From: an uncultured Pelagibacteraceae bacterium
GTDB taxonomy: Bacteria; Pseudomonadota; Alphaproteobacteria; Pelagibacterales; Pelagibacteraceae
Length of the DNA: 64,000 bases
NCBI GenBank assembly: GCA_902530635.1
Contig: CACABC010000003.1
Span: 49,185 to 113,184 of the forward strand
Direction: 5' to 3'
Part shown: in pieces, positions 1 to 64,000 of the stretch
Layout: each line of letters opens with the position of its first letter
Numbering within the stretch: position 1 is the stretch's first letter
Notes under the pieces: model-generated
Database searches by the model: none
The model's input: only the letters and a program-made list of their open reading frames with translations
Told to the model about the DNA's origin: nothing
Position numbers and translations under genes: made by a program

Positions 1-330
1 GAGTATGCAATTATTAAACTTTCCTCTGGCGAAACAAGGAAGGTTGCAAAAAATTGTAAAGCAACAATTGGGAGTGTTTCAAATCCTGATCAAAAAAATA
101 TAAAAATTGGTAAAGCTGGAAGAAATAGATGGAAAGGTAAAAGACCACAAACTAGAGGTGTAGCAATGAATCCGGTTGATCACCCTCATGGTGGAGGTGA
201 AGGTAAAACTGCAGGTGGAAGGAATCCTGTATCACCTTGGGGTCAATCAGCAAAAGGTTTAAAAACTAGAAAACCACAAAGAAGTGATAAATTTATAATT
301 TCAAGAAGAAAAAAAAGGAATGAAAAATAA
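1..330 (+). CDS. rplB: 50S ribosomal protein L2, C-terminal part (5' truncated by window edge)
   Basis: Frame 1 reads [28 protein letters not shown]...[40 protein letters not shown]...RNEK*, the canonical L2 C-terminus; not in ORF track. Confidence 0.97.
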
Positions 331-719
331 TGACTAGAGGTGTTTGGAAAGGTCCCTTTGTTCACCCGAGTTTATTAAAAAAAGTTGATAAACTTAAAGA
401 TCAAACTATAAAAACTCCGATAAAAACATGGTCTAGAAATTCAACAATCATACCTGAGTTTGTTGGGCATAGTTTTTTAATTCATAACGGAAAAAGTTTT
501 ATTCCTATAACTATTTCTGAAGAAATGGTTGGACACAAATTAGGTGAATTTTCACCTACAAGAAAGTTTTCTGGGCACACACCTGCAGATAAAAAAGCAG
601 CTGCAGAAGGAACTTCTGAAGGTGGAGCACCTAAAGCAGCACCAGGAGCAGCTCCAAAAGCTGCACCAGGAGCAGCGCCAAAAGCAGCACCAGCAAACCC
701 AACTAAGGATAAAAAATGA
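330..719 (+). CDS. rpsS: 30S ribosomal protein S19 with Ala/Pro/Lys-rich C-terminal extension
   Basis: [17 protein letters not shown]...[16 protein letters not shown] is S19; about 40 extra C-terminal residues. Confidence 0.97.
627..698 (+). repeat. 24-bp in-frame tandem repeat (about 2.7 copies) encoding APKAAPGA units in the S19 tail
   Basis: Units 627-650 GCACCTAAAGCAGCACCAGGAGCA, 651-674 GCTCCAAAAGCTGCACCAGGAGCA, 675-698 GCGCCAAAAGCAGCACCAGCAAAC. Confidence 0.9.
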
Positions 720-1093
720 GTGAAAAAATTAATTTAGTTAAAGCAATAAATAAAAATGTAAGAAGTGGGGCTAGAAAAGCAAACTTGGTACTCAATTTTA
801 TCAAAGGTAAAAAAGCAGATGTTGCAATCAGAGATTTGGAATTTACACGTAAAAAAGTTGCTCAAGATATTAAAAAAACTGTGAAATCAGCAGTTGCTAA
901 TGCAGAGAATAATTATCAGTATGATATTGACGATCTTTACATAAAAGAAGCTTATGTTGGTAAGTCTATTGTAATGAAAAGATTTAGACCTAGAGCAAAA
1001 GGAAGAGCATCACCGATTAAAAAACCTTATAGCAGGGTTACAATAATTTTAGGTGAAAAAAAAACTGATATTAAACAAGGAGTTAAAAAATAA
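716..1093 (+). CDS. rplV: 50S ribosomal protein L22
   Basis: ORF; L22 motifs ([24 protein letters not shown]...[22 protein letters not shown]), operon position. Confidence 0.96.
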
Positions 1094-1779
1094 TGGGACA
1101 AAAAGTAAATCCCGTAGGTTTTAGACTTGGCGTAAACAGAGGATGGGATTCTGTTTGGTTTGCTAGAAAAGCTGACTATGGCAAGTTTTTAATTGAGGAT
1201 TATAAAATCAGGCAATTCATAAGAAAAAATATTCCTAATTCTGGAGTTTCAGAAGTCATTATAGAAAGATCGGGAAAAAAATGTTCCGTTTTTATTCATA
1301 CATCTAGACCAGGTTTCGTAATAGGAAAAAAAGGCTCTGATATAGAGAAAATTAAAGCAAAGTTATCTAAAATTACAGATAGTGAAGTTTCAGTAAATAT
1401 TAAAGAAATTAAAAAACCCGAGCTTAATGCATATCTAGTTGCTGAAAACATTTCACAGCAATTAGTAAAACGTATTGCATATAGACGAGCTATGAAAAGA
1501 GCAATGCAATCGGCAATGCGACTTGGTGCAAAAGGAATTAAAGTAACACTTAGTGGTAGATTAGCAGGAAATGAAATTGCAAGAAGCGAATGGTTAAGAG
1601 AAGGCAGTATACCTTTACACACATTAAGAGCTAATCTTGACTACGCTGAGTCTGAAGCACTAACTACTTATGGAATTATTGGCGTTAAAGTTTGGATATA
1701 TAAAGGTGAGATTTTTTTAAAAGACGTAAATAAACAAAAAATGGAGAGGACTAAAAATGCTTCAACCAACAAGAAGTAA
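1093..1779 (+). CDS. rpsC: 30S ribosomal protein S3
   Basis: [13 protein letters not shown]...[15 protein letters not shown]...[26 protein letters not shown]. Confidence 0.98.
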
Positions 1780-2167
1780 ATTTAGAAAGGCACACAAAGG
1801 CAGAATTCATGGAAATGCTACTAGAGCTAGCTCATTAAATTATGGTGAGTTTGGATTAAAAGCCATACAGCCAGAAAGAATTATTGGAAAACAAATAGAG
1901 GCGGCCAGAGTTGCTCTTACACGACACATGAAGAGAACAGGTAAAGTTTGGTCAAGAATTTTTCCAAATATTCCTGTTTCAAAAAAACCTACAGAAGTGA
2001 GAATGGGCAAAGGTAAGGGTTCACCCGAATACTGGGCTTGCAGAGTAAAACCAGGAAGAATTTTATTTGAAGTTGATGGAGTTTCAGAAATTGTTGCTAG
2101 AGAAGCTTTGTATAAGGCTTCAGCTAAATTACCAATAAAAACTAAATTTGTTAGAAGATTAAAATGA
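1757..2167 (+). CDS. rplP: 50S ribosomal protein L16
   Basis: [19 protein letters not shown]... canonical L16; overlaps rpsC by 23 nt. Confidence 0.98.
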
Positions 2168-2349
2168 AAAAAAAAGAAATAAAAAAATTAACGAAAGACC
2201 AATCTTTGAGAGAAATTCAAAAATTGAAGAAAGATCTATTTAATATGAGGTTTAAAAAAATAAATGGACAAATTCAAAATATGGCAGAATTTACATTAAT
2301 TAAAAGAAATATTGCTAGACTATATAACAATATACAAGGGAAGAAATGA
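2164..2349 (+). CDS. rpmC: 50S ribosomal protein L29
   Basis: Size, operon position, L29-like [25 protein letters not shown]. Confidence 0.95.
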
Positions 2350-2576
2350 CCAAAAGAATTTTAAAAGGAGAAGTAGTTAGCGACAAAGGTGACAAAACCA
2401 TAGTTGTAAAAGTTCAGAGAAAATTTAGACATCCTTTTTATGGTAAAATTATATCAAGATCTAAAAAATATCATGCACATGATGAAAAAAATAAATATAA
2501 AAAGGGAGATTTTGTTAAAATTATAGAGTCTAAACCTATATCTAAACTAAAATCTTGGCAGGTTATTGAAAAATGA
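2346..2576 (+). CDS. rpsQ: 30S ribosomal protein S17
   Basis: [42 protein letters not shown]. Confidence 0.96.
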
Positions 2577-2941
2577 TTCAAATACAAACAGAATTACAGG
2601 TAGCAGATAATACAGGAGCAAAAAGAGTTGAGTGTATAAAAGTTTTAGGTGGATCTAAAAGACGTTATGCTGGTGTAGGTGACTTAATAGTTGTGAGCGT
2701 AAAAGATGCTTTACCTAATGGAAAAGTTAAAAAAGGATCAGTACATAAAGCAGTGGTTGTTAGAACAAAAAAAGAAATTTTTCGTAAAGACGGTTCCAAA
2801 GTGCAATTTGATAGCAACTCAGTAGTTTTGACTGATGAAAAAGGAGAACCTATCGGAACAAGAATATTTGGACCTGTTACTAGAGAATTGAGAGCAAGAG
2901 GCCAAACAAAAATAATCTCGCTAGCACCGGAGGTTTTGTAA
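2573..2941 (+). CDS. rplN: 50S ribosomal protein L14
   Basis: [33 protein letters not shown]... Confidence 0.98.
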
Positions 2942-2942
2942 A

Positions 2943-3188
2943 ATGTTATTAAAAAAGGGTACAAAAGTTAAAGTTTGTGTTGGTAAAGACAAAGGTAAAA
3001 CAGGAGAAATAATTGAAATTGTAAGATCTAGACAATTAGCAAAAGTTAAAGATGTTAATATGCTTAAGAAACATAAAAAACCTACAAAGGAAAATAAAGG
3101 CGGAATAATCACATTAGAGGGATTTATACATCTTTCAAATTTAAAACATTTAGAAAACAACAAAGAAACGAAAAAAACGAAAAAATGA
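2943..3188 (+). CDS. rplX: 50S ribosomal protein L24
   Basis: KKGTKVKVCVGKDKGKTGEI KOW motif, operon position. Confidence 0.96.
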   Translation: MLLKKGTKVKVCVGKDKGKTGEIIEIVRSRQLAKVKDVNMLKKHKKPTKENKGGIITLEGFIHLSNLKHLENNKETKKTKK

Positions 3189-3802
3189 TACCTAGATTAA
3201 AAGAAAGATATAAAAAAGAGATTATTCAAAATTTAATGAGTAAATTAAATTATAAAAATATCAATGCAGTTCCAAGAATTAAAAAAATTGTTTTAAATAT
3301 GGGACTTGGTCCAGACGGTTTAGATAAAAAAAAGATGGAAACCTGCGTTAAAGATATATCATCTATAGCTGGTCAACATCCTGTAATTACTAAATTTAAA
3401 AAATCGATATCTAACTTTAAGTCAAGAAAAGGTGCAAACGCAGGATTAAAAGTAACTTTGAGAAATGATAGAATGTACGAATTCCTTGATAGATTAGTTA
3501 ATATTGCACTACCGAGAATAAAAGATTTTCGTGGACTTAAAGATTCAGCATGCGATAAATTTGGAAATTTTACGTTCGGTATAAAAGAACATATTATTTT
3601 TCCAGAAATTAATTTTGATAAAGTTGATACTATACGGGGCATGGATATAACAATTGTTACAACAAGTAATTCAAAAGATAACACAATATATTTACTCAAA
3701 GAATTTAATTTTCCCATTATCAAAGATACAGAAAAAAGAAAAAAGAAAATTAAAAAAATAATCAAAACAGAAAATAAAGAAGAAACAAAGGAGAAAGCAT
3801 AA
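3185..3802 (+). CDS. rplE: 50S ribosomal protein L5 with lysine-rich C-terminal extension
   Basis: RLKERYKKEI...VPRIKKIVLNMGLG...KFKKSISNFKSRKG...FGIKEHIIFPEI. Confidence 0.97.
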   Translation: MIPRLKERYKKEIIQNLMSKLNYKNINAVPRIKKIVLNMGLGPDGLDKKKMETCVKDISSIAGQHPVITKFKKSISNFKSRKGANAGLKVTLRNDRMYEFLDRLVNIALPRIKDFRGLKDSACDKFGNFTFGIKEHIIFPEINFDKVDTIRGMDITIVTTSNSKDNTIYLLKEFNFPIIKDTEKRKKKIKKIIKTENKEETKEKA

Positions 3803-4108
3803 ATGGCTAAGACAAGTGCAATTCAAAGAAACTTAAAAAGAATAAGAATGTCAAAGAGATTTGCAAACAGAAGAAAAAAACTTAAGGCAATAGTAAATAA
3901 TAGAAAACTACCATTGAATGAAAGATTTGCAGCTCAGCTTAAACTTTCAAAAATGCCAAAAAATTCTGCAAAAACTAGAGTCAGAAATAGATGTGAAATT
4001 ACGGGTAGACCGCATGGAGTTTATAGAAAACTAAGAATTTCAAGAATAGCTTTAAGACAAATGGCATCTGCTGGAAAAATACCAGGGATGACGAAATCAA
4101 GTTGGTAA
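3803..4108 (+). CDS. rpsN: 30S ribosomal protein S14
   Basis: MAKTSAIQRNLKR...NRCEITGRPHGVYRKLRISRIALR. Confidence 0.97.
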   Translation: MAKTSAIQRNLKRIRMSKRFANRRKKLKAIVNNRKLPLNERFAAQLKLSKMPKNSAKTRVRNRCEITGRPHGVYRKLRISRIALRQMASAGKIPGMTKSSW

Positions 4109-4114
4109 AGGAGG
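4108..4114 (+). promoter_or_regulatory. Shine-Dalgarno AAGGAGG for rpsH
   Basis: AAGGAGG 3 nt upstream of the rpsH ATG at 4118. Confidence 0.8.
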
Positions 4115-4117
4115 AAT

Positions 4118-4516
4118 ATGACTTTAGCTGATCCTATAGGGGATATGTTAACAAGAATAAGAAACGGTCAAATGAGATCGTTAAATAAAATAGAAATACC
4201 ATTTTCTAGTTTTAGATCAAAGATATTAGAAGTTTTAAAAAATGAAGGTTATATAATTAATTATAATGTAAAAGAAAATAAAAAGAAAATTAAATCAATC
4301 CTTGTTGATTTAAAATATTATGAAGGTCAACCAGTTATCAAAGAAATAAAAAGAATATCTAAACCAGGTAGAAGAGTATATTCAAGAGCAACAAGTATTC
4401 CAAAAGTTCTTAATGGCTTAGGCTTAGCAATTCTTTCCACTAGCAAAGGAGTAATGTCCGATGCAGATGCTACTAAAAATAATTTAGGTGGAGAAATAAT
4501 TTGTAGGATATTTTAA
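4118..4516 (+). CDS. rpsH: 30S ribosomal protein S8
   Basis: ADPIGDMLTRIRNGQ...KPGRRVYSRATSIPKVLNGLGLAILSTSKGVMSD. Confidence 0.97.
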   Translation: MTLADPIGDMLTRIRNGQMRSLNKIEIPFSSFRSKILEVLKNEGYIINYNVKENKKKIKSILVDLKYYEGQPVIKEIKRISKPGRRVYSRATSIPKVLNGLGLAILSTSKGVMSDADATKNNLGGEIICRIF

Positions 4517-5055
4517 TGTCTAAACTTGGAAAAAAATCAATTTTATTACCAAAGGAATCAACTATTAAAGTTGAGGGTGATTCTTTATTAGTTTCTGGAC
4601 CAAAAGGATCTCAAAAAATTTCATTTAATCAAAACATATTTTCATCCAAAATTAATGAAAAAAATGAATTTCAAATTTCACCTATTAAAAAGGATAAAAA
4701 TACATCTTTAATGTGGGGAACTTACAGAAGTTTAGTCAACAATGCCGTTGTAGGCGTAACCAAAGGCCATGAAAAAAATTTAGAATTGAGCGGTGTAGGC
4801 TTTAGAGCAAATTTAAAAGGAGATCAATTAGTTTTATTGCTTGGCTTTAGTCATGAAGTTAAATATTCAATACCTAAAGGAATTACTGTAAAAGTCGAAA
4901 AGCAAACAAAATTAAATATTGTAGGATCTGACAAAGAACTTGTATCAAAAGTTGCTGCTGACATTAAATCATTAAAACCAGTTGAACCTTATAAAGCTAA
5001 AGGCATCAAAGAAAAAAATCAATATGTAATCAGAAAAGAAGGAAAGAAGAAATAA
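4516..5055 (+). CDS. rplF: 50S ribosomal protein L6
   Basis: L6 motifs ([30 protein letters not shown]...[11 protein letters not shown]). Confidence 0.97.
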
Positions 5056-5057
5056 AG

Positions 5058-5411
5058 ATGAAAAAAAATAATTCTAGAATTAAACGAACATTAAGAAATA
5101 GAGACAAATTAAAAAGGGTAAATGTAGACAGGTATAGGATAACTATATTTAAATCTTTGAAAAATATTTCTGCTCAAATTATTGATGACAAAATAAATAA
5201 AACAATTGTTTCTGCATCATCAATGGAAAAAGATCTTAAAAAAGATAAAAAAAACAAAACCGCTTTATCAGTGATGCTTGGCGAGATCTTAGCAAAAAGA
5301 GCTTCGGAAAAGAAAATTAATAAAGTTTATTTTGACAGAGGCGGTTACAGATATCATGGTAGAGTAAAAGCTTTTGCTGACTCTTTAAGAAAGAATGGAT
5401 TGAATTTATAA
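5058..5411 (+). CDS. rplR: 50S ribosomal protein L18
   Basis: [20 protein letters not shown]...[26 protein letters not shown]. Confidence 0.97.
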
Positions 5412-5923
5412 TGGAAAAGAGAACTGAAAAAAGTGAATATATTGAAAAATTAGTTGCTATCAATAGAATCACTAAAGTTGTTAAAGGAGGAAGAAGGTTT
5501 GGTTTTGCTGCTATAGTCGTAGCAGGCAACCAAAAGGGATCCGTTGGAATAGGCCAGGGTAAATCCAAACAAGTACCTGACGCAATTAAAAAAGCTACAG
5601 AAGTAGCAAAAAGAAATATGGTTAAAATTCCTCTTAAAGACGGAAGAACTTTACACCATGATATTTATGCTAAAAGCGGATCAGGGAAAATTCTTATGAG
5701 ATCTGCACCTACAGGAACAGGAATAATTGCAGGTGGAGCAACACGATCAGTTTGTGAGGTTCTAGGAATACAAGACATCGTGGCTAAGTCTTTAGGTTCT
5801 CCAAATCCACACAATGTTTTAAAAGCTGTACTGAAAGGGTTAAAGAATCAGAGTTCACCAAAAGTAATTTCAGCTATGAGGAATAAAAAAATTGCTGAAA
5901 TAATTAAAAAAAGAGAAAAATAA
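5411..5923 (+). CDS. rpsE: 30S ribosomal protein S5
   Basis: VAINRITKVVKGGRRFGFAAIVVAGNQKGSVGIGQGK. Confidence 0.98.
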   Translation: MEKRTEKSEYIEKLVAINRITKVVKGGRRFGFAAIVVAGNQKGSVGIGQGKSKQVPDAIKKATEVAKRNMVKIPLKDGRTLHHDIYAKSGSGKILMRSAPTGTGIIAGGATRSVCEVLGIQDIVAKSLGSPNPHNVLKAVLKGLKNQSSPKVISAMRNKKIAEIIKKREK

Positions 5924-5925
5924 AA

Positions 5926-6417
5926 ATGAAATTAAATACATTAATTAAAACAAATTTACAAAAAATGAGAGTCGGAAGAGGCATAGGTTCTGGAAAAGGA
6001 AAAACATCAGGTAGAGGTGTTAAAGGTCAAAAATCAAGATCAGGTGTGGCAATAAAAAGTTTTGAAGGTGGTCAAATGCCGCTTTACAGAAGACTACCTA
6101 AAAGAGGTTTTAAAAGTCAAAAAAATAAAGATACAGCTATAATAAATCTATCGGATATTGAAGCATTTTTAAAATCTAAAAGAATTAAAACCGAAGATGA
6201 AATTACAATAAAATACCTAATTGACAAAAAAATAATTCAAAAAAAATACGAAAAGCTTAAAGTGTTAGGGACGGGTGATATAAAAGGAAAATTGAAAGTA
6301 AAAACTGATTTTATATCATCTTCTGCTAAAGCAAAAATAGAAAAAGCGGGTGGTTCTGTTGTAGTTTTAAATAAAAAAGAAAATAAAACAAGAACAAACA
6401 AGACTAATATTAAATAA
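5926..6417 (+). CDS. rplO: 50S ribosomal protein L15
   Basis: RVGRGIGSGKGKTSGRGVKGQKSRSG...FEGGQMPLYRRLPKRGF. Confidence 0.97.
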   Translation: MKLNTLIKTNLQKMRVGRGIGSGKGKTSGRGVKGQKSRSGVAIKSFEGGQMPLYRRLPKRGFKSQKNKDTAIINLSDIEAFLKSKRIKTEDEITIKYLIDKKIIQKKYEKLKVLGTGDIKGKLKVKTDFISSSAKAKIEKAGGSVVVLNKKENKTRTNKTNIK

Positions 6418-7719
6418 ATGGCCAACGAAGGTTTAAAAGAAAATGCATTATCTCACTCTGTTGATTTAAGAAACAGAATATTTTTTACCATTTTCATTTT
6501 ATGCATTTACAGACTTGGAACGTATGTTCCAATTGCAGGTATAGATCCAGTAGCTTTACAGCAAATTATGTCATCAAGCCAAAAAGGACTTCTTGGAATG
6601 TTTAATGTCTTTTCAGGTGGTGCAGTTCAAAGGATGGCAATTTTTGCCTTGGGTATTATGCCTTATATTTCTGCTTCGATAATAGTTCAATTATTAACAG
6701 GAGTTTCTGATTATTTTAAAAATTTAAAAGATCAAGGAGAAATAGGAAGAAAAAAAATTACACAAATTACACGATATGGAACAGTAATGATTGCAGCCTT
6801 GCAAGGATACGGTGTATCAGTAGGTTTAGAAAATGCTGGCGGTTTAGTAATTTCACCAGGAGTCTATTTTAAATTAATGACAACAATCTCTCTAGTAGCT
6901 GGAACTACATTTTTGATGTGGCTTGGTGAACAAATTACATCAAGAGGAATAGGAAATGGTATTTCACTTATTATTTTTTCTGGTATAGTTGCAGAAATAC
7001 CTAGAGCATTAGCATCAACATTTGAACTAGGTAGAACTGGTGCCTTATCACCAGTTATGATTATTTCAATTTTTATTTTAATTATTGTTACAGTACTTTT
7101 TATAGTTTTTATGGAAAGAGCGATGAGAAAAATTCTGATCAACTATCCAAAAAGACAAATGGGTAATAAAATTTATGGTGGTGAGTCATCACACTTGCCA
7201 TTAAAAATAAATACCGCTGGAGTAATACCGGCAATTTTTGCTTCGGCTTTACTATTACTTCCTATAACATTTTCAAATTTTGGAATGGCAGATTCTGAAA
7301 CTTTTATAAATTTTTCGTCTCTATTTTCTCAAGGTAAACCTTTGTATATGTTGCTGTATGCCTTTGGTATAATATTTTTCGCATTTTTTTATACTTCAAT
7401 TGTTTTTAATCCTAAAGAGACCGCTGAAAATTTAAGAAAATATGGAGGCTATGTTCCTGGTATAAGGCCAGGTGAAAGAACAGCTGATTATATTGAAAGT
7501 ATTTTGACTAAACTAACAACTATAGGTGCTTGTTATTTAACACTAGTTTGTTTGATGCCTGAATTTTTAATTTCTAAGTATCCTATACCTTTTTATTTAG
7601 GCGGAACTTCTCTTTTAATTGTTGTTGTTGTAGCTATGGATACAGTTACACAAGTACAAACTCGTTTGATGAGCTCTCAATATGAGTCATTAATTAAAAA
7701 AGCAAAGTTTAATAGATAA
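6418..7719 (+). CDS. secY: Preprotein translocase subunit SecY
   Basis: SecY motifs (RLGTYVPIAGID; RGIGNGISLIIFSGIVAEIP), multi-TM, operon position. Confidence 0.98.
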   Translation: MANEGLKENALSHSVDLRNRIFFTIFILCIYRLGTYVPIAGIDPVALQQIMSSSQKGLLGMFNVFSGGAVQRMAIFALGIMPYISASIIVQLLTGVSDYFKNLKDQGEIGRKKITQITRYGTVMIAALQGYGVSVGLENAGGLVISPGVYFKLMTTISLVAGTTFLMWLGEQITSRGIGNGISLIIFSGIVAEIPRALASTFELGRTGALSPVMIISIFILIIVTVLFIVFMERAMRKILINYPKRQMGNKIYGGESSHLPLKINTAGVIPAIFASALLLLPITFSNFGMADSETFINFSSLFSQGKPLYMLLYAFGIIFFAFFYTSIVFNPKETAENLRKYGGYVPGIRPGERTADYIESILTKLTTIGACYLTLVCLMPEFLISKYPIPFYLGGTSLLIVVVVAMDTVTQVQTRLMSSQYESLIKKAKFNR

Positions 7720-7723
7720 TTAT

Positions 7724-8296
7724 ATGAATTTAATAATATTTGGCCCACCAGGTGCTGGTAAAGGGACCCAATCTAAATATATTGCAAATAAATATAATTT
7801 ATATCAATTATCTACTGGCGAGCTTTTACGTAATGAAATTAAAAACAAAACAGAATTAGGATCAAAAATTTCTTCAATTATTAATTCAGGTGAGCTTGTT
7901 TCAGATGAAATTGTTAGCAATTTAATTGAAAAATTTATTTCAAACAATAATTATAAAAATAAAATCATATTTGATGGGTATCCTAGAACTTTATCTCAAG
8001 CTAAGAATTTAGATAATTTATTAAATAAGTATAAACAAAAAATAGATATTGTATTAAAACTCTCAGTCAACTTAGAAACTGTTAAAAAAAGAATTTTAGA
8101 AAGACAAACTCAAGAAAATAGGGCTGATGATAATGAGGAAATAGCAATCAAAAGATATAGAACTTATGAAAAATCCTCTGAACCAGTTATAAATTATTAT
8201 AAACAATCTAATTTACTCAAAGTTGTAAATGGTGAGGCAGGAATATCAGAAATTAATAGTGAAATTAGCAGCTTAATTGACACTATCAAGGGTTGA
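7724..8296 (+). CDS. adk: Adenylate kinase
   Basis: MNLIIFGPPGAGKGTQS P-loop; FDGYPRTLSQA. Confidence 0.97.
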   Translation: MNLIIFGPPGAGKGTQSKYIANKYNLYQLSTGELLRNEIKNKTELGSKISSIINSGELVSDEIVSNLIEKFISNNNYKNKIIFDGYPRTLSQAKNLDNLLNKYKQKIDIVLKLSVNLETVKKRILERQTQENRADDNEEIAIKRYRTYEKSSEPVINYYKQSNLLKVVNGEAGISEINSEISSLIDTIKG

Positions 8297-8320
8297 CATT
8301 AAATGATTACTCAATATAAA
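8293..8320 (+). promoter_or_regulatory. Putative sigma70 promoter for rpsM-rpsK-rpoA-rplQ (-35 TTGACA 8293-8298, -10 TATAAA 8315-8320, 16-nt spacer)
   Basis: Near-consensus hexamers in one of the few intergenic gaps of this cluster; -35 overlaps the adk stop codon. Confidence 0.65.
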
Positions 8321-8349
8321 TACGCAGGAAACTTAAACAATCTTATAAT

Positions 8350-8733
8350 ATGGCTCGAATAGCAGGTGTTAATATCCCCATTGATAAAGTAGTTCACACA
8401 GCTCTAACTTACATTCACGGTATAGGAGATCATAATTCTAAAATTATTTGTCAAAAGTTAAACATTCCAACCAATAAAAGAGTGAATAAATTAACCGAAG
8501 ATGAAATTTTAAAAATAAGGGAATACATAGATCAAAATTATAAAGTTGAAGGTGATCTACGAAGAGAAGTATCAATGAATGTGAAAAGATTAGTAGATTT
8601 AGCTAGCTATAGAGGTTCAAGACATAAGAAAAAATTACCAGTAAGAGGACAAAGAACACATTCTAATGCGAGAACTAGAAAAGGTAAGGCTATAGCTATA
8701 GCAGGTAAAAAATTAACACCATTAAAAAAATAA
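8350..8733 (+). CDS. rpsM: 30S ribosomal protein S13
   Basis: [26 protein letters not shown]...[25 protein letters not shown]. Confidence 0.98.
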
Positions 8734-9183
8734 ATGAATAAAAGTACAGAAAAAAATAAAGCTAAAGATAAAGATCAAAAGGTCGAAGAGAAAATTGTAA
8801 AAAAACCTATAAAGAAAAAATCAAAACAAAAAAAACTTATATCTACAGGTATCGCGTTTGTTAACTCAACATTTAATAACACTATAATTTCGATTGCTGA
8901 TGAACAGGGCAATGTGGTTGCATGGTCTTCAGCAGGTGCAAAAGGATTCAAGGGATCAAGAAAATCTACTCCATACGCAGCCCAAGTAGCAGCTGACGAT
9001 GCAGGAGGTAAAGCATATGATCAAGGTCTTAGAACTCTATCTGTTCAAGTTAAAGGACCAGGGTCAGGTAGAGAAACTGCATTAAGAGCATTGCAGTCTA
9101 GAGGTTTCAAAATTTTATCAATTAAAGATACAACACCATTTCCACATAATGGAGCAAGGCCACCAAAAAAAAGGAGAGTGTAA
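8734..9183 (+). CDS. rpsK: 30S ribosomal protein S11 with lysine-rich N-terminal extension
   Basis: [46 protein letters not shown]. Confidence 0.97.
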
Positions 9184-10214
9184 TGGAAAATTTAAATATT
9201 ATAGATAAAAACTGGAAGACATTAACTAAACCTTCAAAACTAGAAATTACAAGTAATGAAGATAAGTCTATAGCTAAAGTAGTGGCTGAACCTCTCGAAA
9301 AAGGTTTTGGCCAAACAATAGGTAACGCACTAAGAAGAATATTATTATCATCGATACAAGGTGCTGCCGTAACTGCAATTCAAATCGACGGAGTTTTACA
9401 TGAATTTTCATCAATAAAAGGCGTGAGAGAAGATGTTACAGATATTGTTCTAAATGTAAAAAATTTAGCAATTAAATTGAATTCAGCTGGATCTAAAAAA
9501 TTAGTGTTAGATGCGACTGGACCAAAAGAAGTGAAAGCAAAAGATATAACATTAGTTTCAGGCGTCGAAATTCTAAATTTGGACCAAACAATATGTAATT
9601 TGGATGAAAAAACAAAATTTCATATGGAATTTATAGTTAATTCTGGAAGAGGATATGTTTTAGCACAAAAAAATAAAACTGATGATACCCCATTGGGACT
9701 TATTGCGATTGATTCCCTCTTCAGTCCAGTAAAAAAAGTTTCATACAAAATCGATAGCACAAGAGCTGGGGATGCATTAGATTACGACAAGCTTACAATG
9801 CAGGTTGAAACTAATGGAACTATACCAGCAGAAGATGCTGTTGCTTTTGCTGCTAGAATTTTTCAAGATCAATTATCAATGTTTGTTAATTTTGATGACC
9901 CAAAAGAAGTACCAGTACAAACAAAATCAACAGAGCCAGAATTTAATAAAAATTTATTGAAACGTGTTGAAGAACTTGAACTTTCAGTAAGGTCTATGAA
10001 CTGTTTAAAAAATGATAACATCATATATATAGGAGATCTTGTTCAAAAAACAGAATCAGAAATGTTGAGAACACCTAATTTTGGAAGGAAATCTCTAAAT
10101 GAAATTAAAGAAGTTTTGAGCTCTATGTCTCTTTATCTTGGAATGGAAATTCCTAACTGGCCACCTGACAATATAGTTGAACTGTCAAAAAAATTAGAGG
10201 AAAGCACATATTAA
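9183..10214 (+). CDS. rpoA: DNA-directed RNA polymerase subunit alpha
   Basis: [50 protein letters not shown]. Confidence 0.98.
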
Positions 10215-10658
10215 ATGAGACACAAAATGTCATATAGAAAATTAAACAAGACACCAGAGCACAGAAAAGCTTTGTTTAAAAATATGCTTAACTCATTGAT
10301 TAAATATGAACAAATTATAACTACACTACCAAAAGCTAAAGAGTTAAAGCCAAAAATTGATAAGGTTATAACATTAGGCAAAAATTCTGATTTAAATAAT
10401 AAAAAAAGTCTTTTTTCAAAACTACAAGACAAAACATCTGTAAAGAAAGTTTTTGAGACTTTGTCAAAAAGATATGCGAATAGAAAAGGTGGATATTCAA
10501 GAGTGTTGAAAGCAGGATTCAGGACGGGTGATGACGCACCTATGGCTGTAATTGAATTAGTTGATAGAGATCCTAATGCAAAATTAGTTGATAAACCAAA
10601 AAAAATTGAAACTTCAAAAAAAGATAAAGAAACAATTCAAAAATCTGTCGCTAAATAG
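10215..10658 (+). CDS. rplQ: 50S ribosomal protein L17
   Basis: [46 protein letters not shown]. Confidence 0.97.
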
Positions 10659-10675
10659 TATAAAATTTATCTTAA

Positions 10676-11584
10676 ATGCTTAAAAAGTATATAGTCAGTA
10701 AAGACTATCATTCATCTCGTTTTGATAGATGGTTTAAACATAATATTCGTAATATACCACAATCATTAATTGAAAAACTTTTAAGAAAAAAAAATATTAA
10801 AATTAATAATAAAAAAGTAAAAACTTCTTACAGGGTACAATTTAAAGATGTAGTTGAGATATATGGTTTAGAACAGCTAAAAGATAATCATAAGAAAAGT
10901 AATATTAAATATAAACCAACAGAAAAAGAAAAAACTTACTATGATGAATTTACTTTAGATAATAACGAAAATTTTATAGTAATAAATAAACCTGTTGGCA
11001 TTCCTGTTCAAGGTGGCACAAAGTCATTTAAAAATATAATTGATATTATTAAAGATACAAAATATTTTGAATCATCAAAACCATTTATTGTTCATAGGCT
11101 CGATAAAGAAACCTCAGGTATAATGATAATCGCTAAAAATAGAGAATATGCCCAATTATTTACATCATTGTTTAGAATAAGAAAAATTCATAAAACATAT
11201 TTAGCCATTACACATGGACAATTTGATAAAAAAATAAAGTTATTAAAAAATGATCTAATAACTTATGAAAAGAATAAGAAAATTGTTCAAAAAGCTATCA
11301 CTTATGTGAGAGTGCTTAAATCTAATAATCTATATTCTTTATTAGAGTTAAAACCAATTACAGGAAGAAAACATCAATTACGAAAACAATTACATTTTAT
11401 CGGTTATCCAGTTGTAGGGGATGATAAATATTTTTTAAAAATTGAAAAAAATAAAAATAAAAATAAAAACTTAATGCTACATGCTTATAAAATTAAATTT
11501 ATGCTAAATAATAAAAAATTTAATTACGAAGCAAAATATAGTATTTTCTTTGAAAAATTTTTGAGCAAAAACCTTAAAACTTAG
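10676..11584 (+). CDS. rluC: RluA/RluC-family 23S rRNA pseudouridine synthase
   Basis: S4-like N-terminus; VHRLDKETSGIMIIAKN catalytic motif; KPITGRKHQLRKQLHFIGYPVVGDDKY. Confidence 0.88.
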   Translation: MLKKYIVSKDYHSSRFDRWFKHNIRNIPQSLIEKLLRKKNIKINNKKVKTSYRVQFKDVVEIYGLEQLKDNHKKSNIKYKPTEKEKTYYDEFTLDNNENFIVINKPVGIPVQGGTKSFKNIIDIIKDTKYFESSKPFIVHRLDKETSGIMIIAKNREYAQLFTSLFRIRKIHKTYLAITHGQFDKKIKLLKNDLITYEKNKKIVQKAITYVRVLKSNNLYSLLELKPITGRKHQLRKQLHFIGYPVVGDDKYFLKIEKNKNKNKNLMLHAYKIKFMLNNKKFNYEAKYSIFFEKFLSKNLKT

Positions 11585-12179
11585 GAAGAATTTGAATAAA
11601 AATATTTTTTAAAGATTTATCTATTTTATTAAATTTTTTACATTCATTTTTCAAAGATGTAATTTTTTTGTTGCTCAAACCACACGGTAAGATTTTTTGA
11701 TAATCATTAAGATTATTGTTTATATTAATCGAAAAACCGTGATATGCAATCCATCTAGACACTCTAATTCCAATTGCAGCAATTTTTTTTTGATTAACCC
11801 ATATTCCAATATTCTTTCTATCGGCATATGAATCTACTTTATAAACTTTTAAAAATTTAATAATTATTTGCTCAACCTGAGTAATAAGATTTCTAATATT
11901 TTTTTTTCTATTATTTAAATTTATTACAAAATAAACAACCTTTTGCCCCGGATTGTGTAGAGTAATTTTACCCCCTCTATTGGTTTTAATTACATTAATA
12001 GATTTATCTAGAATATCCTCATTTTTGTACCTTACACCCGATGTAAATGTTTTTGGATGTTCTAAAAACCAGACTAGCTCTCGACCACCTTTTTTCACAA
12101 TATCAACTCTTTTCTCAAGAAATTTCATTGCCTCGTTGTATTTTACAGGCTTTTTACTTTTTTTAAATTCTATGTTCAT
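11574..12179 (-). CDS. lipB: Lipoyl(octanoyl) transferase
   Basis: FLEHPKTFTSGVR...NRGGKITLHNPGQKVVYFVINL...YHGFSININNNL...PCGL. Confidence 0.92.
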   Translation of the reverse strand: MNIEFKKSKKPVKYNEAMKFLEKRVDIVKKGGRELVWFLEHPKTFTSGVRYKNEDILDKSINVIKTNRGGKITLHNPGQKVVYFVINLNNRKKNIRNLITQVEQIIIKFLKVYKVDSYADRKNIGIWVNQKKIAAIGIRVSRWIAYHGFSININNNLNDYQKILPCGLSNKKITSLKNECKKFNKIDKSLKNIFIQILPKF

Positions 12180-12243
12180 TTTAAATTGAATTTTACCATT
12201 AGATAAACTAAAAGTCTCAAAAAATTAAATAAATTGGTGGAAT

Positions 12244-13623
12244 ATGAGTTTAGCTAAATCAATTGGAAAACAAAAAGTTAATCTTGAATTTAATAAAGAT
12301 TTTATAGACCTTTTTAACCAAAAAATAAAATCAAACGATATCGCGTTTATAAACAAAACATTTGCAGATTATCATCCGGCTGATATAGCAAATTTGATTG
12401 AAAATTTAGACTCAGATACAAGAAATAAATTAATTGAAATAGAAGCATTTAACATTGAGCCAGAGATTTTTGTAGAATTAAACGAATCTTTACAGTTTGA
12501 AGTGCTCCTACTTTTAAAACCGGAATCTATTGCAAAAATTTTACGTAATCTAGAGTCTGATAATGCCTTACAAATTTTAGAGAAACTTGATGAAACTAAA
12601 AAGAAAAATGTTTTAGATAAGTTATCTCATCAAGATAGATTTCTTTTACAAGAAGGCTTGAGTTACCCCGAAGACTCTGCTGCAAGAATAATGCAGAGGG
12701 AATTTACAGCAGTCCCTAGTGAATGGACTGTGGGACAAACTATCGATTATCTAAGAGAAAGCAAAGAATTACCCGAAGAGTTTTTAGAAATATTTGTTGT
12801 AGATAAAGATTTTAAACCAATTGGTACAGTGCCTTCATCTAGAGTTTTAAGAACCCCAAGAGATTCTAAAATGAAATCGATCATGAGGGAAGTTCCAGTT
12901 TTAATATCTGTTAATATGGACAAAGAAGAGGTTGGTTTAACTTTTGAAAACTATAATTTAGTTTCAGCCGGTGTTGTAAACAAGGATAATAAACTTATAG
13001 GTATGATAACCGCAGATGATATTGTTACAGTTGTACAGGAAGAGGCAGAAGAAGATGTTTTGAGATTAGCTGGTGTTGGAGATGAAGAAATTACAGACGG
13101 AGTTTTAAAAAAAACAAAAAGGAGATTTAGTTGGCTTCTTTTAAATTTATTTACGGCAATAATTGCATCTGTAGTTATAGGTTTTTTTCAAGAAGATATT
13201 GAAAAGGTTGTAGCTCTTGCAGTTTTAATGCCCATAGTAGCCTCAATGGGAGGGAATGCTGGTATGCAAACTTTAGCAGTTACTATTAGAGCAATTGCAA
13301 AGAAAGAAATCTCATCTGGTAATTTTTTTAAAATCGTAACAAAAGAATTTGTTATTGGTATATTAAATGGAATAATTTTTGCAGTTATAGCCGCAATAAT
13401 TGTTCAATTTTGGTTTAATGAAACAGACTTATCAATTCTAATTGCTGTAGCAATGATATTAAACATGATCGTTGCAGGATTATTTGGAATTTTAGTGCCA
13501 ATTTCATTGAAAAAATTTAATATTGATCCAGCGTTAGCATCAAGTGTTTTTGTTACAACAATAACGGATGTAATTGGATTTCTTTCATTTCTTGGTATTG
13601 GTTCTTTATTTTTTCTTAATTAA
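12244..13623 (+). CDS. mgtE: Magnesium transporter MgtE
   Basis: MgtE_N + CBS pair + TM domain (MPIVASMGGNAGMQTLAVTIRAIA). Confidence 0.94.
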   Translation: MSLAKSIGKQKVNLEFNKDFIDLFNQKIKSNDIAFINKTFADYHPADIANLIENLDSDTRNKLIEIEAFNIEPEIFVELNESLQFEVLLLLKPESIAKILRNLESDNALQILEKLDETKKKNVLDKLSHQDRFLLQEGLSYPEDSAARIMQREFTAVPSEWTVGQTIDYLRESKELPEEFLEIFVVDKDFKPIGTVPSSRVLRTPRDSKMKSIMREVPVLISVNMDKEEVGLTFENYNLVSAGVVNKDNKLIGMITADDIVTVVQEEAEEDVLRLAGVGDEEITDGVLKKTKRRFSWLLLNLFTAIIASVVIGFFQEDIEKVVALAVLMPIVASMGGNAGMQTLAVTIRAIAKKEISSGNFFKIVTKEFVIGILNGIIFAVIAAIIVQFWFNETDLSILIAVAMILNMIVAGLFGILVPISLKKFNIDPALASSVFVTTITDVIGFLSFLGIGSLFFLN

Positions 13624-14429
13624 AAATTATCAATAAATCTTATTTTCCCTATATAAAAAGCAAAAAAAAGATTAAAATTGTACCCTTTAGGTTTTTTTAA
13701 ATTTTTTAGATCAAGAATTTCTATATAATCAACTTTTTGCGCACCCAATAAAATGAGTTTCTTTTTAACTTGATTTAAATTAAAATTATTTTTTTTTAAA
13801 ATTAAATTATTTTTATAGATCCTTATAAATTTAATAATTTTAGCAAGTTTTAAAAGTTCAATTTTTTTAAGCCTTTTAAGCCTTGATGAATATGCAATAT
13901 AATTTTTATCTCTGACTGTATTACATCTAATTATTTTGGTTTTAATCTTATTTTTTTTTATATGTTTTTCGATTAAAATTAGTTGTTGAAAATCTTTTTT
14001 ACCTAATAGCATTATTTTAGGTTTTACTATATCTAAAAATCTATTAACTACATCTAATACACCTTTGAAATGTTTCTTCCTAAATCTTCCACATAGTTTT
14101 TTGGAGAAATTGTGTATGAATATCTTTTTTTTAGGTTTAAATTTATAAATGTCATTATATGATGGTGTGTAAAGGTACTTTACCTTAAGTTTCTTAAGTA
14201 TTTTAATATCTTTGTTTAAATTTCTTGGGTAATTTTTAAAGTCTTTTTTGTCATTAAATTGTCTGGGATTTACAAAAATACTCACTATTGTATTTTTTGA
14301 TTTTTTAATAGATTCTTTTATTAGAGTTTCATGTCCTTTATGGAGACCTCCCATTGTAGGAACAAAACTAATATTATTGATATTTTTTAATTCTTTATAT
14401 AGTTTTTTTTTATTTTTAAATAATTTCAT
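13620..14429 (-). CDS. panC: Pantothenate synthetase
   Basis: VPTMGGLHKGHETLIKES...VSIFVNPRQFNDKKDF...GKKDFQQ. Confidence 0.9.
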   Translation of the reverse strand: MKLFKNKKKLYKELKNINNISFVPTMGGLHKGHETLIKESIKKSKNTIVSIFVNPRQFNDKKDFKNYPRNLNKDIKILKKLKVKYLYTPSYNDIYKFKPKKKIFIHNFSKKLCGRFRKKHFKGVLDVVNRFLDIVKPKIMLLGKKDFQQLILIEKHIKKNKIKTKIIRCNTVRDKNYIAYSSRLKRLKKIELLKLAKIIKFIRIYKNNLILKKNNFNLNQVKKKLILLGAQKVDYIEILDLKNLKKPKGYNFNLFFAFYIGKIRFIDNF

Positions 14430-14464
14430 TTGTAAAATATTTCTTTAACTAGTAAAAGGTTTTA

Positions 14465-15283
14465 ATGGTATCGCAAGCAATTATTCCATTAGCAGGATTA
14501 GGTACAAGATTACTGCCTCTGTCAAGTGTAATTCCTAAAGAACTTTTGCCTATAAACGGAAAACCAAATTTAGAATATATTATGGAAGAATGTGTCCAAG
14601 CAGGTATCAGGCAATTCATTTTTGTTGTACCTAAAAATCGACCTAGTATTAAAAAATATTTCTTTAATGATAAATTTTATAAAAAAATAATAAAAAAAAA
14701 AAGAAATGACAAACGCTTAAAACGTGTTTTTAAAAAAATTAAGCGCTACCAAAAAATGATAAAATTTGTATATCAAAATAAACCTGATGGAACGGGTGAC
14801 GCTGTACTTAAATGTAAAAAATTTTTGAAGGGGACTCATTTTTTAATGTTATTAGCTGATGATTTAATTGTTAAAAAAAATTGTTCCAAAGAAATGATTA
14901 ATTTGCACAAAAGAACTGGTGGGTCAGTAATTGCCACGAGAAAAGTAGAGAGAAAAACAGTATCAAGATGGGGTATTTTAGGTTTTAAAAATAAGGCAAA
15001 AAATTCTTTTTTAATTAATGATGTAATCGAAAAACCTAAAATTAATGAAGCGCCGTCAAATTATGCCATAATTGGCAGATATATATTACCAAAAAAAATA
15101 CTTTCTGTATTAAAGGGTCAGAAAAAGGGTAAAGGTGGAGAGGTTCATATTACTGATGCCATACGAACTTTGGTTAAAAAAGATGAAAAATTTTACGGAA
15201 ATATATTTCAAGGAAAATATATTGATTGTGGCACTCTTCAAGGGTTTATTAATTCTGGTCTTGCAATTTCAAAATATTTATAA
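14465..15283 (+). CDS. galU: UTP--glucose-1-phosphate uridylyltransferase
   Basis: AIIPLAGLGTRLLPLSSVIPKELLPINGKP... nucleotidyltransferase signature. Confidence 0.92.
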   Translation: MVSQAIIPLAGLGTRLLPLSSVIPKELLPINGKPNLEYIMEECVQAGIRQFIFVVPKNRPSIKKYFFNDKFYKKIIKKKRNDKRLKRVFKKIKRYQKMIKFVYQNKPDGTGDAVLKCKKFLKGTHFLMLLADDLIVKKNCSKEMINLHKRTGGSVIATRKVERKTVSRWGILGFKNKAKNSFLINDVIEKPKINEAPSNYAIIGRYILPKKILSVLKGQKKGKGGEVHITDAIRTLVKKDEKFYGNIFQGKYIDCGTLQGFINSGLAISKYL

Positions 15284-15292
15284 AGATTAATT

Positions 15293-16594
15293 ATGAAGAT
15301 ATGCATGATAGGCACAGGTTATGTTGGATTAGTAAGTGGGACATGTTTTGCTGATCTAGGTAATAAAGTTATTTGTGTTGATAATGATAAAAATAAAATA
15401 AATAAATTAAAAAAAGGTATTTCGCCAATATATGAACCAGGCTTAGATGATCTTATTCGAAATAATTATAGATCAAAAAGATTAGATTTTACCGACGATC
15501 TTGAAAAAGCCGTAAAAGATTCACAAATAATTTTTGTATGCGTAGGCACACCCACAAAAAAAGGTTCAAACTTAGTTGATCTTTCTCAGGTTTACTCTGT
15601 ATCTAAATCTATATCTAAATATATTAAGAGCTATAAACTAATAGTGACCAAATCTACAGTTCCAGTATCTACCGGAGATCAAATTGAAAAGTTAATTTCA
15701 AAAAAAGTAAAAAAAACATTATTTGACGTTATTTCTAACCCAGAATTTTTAAGGGAAGGTGAAGCAATAAGAGATTTTAAGTATCCTGATAGAATTGTAA
15801 TAGGATCGGATAATAAAAAAATTTATAAAAAAATGGAACTTTTATATGAACCCATTATAAAAAAAGGTGCAAAGTTTTTGTGTACATCAAGAAAAGGTGC
15901 TGAACTTATAAAATATGCATCAAATGCATTTTTAGCGACCAAGATTACTTTTATCAATGAAATAGCTAATTTATGTGAATCAGCAGGGATTAATGTTGAA
16001 GATATTTCTGTTGGAATAGGCTCTGATGCTAGAATTGGAAGTAGATTTTTAAGAGCCGGACCAGCTTATGGAGGTTCATGTTTTCCAAAAGATACCAAAG
16101 GTCTAGTTTCAATTTCTGATAAATACAAAGCTAATCTTTCAATTATAAAAACCGTTATAAAATCAAATCAAAATAGAAAACATCTGTTAACTAAAAAAAT
16201 AACTAAAATCATGAACAATAAGTTTAAAAAAAAGAAAATAACCGTATTGGGAGTTACATTTAAGGCTAATACAGATGATATGAGAGAGTCATCTAGTCTT
16301 GTTTTAATACCTTTTTTATTAAAGAAAGGAGCAATTGTAAAATATCATGATCCTTCAGGTCCAAAAAATGAATTTAAGAATAATAAAAATCTTAAGTTTG
16401 AGAAAACATTATCAAAAGCATGTTTGGGTTCAGATCTAATTATTATAAATACTGAATGGGATGAATTCAAATCAATTGACTTTAAGAAAATAGTTAAAAA
16501 AAATAATTTTAAAATTTATGATATGCGTAATTTATATAACCCAATTGAATTAAAAAAAAGAAATATTAAATACTTTTCAATAGGTAGACAGTAA
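15293..16594 (+). CDS. ugd: UDP-glucose 6-dehydrogenase
   Basis: MKICMIGTGYVGLVSGTCFADLG...GPAYGGSCFPKDTKGL...GVTFKANTDDMRESSSL. Confidence 0.95.
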   Translation: MKICMIGTGYVGLVSGTCFADLGNKVICVDNDKNKINKLKKGISPIYEPGLDDLIRNNYRSKRLDFTDDLEKAVKDSQIIFVCVGTPTKKGSNLVDLSQVYSVSKSISKYIKSYKLIVTKSTVPVSTGDQIEKLISKKVKKTLFDVISNPEFLREGEAIRDFKYPDRIVIGSDNKKIYKKMELLYEPIIKKGAKFLCTSRKGAELIKYASNAFLATKITFINEIANLCESAGINVEDISVGIGSDARIGSRFLRAGPAYGGSCFPKDTKGLVSISDKYKANLSIIKTVIKSNQNRKHLLTKKITKIMNNKFKKKKITVLGVTFKANTDDMRESSSLVLIPFLLKKGAIVKYHDPSGPKNEFKNNKNLKFEKTLSKACLGSDLIIINTEWDEFKSIDFKKIVKKNNFKIYDMRNLYNPIELKKRNIKYFSIGRQ

Positions 16595-17050
16595 TTATAT
16601 TTCAAATATTGCATCAACTTCAACAGCAGCACCAAGCGGAAGAGAATTTACACTTACAGCTGCACGCGTATGTTTACCGCCGTCTCCAAATATTTGGGAA
16701 ATCAAATCTGATGCTCCATTTATTACTTTTGGTTGGTCAACAAAAGTATCTGCTGAATTAATGTAACCTGTTAATTTTATACAACCCTTTATTTTATCTA
16801 AGGAACCACATTTTTTTTTAAGTTGTGCAACTATATTTAATGCACAGAATCTAGCAGCTTCTTGAGCTTGTTCTAGATTAAGATCATTTCCAATTTTTCC
16901 TTTAATTAATTTACCTTGTGGATCAAATGAAACTTGACCAGAAATAAAAACTAAATTTTTAACAATTTTAGAAGCAACGTAAGATCCTACTGGATCTGGT
17001 GCTTTTGGTAAATCGATATTTAATTTTTTTAAATTTTGCTCTATACTCAT
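16595..17050 (-). CDS. RidA/YjgF family protein
   Basis: GSYVASKIVKNLVFISGQVSFDPQGKLIKGKIG...GGKHTRAAVSVNSLPLGAAVEVDAIFEI. Confidence 0.88.
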   Translation of the reverse strand: MSIEQNLKKLNIDLPKAPDPVGSYVASKIVKNLVFISGQVSFDPQGKLIKGKIGNDLNLEQAQEAARFCALNIVAQLKKKCGSLDKIKGCIKLTGYINSADTFVDQPKVINGASDLISQIFGDGGKHTRAAVSVNSLPLGAAVEVDAIFEI

Positions 17051-17062
17051 ATTAATTTTATC

Positions 17063-17422
17063 TTATTCAGTTTTATCTCTTTTAAATATATTTTTTATAT
17101 AAATATATGTTTTTTTAGCTCCATCTTGTATATTTTTTTCAGCCTTTGCAGCACCTTGACCAATTTTTTTTCCAGTATTAGCTATACCTTCCTCTGTTTT
17201 TTCAACACCTTCACCAAGTCTATTGTGAAATTTAGACAATTTATTTTGAATTATTTTAGTTTTTTCTTTTGAATTTTCCTTAATAGCCTTTGCTTTTAAT
17301 TTTGTTAAACAATTTATTTTATCTGTACGTTTTGTCAAACTATCACATTTATTAACATTTATTTCTGCTTTTAAAAAATTAGTAAACAATACAAACACAA
17401 AAACTAAAAATAAAAGTTTCAT
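17063..17422 (-). CDS. Small secreted protein of unknown function (signal peptide, charged helical C-terminus)
   Basis: 119 aa ORF, MKLLFLVFVFVLFTNFLKAE signal-like N-terminus; ATG overlaps topA stop, suggesting co-transcription. Confidence 0.7.
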   Translation of the reverse strand: MKLLFLVFVFVLFTNFLKAEINVNKCDSLTKRTDKINCLTKLKAKAIKENSKEKTKIIQNKLSKFHNRLGEGVEKTEEGIANTGKKIGQGAAKAEKNIQDGAKKTYIYIKNIFKRDKTE

Positions 17423-19980
17423 TTTCTCTTTCTTTTTTTATTTTTATCGTACTCTTTTCTTTTTTCTATTAAAATTAAAGCTTCTTCCATTGTTATTTCA
17501 GATGGATCTTTATCTTCAGGTATAGTTGCATTTAAAGATTTATATTTAATATATGGACCATATTGTCCTTTCATAATCCTTACAGGCTTTTTGTCTTCCG
17601 GGTGATCGCCTAGATTTTTTATTTCAGACGATGACATTCTCCCAGGTTTAGCTTCTGAAATTAAAGTTATTGCTCTATTCAGACCAATTGAAAACAATTC
17701 ATCTATACTTTCAATTCTTGCAGATTTATTGGAACATTTTAAATAAGGACCAAATCGTCCAATGTTAATAGTTATGTCTTCATTTAATTCGGGATGTTTG
17801 CCGATTATTCTTGGTAAAGAGCATAGATATTTTGCTTTTTCTAAATCAACATTTTCGATTGGCAATCCTTTTGGTATAGACACGTTTTTTAAATTTTCAT
17901 TTTCTTTTTTCTTTTTAGATTTTTTTGATTTATTTTGATCTAATTCACCAGGTTCAATTTCATATTGTAAATATGGGCCAAACCTTCCATTTTTAAGAAA
18001 TATATCTTTACCTAAATCATTTTTTCCAATTAATTTAGGCTCAGCCAAATTGATTTGCTGCGATGCTTTTGATTTTGATAAAGGCCTTGTAAATTTGCAT
18101 TCTGGATAATTTGAACAACCTATGAAAGCTCCACCTCTAAAACTATTTTTTAGACTTAGTTCACCAGTCTCACATAGTTTACATTTTCTATCAATTACGT
18201 CGTTATCATCTCTTTCAAAAACAAGATCGCCCAAGCTTTCATTTAATAGATCTAAAACTTCCCTAGTTCTTTTTTCTTTGACTTGTCCAACATTTGAATA
18301 AAAATCTTTCCAAAAACCATCTAAAACTTTGAGCCAATCAATTTTACCGCTAGTAATCTCATCTAGTTGATTTTCTAAATCTGCTGTAAAATTATAATCA
18401 ACATATTTAGTAAATAATTTTTCTAGAAATGCAGAAAGTAATTTGCCTCGGTCTGTAGGGTGAAATCTTTTATTTAATAATTCAACATAATTTCTCGTCG
18501 ATAAAACTGATATAATACTTGCATATGTTGATGGTCGTCCAATTCCTAGCTCTTCCATTTTTTTAACAAGACTAGCTTCAGAGTACCTTGGTGGCGGATC
18601 TGTAAAATGTTGATCATCTATTAATTCCTTTATTGAGACCTTATCTCCTACTTTAACTTCAGGTAAAATATTTTTAAGATCTTCGTCTTTTTCCTCAAAT
18701 TTATAGACTTTTAAATATCCTTCGAATTTAATAGTAGAACCATTTGCTTTAAAATTTACTTTTTTATCATCAGATTCTATAGTTATACTTTTTCTGTCAA
18801 ATTCAGCTGGATTCATTTGTGAAGATACAGCTCTATTCCAGATTAATTCATAAAGTTTATACTGATCAGTACTTAAATATTTTTTCATGTCAGAAGGCTT
18901 TCGAGAAACATCTGTTGGTCTAATAGCTTCATGAGCTTCTTGTGCATTCTTTGCTTTTTTCCCAGAATAACTATTAGGACTCTCTGGTAGATATTTTTTT
19001 CCGTGTTCTTTATCTATGAAGTTTCTAAAATCAGTAATAGCATCGTTTGAAATTTGAGTTCCGTCAGTTCTCATATATGTGATTAATCCCACAGTATCAC
19101 CCTCAAAATCTATTCCTTGATAAAGTCTTTGTGCAATCTGCATTGTTCTAGATGCTCCAAAACCGAACTTTCCAGATGCAGTTTGTTGTAAGGTTGATGT
19201 GGTAAACGGCGCTAATGGATTTCTGCGGTAAACTTTTGAAGATACATCAGTTATTTTGTATGATTGTTTTTTAATTTCATTTAATGCTGTCTCAGAATTT
19301 TTTTTATTTTTAAAGGAAAATTTTTCAACTTTTTCTCCAGCAAAAATTGACAGTTTTGATTTAATAAGTTTATCATCGTATTGGAAGTTACTAGCAATGG
19401 TCCAAAATTCTTCAGGTTTAAAAAGTTCAATTTCATGTTCACGTTCAGTTATTAATCTAAGCGCAACAGATTGAACACGTCCAGCAGATTTTGATCCGGG
19501 AAGTTTTGTCCACAAAATTGGCGAAATGTTGAAACCAACTAAATAATCCAAAGCTCTTCTAGCCATATATGCATTAACCAAAAGAGACTCAATTTCTCTA
19601 GGATTGTTTATTCCATTTGTGACAGCTTTTTTTGTTATTTCATTAAAAACAACTCTTTCAACTTTTTTTCCTTTTAAAAGCTTTTTGCTTTGAAGAATTT
19701 CTCTAACGTGCCATGCAATTGCTTCTCCCTCTCGATCTGGGTCAGTTGCTAATATAATTTTTTGAGATACAGCTGCTGCGTCAGTAATTTCTTTAACATA
19801 TTTTTTTGAGAATGAATCTAATTCCCATTCCATTTTGAAGTTATTTTCAGGATCAACAGATCCATTTTTTGACGGTAGATCTCTAACATGACCATAACTG
19901 GCTAATACTTTATAGTCTTTACCTAGATATTTATTTATGGTTTTTGCTTTTGCTGGACTTTCTACTATTACAAGATTCAT
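17419..19980 (-). CDS. topA: DNA topoisomerase I (start corrected to MNLVIVESPAKAKTI)
   Basis: NLVIVESPAKAKTINKYLGKDYKV...ATDPDREGEAIAWH...LITYMRTDGTQIS; track start at 20001 adds 7 residues. Confidence 0.95.
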   Translation of the reverse strand: MNLVIVESPAKAKTINKYLGKDYKVLASYGHVRDLPSKNGSVDPENNFKMEWELDSFSKKYVKEITDAAAVSQKIILATDPDREGEAIAWHVREILQSKKLLKGKKVERVVFNEITKKAVTNGINNPREIESLLVNAYMARRALDYLVGFNISPILWTKLPGSKSAGRVQSVALRLITEREHEIELFKPEEFWTIASNFQYDDKLIKSKLSIFAGEKVEKFSFKNKKNSETALNEIKKQSYKITDVSSKVYRRNPLAPFTTSTLQQTASGKFGFGASRTMQIAQRLYQGIDFEGDTVGLITYMRTDGTQISNDAITDFRNFIDKEHGKKYLPESPNSYSGKKAKNAQEAHEAIRPTDVSRKPSDMKKYLSTDQYKLYELIWNRAVSSQMNPAEFDRKSITIESDDKKVNFKANGSTIKFEGYLKVYKFEEKDEDLKNILPEVKVGDKVSIKELIDDQHFTDPPPRYSEASLVKKMEELGIGRPSTYASIISVLSTRNYVELLNKRFHPTDRGKLLSAFLEKLFTKYVDYNFTADLENQLDEITSGKIDWLKVLDGFWKDFYSNVGQVKEKRTREVLDLLNESLGDLVFERDDNDVIDRKCKLCETGELSLKNSFRGGAFIGCSNYPECKFTRPLSKSKASQQINLAEPKLIGKNDLGKDIFLKNGRFGPYLQYEIEPGELDQNKSKKSKKKKENENLKNVSIPKGLPIENVDLEKAKYLCSLPRIIGKHPELNEDITINIGRFGPYLKCSNKSARIESIDELFSIGLNRAITLISEAKPGRMSSSEIKNLGDHPEDKKPVRIMKGQYGPYIKYKSLNATIPEDKDPSEITMEEALILIEKRKEYDKNKKRKRK

Positions 19981-20044
19981 TATAATTGACCTTACTGTCA
20001 AAAATAAACCTATTTGTCAAATCAAAGCACAATAAGTGTTGATT

Positions 20045-20626
20045 TTAAAGTTTTATTTTATCTTCGGTTTTATTTTTTAACCTAATAAAATTCTGCCTGT
20101 GAGTATATATAATTATGACAAAAGTAGAGAATAATAAGAAATTTAATTCTAAATTACTTTCAAAAAAAGAAATTAAAAAAATAACTAGAGCTGAGATAAT
20201 TGACGATAAGGAAGAATATTTAGTTATCAAAACTATTATGATCCAGGATAAACAAAATATTAATCCGAGTTTTAAAGACAAAGCCAAAACTATTCCCAAG
20301 TAAGTAGCAATTCCTTTTCCTCCCTTAAATTTTAACCACACAGGAAATATGTGTCCAAGAAACGCCATCATTCCAGACAAATAAATTAAATTTGGGAAAT
20401 AATGATTAGTAATAATAATTGGAGCAAAACCCTTAAAAATATCAAGCCACAAAGTCAAAATAGCATAAAACTTATTACCAGCTCTCAATACATTGGTTGC
20501 ACCAATATTTTTGGAGCCAACTTTTCTTATGTCTTGATTTAAAAATAATTTTGATACAATTAACCCGTAGGGAATTGAACCAGATATGTATGAAAAAAGA
20601 GATATTAAAAATATTTCGAATATCAC
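20045..20626 (-). CDS. plsY: Glycerol-3-phosphate acyltransferase PlsY
   Basis: GSIPYGLIVSKLFLNQDIRKVGSKNIGATNVLRAG...GHIFPVWLKFKGGKGIATYLG. Confidence 0.95.
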   Translation of the reverse strand: MIFEIFLISLFSYISGSIPYGLIVSKLFLNQDIRKVGSKNIGATNVLRAGNKFYAILTLWLDIFKGFAPIIITNHYFPNLIYLSGMMAFLGHIFPVWLKFKGGKGIATYLGIVLALSLKLGLIFCLSWIIIVLITKYSSLSSIISALVIFLISFFESNLELNFLLFSTFVIIIYTHRQNFIRLKNKTEDKIKL

Positions 20627-21915
20627 TGTAAGTTAAAAACGCTCTCTCCTTTTAGGTAGGTCATTAGAACTTTTCCTTGAAGTTTTCTATTTTCAATAGC
20701 AGCATTTTTAGATTTTGATTTTAATTTTGACACATCCACTTTCCAAGGTTGATCAAGATCAAAAATGCATAAATCTGCATCCGATCCCTTTTTTAAGCTG
20801 CCTTTATTAATTTTTAATATTTTTGCTGGATTATAAGTAATAGTTTCAATTATTTTTTTAAGAGGAAGGGAGTCATTGTGGTAAAGCTCTAGTGCAAGTG
20901 ACAGAAGAGTTTCAATACCAATTGATCCTTCAGCTGCCTGTGCGAAAGGAAGTCTTTTACTTTCTTCATCCTCAGGTTTATGGTCAGATACTATTACGTC
21001 TATTAGACCGTCCTTAACTCCTTGAACTAAAGCCTTCCTATCTTCCTCTTTTCTTAGAGGAGGAGAGACCTTCATAAAGGTTTTAAAATCTCCTATATCA
21101 TTTTCATTTAGTGAAAGATTGTTAATAGACACACCAGTAGAAAACTTTAAACCGTTTTTCTTATATTTTTTTATAACATCTACAGATTTAGAGGATGACA
21201 ATTGAGATATATGATATCTACAAGGATATTCTTCCAATAATGATAAATCTCTTTCAATAATAATTTTTTCAGCAATGTACGGTATACCTTGTAAGCCAAG
21301 TCTCGTAGAAACCTCCCCTTCACTTATACATCTTCCTTTTGAAAGCTCGTGATCTTCGGGATGTTGCATAACTAGTACATCAAGATCTGAAGCATAATTC
21401 ATGATTCTAGACATTATTTCTGAATTTTGAACAGTCTTTGTTGCATCAGTAAAGCCAACAATTCCTTTTTTAGATAACAAACCAAACTCAGTCATAAGCT
21501 TTCCATCCATATTTCTTGTCAAAGTAGCCGACGGATAAATATTTATGCCAGCTTTATCTCTACCTCTTCTAAGTATAAAATCTACCATAGAAACATTATC
21601 AATTACTGGGCTTGTATTTGGCATTGAAACTACGGATGTAACACCTCCAGATAAAGCGGCATTACTTAAACTTCTAAAATTTTCTTTGTATTCAAAACCT
21701 GGTTCTCCAATAAATACTTTCATATCTATAATTCCAGGTATTAAAATTTTGCCTTTAAGATCAATTTTTTCTGCTTTAGAAGGAACATTTGATTTATTAA
21801 CAGTTTTTCCAACCGCTTTAACTTTGCCTTTTTCATCAATTATTATTCCTCCAATCTCATCTAGGTTTTGAGAAGGATCAATTATTCTAGCGTTTATAAA
21901 ATATTTTTCTTTCAT
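20623..21915 (-). CDS. pyrC: Dihydroorotase
   Basis: Amidohydrolase fold (KILIPGIIDMKVFIGEPGFEYKE...SDHKPEDEESKRLPFAQAAEGSIGIETLL), adjacent to pyrB. Confidence 0.9.
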   Translation of the reverse strand: MKEKYFINARIIDPSQNLDEIGGIIIDEKGKVKAVGKTVNKSNVPSKAEKIDLKGKILIPGIIDMKVFIGEPGFEYKENFRSLSNAALSGGVTSVVSMPNTSPVIDNVSMVDFILRRGRDKAGINIYPSATLTRNMDGKLMTEFGLLSKKGIVGFTDATKTVQNSEIMSRIMNYASDLDVLVMQHPEDHELSKGRCISEGEVSTRLGLQGIPYIAEKIIIERDLSLLEEYPCRYHISQLSSSKSVDVIKKYKKNGLKFSTGVSINNLSLNENDIGDFKTFMKVSPPLRKEEDRKALVQGVKDGLIDVIVSDHKPEDEESKRLPFAQAAEGSIGIETLLSLALELYHNDSLPLKKIIETITYNPAKILKINKGSLKKGSDADLCIFDLDQPWKVDVSKLKSKSKNAAIENRKLQGKVLMTYLKGESVFNLQ

Positions 21916-22859
21916 TATTTACAATAAAGTTTTAAACATGCCATCCTTACAGCCACACCAAGTTCAACTTGTTCTTTTACTAAACTTACGTTTATATCAT
22001 CAGCAAGTCTTGTATCTATTTCAACACCTCTGTTCATGGGTCCGGGGTGCATTATAAGAGCATCTTTTTTTGCAAATTTTAATTTGTCAGGTGTTAATCC
22101 GAAGTATTCATAGTATTCTCTTTTTGAAGGTAGGAAAGATCCATGCATTCTTTCATTCTGTAATCTCAACATCATAACAATATCACATGATTTCAATCCT
22201 TCTTTCATATTTGTAAATGCTTTTACTCCAAGTTTATTTATTGAAGTAGGCATCAAAGTTTTTGGAGCAATAACATTTACTTCGGCGCCCAGCATGTTGA
22301 GTAAATAAATATTTGATCTTGCAACTCTTGAATGAAGAATGTCACCACATATTGCAATTTTTAAACCTTCAATTTTTCCTTTTCTATTTATTATTGTTAG
22401 TGCATCTAAAAGTGCTTGAGTAGGATGCTCTCTTAAGCCATCGCCGGCATTAATTACAGAACAGTTAACTTTTTGAGACAAAAGGTTAGGGGCACCAGAG
22501 TCTTGGTGTCTAACAACTATAATATCTGGGTGCATCGCATTAAGTGACATAGCAGTATCAAGTATAGTTTCACCTTTCTTTAAAGAGGAATTTCCAACAT
22601 TCATTGTCATTACATCTGCACCCAATCTTTTACCCGCAAGTTCAAATGAGCTTTGAGTTCTAGTAGAAGGCTCAAAAAATAAATTAATTTGTGTTTTCCC
22701 TCTTAATAAATCTAGTTTTTTAGAGGCACTTCTGTTCAATTTAATAAAATTTTTTGCTTCGCTTAGTATGAGATTTACTTCTTGAATAGATAAGTTTTGG
22801 ATACCTAAAAGGTGTTCTTGGACTTCTTTAACAGCTGAAAATTTTTTTATAACTGCCAT
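21915..22859 (-). CDS. pyrB: Aspartate carbamoyltransferase catalytic subunit
   Basis: [22 protein letters not shown]...VRHQDSGAP...[18 protein letters not shown]. Confidence 0.96.
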
Positions 22860-22903
22860 TAAAATTAACTCTATAGGCCTTTTGCACTATCATAGCAAGT
22901 TAT

Positions 22904-23359
22904 TTATCTTCTAATATAGTCAATAGCACCCTGTAATATAAAAGAAGCAGCGTTTTGGTCTAATTTGTTAACTTTTTTTGATATATTTACGTCTAAATTG
23001 CTTGATAAATTGAAGGCCGCTTGACTTGATAACCTTTCATCCCACATGGTGACAGGTATTGAAACATTATTTGATATGTATTTACTAAAATCTTCTGCTG
23101 ATTGAGCCGAAGGTCCTTTTGAACCATCCATATTTATAGGGTTACCTATAATGATTCCTTTTATATTGTTTTCTTCAATTATTTTTTGGATCTCATTGAT
23201 AAAATTAGAATTATTTTTTTTAAAAATGGTTTTTAAAGGTGTCGAGACAAGTTTATCCTCATCTGATATAGCTATTCCAATACGATTTTTACCTGGATCT
23301 ATACCTAATAATCTAGACTTTTTTTCGATTGATTTCTTAAAATCTTCAATATCTATCAT
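22904..23359 (-). CDS. ruvX: RuvX/YqgF-family putative Holliday junction resolvase
   Basis: RLLGIDPGKNRIGIAISDEDKLVSTPLKTI...IIIGNPINMDGSKGPSA...WDERLSSQAA. Confidence 0.92.
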   Translation of the reverse strand: MIDIEDFKKSIEKKSRLLGIDPGKNRIGIAISDEDKLVSTPLKTIFKKNNSNFINEIQKIIEENNIKGIIIGNPINMDGSKGPSAQSAEDFSKYISNNVSIPVTMWDERLSSQAAFNLSSNLDVNISKKVNKLDQNAASFILQGAIDYIRR

Positions 23360-23412
23360 GAATATGTTATATTTTACTAAACTTTCTAATCAAACTAAAA
23401 CATAGTTTATAG

Positions 23413-23700
23413 ATGTCTATAGAAAAAAACCAAGTTAAAAAAGTTGCTAAACTATCTCGAATTTCACTAGATGAAAACAAGGTCGAATCTTTATCTAAGG
23501 ATCTTAATTCAATAATAAACTTTGTAGAACAACTTAATAAACTAGACACAAAAGACACAAAACCACTAAGCTCTGTAATTGATAAAACTTTAGAACCAAG
23601 AAATGATAAAGTTAACGATGGCAAAATAAAAGATGAAATATTAAAAAATTCACCCGATAAGAATGAAGACTTTTTTATCGTTCCTAAAGTGATAGAATAA
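23413..23700 (+). CDS. gatC: Asp-tRNA(Asn)/Glu-tRNA(Gln) amidotransferase subunit C
   Basis: [39 protein letters not shown]; followed by gatA/gatB. Confidence 0.93.
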
Positions 23701-23702
23701 AT

Positions 23703-25160
23703 ATGTCCGACTTAAATAAAAGTACACTTTTAGAAATTATAAATTTAATTAAATTAAAAAAAATATCTTCTTTAGAAATAACAAATCATTTTATTAAAAA
23801 CATCGAAAAAAGCAAAAATTTGAATTGTTTTATTACAACCTGTTTTGAAAAAACCATAAAGAGTGCTAAAGATTTTGATGCTAAAAAAGATTTCAGTGGT
23901 TTGCTTTCTGGCGTACCATTAGCAGTTAAAGATTTATTTTGTACAAAAAATACAAAAACTACTGCTGGTAGCAAAATTTTATCGAATTTTATTCCTACAT
24001 ATGAGTCTACAGTTACTGATAATTTATGGTCTGAGGGGGCAATTTTACTTGGAAAACTTAATTGTGATGAGTTTGCTATGGGCTCATCCAACGAAACTAG
24101 TTTTTTTGGAAACACAATAAATCCCGTAGGTAAAAATTTGGTTCCAGGTGGATCTTCAGGTGGATCCGCAAGTGCTTTAGCGGCCAATCTTACTCCAGCA
24201 ACTATAGGAACTGATACGGGTGGATCAATTAGACAGCCAGCATCTTTTACTGGCACAGTTGGATTAAAACCTACTTACGGATTATGTTCAAGATGGGGAA
24301 TCGTAGCTTTTGCTTCATCTCTGGATCAAGCTGGTCCAATGACAAAAAACGTAGAAGATTGTGCTCTATTATTGGAGGCAATGTCTGGGTATGATGAGAA
24401 AGATTCTACATCAATAAATAAAAAAAAGGAAAATTATTCTAAAAATTTAAATCCAAAAATTAATGGATTAAAAATTGGAATACCCAAAGAGTATAGAGTA
24501 GAAAATATGCCCAAGGAAATCGATGGGCTTTGGAAAAAAGGAATAGATATTTTAAAAAATTCTGGAGCTAAGATTATTGATATATCACTACCTCATACAA
24601 AATATGCATTACCAACTTATTATATTGTTGCTCCAGCGGAGGCTTCTTCAAATTTAGCACGTTATGACGGCATTAAATTTGGATACAGATCTATTAAGGG
24701 AAAAAATCTTATTGAAATGTATGAAAATACAAGAGGAGAGGGGTTTGGAGATGAAGTGAAAAGGAGAGTTCTTATTGGAACATATGTTTTATCATCAGGT
24801 TATTACGATGCCTATTATCTTAAAGCGCAAAAAGTTCGAAGATTAATTAAAAATGATTTTGATAAATGTTTTAAGGGAGTTGATGCTATTTTAACCCCAT
24901 CTACTCCAAGTTCAGCTTTTAAGATTGGAGAAAAATCCAATGATCCAATATCTATGTACTTAAACGATATATTCACAGTTCCAGTAAATTTAGCTGGAAT
25001 ACCGGCAATTTCGATACCTGCTGGCCATGATAGTAAAGGATATCCTCTCGGACTTCAATTGATATCCAAAGCTTTAGATGAACAAAAAATTTTAAATTTA
25101 GCTTTTGCAATGGAAAAAAGTATTGATTTCAAACAATCTTTTAACAGGTGGTGGGAATAA
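23703..25160 (+). CDS. gatA: Asp-tRNA(Asn)/Glu-tRNA(Gln) amidotransferase subunit A
   Basis: Amidase signature [32 protein letters not shown]. Confidence 0.97.
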
Positions 25161-25163
25161 TTT

Positions 25164-26645
25164 ATGGATAAAGAAAAATTTGATTATTATATTAAAACTG
25201 AGAAAAATAATTGGGAAGTAGTTATAGGTTTAGAGGTTCATGCTCAAGTTATTTCAGCTTCAAAACTATTTTCAGGCTCATCTACAAAATTTGGTGCAAA
25301 ACCAAACACCCAAGTTAGCTTAGTCGACTCCGCTTTTCCTGGAATGCTTCCAGTCGTAAATCAATATTGTATTGAACAAGCGATCAAAACCGGTTTGGGA
25401 TTAAATGCAAAAATTAATTTACTTTCAATATTTGATAGAAAAAATTATTTCTATGCCGATTTACCTGCTGGTTATCAAATTTCACAATATAAAAATCCAA
25501 TTGTAGGTGAAGGCGAAGTTACTTTAGATATGCCCTATGGTAGTAAAAAAGTCAGAATTGAGAGACTACATTTAGAACAGGATGCAGGAAAAAGTATTCA
25601 TGACATGAGTCCTGATAATACCTTTGTTGATCTTAATAGATCTGGAGTAGCTTTAATGGAAATTGTTAGTAAACCAGATTTAAGATCACCTAGTGAGGTA
25701 AACACATATGTAAAAAAACTCAGAACAATAATGAGATACCTTGGTACTTGTGATGGCAATATGCAAGAAGGTTCTTTAAGAGCAGACGTTAATGTATCAG
25801 TAAGAAAAAAAGGTGAAAAAAAATTTGGTACCAGGTGTGAAATTAAAAATGTTAATTCAATTAAATTCATGGAGATGGCCATAGATACTGAAGCAAAAAG
25901 ACAAGTAGAATTGTTAGAATCAGGTAAAAATATTGAGCAGGAAACAAGACTTTTTGATACAAAAAAAAATGAGACTAGATCCATGAGATCGAAAGAAGAA
26001 GCTCACGACTACAGATATTTTCCAGACCCGGACTTACTCCCTTTAGAAATCGAACACAGTTACATTGAGAAATTGAAAAAAAATTTACCAGAACTACCCG
26101 ATCAAAAAAAAAAAAGGTTTATCAAGAAATTTAAATTAACACCATATGAAGCAAACGTCTTAGTCTCAGAAGCAGATACATCAAAATATTTTGAAGAGGT
26201 AATAAAAGATGCTGATATAAAGCTAGCTAAAAATTGGATAATAGTGGAATTATTCGCTGTCTTGAACAAAAAAAATCTAGATATTAAAGACTCACCGGTA
26301 TCACCAAAAAATTTATCATCATTAATTAATGCTATCAGTTCTGGTGAAATTTCAGGAAAGATAGCAAAAAAGGTATTCGAAATGATGGTTGAGTCTGGTG
26401 ACGAACCATCAAAAATAATTAAAGAGAAAGGATTAAAACAACAAAGTGACCCTAAAGAATTAGAAAAAATTGTTCTTAAAGTTTTAGAAAGCAATTCTGA
26501 TAAAGTTTCTCAATACAAATCTGGTAAAGAAAAACTCTATGGTTTTTTTATAGGCGAAATAATGAAAGCTTCATCCGGAAAAGCTAATCCAAAATTAGTT
26601 AATGATATTTTAAAAGAAAAGTTAAAAAATGATCAAAAGTCTTGA
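25164..26645 (+). CDS. gatB: Asp-tRNA(Asn)/Glu-tRNA(Gln) amidotransferase subunit B
   Basis: [13 protein letters not shown]...[18 protein letters not shown]...RCEIKNVNS. Confidence 0.97.
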
Positions 26646-27285
26646 GATTAACGAAAGATTAGAAAAATATATTTCTGATCACAGTTATGACCTTCATCCT
26701 GTGCAAAGAGATATACTTAAATACAATGATACCCTAGGCCATAGCAAAAAAATGCAAATTTCAATATCGCAGGCATACTTTTTTCAATTTTTTATTAAAA
26801 CTAACAATTTAAAAAAGATTTTAGAAATTGGAACTTTTACTGGTTACAGTGCTTTATCAATGGGTCTTGTTTTACCAAAAGACGGAGATATTACCTGTTT
26901 AGATATAAATAAAAAAACCTCTGAAGAAGCAAGTCTTTTTTTTAAAAAAGCAAATTTAGATAAAAAAATTAAAATTATTTTATCTCCAGCAATAAAAAGT
27001 CTTAATAAATTTAAAAAAGATAAAAAAAAATTTGATATGATTTTTATTGATGCTGATAAAGAAAACTACAAAAATTATTATGAAGTATCTTTAGACCTAA
27101 TTAAAAAAAATGGATTTATACTTGTAGATAACGTTTTGTGGAAGGGTGAAGTTGCTGATCCAAAGAAAAATGATAAAATAACCAATGTAATTAGAGAATT
27201 TAATTCTTTTATTAAGAAAGATGATAGGATAGAAAAAACCATTTTGCCGTTAGGCGATGGTGTAACAATTTGTAGGAAAATTTAA
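26629..27285 (+). CDS. Class I SAM-dependent O-methyltransferase (COMT-like)
   Basis: [19 protein letters not shown]...[14 protein letters not shown]...[14 protein letters not shown]. Confidence 0.85.
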
Positions 27286-28191
27286 ATGTTTCATATTTTT
27301 GGATTTTATAAATTTAAAAAACTACGTGGTCTAAAAAACCTAAAAAAAGTTTTTCAAGAAGATCTTTTTAAAAATCAAATTAAAGGTACAATAATTTTTT
27401 CAAAAGAAGGAATTAATGGTAGCATTTCAGGAAAGAAAAGTAATATCATCAAAATTAAAGACAACTTAAAAAAAATATGTAATTTTAAAAACTTTGACTC
27501 TGAGAATAATTCTACAAATAGTTTCCAACCCTTCCATAAAGGAAAAATTAAAATTAAAAAGGAAGTTGTACCAATGGGTATTAATGTTCTATCTTCAAAT
27601 AAAATTAACAATTCTATTGGCCCAAAAAAATGGAATACATTACTTAAAGAAAAAAATATTAAAATAATTGATGCAAGAAAACCTTTTGAACACGAGGTAG
27701 GAACATTTAAAAGAGCAGAAAATCCTAACGTTAATAATTTTAGAGACTTTCCTAAATACTTAAAAAAATTTAATAAAAAAAATAAAATTGCAATGTTTTG
27801 TACTGGTGGTATTAGGTGTGAAAAAGCATCTGTTTATCTTAAAAGAAAAGGATTTAATAATATATTCCAATTAAAAGGAGGTATATTAAATTATTTGCAA
27901 AAAATTAATAAAAAACAGAGTTTATGGAAAGGTGAGTGTTACGTTTTTGATAATAGAGTTTCTCTCAAACATAAATTAAAGATTGGGACATACTCTATGT
28001 GTAGCGGGTGCAGGAAACCAGTGTCGATTCGAGAAAAAAAATCTAAAAAATACGTTGAAGGGATTTCATGCCCGAAATGTCACGACTATCTAACACACTC
28101 ACAAAAAGCAAGATTTTCTATGAGACAAAAACAAATTTTAGCTGCAAAGAAAATGGGAAAAAAGTATATTTTTCAAAAAGAATTTTATTGA
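27286..28191 (+). CDS. trhO: Rhodanese-domain tRNA uridine-5 hydroxylase TrhO (YceA/YbfQ family)
   Basis: N-terminal domain plus rhodanese FCTGGIRCEKASVYLKRKGF and C-terminal Cys-rich segment. Confidence 0.85.
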   Translation: MFHIFGFYKFKKLRGLKNLKKVFQEDLFKNQIKGTIIFSKEGINGSISGKKSNIIKIKDNLKKICNFKNFDSENNSTNSFQPFHKGKIKIKKEVVPMGINVLSSNKINNSIGPKKWNTLLKEKNIKIIDARKPFEHEVGTFKRAENPNVNNFRDFPKYLKKFNKKNKIAMFCTGGIRCEKASVYLKRKGFNNIFQLKGGILNYLQKINKKQSLWKGECYVFDNRVSLKHKLKIGTYSMCSGCRKPVSIREKKSKKYVEGISCPKCHDYLTHSQKARFSMRQKQILAAKKMGKKYIFQKEFY

Positions 28192-28198
28192 GGAACGA

Positions 28199-29572
28199 TT
28201 GGAAAAAAAATTAAATATAACATCCAATCCTATTGGTAAACTTTTGAAAGAAATCGCTATACCTGCAAGTACAGGAAGTCTTTTTCAAACCCTGTTTAAT
28301 ATTGTTGATACTTTTTTTGCTGGGAAAATCTCTCCCGAAGCATTAGCTGCTCTAGCTAAATCTTTTCCTCTTTACTTTTTAATTATTTCGGCAGGAATTG
28401 GTATTGTTGCAGGAGCGAATTCTTTAATAGCAAATTCGTTTGGTGAAAGAAATAAAATAGCTGCATCTATTTATACTCATAATACTCTTACTTATGCTTT
28501 AATAATAGGGCTAATTATAACTTTTCTTGGCATATTTTTTTCTTATGACCTACTAAAGTTTATGGGAAGTAATCAAGAAAGTATAATGTTGGCCAAACAA
28601 TACACCGACATAATTTTTTCCGGTACACTCATTTTTCTAATTCTAACTGCTCTAAACGCATCCTTATATGCACAAGGAGATACCAGAACCTACAGAAATG
28701 TTTTAATTGTGGGTCTAATTTTTAATATTATATTAAATCCTATTTTTATTTTTGGGTTTTTATTTATTCCAGCTTTTGGTGTTGCTGGACTAGCAATTTC
28801 TACAGTATTAATTCAATCTGTTGGATGTATTTATTTATTCTATAAAGTTAACAAGTCCGAAATAAATATTGTACCTAAAATTGAAAATTTTTATATAAGA
28901 AAAAATTTTTTCATAAATATTTTTAATCAATGTATGCCAATAACTTTTGCCCTTTTTCTTGTTGCAGTTGGAAGCTATGTCTTATTATTCTTTATTGGTA
29001 ATTTTGGTGATTACGCTATTGCAGGCTATGGTGCTGCTGTAAGATTTGAGCATATTTTTACTTTACCAGTCATAGGTTTAAACACAGCGGTTATTTCTAT
29101 TGCTGGTCAAAATTTTGGTGCCAGAAGATATGATAGAATTCATGAAGTTTATTCAAAAGCAATTATAATTGGTTTTCTTATAATGATTTTTTCTGGTTTT
29201 ATTATTTTTTTATTATCTGAAACAATTATAAGTTTATTCTCCAGCAATGCGGAAGTAATTAAATTTGGATCAAATTATCTAAAAATTGCCGCTTTTATTG
29301 GACCTATATACCCTGTTTTTTTTATTTCACATGCTTTATTTACTGCACTTAAAAAAACTTATTTTATATTTTATTCGAACTTATTTAGAGTAGTTATTTT
29401 TCCATTTATAATAGCTTGGTATGTTTTGAATATAATGAATGGTTATTTTAATGAGATATTTTATGGTTTATTGATTATGAATTGGTTTCTTGGATTTCTA
29501 ATGCTTTTTTTTGCTAGAGCCTTAATGATAAAAATTTTTAAGGAACAAAAAAAATTATTTTTTATATTTTAA
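28199..29572 (+). CDS. MATE family efflux transporter (TTG start)
   Basis: 12-TM-like ORF; IPASTGSLFQTLFNIVDTFFAGKIS...ALNASLYAQGDTRTYRNVLIVG. Confidence 0.88.
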   Translation: MEKKLNITSNPIGKLLKEIAIPASTGSLFQTLFNIVDTFFAGKISPEALAALAKSFPLYFLIISAGIGIVAGANSLIANSFGERNKIAASIYTHNTLTYALIIGLIITFLGIFFSYDLLKFMGSNQESIMLAKQYTDIIFSGTLIFLILTALNASLYAQGDTRTYRNVLIVGLIFNIILNPIFIFGFLFIPAFGVAGLAISTVLIQSVGCIYLFYKVNKSEINIVPKIENFYIRKNFFINIFNQCMPITFALFLVAVGSYVLLFFIGNFGDYAIAGYGAAVRFEHIFTLPVIGLNTAVISIAGQNFGARRYDRIHEVYSKAIIIGFLIMIFSGFIIFLLSETIISLFSSNAEVIKFGSNYLKIAAFIGPIYPVFFISHALFTALKKTYFIFYSNLFRVVIFPFIIAWYVLNIMNGYFNEIFYGLLIMNWFLGFLMLFFARALMIKIFKEQKKLFFIF

Positions 29573-29623
29573 AAATTTAGAGGTTTTTTTTATAAGAATA
29601 ATGCTATATAAAAACTAATATTT

Positions 29624-29716
29624 GGTGAGGTGGGTGAGCTGGTTTAAACCAGGAGTTTGCTAAACTTCCGTAGGTGTAATAATCTACCGCGAGTTCGAAT
29701 CTCGCCCTCACCGCCA
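29624..29716 (+). tRNA. tRNA-Ser(GCU), class II with long variable arm, CCA encoded
   Basis: Acceptor GGTGAGG/CCTCACC, anticodon arm GGAGT-TTGCTAA-ACTTC, variable arm, T-arm CGAGTTCGAATCTCG, 3' GCCA. Confidence 0.95.
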
Positions 29717-29718
29717 GT

Positions 29719-32058
29719 TTATTTAAAGAAGTTCTCTAATTTAGTTGGTTTCTGTTCCAACATATATTTATATACATTTACATTTTCCAATACTCTTTGA
29801 ACATAATTTCTTGTCTCTTCAAATTTTATTAGCTCAATCCAATTAACATAATCTATTGTTTTTTTAGATGGATCACCATTTATTCTTTTCCACTGCCTTA
29901 CTCTTTTAGGTCCAGCATTATATGCTGCAATTGCAAATGGGTATACTTCTTTATACTCGTTTAACAACGAATTGAAATAATATGTTCCTAATCTAATATT
30001 ATATTCAGGATCAGAAGTAAGTTTACTTTTGCTATAACGTTCATTCATCTGTTTTGCTACAACTTTTGCCGTATATGTCATCAGCTGCATCATACCTTTT
30101 GCTCCTGCATAACTATTAGCTTTTGGATCAAATTCACTTTCTTGACGTGTTATCGCTAATATAATTTCTTGTGAGGGCATTGATCTATTATTAATTATAT
30201 TAGGAGTATTTATAATTGGATAATTATATTTATTATAAAAACGCTTCTCGTATGATGCTTTTTTAGAAACTTGTATAGCATAATCATATCTTCCAATTTC
30301 TGTAGCCAATTTAGCTGCAAGAACTTCGCTGCCTTTTTCAATATTTAATTCAGCTAAATGTTTGATTATATCTTTACTATATTTTGTTTTGTTAATTTCT
30401 TTTAAAAGTATTACATGTTTTGTAAGTGGATTTTCATAGAATTCTTTTTCAAACTCTTTTGAATATTTAGACTCATCTTTAATTTCAAATTCCTCAAATG
30501 GTTTTACTTTTTGATAAGATAATTGACCGTAGTATGTTGTTATGAATTCAGAGCCTTCTTTATAGAATTTTTTAGACAACTGATCATTTCCAAGTCTTTC
30601 ATATGTTAAGCCTAACCAATATGCGCCCCTTCCTAAACTAATAGGATATCCGACATTTTCATAAAAGTTTTTAAAATGTTTTAAAGCTAAATTTGGATTA
30701 TTTAAAAAACTTAAAGCTATCCATCCTGACATCCACTCAGCTTCAGCAAATTCAGGACCTTCATTTAAAGCGTGATTTTTTGCTACTTCATAAGCTTTTT
30801 TATATTTTTTTTTATATATTAAAGATCTGGATATGATTGATCTTTCTTTCCACCAAAGATCGGGTCTAATTAATAATTGATTGTTTATTGGAGCGTTGTC
30901 TATTATTTCTAGTGATGACTCTAATCTTCCTCTTTTCCTTCTCCATTTCAATCTGTCATAATTTAGGCCAATATTATTTTTAAATTTAGGAACTACATCT
31001 GCAATGGCTTTATCTACACCATATGAACTGGTCATAACAATTTGTCTTGCATTATAGAGCGATCTATAATCAGTCGGTAAATATCTTAATATTCTTTTTA
31101 AATCCCAATATTTATATTCCCAAGCCATATATTCAGCTCTATTAATGTGATCAGTAGATTTTAATATATTTTTATATTTTTTATTTAAATATCTTAAGTC
31201 TTTTGAACTTAAAGACGCATCTATCCAGCCATCTTTTATTAATCTTGAACCTTCGGCTTTATCTCCTTTAAGAATATAGGCTTCACCAAGTTTAATTTTC
31301 CCGTACCCACTTAATGGTGGATTTGAAACAAACCAACCAATCACTGTGTTTGGGTTTGTTGAGTTTAGGTTGATTTTATGTTCTGCCAGATATTTTAGTC
31401 TATTTATTCTTGGATAATTAGAATTTTTATCTATAAACTTTATATAGTCATCAAAACTTGCTTTATTTGCTCTCTCTTTATAATAAATCCAATAAACTAA
31501 ATTTTTAAAATCATCGTCCTTCACTTTTCTTGTAAGAGGAAATACTGTGCTCCATTTTTTTTGAGAGATATTATTAAATATTTTTTTTGCGTATTCAAAA
31601 TCTTTTTTTGATAAAATTTTGGATTTTTCAACTGTTTTTAATGAAGGTTTTTTATATGTAATTGGTTTCTTTTCTGGCAACAAATAATTACCATCAATAT
31701 TTTTTGCAAAAATGATCGTTGATCTATTATTATTCTTATTGGTATTAGGTATAATTTTATCAACTTTTTCTTTTTTACTTAATATTTTCGATGGTGTCTT
31801 TTCATTTTTAGAAAATAAATTTATTGGCTCTTTAATTAGTGGTTTTTTTTTTGGTTTGATGAAAGAGTTTTTACTTATTTGACCTGACTTAATTTTAGGT
31901 TTTTTAATAGGCAATATTTGTGTGTTTAAGTTCTTTATTGGTTTTGAGAAAATCTTTGGTTTTATCATAGGCAGAATTATCGAACTACTATCTGAGAAGC
32001 TGGGTAAACAAGTGAATGTAATGAATAAAAAAACTAGACTAATTAAATGTTTAAGCAT
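29719..32058 (-). CDS. Soluble lytic murein transglycosylase (SLT family; start corrected to MLKHLISLVFLFI)
   Basis: C-terminal SLT domain (AITRQESEFDPKANSYAGAKGMMQLM...AIAAYNAGPKRVRQW); the track start at 32139 lies inside dapA and precedes the signal peptide. Confidence 0.92.
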   Translation of the reverse strand: MLKHLISLVFLFITFTCLPSFSDSSSIILPMIKPKIFSKPIKNLNTQILPIKKPKIKSGQISKNSFIKPKKKPLIKEPINLFSKNEKTPSKILSKKEKVDKIIPNTNKNNNRSTIIFAKNIDGNYLLPEKKPITYKKPSLKTVEKSKILSKKDFEYAKKIFNNISQKKWSTVFPLTRKVKDDDFKNLVYWIYYKERANKASFDDYIKFIDKNSNYPRINRLKYLAEHKINLNSTNPNTVIGWFVSNPPLSGYGKIKLGEAYILKGDKAEGSRLIKDGWIDASLSSKDLRYLNKKYKNILKSTDHINRAEYMAWEYKYWDLKRILRYLPTDYRSLYNARQIVMTSSYGVDKAIADVVPKFKNNIGLNYDRLKWRRKRGRLESSLEIIDNAPINNQLLIRPDLWWKERSIISRSLIYKKKYKKAYEVAKNHALNEGPEFAEAEWMSGWIALSFLNNPNLALKHFKNFYENVGYPISLGRGAYWLGLTYERLGNDQLSKKFYKEGSEFITTYYGQLSYQKVKPFEEFEIKDESKYSKEFEKEFYENPLTKHVILLKEINKTKYSKDIIKHLAELNIEKGSEVLAAKLATEIGRYDYAIQVSKKASYEKRFYNKYNYPIINTPNIINNRSMPSQEIILAITRQESEFDPKANSYAGAKGMMQLMTYTAKVVAKQMNERYSKSKLTSDPEYNIRLGTYYFNSLLNEYKEVYPFAIAAYNAGPKRVRQWKRINGDPSKKTIDYVNWIELIKFEETRNYVQRVLENVNVYKYMLEQKPTKLENFFK

Positions 32059-32064
32059 AAAATT

Positions 32065-32093
32065 TTGAAAGATTAGATTTATTACTATATAAA
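32065..32093 (+). promoter_or_regulatory. Putative sigma70 promoter for dapA (TTGAAA 32065-32070, 17-nt spacer, TATAAA 32088-32093)
   Basis: Hexamers and spacing read directly; only 5 nt between -10 and the ATG. Confidence 0.55.
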
Positions 32094-32098
32094 GAATT

Positions 32099-32983
32099 AT
32101 GTTTAAAGGTTCAATTGTAGCTTTAATAACACCGTTCAAAAATAATGTTTTGGATCAAGATAAATATGCATCCTTAATTCATTATCACTTAAAAAACGGA
32201 ACAAAAGGAGTAGTTCCGGCAGGTACAACCGGTGAGTCACCAACATTGGATCATGAAGAACATAAAAAAGTTATAGAAATTTCAGTTAAAGAGTCCAACG
32301 GAAAGATACCGGTAATAGCTGGAACAGGATCTAATTCAACTTCCGAAGCTATCGAACTTTCAAAACATGCAGAAAAATCAGGAGCTAACGGATTATTAAT
32401 CGTAACTCCATACTACAACAAACCGACTCAAGAAGGTCTTTACCAACATTATAAAAAAATTAATGATAATGTCGGCATACCAATTATTATTTACAACATT
32501 CCACCAAGATCAGTAATTGATATGTCAGTTGATACTATGGCAAGACTTTTTGAATTAAAAAATATTGCTGGTGTCAAAGATGCTACTGCAGATCTTAATA
32601 GAGTTGATGAACAATTAAAAAAAATGGGTAAAGAATTTATTCAATTATCTGGCGAAGATGGAACAGCCTTAGAATTTAATCTTAGAGGAGGTACAGGATG
32701 TATAAGTGTTACTGCAAATGTAGCACCTAAACTTTGTTCTGAGTTTCAAGAAGCATCTTTAAGCAAAAATAATAGCAACTTACAGTCCAAAGCAAAAGAA
32801 ATTAATAATAAATTAATGCCATTACACAAAGCATTGTTTATAGAAAGTAATCCAAGTCCAGTAAAATATGCAGCAAGTTTATTAAATTTATCATCGGATG
32901 AAGTTAGATTGCCTTTAGTTAAAGTTACAGAAAATACAAAAAAACAAGTGCAGAAAGCATTAAAAATTGCCGAACTGCTTTAA
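32099..32983 (+). CDS. dapA: 4-hydroxy-tetrahydrodipicolinate synthase
   Basis: [13 protein letters not shown]...[14 protein letters not shown]...[17 protein letters not shown]...YNIPPRS. Confidence 0.97.
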
Positions 32984-33453
32984 TGATAGAGAAAAAATAT
33001 TCTGGCATCAAAATTGTTTCTCACAATCGTAAAGGTAAATTTAATTATTTTTTTCACGAATTAATAGAAGCAGGTATAGTTTTAAAAGGGTCAGAGGTTA
33101 AATCATTAAGAGATGGCAAGGCAAATATTACAGATGCATATGCAATTGACAATAAGGGAGAAATATTTTTAATTAATTCTTATATACCATCATATAAAGA
33201 GTCTAGCTACAATAATCATAACCCTCGAGATAGAAGAAAACTTTTATTAAACAAAAGAGAAATTAATAAACTTATAGGCAAAATTAACCAAGAAGGATTA
33301 ACTATAATTCCAACAAAAATGTATTTTAAAAAAGGAAAAGCTAAAGTTGAAATTGCTATTGCGAAAGGAAAAAAACTTTACGACAAAAGAGATGTAAAAA
33401 AAAAGAAGGATTGGGAAAGAGAGCAGGCCAGAATATTGAGTAGAAATAAATAA
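32983..33453 (+). CDS. smpB: SsrA-binding protein SmpB
   Basis: [35 protein letters not shown]...[11 protein letters not shown]...KKLYDKRD. Confidence 0.97.
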
Positions 33454-33455
33454 AA

Positions 33456-33986
33456 ATGATTTATATAGGTATTGGATCAAATTTAGATTCTAGCTTTGGA
33501 AATAGGTTTAAAAATATAGAACTAGCTATTTCTTTTTTAGAGGCCAATAAAATTAAAATATTAAAAAAATCTAGCTATTATGAAAGCTTGTCTTATCCGG
33601 ACAGGAAAAAGCCAAAATTTATTAATATCATCATCAAAGTACAAACAATTTTGCCCCCCAATGATTTGATGAATATCTTGATAAGTATAGAAGAGAAATT
33701 AGAGAGAAAAAGAAAAAATAAAAATGACCCAAGAACGTGTGATCTCGATATTATAGATTATAATAATAAAATAATGGACCTAGATTTAGATGAGAATAAA
33801 CTAACTATTCCACATATAAATTTAAGCAAAAGAGATTTTGTTTTGTACCCATTAAGGGAGATCTGCCCTAATTGGGTACATCCTATAACTAAAAAAAAAA
33901 TAGATGATTTAATTAAGGATTTAAAAAATTTAAATAATGATATTACAAAATTATCTCAAAATGATATAATTAGTTATGTTAAATAA
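33456..33986 (+). CDS. folK: 2-amino-4-hydroxy-6-hydroxymethyldihydropteridine pyrophosphokinase
   Basis: YIGIGSNLDSSFGNRFKNIELAI...RTCDLDIIDYNNKIMD. Confidence 0.9.
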   Translation: MIYIGIGSNLDSSFGNRFKNIELAISFLEANKIKILKKSSYYESLSYPDRKKPKFINIIIKVQTILPPNDLMNILISIEEKLERKRKNKNDPRTCDLDIIDYNNKIMDLDLDENKLTIPHINLSKRDFVLYPLREICPNWVHPITKKKIDDLIKDLKNLNNDITKLSQNDIISYVK

Positions 33987-35721
33987 TGAAGAATTAATAA
34001 AAAAAGTTAGATCTTATAATAGATTTTTTAATCCTGAAACTCTTACAAAAGCATATAACTTTGCATTAAATGCTCACAAAGTTCAAAAACGTGATTCTGG
34101 AGATCCATATATAACTCACCCTATAGCGGTAGCAGATATTCTTACAGAATTAAAACTTGATAGTGCAACTATAACAACAGGATTACTTCACGATACTATC
34201 GAAGACACAAAGACTACATATGACTCGGTAAAAAAAGAATTTGGTAAAGAAGTAGCTGATTTAGTTGACGGTGTTACTAAAATTTCTGTTTTAGAGGAAA
34301 AAGCAATTGATAATTCTAAAGCGGAAAATTTAAGAAAACTTATACTAGCAACATCTAAAGACATAAGGGTTCTTCTAGTAAAACTAGCTGACAGATTACA
34401 TAATATGAGAACGCTAAATCTAGTAAAGGATGAAAATAAAAAAATTAGAAAAGCTAAAGAAACTATGGAAATTTATGCACCTTTAGCTGACAGGATGGGA
34501 ATGAACAGAATACGTGATGAACTTGAAGATTTATCCTTCGGTATATTAAACAAAGGTGCAAGAGATCTAATTCTTGAAAGATTATCCTTTATTAAAAATA
34601 AAAGAGAAGATGTTGTTAAACAGGTATCAGATGAGCTAAAAAAAATATTAAGCTCAAAAAATATTGATGCAGAAATCACCGGTAGAGAAAAAACTCCATT
34701 CTCTATTTGGAGAAAAATGCAATCTAAAAGAATTTCTCTTGAACAATTAACAGATATTGTAGGATTTAGAGTAATTGTTAAAAGTATTAATGATTGTTAC
34801 ATAACACTAGGAGCATTCCATAACATATACTCTGCAATACCAGGAAAGTTTAAAGATTATATTTCAACTCCAAAAATAAATCAATATAAGTCAATACACA
34901 CTGCTGTTATTGGTCCAATGAAAAAAAGAATAGAAATACAAATACGCACAAGACCTATGCACGAATTTGCTGAAAGAGGTATTGCTTCGCATTGGAAATA
35001 TAAGTCAAACGAAAGATTTTCTGAATTGTCATGGAAAGAATATGATTGGCTCCGAGATCTTGTTGAAATAATAGAGACAGGCGGAAGTCCAGAGCATTAT
35101 TTTGAATTTACTAAACTCCAGATGTTTCAAGATAATGTTTTTTGTTTTACACCCAAAGGTGCTGTAATCAAATTACCAAAGGATGCTTCACCAATAGATT
35201 TTGCATATGCTGTTCATACAAAAGTAGGCGACGCTGCAATAAGTTGTCAAATTAATGGAAAAAATTCAGCTCTTCAATCTACTCTTAAAAATGGTGACAT
35301 GGTTAATATAATTACATCTAAAAAAAATTCTCCTTCATTACACTGGCTTTCTACAAGTAAAACCGGAAAAGCACGAGCATCGATAAGAAAACATTGGCAG
35401 GGTAGAATATTAAACAACAAATTAAAAACAAAACAATACACATCAACTTTATCTATTGATCTACCTCATAAACCAGGGATTCTTGGAAAGGTAAGTACAT
35501 TATTTGGAGTAAATGAAGCAAATATAGTTAATATTGAATTAACTAAAAGAAGTAAAGATTATCTACAATTTTTGTTTGATATCCAAATTAAAGATTTAAA
35601 AAGCTTTACAAACTTGATAAGTCAATTAAAGCAACAAGATTTAAAATTTACTGTAATTCGTCATAAAAAGAAAAAGTATGCTTTCATACAAAGAGTCCTT
35701 AAAAATTTTAAAAGAAACTGA
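33976..35721 (+). CDS. RelA/SpoT family (p)ppGpp synthetase/hydrolase, short form
   Basis: HD hydrolase (THPIAVADIL...GLLHDTIEDT), synthetase (VGFRVIVKSINDCYITLGAFHNIYSAIPGKFKDYISTPK...IEIQIRTRPMHEFAERGIASHWKYK), TGS, ACT-like C-terminus. Confidence 0.94.
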   Translation: MLNNEELIKKVRSYNRFFNPETLTKAYNFALNAHKVQKRDSGDPYITHPIAVADILTELKLDSATITTGLLHDTIEDTKTTYDSVKKEFGKEVADLVDGVTKISVLEEKAIDNSKAENLRKLILATSKDIRVLLVKLADRLHNMRTLNLVKDENKKIRKAKETMEIYAPLADRMGMNRIRDELEDLSFGILNKGARDLILERLSFIKNKREDVVKQVSDELKKILSSKNIDAEITGREKTPFSIWRKMQSKRISLEQLTDIVGFRVIVKSINDCYITLGAFHNIYSAIPGKFKDYISTPKINQYKSIHTAVIGPMKKRIEIQIRTRPMHEFAERGIASHWKYKSNERFSELSWKEYDWLRDLVEIIETGGSPEHYFEFTKLQMFQDNVFCFTPKGAVIKLPKDASPIDFAYAVHTKVGDAAISCQINGKNSALQSTLKNGDMVNIITSKKNSPSLHWLSTSKTGKARASIRKHWQGRILNNKLKTKQYTSTLSIDLPHKPGILGKVSTLFGVNEANIVNIELTKRSKDYLQFLFDIQIKDLKSFTNLISQLKQQDLKFTVIRHKKKKYAFIQRVLKNFKRN

Positions 35722-36259
35722 TGCTTTGCTAGAGGGACATTTTATTTTGTCTTCTGGGCTTCATAGCGACAGGTATGTACAGTGTGCAAAACTTTTAAGT
35801 AAACCCGAAAAGGCTCGAGACATATGTTTATCGTTAGCTGAAAAAATCAAAGAACAATTTAAAGATATTGATTTAATTTTATCCCCTGCAATAGGCGGAA
35901 TTGTTATTGGCTATGAAATTGGAAGAATCTTAAATATTGAAACTATTTTTGCCGAAAGAGTTGATGGAAAATTTAATTTAAGAAGAGGCTTTGAAATTAA
36001 TAAGGGAAAAAAAATTTTAATTTTAGAAGACGTCATAACAACTGGCAAATCCAGTTTAGAATGTTCAAAACTAGTAGAAAAAGCAAAGGCTGAAATTTTA
36101 GGTTACGCGTGTATAATTGATAGATCTAGTGGAAAAAGTAATATAGAAAAAAAGATTGTCTCTCAAATTCAAATTCAAATACCAACTTATAAAAAAGATA
36201 ATTTACCTGAACACCTTATAAATATAAAACCATCTAAACCTGGAAGTAGAATTATATAA
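35678..36259 (+). CDS. pyrE: Orotate phosphoribosyltransferase
   Basis: LKETDALLEGHFILSSGLHSDRYVQCAKLL...LILEDVITTGKS; overlaps upstream gene by 44 nt. Confidence 0.95.
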   Translation: MLSYKESLKILKETDALLEGHFILSSGLHSDRYVQCAKLLSKPEKARDICLSLAEKIKEQFKDIDLILSPAIGGIVIGYEIGRILNIETIFAERVDGKFNLRRGFEINKGKKILILEDVITTGKSSLECSKLVEKAKAEILGYACIIDRSSGKSNIEKKIVSQIQIQIPTYKKDNLPEHLINIKPSKPGSRII

Positions 36260-36984
36260 TGAGTTCAGTAAGATTGGGTGTCAATATAGACCATGTCGCA
36301 ACAGTTAGAAATGCAAGAGGGGAGAGTTACCCAGAACCACTAAGAGCAGCGTTGTTGGCCCAAAAGTATGGAGCAGACTCTGTTACAATTCATTTAAGAG
36401 AAGATAGAAGACATATAATTGACAAAGATCTCAAAGAAATAAAGAAAAAATTAAAAATTCCATTAAATTTAGAAATTGCTCCTACTAAAGAGATGTTAAA
36501 TATTTCATTAAAACACAAACCTGATTTCGTTTGTATAGTTCCAGAAAAAAGAAGCGAAATAACTACAGAGGGGGGGTTAAATATTAAAAAAAATTTTAAT
36601 CTTATTAAAAAAATAATATACAAACTTAAAAAAAAAAATATAAGAATTAGTTTATTTATTGAGCCTAATATTTCAGATATAAAAAATTCTAGCTATTTAA
36701 ACGCTGACTGCATAGAAATACATACAGGAAAATTTTGTAATCTTCACAATAAAAAAAAAGATATCAAAAAAGAGCTTAAAAAAATTAAAAATGCAATTAA
36801 TTTTGCAAATAGAATTGGTCTAGAGGTCCATGTAGGACACGGCATAACATTTTCGTCAGCTAAAATTTTATCAAATATTAATGGTATAAAAGAGTTTAAT
36901 ATTGGACATTTTTTAATTGGGGAGTCAATATTTATAGGTATTAAAAATTCTATAAAGAAATTTAAAAAAATAATAAAAAAATGA
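36259..36984 (+). CDS. pdxJ: Pyridoxine 5'-phosphate synthase
   Basis: RLGVNIDHVATVRNARGESYPEPLRAA...VTIHLREDRRHI...VHVGHGI. Confidence 0.96.
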   Translation: MSSVRLGVNIDHVATVRNARGESYPEPLRAALLAQKYGADSVTIHLREDRRHIIDKDLKEIKKKLKIPLNLEIAPTKEMLNISLKHKPDFVCIVPEKRSEITTEGGLNIKKNFNLIKKIIYKLKKKNIRISLFIEPNISDIKNSSYLNADCIEIHTGKFCNLHNKKKDIKKELKKIKNAINFANRIGLEVHVGHGITFSSAKILSNINGIKEFNIGHFLIGESIFIGIKNSIKKFKKIIKK

Positions 36985-37367
36985 ATATATTTGGTATAGG
37001 CACAGATATTATTAATATAAAAAGAATTAAAAAAGCTTTAAGAAAAAATAATCAAACATTTAAAAAAAGAATTTTTACTACTTCAGAAATAAAAATGTGT
37101 GAAAAGCGTGTTAACAAAACAGAGTGTTTTGCTAAACGTTTTGCTGCAAAAGAAGCACTTTTTAAGGCTGTAGGTTTGCCAAAAAAATTACAGTTTAATG
37201 ATGTCCAAATAACAAATACACAATCAGGCACTCCTAAATTTATTATAAAAGGCACTTCATTAAAGAATCTAAAAAAACTATTTAAAAATAGGAAATTCAA
37301 AATTCATTTATCTTTGTCAGATGATAAACCTTGGGCCATTGCTACAGTAATAATATTTATATATTAA
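36981..37367 (+). CDS. acpS: Holo-[acyl-carrier-protein] synthase
   Basis: GIGTDIINIKRIKKAL...FAKRFAAKEALFKAVG...HLSLSDD. Confidence 0.95.
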   Translation: MNIFGIGTDIINIKRIKKALRKNNQTFKKRIFTTSEIKMCEKRVNKTECFAKRFAAKEALFKAVGLPKKLQFNDVQITNTQSGTPKFIIKGTSLKNLKKLFKNRKFKIHLSLSDDKPWAIATVIIFIY

Positions 37368-37368
37368 A

Positions 37369-38097
37369 ATGATAAAAAAAATAATTGATAATTTAAAAAC
37401 TTTATTTATAGCCTTAATTATTGCTGTTATTATTAGATCATTACTCTTTCAACCTTTCTATATTCCATCATCATCAATGGAACCGACTTTATTAGTTGGA
37501 GATAGAATTTTTGTATCAAAATACACTTATGGTTACACTAAGCATTCTTTTCCATTTAGTCCTCCGATTTTTAAAAATAGAATATTTAATTCCAAACCAA
37601 ATTATGGTGACCTTATTGTTTTTAAGACACCGACAGATAATAGAACAGATTTTATTAAAAGATTAATCGGTCTTCCTGGCGATACTGTTCAATTTGTAGA
37701 TGGTAATTTAATAATTAACAAAAAGAAAAATATGAAAAATCTAATCATGATCAATGATAATATAATGTGCGCAGGTAAAGACATAGAAGTTAATGCTTTT
37801 GAGGAGGAATTACCCAATAAGAAAAAACATAATGTTGTTTATAACAAAGTTGGAAGTATGAAAAATTCAGATATTTACGTTGTGCCTGATGATCATTATT
37901 TTTTTTTAGGTGATAATAGAGACTGTTCCAGTGATAGTAGATTTTTAAATAATGTTGGTTATGTGCATGAAAATAATTTAGTAGGAAAAGCAAGGATGAT
38001 TTTTTTTTCCAATGATTCAAATGAAGGAAGTATTTTTAAATTTTGGAATTGGGGAGATACAATGAGATTTTCGAGATTTTTTAAAACATTAAAATGA
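37369..38097 (+). CDS. lepB: Signal peptidase I
   Basis: YIPSSSMEPTLLVGDRIFVSKYTYG...KRLIGLPGDTVQF...FFLGDNRDCSSDSR. Confidence 0.96.
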   Translation: MIKKIIDNLKTLFIALIIAVIIRSLLFQPFYIPSSSMEPTLLVGDRIFVSKYTYGYTKHSFPFSPPIFKNRIFNSKPNYGDLIVFKTPTDNRTDFIKRLIGLPGDTVQFVDGNLIINKKKNMKNLIMINDNIMCAGKDIEVNAFEEELPNKKKHNVVYNKVGSMKNSDIYVVPDDHYFFLGDNRDCSSDSRFLNNVGYVHENNLVGKARMIFFSNDSNEGSIFKFWNWGDTMRFSRFFKTLK

Positions 38098-38762
38098 AAA
38101 ATTATATAAAAAAAATTGAGCAAATTATTCAGATTAGATTCAATAATAAGGAATTACTATCCAAAAGTTTCATTCATAAAAGCTATAATAAAAAAGTAAA
38201 TAATGAAAAGCTAGAATTTTTAGGTGATCGAGTTATAGGATTGATAATATCAAAAAAATTATTAAATATGTTTCCAAATGAAAATGAGGGTATCATAGAT
38301 AAAAAGTTTGCTAATCTAGTTAATAAGGATACATGTGCAAATGTTGCAAAGAATTTAAACTTAAAACAATTTATTAAGACAGGAAAATCATACAATAATT
38401 TAACAAATACTCACACAAAAGTATTGAGTGATACCTGCGAAGCATTAGTAGGAGCAATATACTTGGACCAGGGATTTATAAATGTTGAAAAATTCATTTT
38501 AAATAATTGGAATATATTTTTAGCAAATTCTTACAATACTAAAATAGATCCAAAAACAAAACTTCAGGAGTTTTCTCTTAAAAAATTTAAAAAGCTGCCA
38601 ATTTATAAAACTTTTAAGAAAACAGGACCTAATCATAATCCAATATTTAAGGTTCAGGTTCAAATACAAGATTCTTATAAATTTATTGGATATGGGAATT
38701 CAAAAAAAAATGCAGAACAAGATGCCGCACTTAAATTAATTCACAACTTAAGCATCAAATAA
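38094..38762 (+). CDS. rnc: Ribonuclease III
   Basis: NEKLEFLGDRVIGLIIS...LSDTCEALVGAIYLDQGF...dsRBD. Confidence 0.95.
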   Translation: MKNYIKKIEQIIQIRFNNKELLSKSFIHKSYNKKVNNEKLEFLGDRVIGLIISKKLLNMFPNENEGIIDKKFANLVNKDTCANVAKNLNLKQFIKTGKSYNNLTNTHTKVLSDTCEALVGAIYLDQGFINVEKFILNNWNIFLANSYNTKIDPKTKLQEFSLKKFKKLPIYKTFKKTGPNHNPIFKVQVQIQDSYKFIGYGNSKKNAEQDAALKLIHNLSIK

Positions 38763-38764
38763 TT

Positions 38765-39445
38765 ATGAATTGGCAGGATGAAGGATTTATTTTATCAAAA
38801 AGAAAATTTAAAGAAAACGCTATTATTTTAGAAGTATTTACAAATAAATTCGGTAAAGTAAATGGCATTGTTTATGGAGGAACCTCAAGAAAAGTTAAAA
38901 ATTATCTTCAGCTATCAAATAAAATATTTCTAGTCTACAATTCAAAAAATGAAAATAGAATAGGATATTTTAAAACTGAGCTTGTTGAGGCCATTGCTCC
39001 AAAATATTTTGATAATAAAAAAAAAATACTTTGTCTTAATTCAGTTTCCTCTTTGTTAAAAACACTTTTACCTGAAAATCAATCATATAAAAATATTTAC
39101 GAATCTTTAGTTAATTTTTTAAATCTACTTGATTCAAATAATTGGCTATCTCATTATTTAAACTGGGAAATAAATCTTATTAAAAATTTAGGATTTGGTT
39201 TTGATACTGAGAGTTTTGAAAAATTAAATCCAAAAAACATTATAGATTTTAATATAGATAATATTGAATATAAAATACCAACATTTTTAATTCGTCAGAA
39301 ATATGATAATGTTAGCAATGAAGAGCTTTTCTCTGCATTAACCTTTTCCAGGTCATTAATGGAGAATAAATTTTTTATTCCTAATAATATTAAATTCCCC
39401 AATTCAAGAAGATTATTAGAAAATAAATTTTTAGTAGTTAATTAG
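38765..39445 (+). CDS. recO: DNA repair protein RecO
   Basis: MNWQDEGFILSKRKFKENAIILEVFTNKFGKVNGIVYGGTSRK; follows rnc. Confidence 0.88.
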   Translation: MNWQDEGFILSKRKFKENAIILEVFTNKFGKVNGIVYGGTSRKVKNYLQLSNKIFLVYNSKNENRIGYFKTELVEAIAPKYFDNKKKILCLNSVSSLLKTLLPENQSYKNIYESLVNFLNLLDSNNWLSHYLNWEINLIKNLGFGFDTESFEKLNPKNIIDFNIDNIEYKIPTFLIRQKYDNVSNEELFSALTFSRSLMENKFFIPNNIKFPNSRRLLENKFLVVN

Positions 39446-40430
39446 AGATTTTTTTAGCAATATCTAAAGCAAAGTATGTAACTATAGCTGCTGCACCTGA
39501 TCTTTTAAAAGATATCAAACTTTCAATAGCTGCATCTTTGTTTAAGATACCTTTATTCACAGAGTTAATTATCATGCTGTACTCACCTGATACTTGATAC
39601 ACAAAAACAGGAATTTTAAAATTTTGTTTAACTGATTTTACTATATCAAGATAAGGTAGGCCTGGTTTTATCATGACAAAATCAGCACCTTCTTTAATAT
39701 CTAATGCAACTTCACGTAATGCTTCATTTGAATTTTTATAATCCATTTGGTAAGTTTTTTTATTAATGCTAGATTTTTGTTTTGATCCTATTGCATCTCT
39801 AAATGGTCCATAAAAATTTGATGCGTATTTTGCTGCATAAGATAATATCTGAACATTCTTAAAATTTTTTTTATCTAATGTTTTTCTGATTACTCCGATT
39901 CTTCCGTCCATCATATCTGAAGGAGCTATAACATCACAACCCATTTCGGCCTGAAGTATTGCTTGTTCGGATAAGATTTTAATTGTTTCATCATTCATTA
40001 TTTCTTTCTTTCTCAAAATTCCATCATGACCATGATTTGTATAAGGATCTAAAGCTACATCCGCCATAACACCGATATTAGGGTTATTTTTTTTAATTTT
40101 TCTTATTGTTCTACACACAATATTATTTTCGTTTAAAGCCTCACTACCAAAAGAATTTTTTTTCCTTGAAGGTGTATTTGGAAAAACTGCTACCAAAGGG
40201 ATATCCAATTTGCTTGCTTTATTTATAATAGAATCTATTTTATCAACAGAATATTTCATTACACCAGGCATAGATTTAATTTTCTCAACTTTATTTTTCC
40301 CTTCAGTAACAAAAATTGGAAGTATTAGATCACTGACTGTGAGGTTATTTTCCTCCACTAGTCTTCTGCTCCACTCAGATTTGCGATTCCTTCTCAATCT
40401 TAAGCTAGGATATTTACCAAAAATCTTCAT
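39438..40430 (-). CDS. hemB: Delta-aminolevulinic acid dehydratase (porphobilinogen synthase)
   Basis: RRNRKSEWSRRLVEENNLTVSDLILPIFVTEG...DVALDPYTNHGHDGIL...VMIKPGLPYLD. Confidence 0.96.
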   Translation of the reverse strand: MKIFGKYPSLRLRRNRKSEWSRRLVEENNLTVSDLILPIFVTEGKNKVEKIKSMPGVMKYSVDKIDSIINKASKLDIPLVAVFPNTPSRKKNSFGSEALNENNIVCRTIRKIKKNNPNIGVMADVALDPYTNHGHDGILRKKEIMNDETIKILSEQAILQAEMGCDVIAPSDMMDGRIGVIRKTLDKKNFKNVQILSYAAKYASNFYGPFRDAIGSKQKSSINKKTYQMDYKNSNEALREVALDIKEGADFVMIKPGLPYLDIVKSVKQNFKIPVFVYQVSGEYSMIINSVNKGILNKDAAIESLISFKRSGAAAIVTYFALDIAKKISN

Positions 40431-40506
40431 TTTTTAATCCTTTTAACTTTTTTTAATGCGACAAATATATTATTATAATCTCAAAAAAAAGTGTAATAAC
40501 TATATT

Positions 40507-41103
40507 ATGTCCAATACAAACATTTTTAATGATTTCTATCAAGTACCCGATTTAAAATTTGATATTAATAAATTAAAACTTGATCTTAGCAAAGTTTTAA
40601 AAAATTCTAAATATCAAACCTTAGGCATAACAAATTTTCACGCTATACCGATGAACAAAATTCCAGGTGATGATAGCTCAACACAGGGACATAATGTGAG
40701 AGGAGTTTATTGGACAAAACCTGATGAAACAGGAAAAGAAGTCGAAAGAGATCAACCAATAGATGAGTCAAAATATACTGAAATTGTAAAAGACTTTAAA
40801 AATACATATTTTGAGGAAGTATATAACACTCTTAGAAAGAAATTTAAACTTGGTAGAGTTAGATTATTACTTAAGGAACCTAGATCAACACTTAGTTGGC
40901 ATAAAGATCCAGAGCCAAGATTGCATGTACCTATTATTACTAATCCCGGATGTAAAATGGTGATAGAAGATGTTGCAAAACATATGCCAGCAGATGGAAA
41001 AGTTTGGATTACAAACAACACAAGATATCATAACTTCTTTAATGGAGGCGAGCAGAATAGAATCCATATTGTTGCCTGTATGTTGGAAGATAGATTTAAT
41101 TAA
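40507..41103 (+). CDS. Aspartyl/asparaginyl beta-hydroxylase-like 2OG-Fe(II) oxygenase (start corrected to MSNTNIF)
   Basis: WHKDPEPRLHVPIITNPGCKMVIED...NNTRYHNFFNGGEQNRIHIV fits HxD...H jelly-roll pattern. Confidence 0.7.
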   Translation: MSNTNIFNDFYQVPDLKFDINKLKLDLSKVLKNSKYQTLGITNFHAIPMNKIPGDDSSTQGHNVRGVYWTKPDETGKEVERDQPIDESKYTEIVKDFKNTYFEEVYNTLRKKFKLGRVRLLLKEPRSTLSWHKDPEPRLHVPIITNPGCKMVIEDVAKHMPADGKVWITNNTRYHNFFNGGEQNRIHIVACMLEDRFN

Positions 41104-41541
41104 TTGAAATTGTTATTTAAAAAAATATCTTTAGCTTCAGATCATGCAGGTTTTAAATTAAAAGAAAAAATAAAAAAAAATCTAAAAAAAAAGAAATTTA
41201 CCGTCGTAGATTTAGGCCCTAAAACAGACAGCTCAGTAGATTACCCTGATTTTGCTAAAAAAGTAGCTAGAAGCGTAGCATCAAAAAAAAGTAATATAGG
41301 CATTTTGGTTTGTGGATCAGGCACCGGAATGGCTATGTCGGCTAATAAAATCAAAAAAATAAGAGCTGCTGTTTGTTATAATAGGGCCTCAACTAGTTTG
41401 TCTAGAAAGCATAATAATGCTAATATACTTGCATTAGGATCAAGATTAACTAATAAATCAACTGCTTTAAAATTAGTTAATATTTTTCTTAATACAAAAT
41501 TCGAAGGTGGAAGACATCTTAGAAGAGTAAAGAAAGTATAA
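41104..41541 (+). CDS. rpiB: Ribose-5-phosphate isomerase B (TTG start)
   Basis: [15 protein letters not shown]...[38 protein letters not shown]. Confidence 0.94.
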
Positions 41542-41554
41542 AAGTTTATTTATT

Positions 41555-42871
41555 ATGTCAAAAATCAAGAGCGATATAAATGGAAGTTATCAGGATTATT
41601 TTGATAAAGACTTATCATTAAGAGATCCAGATTTATATAATTCAATAAAACTTGAACTTGAAAGACAACAGCAACACATAGAACTTATTGCATCTGAAAA
41701 TATTGTTTCAAAAGCAGTTTTAGATGCTCAAGGGTCAATTCTAACCAATAAGTACGCGGAAGGATATCCTGGAAAAAGATATTATGGAGGATGTGAATTT
41801 GTTGACAAGGCAGAAGAATTAGCTTTGGAAAGGGTTAAAAAATTATTTAATTGTAAATATGCAAATGTCCAACCCCACTCAGGAGCGCAAGCGAATGGTG
41901 CTGTATATCTTGCACTACTAAATCCTGGGGACACAATACTTGGTATGAGTCTTAACTCAGGTGGGCACCTAACTCATGGTGCAAAAGTTTCATTATCAGG
42001 AAAATGGCTTAAAGCTTTTCATTATGAAGTCGATAAAGAAACAGGCCTTATTGATTACGATCAAATTAAAAAATTAGCTCTTGAGCACAAACCAAAAATA
42101 TTAATTGCTGGAGGAAGTGCATATTCAAGAATAATTGATTTTAAAAAATTTAGAGAAATTGCTGACAGTGTTAAAGCATATCTAATGGTAGACATGGCTC
42201 ACTTTTCTGGCTTGGTTGCTGGAAGAGGATATCCAAATCCAATAGATTTTGCAGATGTCGTAACATCAACAACACATAAAGTTTTAAGAGGTGGAAGGGG
42301 TGGAATTATTTTAACAAACAGAGAAGATTTAATTAAAAAATTTAATTCTGCTGTATTTCCAGGATATCAAGGTGGACCACTGATGCATGTTATTGCAGCC
42401 AAAGCCGCGGCATTTCATGAGGCATTGCAGCCTAGTTTCAGAGAATATATAAAATCTGTTCTTGCAAATGCAAAAATTCTTTCAGAAACACTTAAAAACA
42501 ATGGTTTTAAAATTTTCTCTGGTGGAACAGATACTCATTTAATGCTAGTAGATTTACGGCCATTTAAAGTCACAGGTAAAGCAGCTGAAATTAGTTTGGG
42601 TAAAGCAAATTTAACTTGTAATAAAAACGGTATTCCTTTTGATACTGAAAAAATGACTATAACTTCAGGAATAAGACTTGGATCTCAGGCAGCAACAACA
42701 AGAGGATTTGGTTTAAATGAATTTAAAAAAGTAGGAGAATTAATTACCAAAGTCATTAAAGGCTTATCATCTAATCCTGAAAATAATAGCAAAACAGAGT
42801 CCGACGTAAGAAAAGAAGTAATCGAATTATGTTCTAAATTTCCTATATACAATCATTTAAATAAAAAATAA
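41555..42871 (+). CDS. glyA: Serine hydroxymethyltransferase
   Basis: [18 protein letters not shown]...[20 protein letters not shown]...[16 protein letters not shown]. Confidence 0.98.
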
Positions 42872-42873
42872 TT

Positions 42874-43338
42874 ATGTTATGTCCTTTTTGTAGAGAAAAA
42901 GATACATCTGTTGTTGACTCAAGACCAACCGAAGACGGAACTGCTATAAGAAGAAGAAGATTGTGTACTTGCAATGGAGGTATGAGATTTACTACATTTG
43001 AAAGAGTTCAATTTAGAGAATTGTCCGTTATAAAAAAAAATGGTCGTAGAGTTCCTTTTGATAGAGAAAAAATAGCTAAATCGATTTTTACTGCACTAAA
43101 AAAAAGACCAATTGACCCAGATACAATAGACAAAGTTGTTTCTAAAATCTCAAGAGAGTTAGAAGAAATGGGACAATCTGAAATTCAGTCTAATTTTATT
43201 GGAAAAAAGGTCATGGATTATTTAAAAGATCTAGACAAAATTGGTTATATTAGGTTTGCTTCAGTATACACAAACTTTAAAGAAGTAGGTGAATTTGGGG
43301 AATATATTGAAGAACTAGATGGGAAAGCCAAAAAATAG
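42874..43338 (+). CDS. nrdR: Transcriptional repressor NrdR
   Basis: [31 protein letters not shown]...[12 protein letters not shown]-cone; position before ribD. Confidence 0.93.
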
Positions 43339-43373
43339 TTTTAATTTCTAGTTTTAGTAAATACTCCTCAGTA

Positions 43374-44465
43374 ATGAAATCATATTACAAAATATCTGAA
43401 AAAAGATTTATGAATTTAGCTTTTGAAAAAGCTTATAAACATTTAGGTGCCACAAAAGAGAATCCATCAGTTGGTTGTGTTGTGGTAAAAAAAGGTTCAG
43501 TAATATCATCTGGATCTACATCAATTAATGGAAGACCACATGCAGAAACTAATGCTTTAAAAGAAAAAAAAAATTATCAAGGTTCAACTATGTATGTGAC
43601 GTTAGAGCCGTGTTCGCATTTTGGCAAAACACCACCATGTATCAATACTATAGCTAAAAAGGGTGTTTCAAAAGTATGCTATTCAATATTAGATCCAGAT
43701 ATTAGAAGTAAAAATAAAGCAAAATCAATATTCAATAAAAAGAAAATAAAAGTCAAAGTTGGTTTATTAAAAAACAAGGGTTATAATTTTTATAAGAGTT
43801 ATATTTTATCCAAAAATAACAAATCTTTACCATTAATAGATGCAAAAATTGCAATATCAAAAGACTATTTTTCTGTAAATAAAAAAAAGAAATGGATAAC
43901 TAATGATTTATCAAGAACTAAAGTACATTTAATTAGATCCAGATATGATTGTATTTTAAGCACTTACAAAAGCATTAACAAAGACAATTCCTTATTAAAT
44001 TGTCGAATTAATGGTTTAAATGTTTTAAGTCCTAGCAGGATAATTATTGATAAAAATTTAAAATTAAAAAAAAACCTCAATATATATAAAAGCACAAAGA
44101 AAATTAAAACTTATATTGTTACATCAAGTAATAACCAAATTAAAAAAAATTTTTTTAAGTCAAAAAATATTAATTTAATTAAAATGGATAATAATCGAGA
44201 AAAATTTTCTTATAGAGAAATACTTTTAAAACTTAAAAAAAAAGGTTTTTCAAGAATTTTATGTGAGTCAGGTTTTTACACAACGAACGGATTTCTGAGA
44301 AACAATCTGGTTCATAATCTTTATGTTTTTAAATCAAATAAAACTTTAAATAAAAATGGAAGAAATTCTTATAAAAATTTGTTAAGCATTCTTAGAATAA
44401 AAGATAAAAAAAAGATTAAGGTTAATTTGTCTGGAGATGAAATGTACAAATTAAAAATAAAATAA
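43374..44465 (+). CDS. ribD: Bifunctional deaminase/reductase RibD
   Basis: ENPSVGCVVVKKG...GRPHAETNAL...YVTLEPCSHFGKTPPCI. Confidence 0.94.
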   Translation: MKSYYKISEKRFMNLAFEKAYKHLGATKENPSVGCVVVKKGSVISSGSTSINGRPHAETNALKEKKNYQGSTMYVTLEPCSHFGKTPPCINTIAKKGVSKVCYSILDPDIRSKNKAKSIFNKKKIKVKVGLLKNKGYNFYKSYILSKNNKSLPLIDAKIAISKDYFSVNKKKKWITNDLSRTKVHLIRSRYDCILSTYKSINKDNSLLNCRINGLNVLSPSRIIIDKNLKLKKNLNIYKSTKKIKTYIVTSSNNQIKKNFFKSKNINLIKMDNNREKFSYREILLKLKKKGFSRILCESGFYTTNGFLRNNLVHNLYVFKSNKTLNKNGRNSYKNLLSILRIKDKKKIKVNLSGDEMYKLKIK

Positions 44466-45064
44466 TGTTTAATGGAATAGTATATAATCAAGGTATTATA
44501 AAAAATATTAAAAACAATCCTAAATATGTAAAAGGAAGTTTGGTTATTGAAATTTCTTCTAATATATCTTTTAAAAAAAAAGATATAGGAGAATCAGTCT
44601 GTTGTGATGGTGTTTGTTTAACATTAATTAGAATAAAAAAAAAATCTTTTCTTTTTTATCTTTCTAAAGAAACTTTAAAAAGGTCTAATTTTAAGAATCC
44701 TAAAATTGGCAAACGTATTAATATTGAAAAATCTCTTTATCACGGTAAAAAAATATCAGGTCATTACATACAGGGACACGTTGACACAACTTCAAAAGTT
44801 ATATCGATTAAAATTATAGATAAATCTTGGATAGTAAATTTTAACCTAAGTAGAAAATATCATAAATTCATTGTTGAAAAAGGTTCAATATCTATTAATG
44901 GTGTATCTTTAACTGTTTCAAAAGTAAGAAAAAATAGTTTTGAAATTACGATTATACCCCATACTTTAAAACTAACTAATCTGATAAATTTAAAAAAAGG
45001 TAATTTGGTTAACATCGAATTTGATATGGTTGGTAAATATTTAAATAATATACAATTAAAATGA
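44465..45064 (+). CDS. ribE: Riboflavin synthase alpha chain
   Basis: MFNGIVYNQGII...GESVCCDGVCLTL...HYIQGHVDTTSKV...SINGVSLTV. Confidence 0.94.
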   Translation: MFNGIVYNQGIIKNIKNNPKYVKGSLVIEISSNISFKKKDIGESVCCDGVCLTLIRIKKKSFLFYLSKETLKRSNFKNPKIGKRINIEKSLYHGKKISGHYIQGHVDTTSKVISIKIIDKSWIVNFNLSRKYHKFIVEKGSISINGVSLTVSKVRKNSFEITIIPHTLKLTNLINLKKGNLVNIEFDMVGKYLNNIQLK

Positions 45065-46119
45065 AACAAAATTCCTCAACTATTAAAACTATTATTAATG
45101 AAGCAAAAAAAGGCAAAATGTTTATTTTGGTTGATAACAAGGATAGGGAAAATGAAGGTGATTTAGTTGTTCCTGCTTCAAAGGTTAATGCAAAAAAAAT
45201 AAATTTTATGGCTAAACATGGGAGAGGTCTTATATGTTTAGCTCTTACACAAAAAAAAGTTAAAAAATTACGTTTACCTCTTATGTCAATGGTAAATAAA
45301 TCGAGAACCCAAACAGCATTTACAGTTTCTATTGAGTCTAAAAAAGGTATTACAACTGGAATCTCAGCTCATGATAGAGCAAAAACAATTAAAGTTGCTA
45401 TAAAAGAAAGTTCATCGAAAAAGGACATTGTCTCACCAGGCCATGTTTTTCCGCTAGTAGCAAAAAATGGCGGTGTTTTAGAAAGAGCCGGTCACACCGA
45501 AGGCTCTGTGGATATATCAAAACTAGCAAGATTAAACCCAAGCGCCGTTATTTGTGAGGTAATGAATGAAGATGGAACAATGGCCAGATATAATGATCTA
45601 ATTCCATTTGCTAAAAAACATAAATTAAAAATTGCTAAAATTGAGGACATTATTTCATACAGATTAAAAAATGAACGTCTAATTAAGCTAATATCTAATA
45701 AAAAAATTAATATAAAAAAATTTGGAAATTTTGATTTAAAAATCTTTCAAAATAAACTTGATGAGTCAGAACACTATGTCATAACAAAAGGTAATTTTGC
45801 TTCTAACAAAACTCCTAGAGTAAGAGTTATATCCACAAATATTTTAAATATATTTTTTAATTTTAATAAAGATATTTTTAAATCATCATTAAAGCATTTA
45901 AATAGATTTAATAATTTTGCTCTTATTTTGATAAAAGGTTCAAACCCTAATACAGTATCATCAAAAAGTAGTAAAATATTAAGGTATTATGGTGTTGGTG
46001 CCCAAATAATTAAAGAATTAAAAATCAAAAATATGATATTAGTTTCAAGATCAAAAAAACGTATTATAGCTTTAAAGGGATATGGAATAAACATCACAAA
46101 ACAAGAAATTATCAAATGA
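45061..46119 (+). CDS. ribB: 3,4-dihydroxy-2-butanone 4-phosphate synthase with degenerate GTP-cyclohydrolase-II-like C-terminal domain (RibBX-type)
   Basis: RibB: FILVDNKDRENEGDLVVPA...RGLICLAL...VSPGHVFPLVAKNGGVLERAGHTEGSVD; C-terminus lacks RibA Cys-rich Zn motif. Confidence 0.92.
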   Translation: MKQNSSTIKTIINEAKKGKMFILVDNKDRENEGDLVVPASKVNAKKINFMAKHGRGLICLALTQKKVKKLRLPLMSMVNKSRTQTAFTVSIESKKGITTGISAHDRAKTIKVAIKESSSKKDIVSPGHVFPLVAKNGGVLERAGHTEGSVDISKLARLNPSAVICEVMNEDGTMARYNDLIPFAKKHKLKIAKIEDIISYRLKNERLIKLISNKKINIKKFGNFDLKIFQNKLDESEHYVITKGNFASNKTPRVRVISTNILNIFFNFNKDIFKSSLKHLNRFNNFALILIKGSNPNTVSSKSSKILRYYGVGAQIIKELKIKNMILVSRSKKRIIALKGYGINITKQEIIK

Positions 46120-46511
46120 AAAAAAAAATATGTATTATTAAATCAGTTTATAACGAAGATATTACTAATGAACTTTTATTAGGAGCGAATAAATTACTTG
46201 AAAAAAACGATATAAAAAATGTTGTTACAATCAATGTTCCTGGCGCATTTGAAATTCCTGTTGTTATATCTAAAAATATCAAAAAGTATGATGCTTTTAT
46301 TGCTATCGGTTGCATAATTAAAGGCGAAACATCAAATTTTGATTTAATTTCTAGCGCTATTACCAATGGAATCATGCAGATATCTATAACGCACAAAAAA
46401 CCTATAGGTAATGCTATAATCACATGTTTTAATAAAGACCAGGCGCTAAATAGACTAGACAAGGGGAAAGAGGCGGCTACAGCTATTCTTGAAGTTCTTA
46501 GAATCAAATAA
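46116..46511 (+). CDS. ribH: 6,7-dimethyl-8-ribityllumazine synthase
   Basis: NVPGAFEIPVVISKNIKKYDAFIAIGCIIKGETSNFDLISSAITNGIMQIS. Confidence 0.95.
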   Translation: MKKKICIIKSVYNEDITNELLLGANKLLEKNDIKNVVTINVPGAFEIPVVISKNIKKYDAFIAIGCIIKGETSNFDLISSAITNGIMQISITHKKPIGNAIITCFNKDQALNRLDKGKEAATAILEVLRIK

Positions 46512-46912
46512 TGTCAGATAATAGATTAGATAGCAATCCAAGGATAATTGTTGTGCAGAAACTTTATTCATATTTTATTAATAGAGATAATCAAATTATT
46601 TACCCAAAGCATCGATATAAAAAATTTATTAAAGACACAGTATCTGGGACGATTGAAAGAGAGGAATTTTTGCTATCAAAATTAAAGGAAATATTAAAAA
46701 ATGAATTTAATCCTTCAAGAACCGATCTAATTCTAAAACTTATGATTTTATCAGCAACATTTGAACTCTTTTATTCACACAAAACCCCAATTAAAGTAGT
46801 AGTAAGTGAATATGTGAAAATATCAGATTTTTTTTTAGAAAGTGCACATAAAGGCTACTTAAATGCTATTTTGGACAAAGTCTCTAAAAATGTTAGAAAA
46901 AATAGTGAATAA
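46511..46912 (+). CDS. nusB: Transcription antitermination protein NusB
   Basis: VVQKLYSYFIN...ILKLMILSATFELFYSHKTPIKVVVSEYVKISDFF; follows ribH. Confidence 0.88.
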   Translation: MSDNRLDSNPRIIVVQKLYSYFINRDNQIIYPKHRYKKFIKDTVSGTIEREEFLLSKLKEILKNEFNPSRTDLILKLMILSATFELFYSHKTPIKVVVSEYVKISDFFLESAHKGYLNAILDKVSKNVRKNSE

Positions 46913-46977
46913 TTTCTTGCCTTTTGTTGTATTTTTTGGCAATTTCCAGTTTTTATTTATCTTAGGGAGAAAAATCA

Positions 46978-49068
46978 TTGGATAATTTATTTTTAATAAT
47001 ACTCGTTGGAGTTTTAGCAGTAGCTTATAGCTATATATTAAGTAGACAAATTATTTCTTCCAGCCCCGGCAACGCAAAGATGCAAGATATCGCTGGTGCG
47101 ATACAAGTCGGTGCAAAAGCTTATTTAAACAGACAATACAAGACTATAGCAATTGTAGGAGTAATAGTTTTAGTAATTATAAGTTATTTTTTTAGTTTAT
47201 TAGTTGGTCTTGGGTATTTTATTGGTGCTTTGCTTTCTGGTGTTGCTGGCTATGTTGGAATGTTAATTTCAGTTCAAGCTAATGTTCGTACAGCTGAAGC
47301 TTCAAGAACAAGTTTACAAAAAGGTTTAACGATGGCCTTTAAATCTGGTGCTATAACCGGTTTGTTAGTAGCGGGTTTAGCTTTACTCGCAATTTCAATT
47401 TATTACGGAGCATTATTATTTTTTAATATTGATGATAGAGAAACAATTAATGCTTTAATTGCTTTAGGTTTTGGAGCATCATTAATTTCTATTTTTGCTA
47501 GATTAGGTGGTGGTATTTTTACAAAAGGAGCTGATGTAGGTGCTGATTTAGTTGGAAAAGTTGAAGCTGGAATACCTGAGGACGATCCTAGAAATCCAGC
47601 TGTTATAGCTGACAACGTTGGAGACAATGTAGGTGATTGTGCTGGAATGGCTGCTGACCTTTTTGAAACTTATGCGGTAACTATTGTTGCAACAATGGTT
47701 CTTGCTTCAATATTTTTTCAAGACAATTCGGCCATGATGATCTATCCTTTGGCTATCGGCGGAGGTTGTATTATTGCTTCAATAATAGGAACTTTTTTTG
47801 TAAAACTTGGAAAAAGTAAAAACATTATGGGAGCGCTTTACAAAGGTTTCATTGTTACTGCAATAATTTCTTTAGTGTTATTATATCCAATCACCTCTTA
47901 TGTGATTGGTTTAGAAAGTTCATTTAATGTTGGTGATAAAAGTTTTACAGGTTTTAATTTATACTATTGCGGTATTATTGGTTTAGTTGTTACGGGATTA
48001 ATTATTTGGGTTACCGAATATTATACTGGCACAAATTATAGACCTGTTAGAAGTGTCGCAAAATCTTCTACAACAGGACATGGAACAAATGTTATTCAGG
48101 GCTTAGCTATCTCGATGGAGGCTACAGCGTTACCAGCGCTAATTATTGTTGCTGGAATTATAGCTACAAATGAGTTGGCAGGATTATTTGGTATAGCAAT
48201 TGCTGTTACAGCAATGTTAGCATTAACAGGAATGGTAGTGGCTTTAGACGCATATGGCCCTGTCACAGATAATGCCGGTGGAATCGCTGAGATGTCAAAA
48301 CTTCCAAAAAATGTAAGAAAAACTACAGATGCACTTGATGCTGTTGGTAATACAACAAAAGCGGTTACTAAAGGTTATGCTATTGGTTCAGCAGGCCTAG
48401 GAGCGCTAGTTCTTTTTGCAGCATATACGGAAGATATAAAGTTTTTTTCAAAAGTATCTGGCTCTTATCTAGAAGGAATAAATGTAAGCTTTGATTTGTC
48501 AAATCCTTTTGTTGTAATTGGTCTATTAGTTGGTGGGATGTTACCCTATTTGTTCGGTTCAATGGGCATGCAAGCTGTTGGTAGAGCAGGAGGGGCTGTT
48601 GTAATTGAAGTTAGAAGACAATTTAAAAAAATACCTGGAATTATGAAAGGTAAAAGAAAACCTGATTATGGAAGACTAGTTGATTTGTTAACAAAAGCAG
48701 CAATTAAAGAAATGATTGTACCTTCTCTTTTACCAGTGCTTTCACCAATAGTTTTATATGTGATTATTTATTTTATCGGTGGTTTAGAGGCTGCTTTATC
48801 CTCTGTTGGCGCAATGCTTCTTGGAGTAATTGTTACAGGATTGTTTGTAGCTATTTCAATGACGGCAGGAGGTGGTGCTTGGGATAACGCAAAAAAATAT
48901 ATAGAGGATGGTAATTATGGTGGTAAAGGATCAGAGTCTCACAAAGCTGCTGTAACTGGTGATACTGTAGGAGATCCTTACAAAGATACTGCAGGGCCAG
49001 CAGTAAATCCTATGATTAAAATCACAAATATAGTTGCCTTGTTACTATTAGCAGTAATCTCACATTAA
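46978..49068 (+). CDS. hppA: Membrane-bound H+-translocating pyrophosphatase (TTG start)
   Basis: [55 protein letters not shown]. Confidence 0.98.
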
Positions 49069-49074
49069 GCTTTT

Positions 49075-49551
49075 TTATTTTGGTGAGTTTGATCTAATTT
49101 TTTGTCTTAAACTTTGCAAAAATGATTGAAGGAAAGTGCCTTTCCGAATATCATTAACTGTTTCTTCTTTAGCAAATTCATAGTCATTCATGTTATCTTT
49201 GTTATAAAAAAGTTTTTCCTTCAAAATCCCATATTTGTCAAATCTGACAACAAGAACATTGTTTGATATTAAGACCTCTTTACCAAGTTTATAAATACCA
49301 CCCTTAGCTTTAGTTCTCTCAATATATATCCATGTATTTTTTTCTTTTAATGATTTAGAATGTGGTTGTCCCAAAGTTCTTATTACATCGTTTTTATTTG
49401 TTTTATTTACATTTAAAAGTTCCTGTCTATTTTCTAGATACATAATACCGTGACCTTTTATTACTTTGTTTCTTTGACAATTTGTCATTAAAAAAGTTAA
49501 TAATAGTAATATAATTATAAAATTAAAATGTTTGCCTTTTACAAAAAACAT
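49075..49551 (-). CDS. bamE: Outer membrane assembly lipoprotein BamE/SmpA family
   Basis: Lipobox FLMTNC; NKNDVIRTLGQPHSKSLKEKNTWIYIERTKAKGG. Confidence 0.85.
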   Translation of the reverse strand: MFFVKGKHFNFIIILLLLTFLMTNCQRNKVIKGHGIMYLENRQELLNVNKTNKNDVIRTLGQPHSKSLKEKNTWIYIERTKAKGGIYKLGKEVLISNNVLVVRFDKYGILKEKLFYNKDNMNDYEFAKEETVNDIRKGTFLQSFLQSLRQKIRSNSPK

Positions 49552-50028
49552 AACAATAAACTTTATAACAAATTGATTGAGCTATCGCGAGATAAATTTT
49601 TTTATGAAAAAATCAAGCTAACAGACGACTTTCAAACACGTATTTTATTAATCTTTTTTCATCTTGCTATCATACTTAAAAAAGCTAAAGGAAAAAAATA
49701 TCAAAAAAAAACACAATCTGTTTTTGATAATATTTTCTTAAATATAGAATACCATATAAGAGAATTAGGATACGGTGATGTTGCTGTTAACAAAAAAATG
49801 AAAACTTTAAGCAAAATTTTTTATGATATTTTGTTTAATATTGAAAAAAATGGCAATGATACATCCTTAGATATAGATAATCTTTTAATAAAATATTTTT
49901 TTTTAAGTGATAAGAAAAATGGAAAATTGGTCAAATTAGCAGATTATTTAAGCAAATTTAAAAATTTTTGTTTTGCTTTAGATATCAATATTATGCTAAA
50001 TGGATCAATAGATTTTAAATATAGGTAA
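49528..50028 (+). CDS. Ubiquinol-cytochrome c chaperone (CBP3) family protein
   Basis: 166 aa; FYEKIKLTDDFQTRILLIFFHLAIILKK...YHIRELGYGDVAVNKKMKTLSKIFY; usual bamE/CBP3/rpmF neighbourhood. Confidence 0.8.
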   Translation: MFAFYKKHNNKLYNKLIELSRDKFFYEKIKLTDDFQTRILLIFFHLAIILKKAKGKKYQKKTQSVFDNIFLNIEYHIRELGYGDVAVNKKMKTLSKIFYDILFNIEKNGNDTSLDIDNLLIKYFFLSDKKNGKLVKLADYLSKFKNFCFALDINIMLNGSIDFKYR

Positions 50029-50032
50029 TATA

Positions 50033-50206
50033 ATGGCAGTACCAAAACGAAAGACATCTAAAGCAAGAAGAAACAAAAGAAGATCACACCACAAAATTAG
50101 TGGTGCAAATGTCATAGAAGATAAAAAAACAGGTGAATATAGATTGTCTCACCACATTGATCTTAAATCTGGGTTATACAACGGAAAAAAAATTTTAGAC
50201 AAATAA
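50033..50206 (+). CDS. rpmF: 50S ribosomal protein L32
   Basis: 57 aa ORF below track cutoff: MAVPKRKTSKARRNKRRSHHKISGANVIEDKKTGEYRLSHHIDLKSGLYNGKKILDK*. Confidence 0.96.
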   Translation: MAVPKRKTSKARRNKRRSHHKISGANVIEDKKTGEYRLSHHIDLKSGLYNGKKILDK

Positions 50207-50230
50207 TCTAATTTTATTTTTTTAATTTTA

Positions 50231-51283
50231 ATGACAGAAAAGGTTAAAATTTCAATAGATTTAATGAGTGGAGAAAATTCTCCAAATAAAACTATTGAAG
50301 GAATTGATTTATTTTTAAGGAGAAATAAGAACAATGATTATTTTTTTTATCTTTTTGGGGATAAAAATATAGTGGAGACAAAAATCAATATGTTAAAGAA
50401 TTTTAAAGACAAATATAAACTTATTGATACAAAGATTATAGTTTCTGATGATTTGCCAGCTTTATCTGCTATTAAAAAAGGAAAAAACTCTAGTATGTGG
50501 AAAAGTATTGAGTCCCAAATATTGTCGGACTCTGATGTTTCGTTATCAGCGGGTAATACAGGTGTCTTGTTGGTTATGTCAAAGATGATACTCAAAACAC
50601 TCAAGGATGTAGATAAACCTGCTCTTGCCGGTTTATGGCCAAACAAAAAAAATATGAATGTTGTTCTAGATCTTGGCGCAAATATCGAATGTAATGAAAA
50701 AAATTTAATAGATTTTTCTGAAATGGGATCAGCTCTTTTTCAGTCTCTATATCCAAACGAAAAACCTAAAGTTGCTTTATTGAATATTGGATCTGAAGAA
50801 ATTAAAGGAACCGAATTACTTAAAAATACATTTGCTAAATTAAAAATTTTAGACTCGCTTGGAGATTTTGAGTTTTCTGGTTATATAGAAGGGAATCAAA
50901 TAACCAATGGAAAAAGTAATGTTATTGTTACAGATGGTTTTACTGGAAATGTTGCTCTTAAAACAGCTGAAGGTACAGCGAATTTCTTAACAGAAAATTT
51001 AAAAAAATCTTTATCAAGTAACTTATTTGCAAAATTTTCAACCCTATTTTCTTTTTTTGCTTTGAAAAAGTTTAAAGAAAAACTTGATCCAAGAAAGTAT
51101 AATGGTGCTATATTTTTAGGGTTAAACGGTCCAGTCGTCAAAAGTCATGGTTCTACTGATGCTCTAGGTTTTTCTTACTCAATTGAAGTGTGCTATAAAA
51201 TTGCTAAAGGTAATATGATGAAAAAAATAAAAGACAATCTTAATCACATAAAAAAAATTAATGACGAAAAGAGAGAATATTAG
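50231..51283 (+). CDS. plsX: Phosphate acyltransferase PlsX
   Basis: ISIDLMSGENSPNKTIEGI...SAGNTGVLLVMSK...VTDGFTGNVALKTAEG. Confidence 0.94.
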   Translation: MTEKVKISIDLMSGENSPNKTIEGIDLFLRRNKNNDYFFYLFGDKNIVETKINMLKNFKDKYKLIDTKIIVSDDLPALSAIKKGKNSSMWKSIESQILSDSDVSLSAGNTGVLLVMSKMILKTLKDVDKPALAGLWPNKKNMNVVLDLGANIECNEKNLIDFSEMGSALFQSLYPNEKPKVALLNIGSEEIKGTELLKNTFAKLKILDSLGDFEFSGYIEGNQITNGKSNVIVTDGFTGNVALKTAEGTANFLTENLKKSLSSNLFAKFSTLFSFFALKKFKEKLDPRKYNGAIFLGLNGPVVKSHGSTDALGFSYSIEVCYKIAKGNMMKKIKDNLNHIKKINDEKREY

Positions 51284-51554
51284 TAAGAATGATATTTTGA
51301 AAAATATAAAATATCATCAGGGTTTTCCAGTAAGTTATTCGGAAAAGATTTTTGACTATATTTTTGATATTATTATCGAAGGCCTTAAAAGAGATGGGAA
51401 ATTAAAAATATCAGGTTTTGGCACATTTAAAATTTTAAATAAAAATTCAAGAATTGGGAGAAATCCTAAAACTAAAGAAAAACATCAAATTAGTTCTAGA
51501 AAAGTTGTGGTTTTTTCTCCCTCTCTAAAAGTTAAAAAAAAAATAAATGGATAA
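51261..51554 (+). CDS. ihfA: Integration host factor subunit alpha (HU family)
   Basis: GLKRDGKLKISGFGTFKILNKNSRIGRNPKTKEKHQISSRKVVVFSPS. Confidence 0.9.
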   Translation: MTKRENISKNDILKNIKYHQGFPVSYSEKIFDYIFDIIIEGLKRDGKLKISGFGTFKILNKNSRIGRNPKTKEKHQISSRKVVVFSPSLKVKKKING

Positions 51555-51927
51555 AACTAAAAGCGCTTATAAAACTATTGGAGAAGTCGCACTCGAAATC
51601 GGATTAAGAGATAAAAAAAATAAAAAATTAGGTACTCATACTTTAAGATTTTGGGAAAAACACTTCAAACAAATTAGGCCAAAAATTTTATCTGGGAATA
51701 GGCGTTATTATTCAAATAAAGATGTTCAATATTTAAAATTGATTTATACATTGCTTAAAAATAAAGGTTTTACAATTAAAGGAGCAAAAAAAGCTTTAAA
51801 CAATCCATCTTTAAAACTTGACGATGTATTATTTTCTGGTGTAAATAGGAAAAATTTTAACATATCAATAAAAATGAAAGCTGATAAAATTAAAAATATT
51901 ATTAAAAAAATAAAAAAAATAAATTAA
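51547..51927 (+). CDS. MerR family transcriptional regulator
   Basis: YKTIGEVALEIGL...THTLRFWEKHFKQIRPKILSGNRRYYSNKDVQYLKLIYTLL. Confidence 0.9.
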   Translation: MDKTKSAYKTIGEVALEIGLRDKKNKKLGTHTLRFWEKHFKQIRPKILSGNRRYYSNKDVQYLKLIYTLLKNKGFTIKGAKKALNNPSLKLDDVLFSGVNRKNFNISIKMKADKIKNIIKKIKKIN

Positions 51928-52118
51928 TGGCAAAAAAAAGCTCAATTAAAGTAAGATTGGTTCCTGAAAATAAAACGGATAGCCCTTTTTATTATTATGT
52001 AAAAAAACCTTCCAAAGGTGAAAAAGCAAAAATTAAACTTAAATTAAAAAAATATAACCCTGACACAAGAAAACACGAATATTTTATTGAGAAGAAACTT
52101 CCTCCTCACAGTAAGTAA
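51927..52118 (+). CDS. rpmG: 50S ribosomal protein L33
   Basis: MAKKSSIKVRLVPENKTDSPFYYYVKKPSKGEKAKIKLKLKKYNPDTRKHEYFIEKKL. Confidence 0.9.
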   Translation: MAKKSSIKVRLVPENKTDSPFYYYVKKPSKGEKAKIKLKLKKYNPDTRKHEYFIEKKLPPHSK

Positions 52119-52119
52119 T

Positions 52120-52410
52120 CTATTTTTTTTTAAACTTTCTATATTCAAAGTTAATATACGCTTTAATCATTTCGATCCATATCTTATTTGTCAATTTTGT
52201 ATCGATTTTTTTCTTTAAAGATTTTTTTTTAATATTTTTCAATATAACTTTGATCCGTGCCTTATCAATAATTTGTTTTTTTGAAGTTTTATTCTTTAGT
52301 ATTTTACTTACTAGTACAGTTCTAACTTTGATTATATCAAGCAGTTTATTATCCAAAGCATCCAATTTTCTTCTAATCTTAAGTATTCCCTTATTTTTGT
52401 TCAGCGACAT
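52120..52410 (-). CDS. AroQ-type chorismate mutase domain protein
   Basis: 96 aa; ILKIRRKLDALDNKLLDIIKVRTVLVSKILKNK...IWIEMIKAYINFE. Confidence 0.78.
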   Translation of the reverse strand: MSLNKNKGILKIRRKLDALDNKLLDIIKVRTVLVSKILKNKTSKKQIIDKARIKVILKNIKKKSLKKKIDTKLTNKIWIEMIKAYINFEYRKFKKK

Positions 52411-52452
52411 AAATGATATTAATATTTTTTAAAGATAATATATAACAAAAAA

Positions 52453-53481
52453 ATGGAAATTTTGTTAAGAAAAGATTTTTATAACTATGTTTATTATTGG
52501 TTATTATCTGTATTATTTTTAGTTGGTTTTATCGTTGTCATTGGTGGACTGACCAGATTGACTGACTCTGGACTTTCAATAACGACATGGGATGTTGTAT
52601 CCGGTATATTTCCTCCTTTTACACCTGAAGATTGGGATACAGCATTTAATCTTTATAAAGAAATACCTCAGTTTTATTTAGTTAATTCTGATATAACACT
52701 TTCAGAATTCAAAATAATTTATTATTGGGAATATTTTCACAGAATCCTTGGTAGGATTTTAGGATTATTATTTTTATTTCCTCTTTTTTATTTTTATTAC
52801 AAAAGAGTTTTTACAAATGAATATAATTATAAATTATTCATATTATTTATATTAATTCTTATCCAAGGCGCAGTAGGATGGTATATGGTTCAAAGTGGAT
52901 TGGTTGATAATGTTACAGTGAGTCATTACAGATTAGCAACTCATTTAAATTTGGCTCTAATTTTATTTACAGCAACTTTTTGGTATTTATTAAATCTTAA
53001 AAATTTAGCAAATAAAAAGTTTTTTAATTTTTCTAGAAAAAATAATTATGTAAAAATATTTATTGCCTTAGTTTTTTTACAAATAACATTTGGTGCTTTT
53101 ACTTCAGGATTAGACGCTGGGATGATTTATCAAACTTGGCCTTTGATGAACGAAACATATTTTCCAGATGATTTTGTTTTTACAAATAGTTTAATTAGTG
53201 TTCTGAGTCAGGAGTCTTTTGTTCAATTTATTCATAGAAATCTTGCATACGTAATTACTTTCTATACTATTGGTCTTTTGGTTTATGTTTTATACAAGAA
53301 GCTATACCATCTATATAATGCTATTTTCTTTTTAGTTTTAATAATTAGTATTCAAGTTTTTTTAGGGATATTAACTCTTATTAGTGGTGTAAATATTATT
53401 TTTGCTTCAATGCATCAATTATCAACTATTTTTCTTATAATTTTTACAATAAACTTTTATTATAAATCTATAAATCAATAG
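52453..53481 (+). CDS. ctaA: Heme A synthase (CtaA/COX15)
   Basis: VVIGGLTRLTDSGLSITTWDVVSGIFPP...YYWEYFHRILGRILGL...ATHLNLAL; multi-TM. Confidence 0.94.
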   Translation: MEILLRKDFYNYVYYWLLSVLFLVGFIVVIGGLTRLTDSGLSITTWDVVSGIFPPFTPEDWDTAFNLYKEIPQFYLVNSDITLSEFKIIYYWEYFHRILGRILGLLFLFPLFYFYYKRVFTNEYNYKLFILFILILIQGAVGWYMVQSGLVDNVTVSHYRLATHLNLALILFTATFWYLLNLKNLANKKFFNFSRKNNYVKIFIALVFLQITFGAFTSGLDAGMIYQTWPLMNETYFPDDFVFTNSLISVLSQESFVQFIHRNLAYVITFYTIGLLVYVLYKKLYHLYNAIFFLVLIISIQVFLGILTLISGVNIIFASMHQLSTIFLIIFTINFYYKSINQ

Positions 53482-53487
53482 TTTATA

Positions 53488-53516
53488 TTGACATCATAAT
53501 TAATAAATTGTAATTA
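53488..53516 (+). promoter_or_regulatory. Putative sigma70 promoter for rplM-rpsI (TTGACA 53488-53493, 17-nt spacer, TAATTA 53511-53516)
   Basis: Consensus -35 in the intergenic gap; -10 only a moderate match. Confidence 0.5.
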
Positions 53517-53529
53517 TCGCCAAGTTTAT

Positions 53530-53991
53530 ATGACACCATTTATTAAAAAAAAAGATATAAAGAACGACTGGTATTTAGTTAATGCTGAAAATCTTGTGGT
53601 AGGTAGATTAGCTGCATATATTTCGAAAGTACTTAGGGGCAAGACCAAATCTCAATTTAATCCTAACCAGGATAATGGTGACTTTATAATTGTAACTAAT
53701 ATTGAAAAAATTAAATTTTCTGGAAAAAAGTTTTTAAATAAAAAATATTATAGACATACTGGATATCCAGGAGGAATTAAAGAAACCACTCCTCAAAATT
53801 TACAGAGAAGAAACAAATCACAAGAAATATTGAAATTTGCTGTTAAAAGAATGCTTCCTAGCGGCCCATTAGCAAAAAAACAATTAAGCAAATTAAAAAT
53901 GTACTATGGAGAAAAACATCCTCATACATCTCAAAACCCTACAGAAATTAAATTTTCTCAATTAAATAAAAAAAATTATATAAAAAATTAA
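53530..53991 (+). CDS. rplM: 50S ribosomal protein L13
   Basis: [48 protein letters not shown]. Confidence 0.97.
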
Positions 53992-54434
53992 TGGAAACAA
54001 CTGAGTCAAATATTAAATCAACGACTAAAAAAATTAAACTAGATTTTAAAGATAGTAACTATGCTACAGGAAGAAGAAAAAAATCTATTGCAAGAGTTTG
54101 GATCAAAAAAGGTACAGGTAAAATTTATGTAAATGGTAAAGATATGAACCTTTATTTTAAAAGACCCGTTCATCAATTAATTGTCACTCGTCCTTTAGAA
54201 GAAACTAAAGTTATTAACGATTTTGATGTTAAATGTCATGTAAAAGGAGGAGGTTTATCCGGACAAGCAGGTGCAGTTATACATGGTCTATCAAGAGCAC
54301 TCGTTCAAGCTGATCCTAATTTAAAAAAAACACTCAAAAAAAACAAGTTTACAACAAGAGATTCAAGAAAAGTTGAGAGAAAAAAATACGGTCTCAGAAA
54401 AGCACGTAGAAGTTTCCAGTTTTCTAAAAGATAA
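53991..54434 (+). CDS. rpsI: 30S ribosomal protein S9
   Basis: [33 protein letters not shown]...[16 protein letters not shown]. Confidence 0.98.
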
Positions 54435-54476
54435 ATCATTTATTTTCATTAAGATTAAAAGTGATATAAACAAATT

Positions 54477-55505
54477 ATGTCATTTAAAAGAATTAACATT
54501 GCTGTAGCAGGTGCCACTGGATATGTCGGACTTGATTTAATTAAAATTTTATCAAAACATCCAAACATAAAAATTCAGTATCTTTGTGCACAAAAAAAAA
54601 TAGGAAAGAAAATCCAATATTTTGATAAAGGAATAAAAGGTAAATTACCAAAAATATCAAAACTCAAATTTGTAAACTGGAATAAAGTAGATGTTTTATT
54701 TACCGCCTTACCAAATGGACAATGTCAAATTTTAGCAAATAATTTAAAAAATAAAAAAATAAAAATTATTGATCTTTCAGCAGATTTTAGATTAGAAAAT
54801 CCTACGATATATAAAAAATTTTATAAAAAAAAACACAGAGCAATAAAACTTATTAAAAAATCATTATATTCAATACCGGAATTTACAAAAAAATATGTTA
54901 AAAACTATAATATAATAGCTTGCCCCGGATGTTATCCTACTTCAATTCAAATTCCATTAATTCCATTAATAAAAAAAAATTTGATTAGTAAAAAAAATAT
55001 TATCATAGACTCTAAATCTGGATATTCTGGTGCTGGAAAAAACTTAAAAAAGAAATTCAAACACAAAAACTTATTTTCATCTACTCATGCCTATGGAATT
55101 TATAAACACAGACATGTCAGTGAAATTGACCAAGAATTATCTAAAGTTTCAAGAACTAAAGTAAATTATACTTTTGTTCCACATTTAATACCCACATTCA
55201 GAGGCATGTTATCTTCTATTTATGTTGAACCATCAAAGGGTGTTACTTTAAAAAAGGTTTATAATGAATTAAGAAAATTTTATAAAAATAATTATTTTAT
55301 TAAAATATTACCATTGAACAAAGAATTAGGTTCAGAGAATGTAATAAACACAAATTTTTGTGAGATTTCAATCAGTAAACTTAAGCAAAAAAGAAAAATA
55401 CTTATATTGTCCGCAATAGACAATCTTATCAAAGGTGCAGGTGGCCAAGGTATCCAAAATATGAATTTAATTTATGGTTTAAGGGAAAACGTTGGCATCA
55501 AATGA
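54477..55505 (+). CDS. argC: N-acetyl-gamma-glutamyl-phosphate reductase
   Basis: NIAVAGATGYVGLDLIKIL...IACPGCYPTSIQIPLIPL...DNLIKGAGGQGIQNMNL. Confidence 0.95.
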   Translation: MSFKRINIAVAGATGYVGLDLIKILSKHPNIKIQYLCAQKKIGKKIQYFDKGIKGKLPKISKLKFVNWNKVDVLFTALPNGQCQILANNLKNKKIKIIDLSADFRLENPTIYKKFYKKKHRAIKLIKKSLYSIPEFTKKYVKNYNIIACPGCYPTSIQIPLIPLIKKNLISKKNIIIDSKSGYSGAGKNLKKKFKHKNLFSSTHAYGIYKHRHVSEIDQELSKVSRTKVNYTFVPHLIPTFRGMLSSIYVEPSKGVTLKKVYNELRKFYKNNYFIKILPLNKELGSENVINTNFCEISISKLKQKRKILILSAIDNLIKGAGGQGIQNMNLIYGLRENVGIK

Positions 55506-55999
55506 GATTTCTTCTACTTTTAATATTTATTTTCAGTTGTGCAAATTTAAATAATTATGGAACAAAAAAAATATATATATGTGGAGATCATCCTTGTGCC
55601 AATAAAAAAGAAGTTAAAAGTTATTTTGAGAACAATATTTCTATTGAGGTATATACAGTTGCATCCAAAAAAAGAAAAGAAAATCAATATGATCTTGTTC
55701 AATTAAATATGTCTAAAGAAGAAAAAGATAAATATGTTTCTTTTACTGAAAGCAAAAAAAGAATTAAAAATAAAGTAAAAAATAGGAAAAATAATAAAAA
55801 AATTGTATTAAAAAATGAAAATAAAGTAAAACAAATTGCAAAAAAATCAGTTAAGCAGAAAAAGCAAAGAGAAAAAACTTTACCAAACTTAACTTTAGTT
55901 AGACTTTGTAAAAATCTTAATGAATGTGATATAGATGAGGTAGCTAAAGTTATTTTAAATATGGACAAAACTAAAAAATACCCAGATTTAAGTCAATAA
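55502..55999 (+). CDS. Putative lipoprotein of unknown function, lysine-rich with paired cysteines
   Basis: 165 aa, MRFLLLLIFIFSCANL lipobox-like; ATGA-coupled to argC. Confidence 0.7.
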   Translation: MRFLLLLIFIFSCANLNNYGTKKIYICGDHPCANKKEVKSYFENNISIEVYTVASKKRKENQYDLVQLNMSKEEKDKYVSFTESKKRIKNKVKNRKNNKKIVLKNENKVKQIAKKSVKQKKQREKTLPNLTLVRLCKNLNECDIDEVAKVILNMDKTKKYPDLSQ

Positions 56000-56001
56000 A
56001 A

Positions 56002-57300
56002 ATGTACAGAAATAAGAAAATTAATATAGCAATTGTTGGTCTTGGAAATATTGGTATAAATTTATACTCGCATTTAATTAAGAATAAAAAAAATATCATA
56101 AAAAAAAATAATATCAATTTTGATATAAAATATGTTTCTGCAAAGAATAAAAATAAAAAAAGAAAAATTAAGATTCCTAAAAAAAAATGGCTTAAAAATT
56201 ATCTTCAAGCTGCAAAATTAAAAGATATTGATATTGTTATTGAATTAATGGGAGGGTCACAAGGACCAGCTAAAAAACTGGTATTTACTGCAATCAAAAA
56301 CGGTAAGCATGTTGTAACCGCCAACAAAGCTTTAATATCAAAATATGGTGATATTTTATCATTACTTGCAGAAAAGAAAAAAGTTAATTTAGAATTTGAA
56401 GCTGCTGTTGCTGGAGGTATTCCCATAATAAGAACTTTAAAAGAAGGTCTAATAGCTAATAAAGCTCAAAGAATCTATGGTATATTAAATGGTACATCAA
56501 ATTATATTCTTTCAAATATGGATAAACTAAAAATAGATTTTAAATCAGTTTTAGAAAAAGCAAAAAAATTAGGATATGCAGAGAGCAATCCAAACTCTGA
56601 TTTGAACGGTGAAGACGTTAAATCAAAAATTCAAATTTTATCTTCGCTTGCTTTCAATTGTTTTATAAATAAATCAAAGATTAACCTCGAAGGTATAAAT
56701 AATATTGATGATATAGATATTATAAATGCTGATAACCTTGGTTACAAAATTAAACATATAGGTTTAAGTGAAATAGAAAATGGTAAATTAATACAAAGAG
56801 TACATCCATGTTTAATTAAAAAAGAATCTCAAATTAGTAATGTAAATGGTGTGTTAAATGCAGTAATTATAGAAGGTAAACCAATTGGAAAATTTGTTCT
56901 TAAAGGAGAAGGTGCTGGTCCTGGCCCTACCACTTCTGCTCTTGTATCAGATATATGTTCTGTTTTAAGGGGAAATTTAAAATTCCCTTTCTCTGTTTCA
57001 CATGCAAATAGAAAAAAAATAGCTCCACTAGATATATCTAATAAAATATTTTCCTCATATTTGAGATTGGATGTTATTGATAAAAAAGGTGTTTTATCAT
57101 CAATTACTAAAGTATTATCTAAAAATAAAATTTCAATTAAAAGATTAATTCAAAATCCTTTCAAAGGAAAAAAATCTGCGTCAATCATCATTATATCTCA
57201 CAAAGCAAAAAACAAAAATCTAGTTAAATGTATTAATCAATTGAATAGAAATAATTTTATTTTAAAAAAAGCTAAATTTATTAGAATAGAAGAAATATAA
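56002..57300 (+). CDS. hom: Homoserine dehydrogenase
   Basis: IAIVGLGNIGINLYSHL...HVVTANKALISKYG...EAAVAGGIPIIRTLKEGL...GILNGTSNYILSNM; ACT domain. Confidence 0.96.
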   Translation: MYRNKKINIAIVGLGNIGINLYSHLIKNKKNIIKKNNINFDIKYVSAKNKNKKRKIKIPKKKWLKNYLQAAKLKDIDIVIELMGGSQGPAKKLVFTAIKNGKHVVTANKALISKYGDILSLLAEKKKVNLEFEAAVAGGIPIIRTLKEGLIANKAQRIYGILNGTSNYILSNMDKLKIDFKSVLEKAKKLGYAESNPNSDLNGEDVKSKIQILSSLAFNCFINKSKINLEGINNIDDIDIINADNLGYKIKHIGLSEIENGKLIQRVHPCLIKKESQISNVNGVLNAVIIEGKPIGKFVLKGEGAGPGPTTSALVSDICSVLRGNLKFPFSVSHANRKKIAPLDISNKIFSSYLRLDVIDKKGVLSSITKVLSKNKISIKRLIQNPFKGKKSASIIIISHKAKNKNLVKCINQLNRNNFILKKAKFIRIEEI

Positions 57301-57302
57301 AA

Positions 57303-58244
57303 TTGATAAATCCTGCTTTATTAAACAAATTTATTACAGTCTCTGAGAGAGCAGCTTATGGTGCATCAAAATACATAGGAAAAAATGATAAAAAATCAGC
57401 AGATCAAGCTGCAGTTGATGAAATGAGATCAGAGCTTAATAAAATTGAAATGAATGGAAAAGTTGTAATAGGAGAAGGCGAAATGGACGAAGCACCAATG
57501 TTATTTATTGGAGAAAAAATTGGAACTGGTACTGGTGATGATTTAGAAATCGCAGTTGATCCATTAGAGGGTACAAATTTTGTAGCAAAAAATTTACCAA
57601 ATGCCATATCTGTATTATCAGTTGCGAACAAGGGCAGTATACTATCCGCCCCAGACACCTATATGGAAAAGATTGCTGTTGGTTCAGGATTACCGCCTAA
57701 TCTAATTGATCTAGACAATTCAGTTGAAAAAAATATTAAATTACTAGCAGATGCAAAGAATAAAAAAATTCACCAAATTACTGCTTGTATTCTTAAAAGG
57801 CCACGTCATGATAAAATTATTTCAATTTTAAACTCATTAAATGTTAAAATTAATTTCATTCAAGATGGTGATGTTACCGGTGTAATTTCCGTTGTAGACA
57901 AAAATTCCCCTATAGATATTTATTTAGGTGTTGGTGGAGGCCCAGAAGGTGTTTTGGCAGCTTCCGCATTAGCATGTTTGGGTGGACAGATGCAAACTAG
58001 ATTGGTTCTTAATAATCAAAATGAAATTAATAGAGCAAAAAAATTAGGTATTAACGATCTATCTAAAAAATATAACATCGAAGATATGGTAAGTGGGGAT
58101 GTAATTTTTTGTGCAACTGGAGTTACAGACGGAGAAATGTTGAAAGGTATTAAGGACAGGGGAGATTCGTTCGAAGCTTCGTCTTATGTTTTGCATAAAA
58201 ATCTAAAAGTTTCTAAAAAAATTACTAATTTAATTAAAAAATGA
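57303..58244 (+). CDS. glpX: Class II fructose-1,6-bisphosphatase GlpX (TTG start)
   Basis: KKSADQAAVDEMRSELNKIEMNGKVVIGEGEMDEAPMLFIGEKIGTG...EIAVDPLEGTN. Confidence 0.96.
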   Translation: MINPALLNKFITVSERAAYGASKYIGKNDKKSADQAAVDEMRSELNKIEMNGKVVIGEGEMDEAPMLFIGEKIGTGTGDDLEIAVDPLEGTNFVAKNLPNAISVLSVANKGSILSAPDTYMEKIAVGSGLPPNLIDLDNSVEKNIKLLADAKNKKIHQITACILKRPRHDKIISILNSLNVKINFIQDGDVTGVISVVDKNSPIDIYLGVGGGPEGVLAASALACLGGQMQTRLVLNNQNEINRAKKLGINDLSKKYNIEDMVSGDVIFCATGVTDGEMLKGIKDRGDSFEASSYVLHKNLKVSKKITNLIKK

Positions 58245-60025
58245 ATATCAACTCGGTTTTAGGAAAAAATTGGACTCCTAAAAACTACAATGAAGAAACT
58301 GTCAAATTTTTAAAAGAAAACTTTAACCTCAGTGAAATTGTTGCAAGATTAATTGCAATTAGAAAAATTAAAATTGAAGATGTTAATATTTTCTTAAAAC
58401 CAAAAATTAAAAATTTATTACCAAATCCATTTATTTTAAAAGATATGGACAAAGCAGTTAACAGGACTTTCCAAGCAATAATTAATAAAGAAATAGCAGG
58501 AATTTTTGGTGATTATGATGTTGATGGAGCAACATCAACAGCAATACTTGGAAATTATTTTAATGAAATTAATCATGAAATTAAAATTTACATTCCAGAT
58601 AGAAAAATAGAAGGATATGGCCCTAGTATTAATGGTTTTGAAAAACTAATATCTCAAGGGGCTAAATTAATTTTTACTGTAGATTGTGGAACCTTATCTT
58701 TTGAAACAATTGAATTTTTCAAAAAAAAAAATACTGATGTTTTAGTTTTCGACCATCATCAATCGGAATTAAAATTACCAAATGCTGTAAGCATTGTGAA
58801 TCCAAATCGTTTTGATGACGAATCAAAACTTAATTATTTATGTGCAGCTGGTGTTTGTCTGATGTTTTTAATAGCTTTAAACAAAAAATTACGAGAATCA
58901 AATTGGTTTGATAATAATAATATTAAAGAACCCAATTTAATTAATTATCTTGATTTAGTTTCTTTAGGAACAGTATGTGATGTTGTGCCATTAATTGGTT
59001 TAAATAGAGCGATTGTTAGTCAGGGTTTAAAAGTCTTTAAAAAAAAATCAAATTTAGGTTTAAACATCTTAAAAAATATATGTGGTATAGAAACAAATAT
59101 TACCACTTATCATCTTGGTTATATTTTAGGACCAAGAATAAATGCTGGTGGTAGGGTTGGAAAAAGTTCTCATGGTGCGAATTTATTATTAAGCAAGAAT
59201 TCTAAAGAAATTTTTAAAATTGCAAGTGAGCTTGACTCATTTAATAAAAAGAGAAAATTAATTGAAACTCAAATGCTTAACAATATCGAAAGTAAGGTTA
59301 AAAATAACGCTAATGAACCAGTAATTGTTTTGTCAGGACATAATTTGCATGGTGGAGTTATTGGAATTATTGCTGCAAGGATTAAAGACAAATATAATAA
59401 ACCAACAATTGTAATTTCAGTTGAAAAGGGCCTAGGTCGTGCATCTGCTAGGTCTGTATTAGGTTTTGATATAGGTAAAATTATTTTAAATGCAATAGAA
59501 AAAAATATCCTCAAAAAAGGTGGTGGTCATAAAATGGCAGGAGGTTTTACTATTGAAGAAAATAAAATCTTTGAGTTTAAAGAATATATAAATAATAAAT
59601 TTTCAAAAGTTTTAAAAAGTATAGACAAAAATGACATTCTTTCTTTTGACTCAAAAATATCTGCATCAGCATTAAATGAAGATTTTTACTCAGAAGTTAA
59701 TACATTGTCACCATTCGGTTCTGGTAATCCAGAGCCCAGATTTGTTATTGAAAATTTAGAATTATTAAAATCCTCAATCGTTGGTGATAGACATATAAAA
59801 TCAATCTTTGTTGCCTCAGATGGATCAGTTGTCAAAAGCGTGACATTTAATGCAGTAAAAAGTAATTTAGAAAGCTATTTATTATCAAAAAAACGTAAAA
59901 AAATTAATATTGTTGGAAAAATTAGTCTTAATGAATGGAAGGGTGAAAAAAATGTAGAGTTTATTATCGATGATATTTCTGTTAATAAGACAATCAATAA
60001 TTCGGTCCCATCGTCTAACGGTTAG
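58241..60025 (+). CDS. recJ: Single-stranded-DNA-specific exonuclease RecJ
   Basis: IFGDYDVDGATSTAILGNYF...VFDHHQSE...GGRVGKSSHGANLLLS...KKGGGHKMAGGFTIEE; stop inside tRNA-Glu. Confidence 0.96.
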   Translation: MNINSVLGKNWTPKNYNEETVKFLKENFNLSEIVARLIAIRKIKIEDVNIFLKPKIKNLLPNPFILKDMDKAVNRTFQAIINKEIAGIFGDYDVDGATSTAILGNYFNEINHEIKIYIPDRKIEGYGPSINGFEKLISQGAKLIFTVDCGTLSFETIEFFKKKNTDVLVFDHHQSELKLPNAVSIVNPNRFDDESKLNYLCAAGVCLMFLIALNKKLRESNWFDNNNIKEPNLINYLDLVSLGTVCDVVPLIGLNRAIVSQGLKVFKKKSNLGLNILKNICGIETNITTYHLGYILGPRINAGGRVGKSSHGANLLLSKNSKEIFKIASELDSFNKKRKLIETQMLNNIESKVKNNANEPVIVLSGHNLHGGVIGIIAARIKDKYNKPTIVISVEKGLGRASARSVLGFDIGKIILNAIEKNILKKGGGHKMAGGFTIEENKIFEFKEYINNKFSKVLKSIDKNDILSFDSKISASALNEDFYSEVNTLSPFGSGNPEPRFVIENLELLKSSIVGDRHIKSIFVASDGSVVKSVTFNAVKSNLESYLLSKKRKKINIVGKISLNEWKGEKNVEFIIDDISVNKTINNSVPSSNG

Positions 60026-60078
60026 GACAGATGGTTTTCAATCATCTAATCGGGGTTCGATTCCCCGTGGGACCGCCA
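60004..60078 (+). tRNA. tRNA-Glu(UUC), CCA encoded
   Basis: GGTCCCA...TGGGACC acceptor, anticodon loop TTTTCAA (TTC), T-arm CGGGGTTCGATTCCCCG, 3' GCCA. Confidence 0.96.
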
Positions 60079-60113
60079 TAAATTTTTATATTTTCTATTG
60101 TATTTTTAAGCAA

Positions 60114-61400
60114 TTAATTTTTTTTAGTTTTATAAGAAAGACTAATAATTATAGCCAATAATAAAAAAATGATGGTTGCATTATTTGTTGTAAAAAAACT
60201 ACCGGAAGCACGTATTGGAAAAACCTCTACTATAAATACATAAAAAAATGGAGAAAGAATATATTTTATTTTTTCATTTTTAAGAGCAATAAAAGATTTT
60301 TTTATAGACAATATTATAATTGATAGGAATAAAATCAAACCTACCGCACCCAGATCAGATAAAATTTCTAAATAATAATTGTGTGGATGAATATTACAGG
60401 TGGTTCTTACATTAATCGATTCTATTTTCCTTTTTGGACAATTGTATCTAAAAGATTTTAAGCCACCACCTATATATTTATTGAGTTGCCATGTAGAAAA
60501 ACCTGACTCAAATTCATGAAGATAAGTATGTTTATTTTCATAAGGTATATCATTATCTGAACCTAACAATTCATTATAATAAGATGATAATATATTTTTA
60601 GAAGCTTGATAAAAACCTTTATAATAAGTTTTTATTGGCTCGTTTACACTAAACACTAATGTCACTATTATTAAAACTGTTAAAAATATATGAAGTATAT
60701 ATTTTTTTAGAGTGTTGGTATTTAAAAATACAAGAAATATTCCAAAAAGAAAAAGCAATAAAGACATTCTGTTACCTGAAAAAATAATAGATAAAATCGT
60801 TACTAAGAATAATAAAGTCAATATTAATATTTTAATTCTAGTATCATTAATTTTTATTAGAAGCATAAAACCAAAAAAAAGAAAAAAAGAAAACTTTTGA
60901 ATAAAACCTCCAGCAATTGCCTCTGTGTTAAAGGGTCCTGTTAATTTGTTTGTTAATGGACTAGTAAAACCAAATAGGTCTTTACCATTAAAAAATTGGA
61001 ATATTATATCTATACTTACAAATAATGATAATAATCCAAATAAGTAAAATAAAAATTTATAGTTAATTTGCTCTTTATCGGTTATTAATCTTATTGCAAA
61101 ATATAAAAATATATATCTTAAAAAAAGCAAGCTTTTATAAATTATTGTCAAATCTTTATTCTGTGTATATCCAAAAAAATAAGATTCTGTTGTATTCCAT
61201 AATCCAGTCATGATTATATACAAAAAAGCAAATATCATTAATTTATCAACGATATTGAATTTTAACCTTTCTCCTTTGTTATAAAGAAAAAAACCTGCGA
61301 GGATAATTATAAAAACATTTAAATTTAATATAAAATTACCAAGAATGTAGCTCAACGGTATGAAGGAAATTAAACCAGTTAAAATATTTTGTTTTGACAC
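60114..61400 (-). CDS. O-antigen ligase family (Wzy_C) membrane protein
   Basis: Multi-TM; FSGNRMSLLLFLFGIFLVF and periplasmic NIHPHNYYLEILSDLGAVGLILFLSII. Confidence 0.82.
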   Translation of the reverse strand: MSKQNILTGLISFIPLSYILGNFILNLNVFIIILAGFFLYNKGERLKFNIVDKLMIFAFLYIIMTGLWNTTESYFFGYTQNKDLTIIYKSLLFLRYIFLYFAIRLITDKEQINYKFLFYLFGLLSLFVSIDIIFQFFNGKDLFGFTSPLTNKLTGPFNTEAIAGGFIQKFSFFLFFGFMLLIKINDTRIKILILTLLFLVTILSIIFSGNRMSLLLFLFGIFLVFLNTNTLKKYILHIFLTVLIIVTLVFSVNEPIKTYYKGFYQASKNILSSYYNELLGSDNDIPYENKHTYLHEFESGFSTWQLNKYIGGGLKSFRYNCPKRKIESINVRTTCNIHPHNYYLEILSDLGAVGLILFLSIIILSIKKSFIALKNEKIKYILSPFFYVFIVEVFPIRASGSFFTTNNATIIFLLLAIIISLSYKTKKN

Positions 61401-61513
61401 ATAAATTAATTAAATCATACAAAGAATATTTTCAAGTTGCATCGATACCAATTTTATGTCTTAAATATGATATATACAGAATAAACCGTTAATGTCTTAA
61501 GAGACTCAGTTAT

Positions 61514-62470
61514 ATGTTCAAAATTGGAATAATAGAACAAATAGATCAGGATGGAATCAATCTTTTAAGGGAACATCCAAATTTTAATTATGAAATTATT
61601 AATGATGTATCTAAAGAGAATTTAATCAAAGTTTTACCTAAATTTGATGGAGTAACATTAAGAGTTGTAAAATTAAATGAAGATCTATTAAAGAATTGTA
61701 AAAATCTAAAAGTTATTTCAAGACATGGTGTTGGTGTAGATAATGTTGATTTAAAATATTTAAAAAATAATAATATAAATTTATTAATTACAGCCACTGC
61801 AAATGCTGTTTCTGTGGCTGAACATGTCATGTACATGATATTAACTCTCTCCAAGGGAATAACTTCTTATGATAGAATTGTTAGATCCGGTGAATTTAAA
61901 ACAAAAGTCAATGAAATTGTAACATATGAACTTTTTAATAAAAAAATTATAATTGCTGGTTTTGGAAGAATAGGAAAAAATTTAATAAAAAGATGTTTAG
62001 GTTTTGAAATGGAGGTTCACGTTTATGATCCCTTTGTTAGTTCAGAAATTATAGAGTCTTTTGGTGGAAAAAAAATAAATGATCTATCTTCTAATTTAAA
62101 AAAAACAGATTTTCTGTCTATTCATATGCCTCTAAACAAGGACACAAAAAACTTAATAAATTTAAAAACTTTAAAGACCATGAAAAAGGAGGCGATCATT
62201 GTTAATACCGCTAGAGGTGGAATTATAAATGAACATGATTTAAACGAAGCATTAAATAAAAAATATATTTTTGCAGCTGGTTTAGATGTTTTTGACAAAG
62301 AGCCTCCAGATTCAAATAATCCATTATTAAAAAATGAAAAAGTCCTTTTAAGTCCTCACTCTGCAACTTTTACAAAAGAATGTAAATCCAGAATGAGTAT
62401 TGAAACAGTTCAAAACTTAATTGATTTTTTTGAAAATAAAATAAATGATAATATGATATATAAATTATGA
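61514..62470 (+). CDS. D-isomer-specific 2-hydroxyacid dehydrogenase (SerA-like)
   Basis: ISRHGVGVDNVDLKYL...IAGFGRIGKNLIKRC...IVNTARGGIINEHDL...GLDVFDKEPP. Confidence 0.9.
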   Translation: MFKIGIIEQIDQDGINLLREHPNFNYEIINDVSKENLIKVLPKFDGVTLRVVKLNEDLLKNCKNLKVISRHGVGVDNVDLKYLKNNNINLLITATANAVSVAEHVMYMILTLSKGITSYDRIVRSGEFKTKVNEIVTYELFNKKIIIAGFGRIGKNLIKRCLGFEMEVHVYDPFVSSEIIESFGGKKINDLSSNLKKTDFLSIHMPLNKDTKNLINLKTLKTMKKEAIIVNTARGGIINEHDLNEALNKKYIFAAGLDVFDKEPPDSNNPLLKNEKVLLSPHSATFTKECKSRMSIETVQNLIDFFENKINDNMIYKL

Positions 62471-62979
62471 TTGGTATTTTAAATAGAATAAAAAAATTTG
62501 GTTTACTCGAAATATTAGTTTTCTTATCGGCATTTTATGTTGTCTCAATGCTTATCTGGACAGCATCTACTAGATCTGCTGTTGAGGAAAAAGCTAATAC
62601 TGTTAAATCAAATCATAAAATCATTGTTGATTTAATTAATTCTGAAATTAATCAATGTGATCAAGGTGATAAAAACTCTACAACAAAATGGGGCGATCAA
62701 TGCAATGGTGCCTGGTCGTCTGATAAAGTTGTTAAATACATTAATTTAAATATGAAATTAATAAATCCATATTCATCAACTAACGAAATTATTAAATTAG
62801 CTCAAGATCCAAGATTACAAGCAGAAGGAAAGGCTGGTCAATCAACTGAAATGGGTGTTGTTTTTTTGAGCTTTAAAAAGTTTATGTCTGACCCTGGTTC
62901 TGAATGGGTAATTGGAACTTGCGTTAAATCGCCATGCGTAGCTGCTGGTAATAATGAACTTACATCTGTTTATAGATAA
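62467..62979 (+). CDS. Membrane-anchored protein of unknown function with one N-terminal TM helix
   Basis: 170 aa ORF, ATGA overlap with upstream dehydrogenase; KKFGLLEILVFLSAFYVVSMLIW TM then soluble domain with 4 Cys. Confidence 0.7.
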   Translation: MIGILNRIKKFGLLEILVFLSAFYVVSMLIWTASTRSAVEEKANTVKSNHKIIVDLINSEINQCDQGDKNSTTKWGDQCNGAWSSDKVVKYINLNMKLINPYSSTNEIIKLAQDPRLQAEGKAGQSTEMGVVFLSFKKFMSDPGSEWVIGTCVKSPCVAAGNNELTSVYR

Positions 62980-63030
62980 ATTATTAATTGAAATTCATCT
63001 TTTTTAAATATAATAAGTAATTCTTCTATT

Positions 63031-63106
63031 GGGCCGTTAGCTCAGCTGGTAGAGCACTTCCCTTTTAAGGAAGGTGTCGTTGGTTCGAATCCAACACGGC
63101 TCACCA
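63031..63106 (+). tRNA. tRNA-Lys(UUU), CCA encoded
   Basis: GGGCCGT...ACGGCTC acceptor, anticodon loop CTTTTAA (TTT), T-arm TTGGTTCGAATCCAA, 3' ACCA. Confidence 0.97.
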
Positions 63107-63111
63107 CTAAT

Positions 63112-63960
63112 TTAAGTTTTAATTGGTGGATATTCTATTATTATTTTGTTGATCCAACCTTCCAGGTTTTCGATCCTTTTGCTACTAGATGGGTGTGTAC
63201 TTAAAAATTGAGGAGGCTCTTTACCTTTATTTGCTTCCTTCATTCGTTCCCACAACTTTACAGATTCTTTAATATTAAATCCAGATAATGATGAAAAAAT
63301 TAATCCTAGATAATCAGCTTCTGTTTCCTGCTTTCTTCCAAAAGGATTCATAATTCCTAACTGAAAAATATCCATACCAGTTGCTCTGCCCACAGTATTC
63401 CTAGTCCTATTAATTGTACCTCCGAGAAAAATATCAGCAACTTGTGTTCCAACATTAACAGCCATCGCTTGACTCATTCTTTCAACACTATGTTTTGCAA
63501 CAGCATGAGCAATTTCATGACCCATTATTGCGGCTAATCCGTCTTCATTTTTTGCAACATCAAGAATACCAGAAAAAACAGCAATCTTTCCACCGGGCAT
63601 ACACCAAGCATTTTTAATCTTTTTGTTGTCAACCAATATATATTCCCACTGAAAGTTTTCTGTAGGATCAGTCTCATTCTTTTGATTAAAAAAACTTGTA
63701 ACTGAATTCTCGATTTTTTCACCTATCTTAATTATACTGTTTAAGTCACTTCCGGATGTAATTAATTTTGATTTAGATTTTTTTTTGAAGTTTTCATATG
63801 CTTTCGCAGCTTGTCTATTTATCACGCTTTCTGGATACAGAGTTAATTGCTTACGTTCTGTAATTGGGACAGTAGCACAAGATGTTAAAAAAAAGCCTGA
63901 ACATGAACACCCAATTAATTCGAGAAATTTTCTTCTATTTATGATATGACTTTTACTCAT
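63112..63960 (-). CDS. M48 family metalloprotease, predicted lipoprotein with twin-arginine-like leader
   Basis: HEIAHAVAKHSVERM zinc motif; ETEADYLGL; leader NRRKFLELIGCSCSGFFLTSC. Confidence 0.9.
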   Translation of the reverse strand: MSKSHIINRRKFLELIGCSCSGFFLTSCATVPITERKQLTLYPESVINRQAAKAYENFKKKSKSKLITSGSDLNSIIKIGEKIENSVTSFFNQKNETDPTENFQWEYILVDNKKIKNAWCMPGGKIAVFSGILDVAKNEDGLAAIMGHEIAHAVAKHSVERMSQAMAVNVGTQVADIFLGGTINRTRNTVGRATGMDIFQLGIMNPFGRKQETEADYLGLIFSSLSGFNIKESVKLWERMKEANKGKEPPQFLSTHPSSSKRIENLEGWINKIIIEYPPIKT

Positions 63961-64000
63961 TAAAGAATAATAACAAAAAAATTATGATTATTCTATTTAA

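Follow-up and report, generated by a model that had tools for sequence, protein, structure and literature searches.

Why does a recJ coding sequence run into the tRNA gene that follows it and stop there, and does this arrangement serve regulation? The question is raised by one junction in the window, the whole stretch of 64,000 nucleotides analyzed here, which belongs to a 985-kb draft genome; the named relatives closest to it are Pelagibacteraceae (SAR11) single-cell genomes. The features that define the junction are as follows.

57303 to 58244, plus strand: glpX, class II fructose-bisphosphatase, directly 5′ of recJ (TIGR00330, 315.7 bits)
58241 to 60025, plus strand: recJ, single-stranded-DNA-specific exonuclease, 594 amino acids (ORF list, TIGR00644, Pfam)
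60004 to 60078, plus strand: tRNA-Glu, anticodon UUC, CCA encoded (ARAGORN, Rfam, cloverleaf energy)
60004 to 60025, plus strand: overlap of recJ and tRNA-Glu, 22 nt, in which recJ ..(TC)G VPSSNG stop equals tRNA nt 1-22 (reading frame and ARAGORN)
60023 to 60025, plus strand: recJ stop codon TAG, equal to tRNA-Glu nt 20-22 in the D-arm and including the conserved D-loop A

Both genes are well identified. RecJ scores 531 bits against TIGR00644, compared to a curated cut-off of 396.9, and its Pfam domains DHH, DHHA1, and RecJ_OB all lie above the gathering score; it is the last gene of the order hom-glpX-recJ, all on the same strand, with the glpX stop and the recJ ATG overlapping as ATGA. The tRNA has a cloverleaf (folding energy z = −3.0), a UUC anticodon, a CCA end, and A21 in the D-loop (D-arm ..GGTTAGG..), and it is also matched by Rfam RF00005 at the same location with 61.5 bits. 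The recJ frame reads AAT AAT TCG GTC CCA TCG TCT AAC GGT TAG up to 60025, and the protein accordingly ends in ...NNSVPSSNG* in the ORF list. The 22 shared nucleotides and the D-arm stop that a preliminary description had reported are thus confirmed by the frame, the ORF list, and ARAGORN. As in selB-selC-type overlaps, the upstream gene enters a same-strand tRNA in frame and stops within it; the part of tRNA-Glu inside recJ is limited to nt 1-22 and does not extend to the whole tRNA. Among the roughly 30 tRNAs of the genome, tRNA-Glu alone is overlapped by a long ORF, the tRNA-Gly gene being crossed by one 84-amino-acid ORF of doubtful reality. Elsewhere in the same genome (L239), the TAA of a 487-amino-acid ORF lies immediately 5′ of tRNA-Ser(GGA) with a spacer of zero, which may represent an earlier stage of a like compaction. 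On the other side of tRNA-Glu, the window carries a minus-strand O-antigen ligase-like gene (60079-61400, Pfam Wzy_C), and the DNA 3′ of the tRNA is unlike between relatives (L002-L035), a pattern which suggests that tRNA-Glu marks the start of a variable surface-glycan region.

We gathered recJ 3′ ends from SAR11-type relatives and condensed them to a set of 139 distinct junctions with tRNA-Glu directly adjoining recJ. The stop is the D-arm TAG, with an identical 22-nt overlap, in 116 of the 139, and this overlap is kept down to about 50 to 60% RecJ identity. Ten further junctions use a stop TA|G that borrows the first G of the tRNA, one uses a TAA at tRNA nt 13-15, and in the remaining 12 the stop lies wholly before the tRNA; eight of these 12 have a TAA or TGA right at the boundary after a one-base insertion, which would otherwise shift the D-arm TAG out of the recJ frame. 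The only relative without TAG at nt 20-22 (L024, D-loop GGTCAGG) has its own recJ TAA 11 nt upstream of tRNA-Glu. In none of the 139 junctions does recJ read through the entire tRNA. A sequencing or assembly error that erased a true recJ stop, which the draft genome taken alone would have allowed, is ruled out as the source of the overlap, the chance of such an artifact being practically nil, since genomes assembled independently of one another supply the 116 distinct junctions with this frame and overlap. On this comparative evidence, the overlap is old and real, because it is conserved across the junctions of relatives. The preliminary description had counted recJ stops upstream of the tRNA in relatives against its reading; such stops do occur, in the 12 junctions mentioned and in all outgroup genera, while the majority of abutting junctions overlap. 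As a separate observation, several genomes of genus g3 (e.g., G003, G043, G063, G069, and G083), which are nearly complete and in some cases single-contig, have no RecJ match by protein or by TIGR00644, while other genomes of this genus do, so that recJ would seem either to have disappeared more than once there or to have diverged past detection.

The outgroups indicate how the overlap came about. The spacer between recJ and tRNA-Glu measures 36 to 78 nt in the sister family f2 and in genera g3, g5, g9, and g12, where it often holds a TTGATT-like hexamer; it is shorter in g7 (14 nt), g6 (10 to 11 nt), g13 (6 nt), and g10 (3 nt), and the overlap itself is seen in g8, g1, and g4. In genus g2, at least one gene lies between recJ and tRNA-Glu, and the region upstream of the tRNA is AT-rich and of other sequence (TTGATCATTGAAAC...TATATAATAAATAC). 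Because the outgroups have 36 to 78 nt, the intermediate genera 3 to 14 nt, and the others an overlap, the series shows a stepwise erosion of the spacer, with the recJ stop first still before tRNA-Glu and later inside it.

The last codons of recJ carry an unusual constraint at the following positions.

59951 to 59989, plus strand: synonymously frozen block AATGTAGAGTTTATTATCGATGATATTTCTGTTAATAAG, positions −53 to −15 relative to tRNA-Glu (codon-level conservation; retention in G052)
59990 to 60003, plus strand: variable recJ tail, 14 nt, between the frozen block and tRNA-Glu

Mean excess codon homozygosity in the block (codons AAT GTA GAG TTT ATT ATC GAT GAT ATT TCT GTT AAT AAG) is 0.35, compared to 0.035 (standard deviation, 0.075) elsewhere in the C-terminal half of recJ, where the highest 10-codon window outside the block reaches 0.10. 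TTT, TCT, and GTT are each invariant in 139/139 junctions, as is GAG in the 138/138 that encode Glu. In the 14 relatives without an abutting tRNA-Glu, the same codons vary freely, TCT being found in just four. A 28-mer from this region, GAGTTTATTATCGATGATATTTCTGTTA, occurs with up to two mismatches in 135 of 397 family genomes, limited to genera g1 and g4 and with one copy per genome except in G052; its reversed control gave zero matches in the 397 genomes. Between TCTGTT and the tRNA, 127 of the 139 junctions have a tail of 20 nt, whose sequence varies.

The exception, G052, separates the two genes. Here (L093/L250), a 254-amino-acid ORF lies between recJ and tRNA-Glu, and recJ ends in ...ISVRSA* out of contact with the tRNA, while a decayed recJ 3′ fragment with several stops and changed codons adjoins tRNA-Glu. 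This fragment retains GTAGAGTTTATTATCGATGATATTTCTGTTAATAAGAC exactly, at the usual distance from the tRNA, a survival for which coding cannot account and service to tRNA-Glu can. This evidence comes from one genome only, and most of the block persists in its true recJ copy as well, so that the duplication may be of fairly recent date. The junction, with its duplicated recJ 3′ end, looks as if it were an insertion site. With synonymous constraint, absence where the tRNA is absent, and retention beside the tRNA after the split from recJ, the comparison shows, at the level of sequence, that the block carries a non-coding constraint.

We read this constraint as a promoter, because the synonymous sites are frozen, the block is absent without an abutting tRNA, and it is the sole part left intact beside the tRNA in G052. 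Within it, position-wise conservation and spacing—and nothing beyond these two—point to the following elements.

59960 to 59965, plus strand: candidate −35 element TTTATT, within the most constrained left box GAGTTTATT (59957-59965), proposed from position-wise conservation
59980 to 59988, plus strand: candidate extended −10 element TGTTAATAA (TGT + TAATAA), proposed from TCT GTT being invariant in 139/139 junctions

The block consists of two frozen boxes, GAGTTTATT and TTCTGTTA[A/T]TAA, with a looser middle between them: the varying third positions sit mid-block (−36 to −27), between boxes 17 nt apart, which is also the spacing from TTTATT to TAATAA. The second box has a TG in front of it, which is the pattern of extended −10 elements, and transcription would start about 8 to 9 nt before tRNA-Glu. 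The hexamers match the σ70 consensus poorly (TTTATT is a weak match to TTGACA, and TAATAA is a weak match to TATAAT), a plus-strand consensus scan found no 9-of-12 site in the block, and a two-box model built from 28 upstream regions of other tRNAs in the genome did not pick the block (P = 0.21), preferring a different weak site. This weak match would suit another reading, namely, that the block belongs to the 5′ leader of the tRNA precursor and directs a processing enzyme such as RNase P, or else that it is bound by another DNA-binding protein; the block does follow tRNA-Glu and not recJ, and its center forms an imperfect palindrome, ATTATCGATGAT. Against this stand the lack of RNA structure in the block (folding z = +0.68 and +1.42), which argues for a DNA element, and the distribution of the constraint, with the 14 nt beside tRNA-Glu varying while −53 to −15 are frozen and with the palindrome falling in the looser 17-nt middle that the frozen boxes flank. 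A variable 14-nt stretch and two boxes around a looser middle are more to be expected of a promoter than of a palindromic site or a leader, and we consider the leader or binding-site reading very unlikely. We take the block at 59951-59989 to be, most likely, the promoter of tRNA-Glu, situated within recJ. The preliminary description had named a tRNA promoter inside recJ, together with separate termination of recJ mRNA, as what would speak against its regulatory proposal; the strongly constrained, promoter-like block directly 5′ of the tRNA bears this out to some degree.

That proposal was that recJ and tRNA-Glu share a transcript, that RNase P, by cutting at the 5′ end of the tRNA, leaves a non-stop recJ mRNA for rescue by tmRNA, and that RecJ synthesis and tRNA maturation are therefore mutually exclusive. 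Part of it agrees with our data: cleavage would remove or split the recJ stop in 127 of the 139 junctions (116 D-arm, 10 TA|G, and one at nt 13-15), the arrangement is old and widespread, an α-type tmRNA is present in the genome, and a SmpB-like ORF, judged by eye, does start at 32983, where smpB had been placed. The same hypothesis has also been published for tRNA-Sec/selB (PMC8124441). The mutual exclusion itself, however, is weakened. With a promoter-like block inside recJ, probably serving tRNA-Glu as its own promoter, mature tRNA-Glu need not derive from the recJ transcript. Moreover, the stop moves repeatedly among the D-arm, TA|G, a TAA just before the tRNA, and sites further upstream: 14 changes of the D-arm stop label are counted on the tree (13 when abutting junctions alone are considered). 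At least seven of the 14 are forced by well-supported branches, and this is the count on which we rely, given that the tree (FastTree, about 290 columns) has many weak branches. Selection against recJ-frame stops ahead of the tRNA was also considered and rejected: 8 of 80 distinct 20-nt tails carry such a stop, column shuffles predict 11.1 (P = 0.14), and stops in another frame are equally low (6), so that avoidance is not specific to the recJ frame. A labile stop position and the lack of stop avoidance are as expected of a neutral by-product. We therefore regard the exclusive switch as quite unlikely, together with its proposed consequence, in which RNase P would remove the stop from recJ read-through mRNA as it matures tRNA-Glu and tmRNA tagging would limit RecJ in step with tRNA maturation. 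In our preferred reading, the overlap is a by-product that is tolerated and that would itself have no regulatory role.

Taken together, the overlap is probably a product of genome compaction, with the tRNA-Glu promoter inside recJ and the recJ stop drawn from the fused frame. In the ancestor, recJ would have stopped 36 to 78 nt before tRNA-Glu, with the tRNA promoter within the spacer. As the spacer was lost in this SAR11-type lineage, the promoter would have shifted into the 3′-terminal codons of recJ (59951-59989), and translation of recJ would have come to end at the first stop met in the fused reading frame, usually the TAG at nt 20-22, which the tRNA D-arm needs anyway. At present, tRNA-Glu would be made mainly from its own promoter in recJ, starting some 8 to 9 nt before the tRNA, and recJ would be translated from a hom-glpX-recJ transcript, its VPSSNG/VPSSIG tail being meaningless. 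For genome streamlining, the locus would provide a dated, stepwise example of neighboring genes becoming fused, in which a spacer shrinks, a promoter is absorbed upstream, and a tRNA structure supplies the stop. Provided that the block is a promoter, a single short DNA stretch is both protein code and promoter, and the adjoining stretch is protein code, stop signal, and tRNA at once. The locus is also a caution that gene ends overlapping tRNAs, which annotation pipelines tend to trim, can be real. Should the switch be true after all, a bacterial group that ranks among the most abundant in the ocean would couple its RecJ output to the maturation of a tRNA.

Promoters within the 3′ end of an upstream coding gene are a general phenomenon, and here, as there, a promoter in the upstream coding sequence would constrain its codons; the recJ case differs in that the constraint is seen at the nucleotide level in 139 junctions and in that the downstream gene also supplies the stop. 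We did not find the recJ/tRNA-Glu locus in the open-licence literature on SAR11 transcription starts and on bacterial overlaps of tRNA and coding genes, an absence that is no proof. In compact animal mitochondria, tRNAs also overlap protein genes, as with the tRNA-Lys inside cox1 of Armadillidium vulgare (cited in PMC8124441). These cases share with ours the compact genome, the shared nucleotides, and a processing that would truncate the mRNA. However, mitochondrial tRNAs are processed from long polycistronic RNAs, whereas a separate tRNA promoter is indicated here, and in recJ the stop codon is encoded within the tRNA.

The closest known system is tRNA-Sec (selC), which is nested in or overlaps selB in Alphaproteobacteria, Gammaproteobacteria, and Nitrospirae, according to the account in Mukai 2021 (PMC8124441). 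In Dyella and Luteibacter, the selB stop lies inside tRNA-Sec at conserved nt 46-48, and in related strains it lies just before the tRNA. In both systems, an ORF continues into the same-strand tRNA downstream, part of which is thereby translated. The partners differ, being tRNA-Sec and selB there but a canonical tRNA-Glu and the unrelated recJ here, with only nt 1-22 translated, and the recJ end carries a frozen promoter-like block, of which none is reported for forward selB overlaps in the material of PMC8124441 available to us. The RNase P/non-stop mRNA idea was offered for selB as an untested hypothesis. In the streamlined genomes that carry the recJ/tRNA-Glu junction, unlike in the selB/selC case, compaction is a sufficient cause, and we suggest that the proposal of a non-stop switch in selB should likewise face this simpler explanation.
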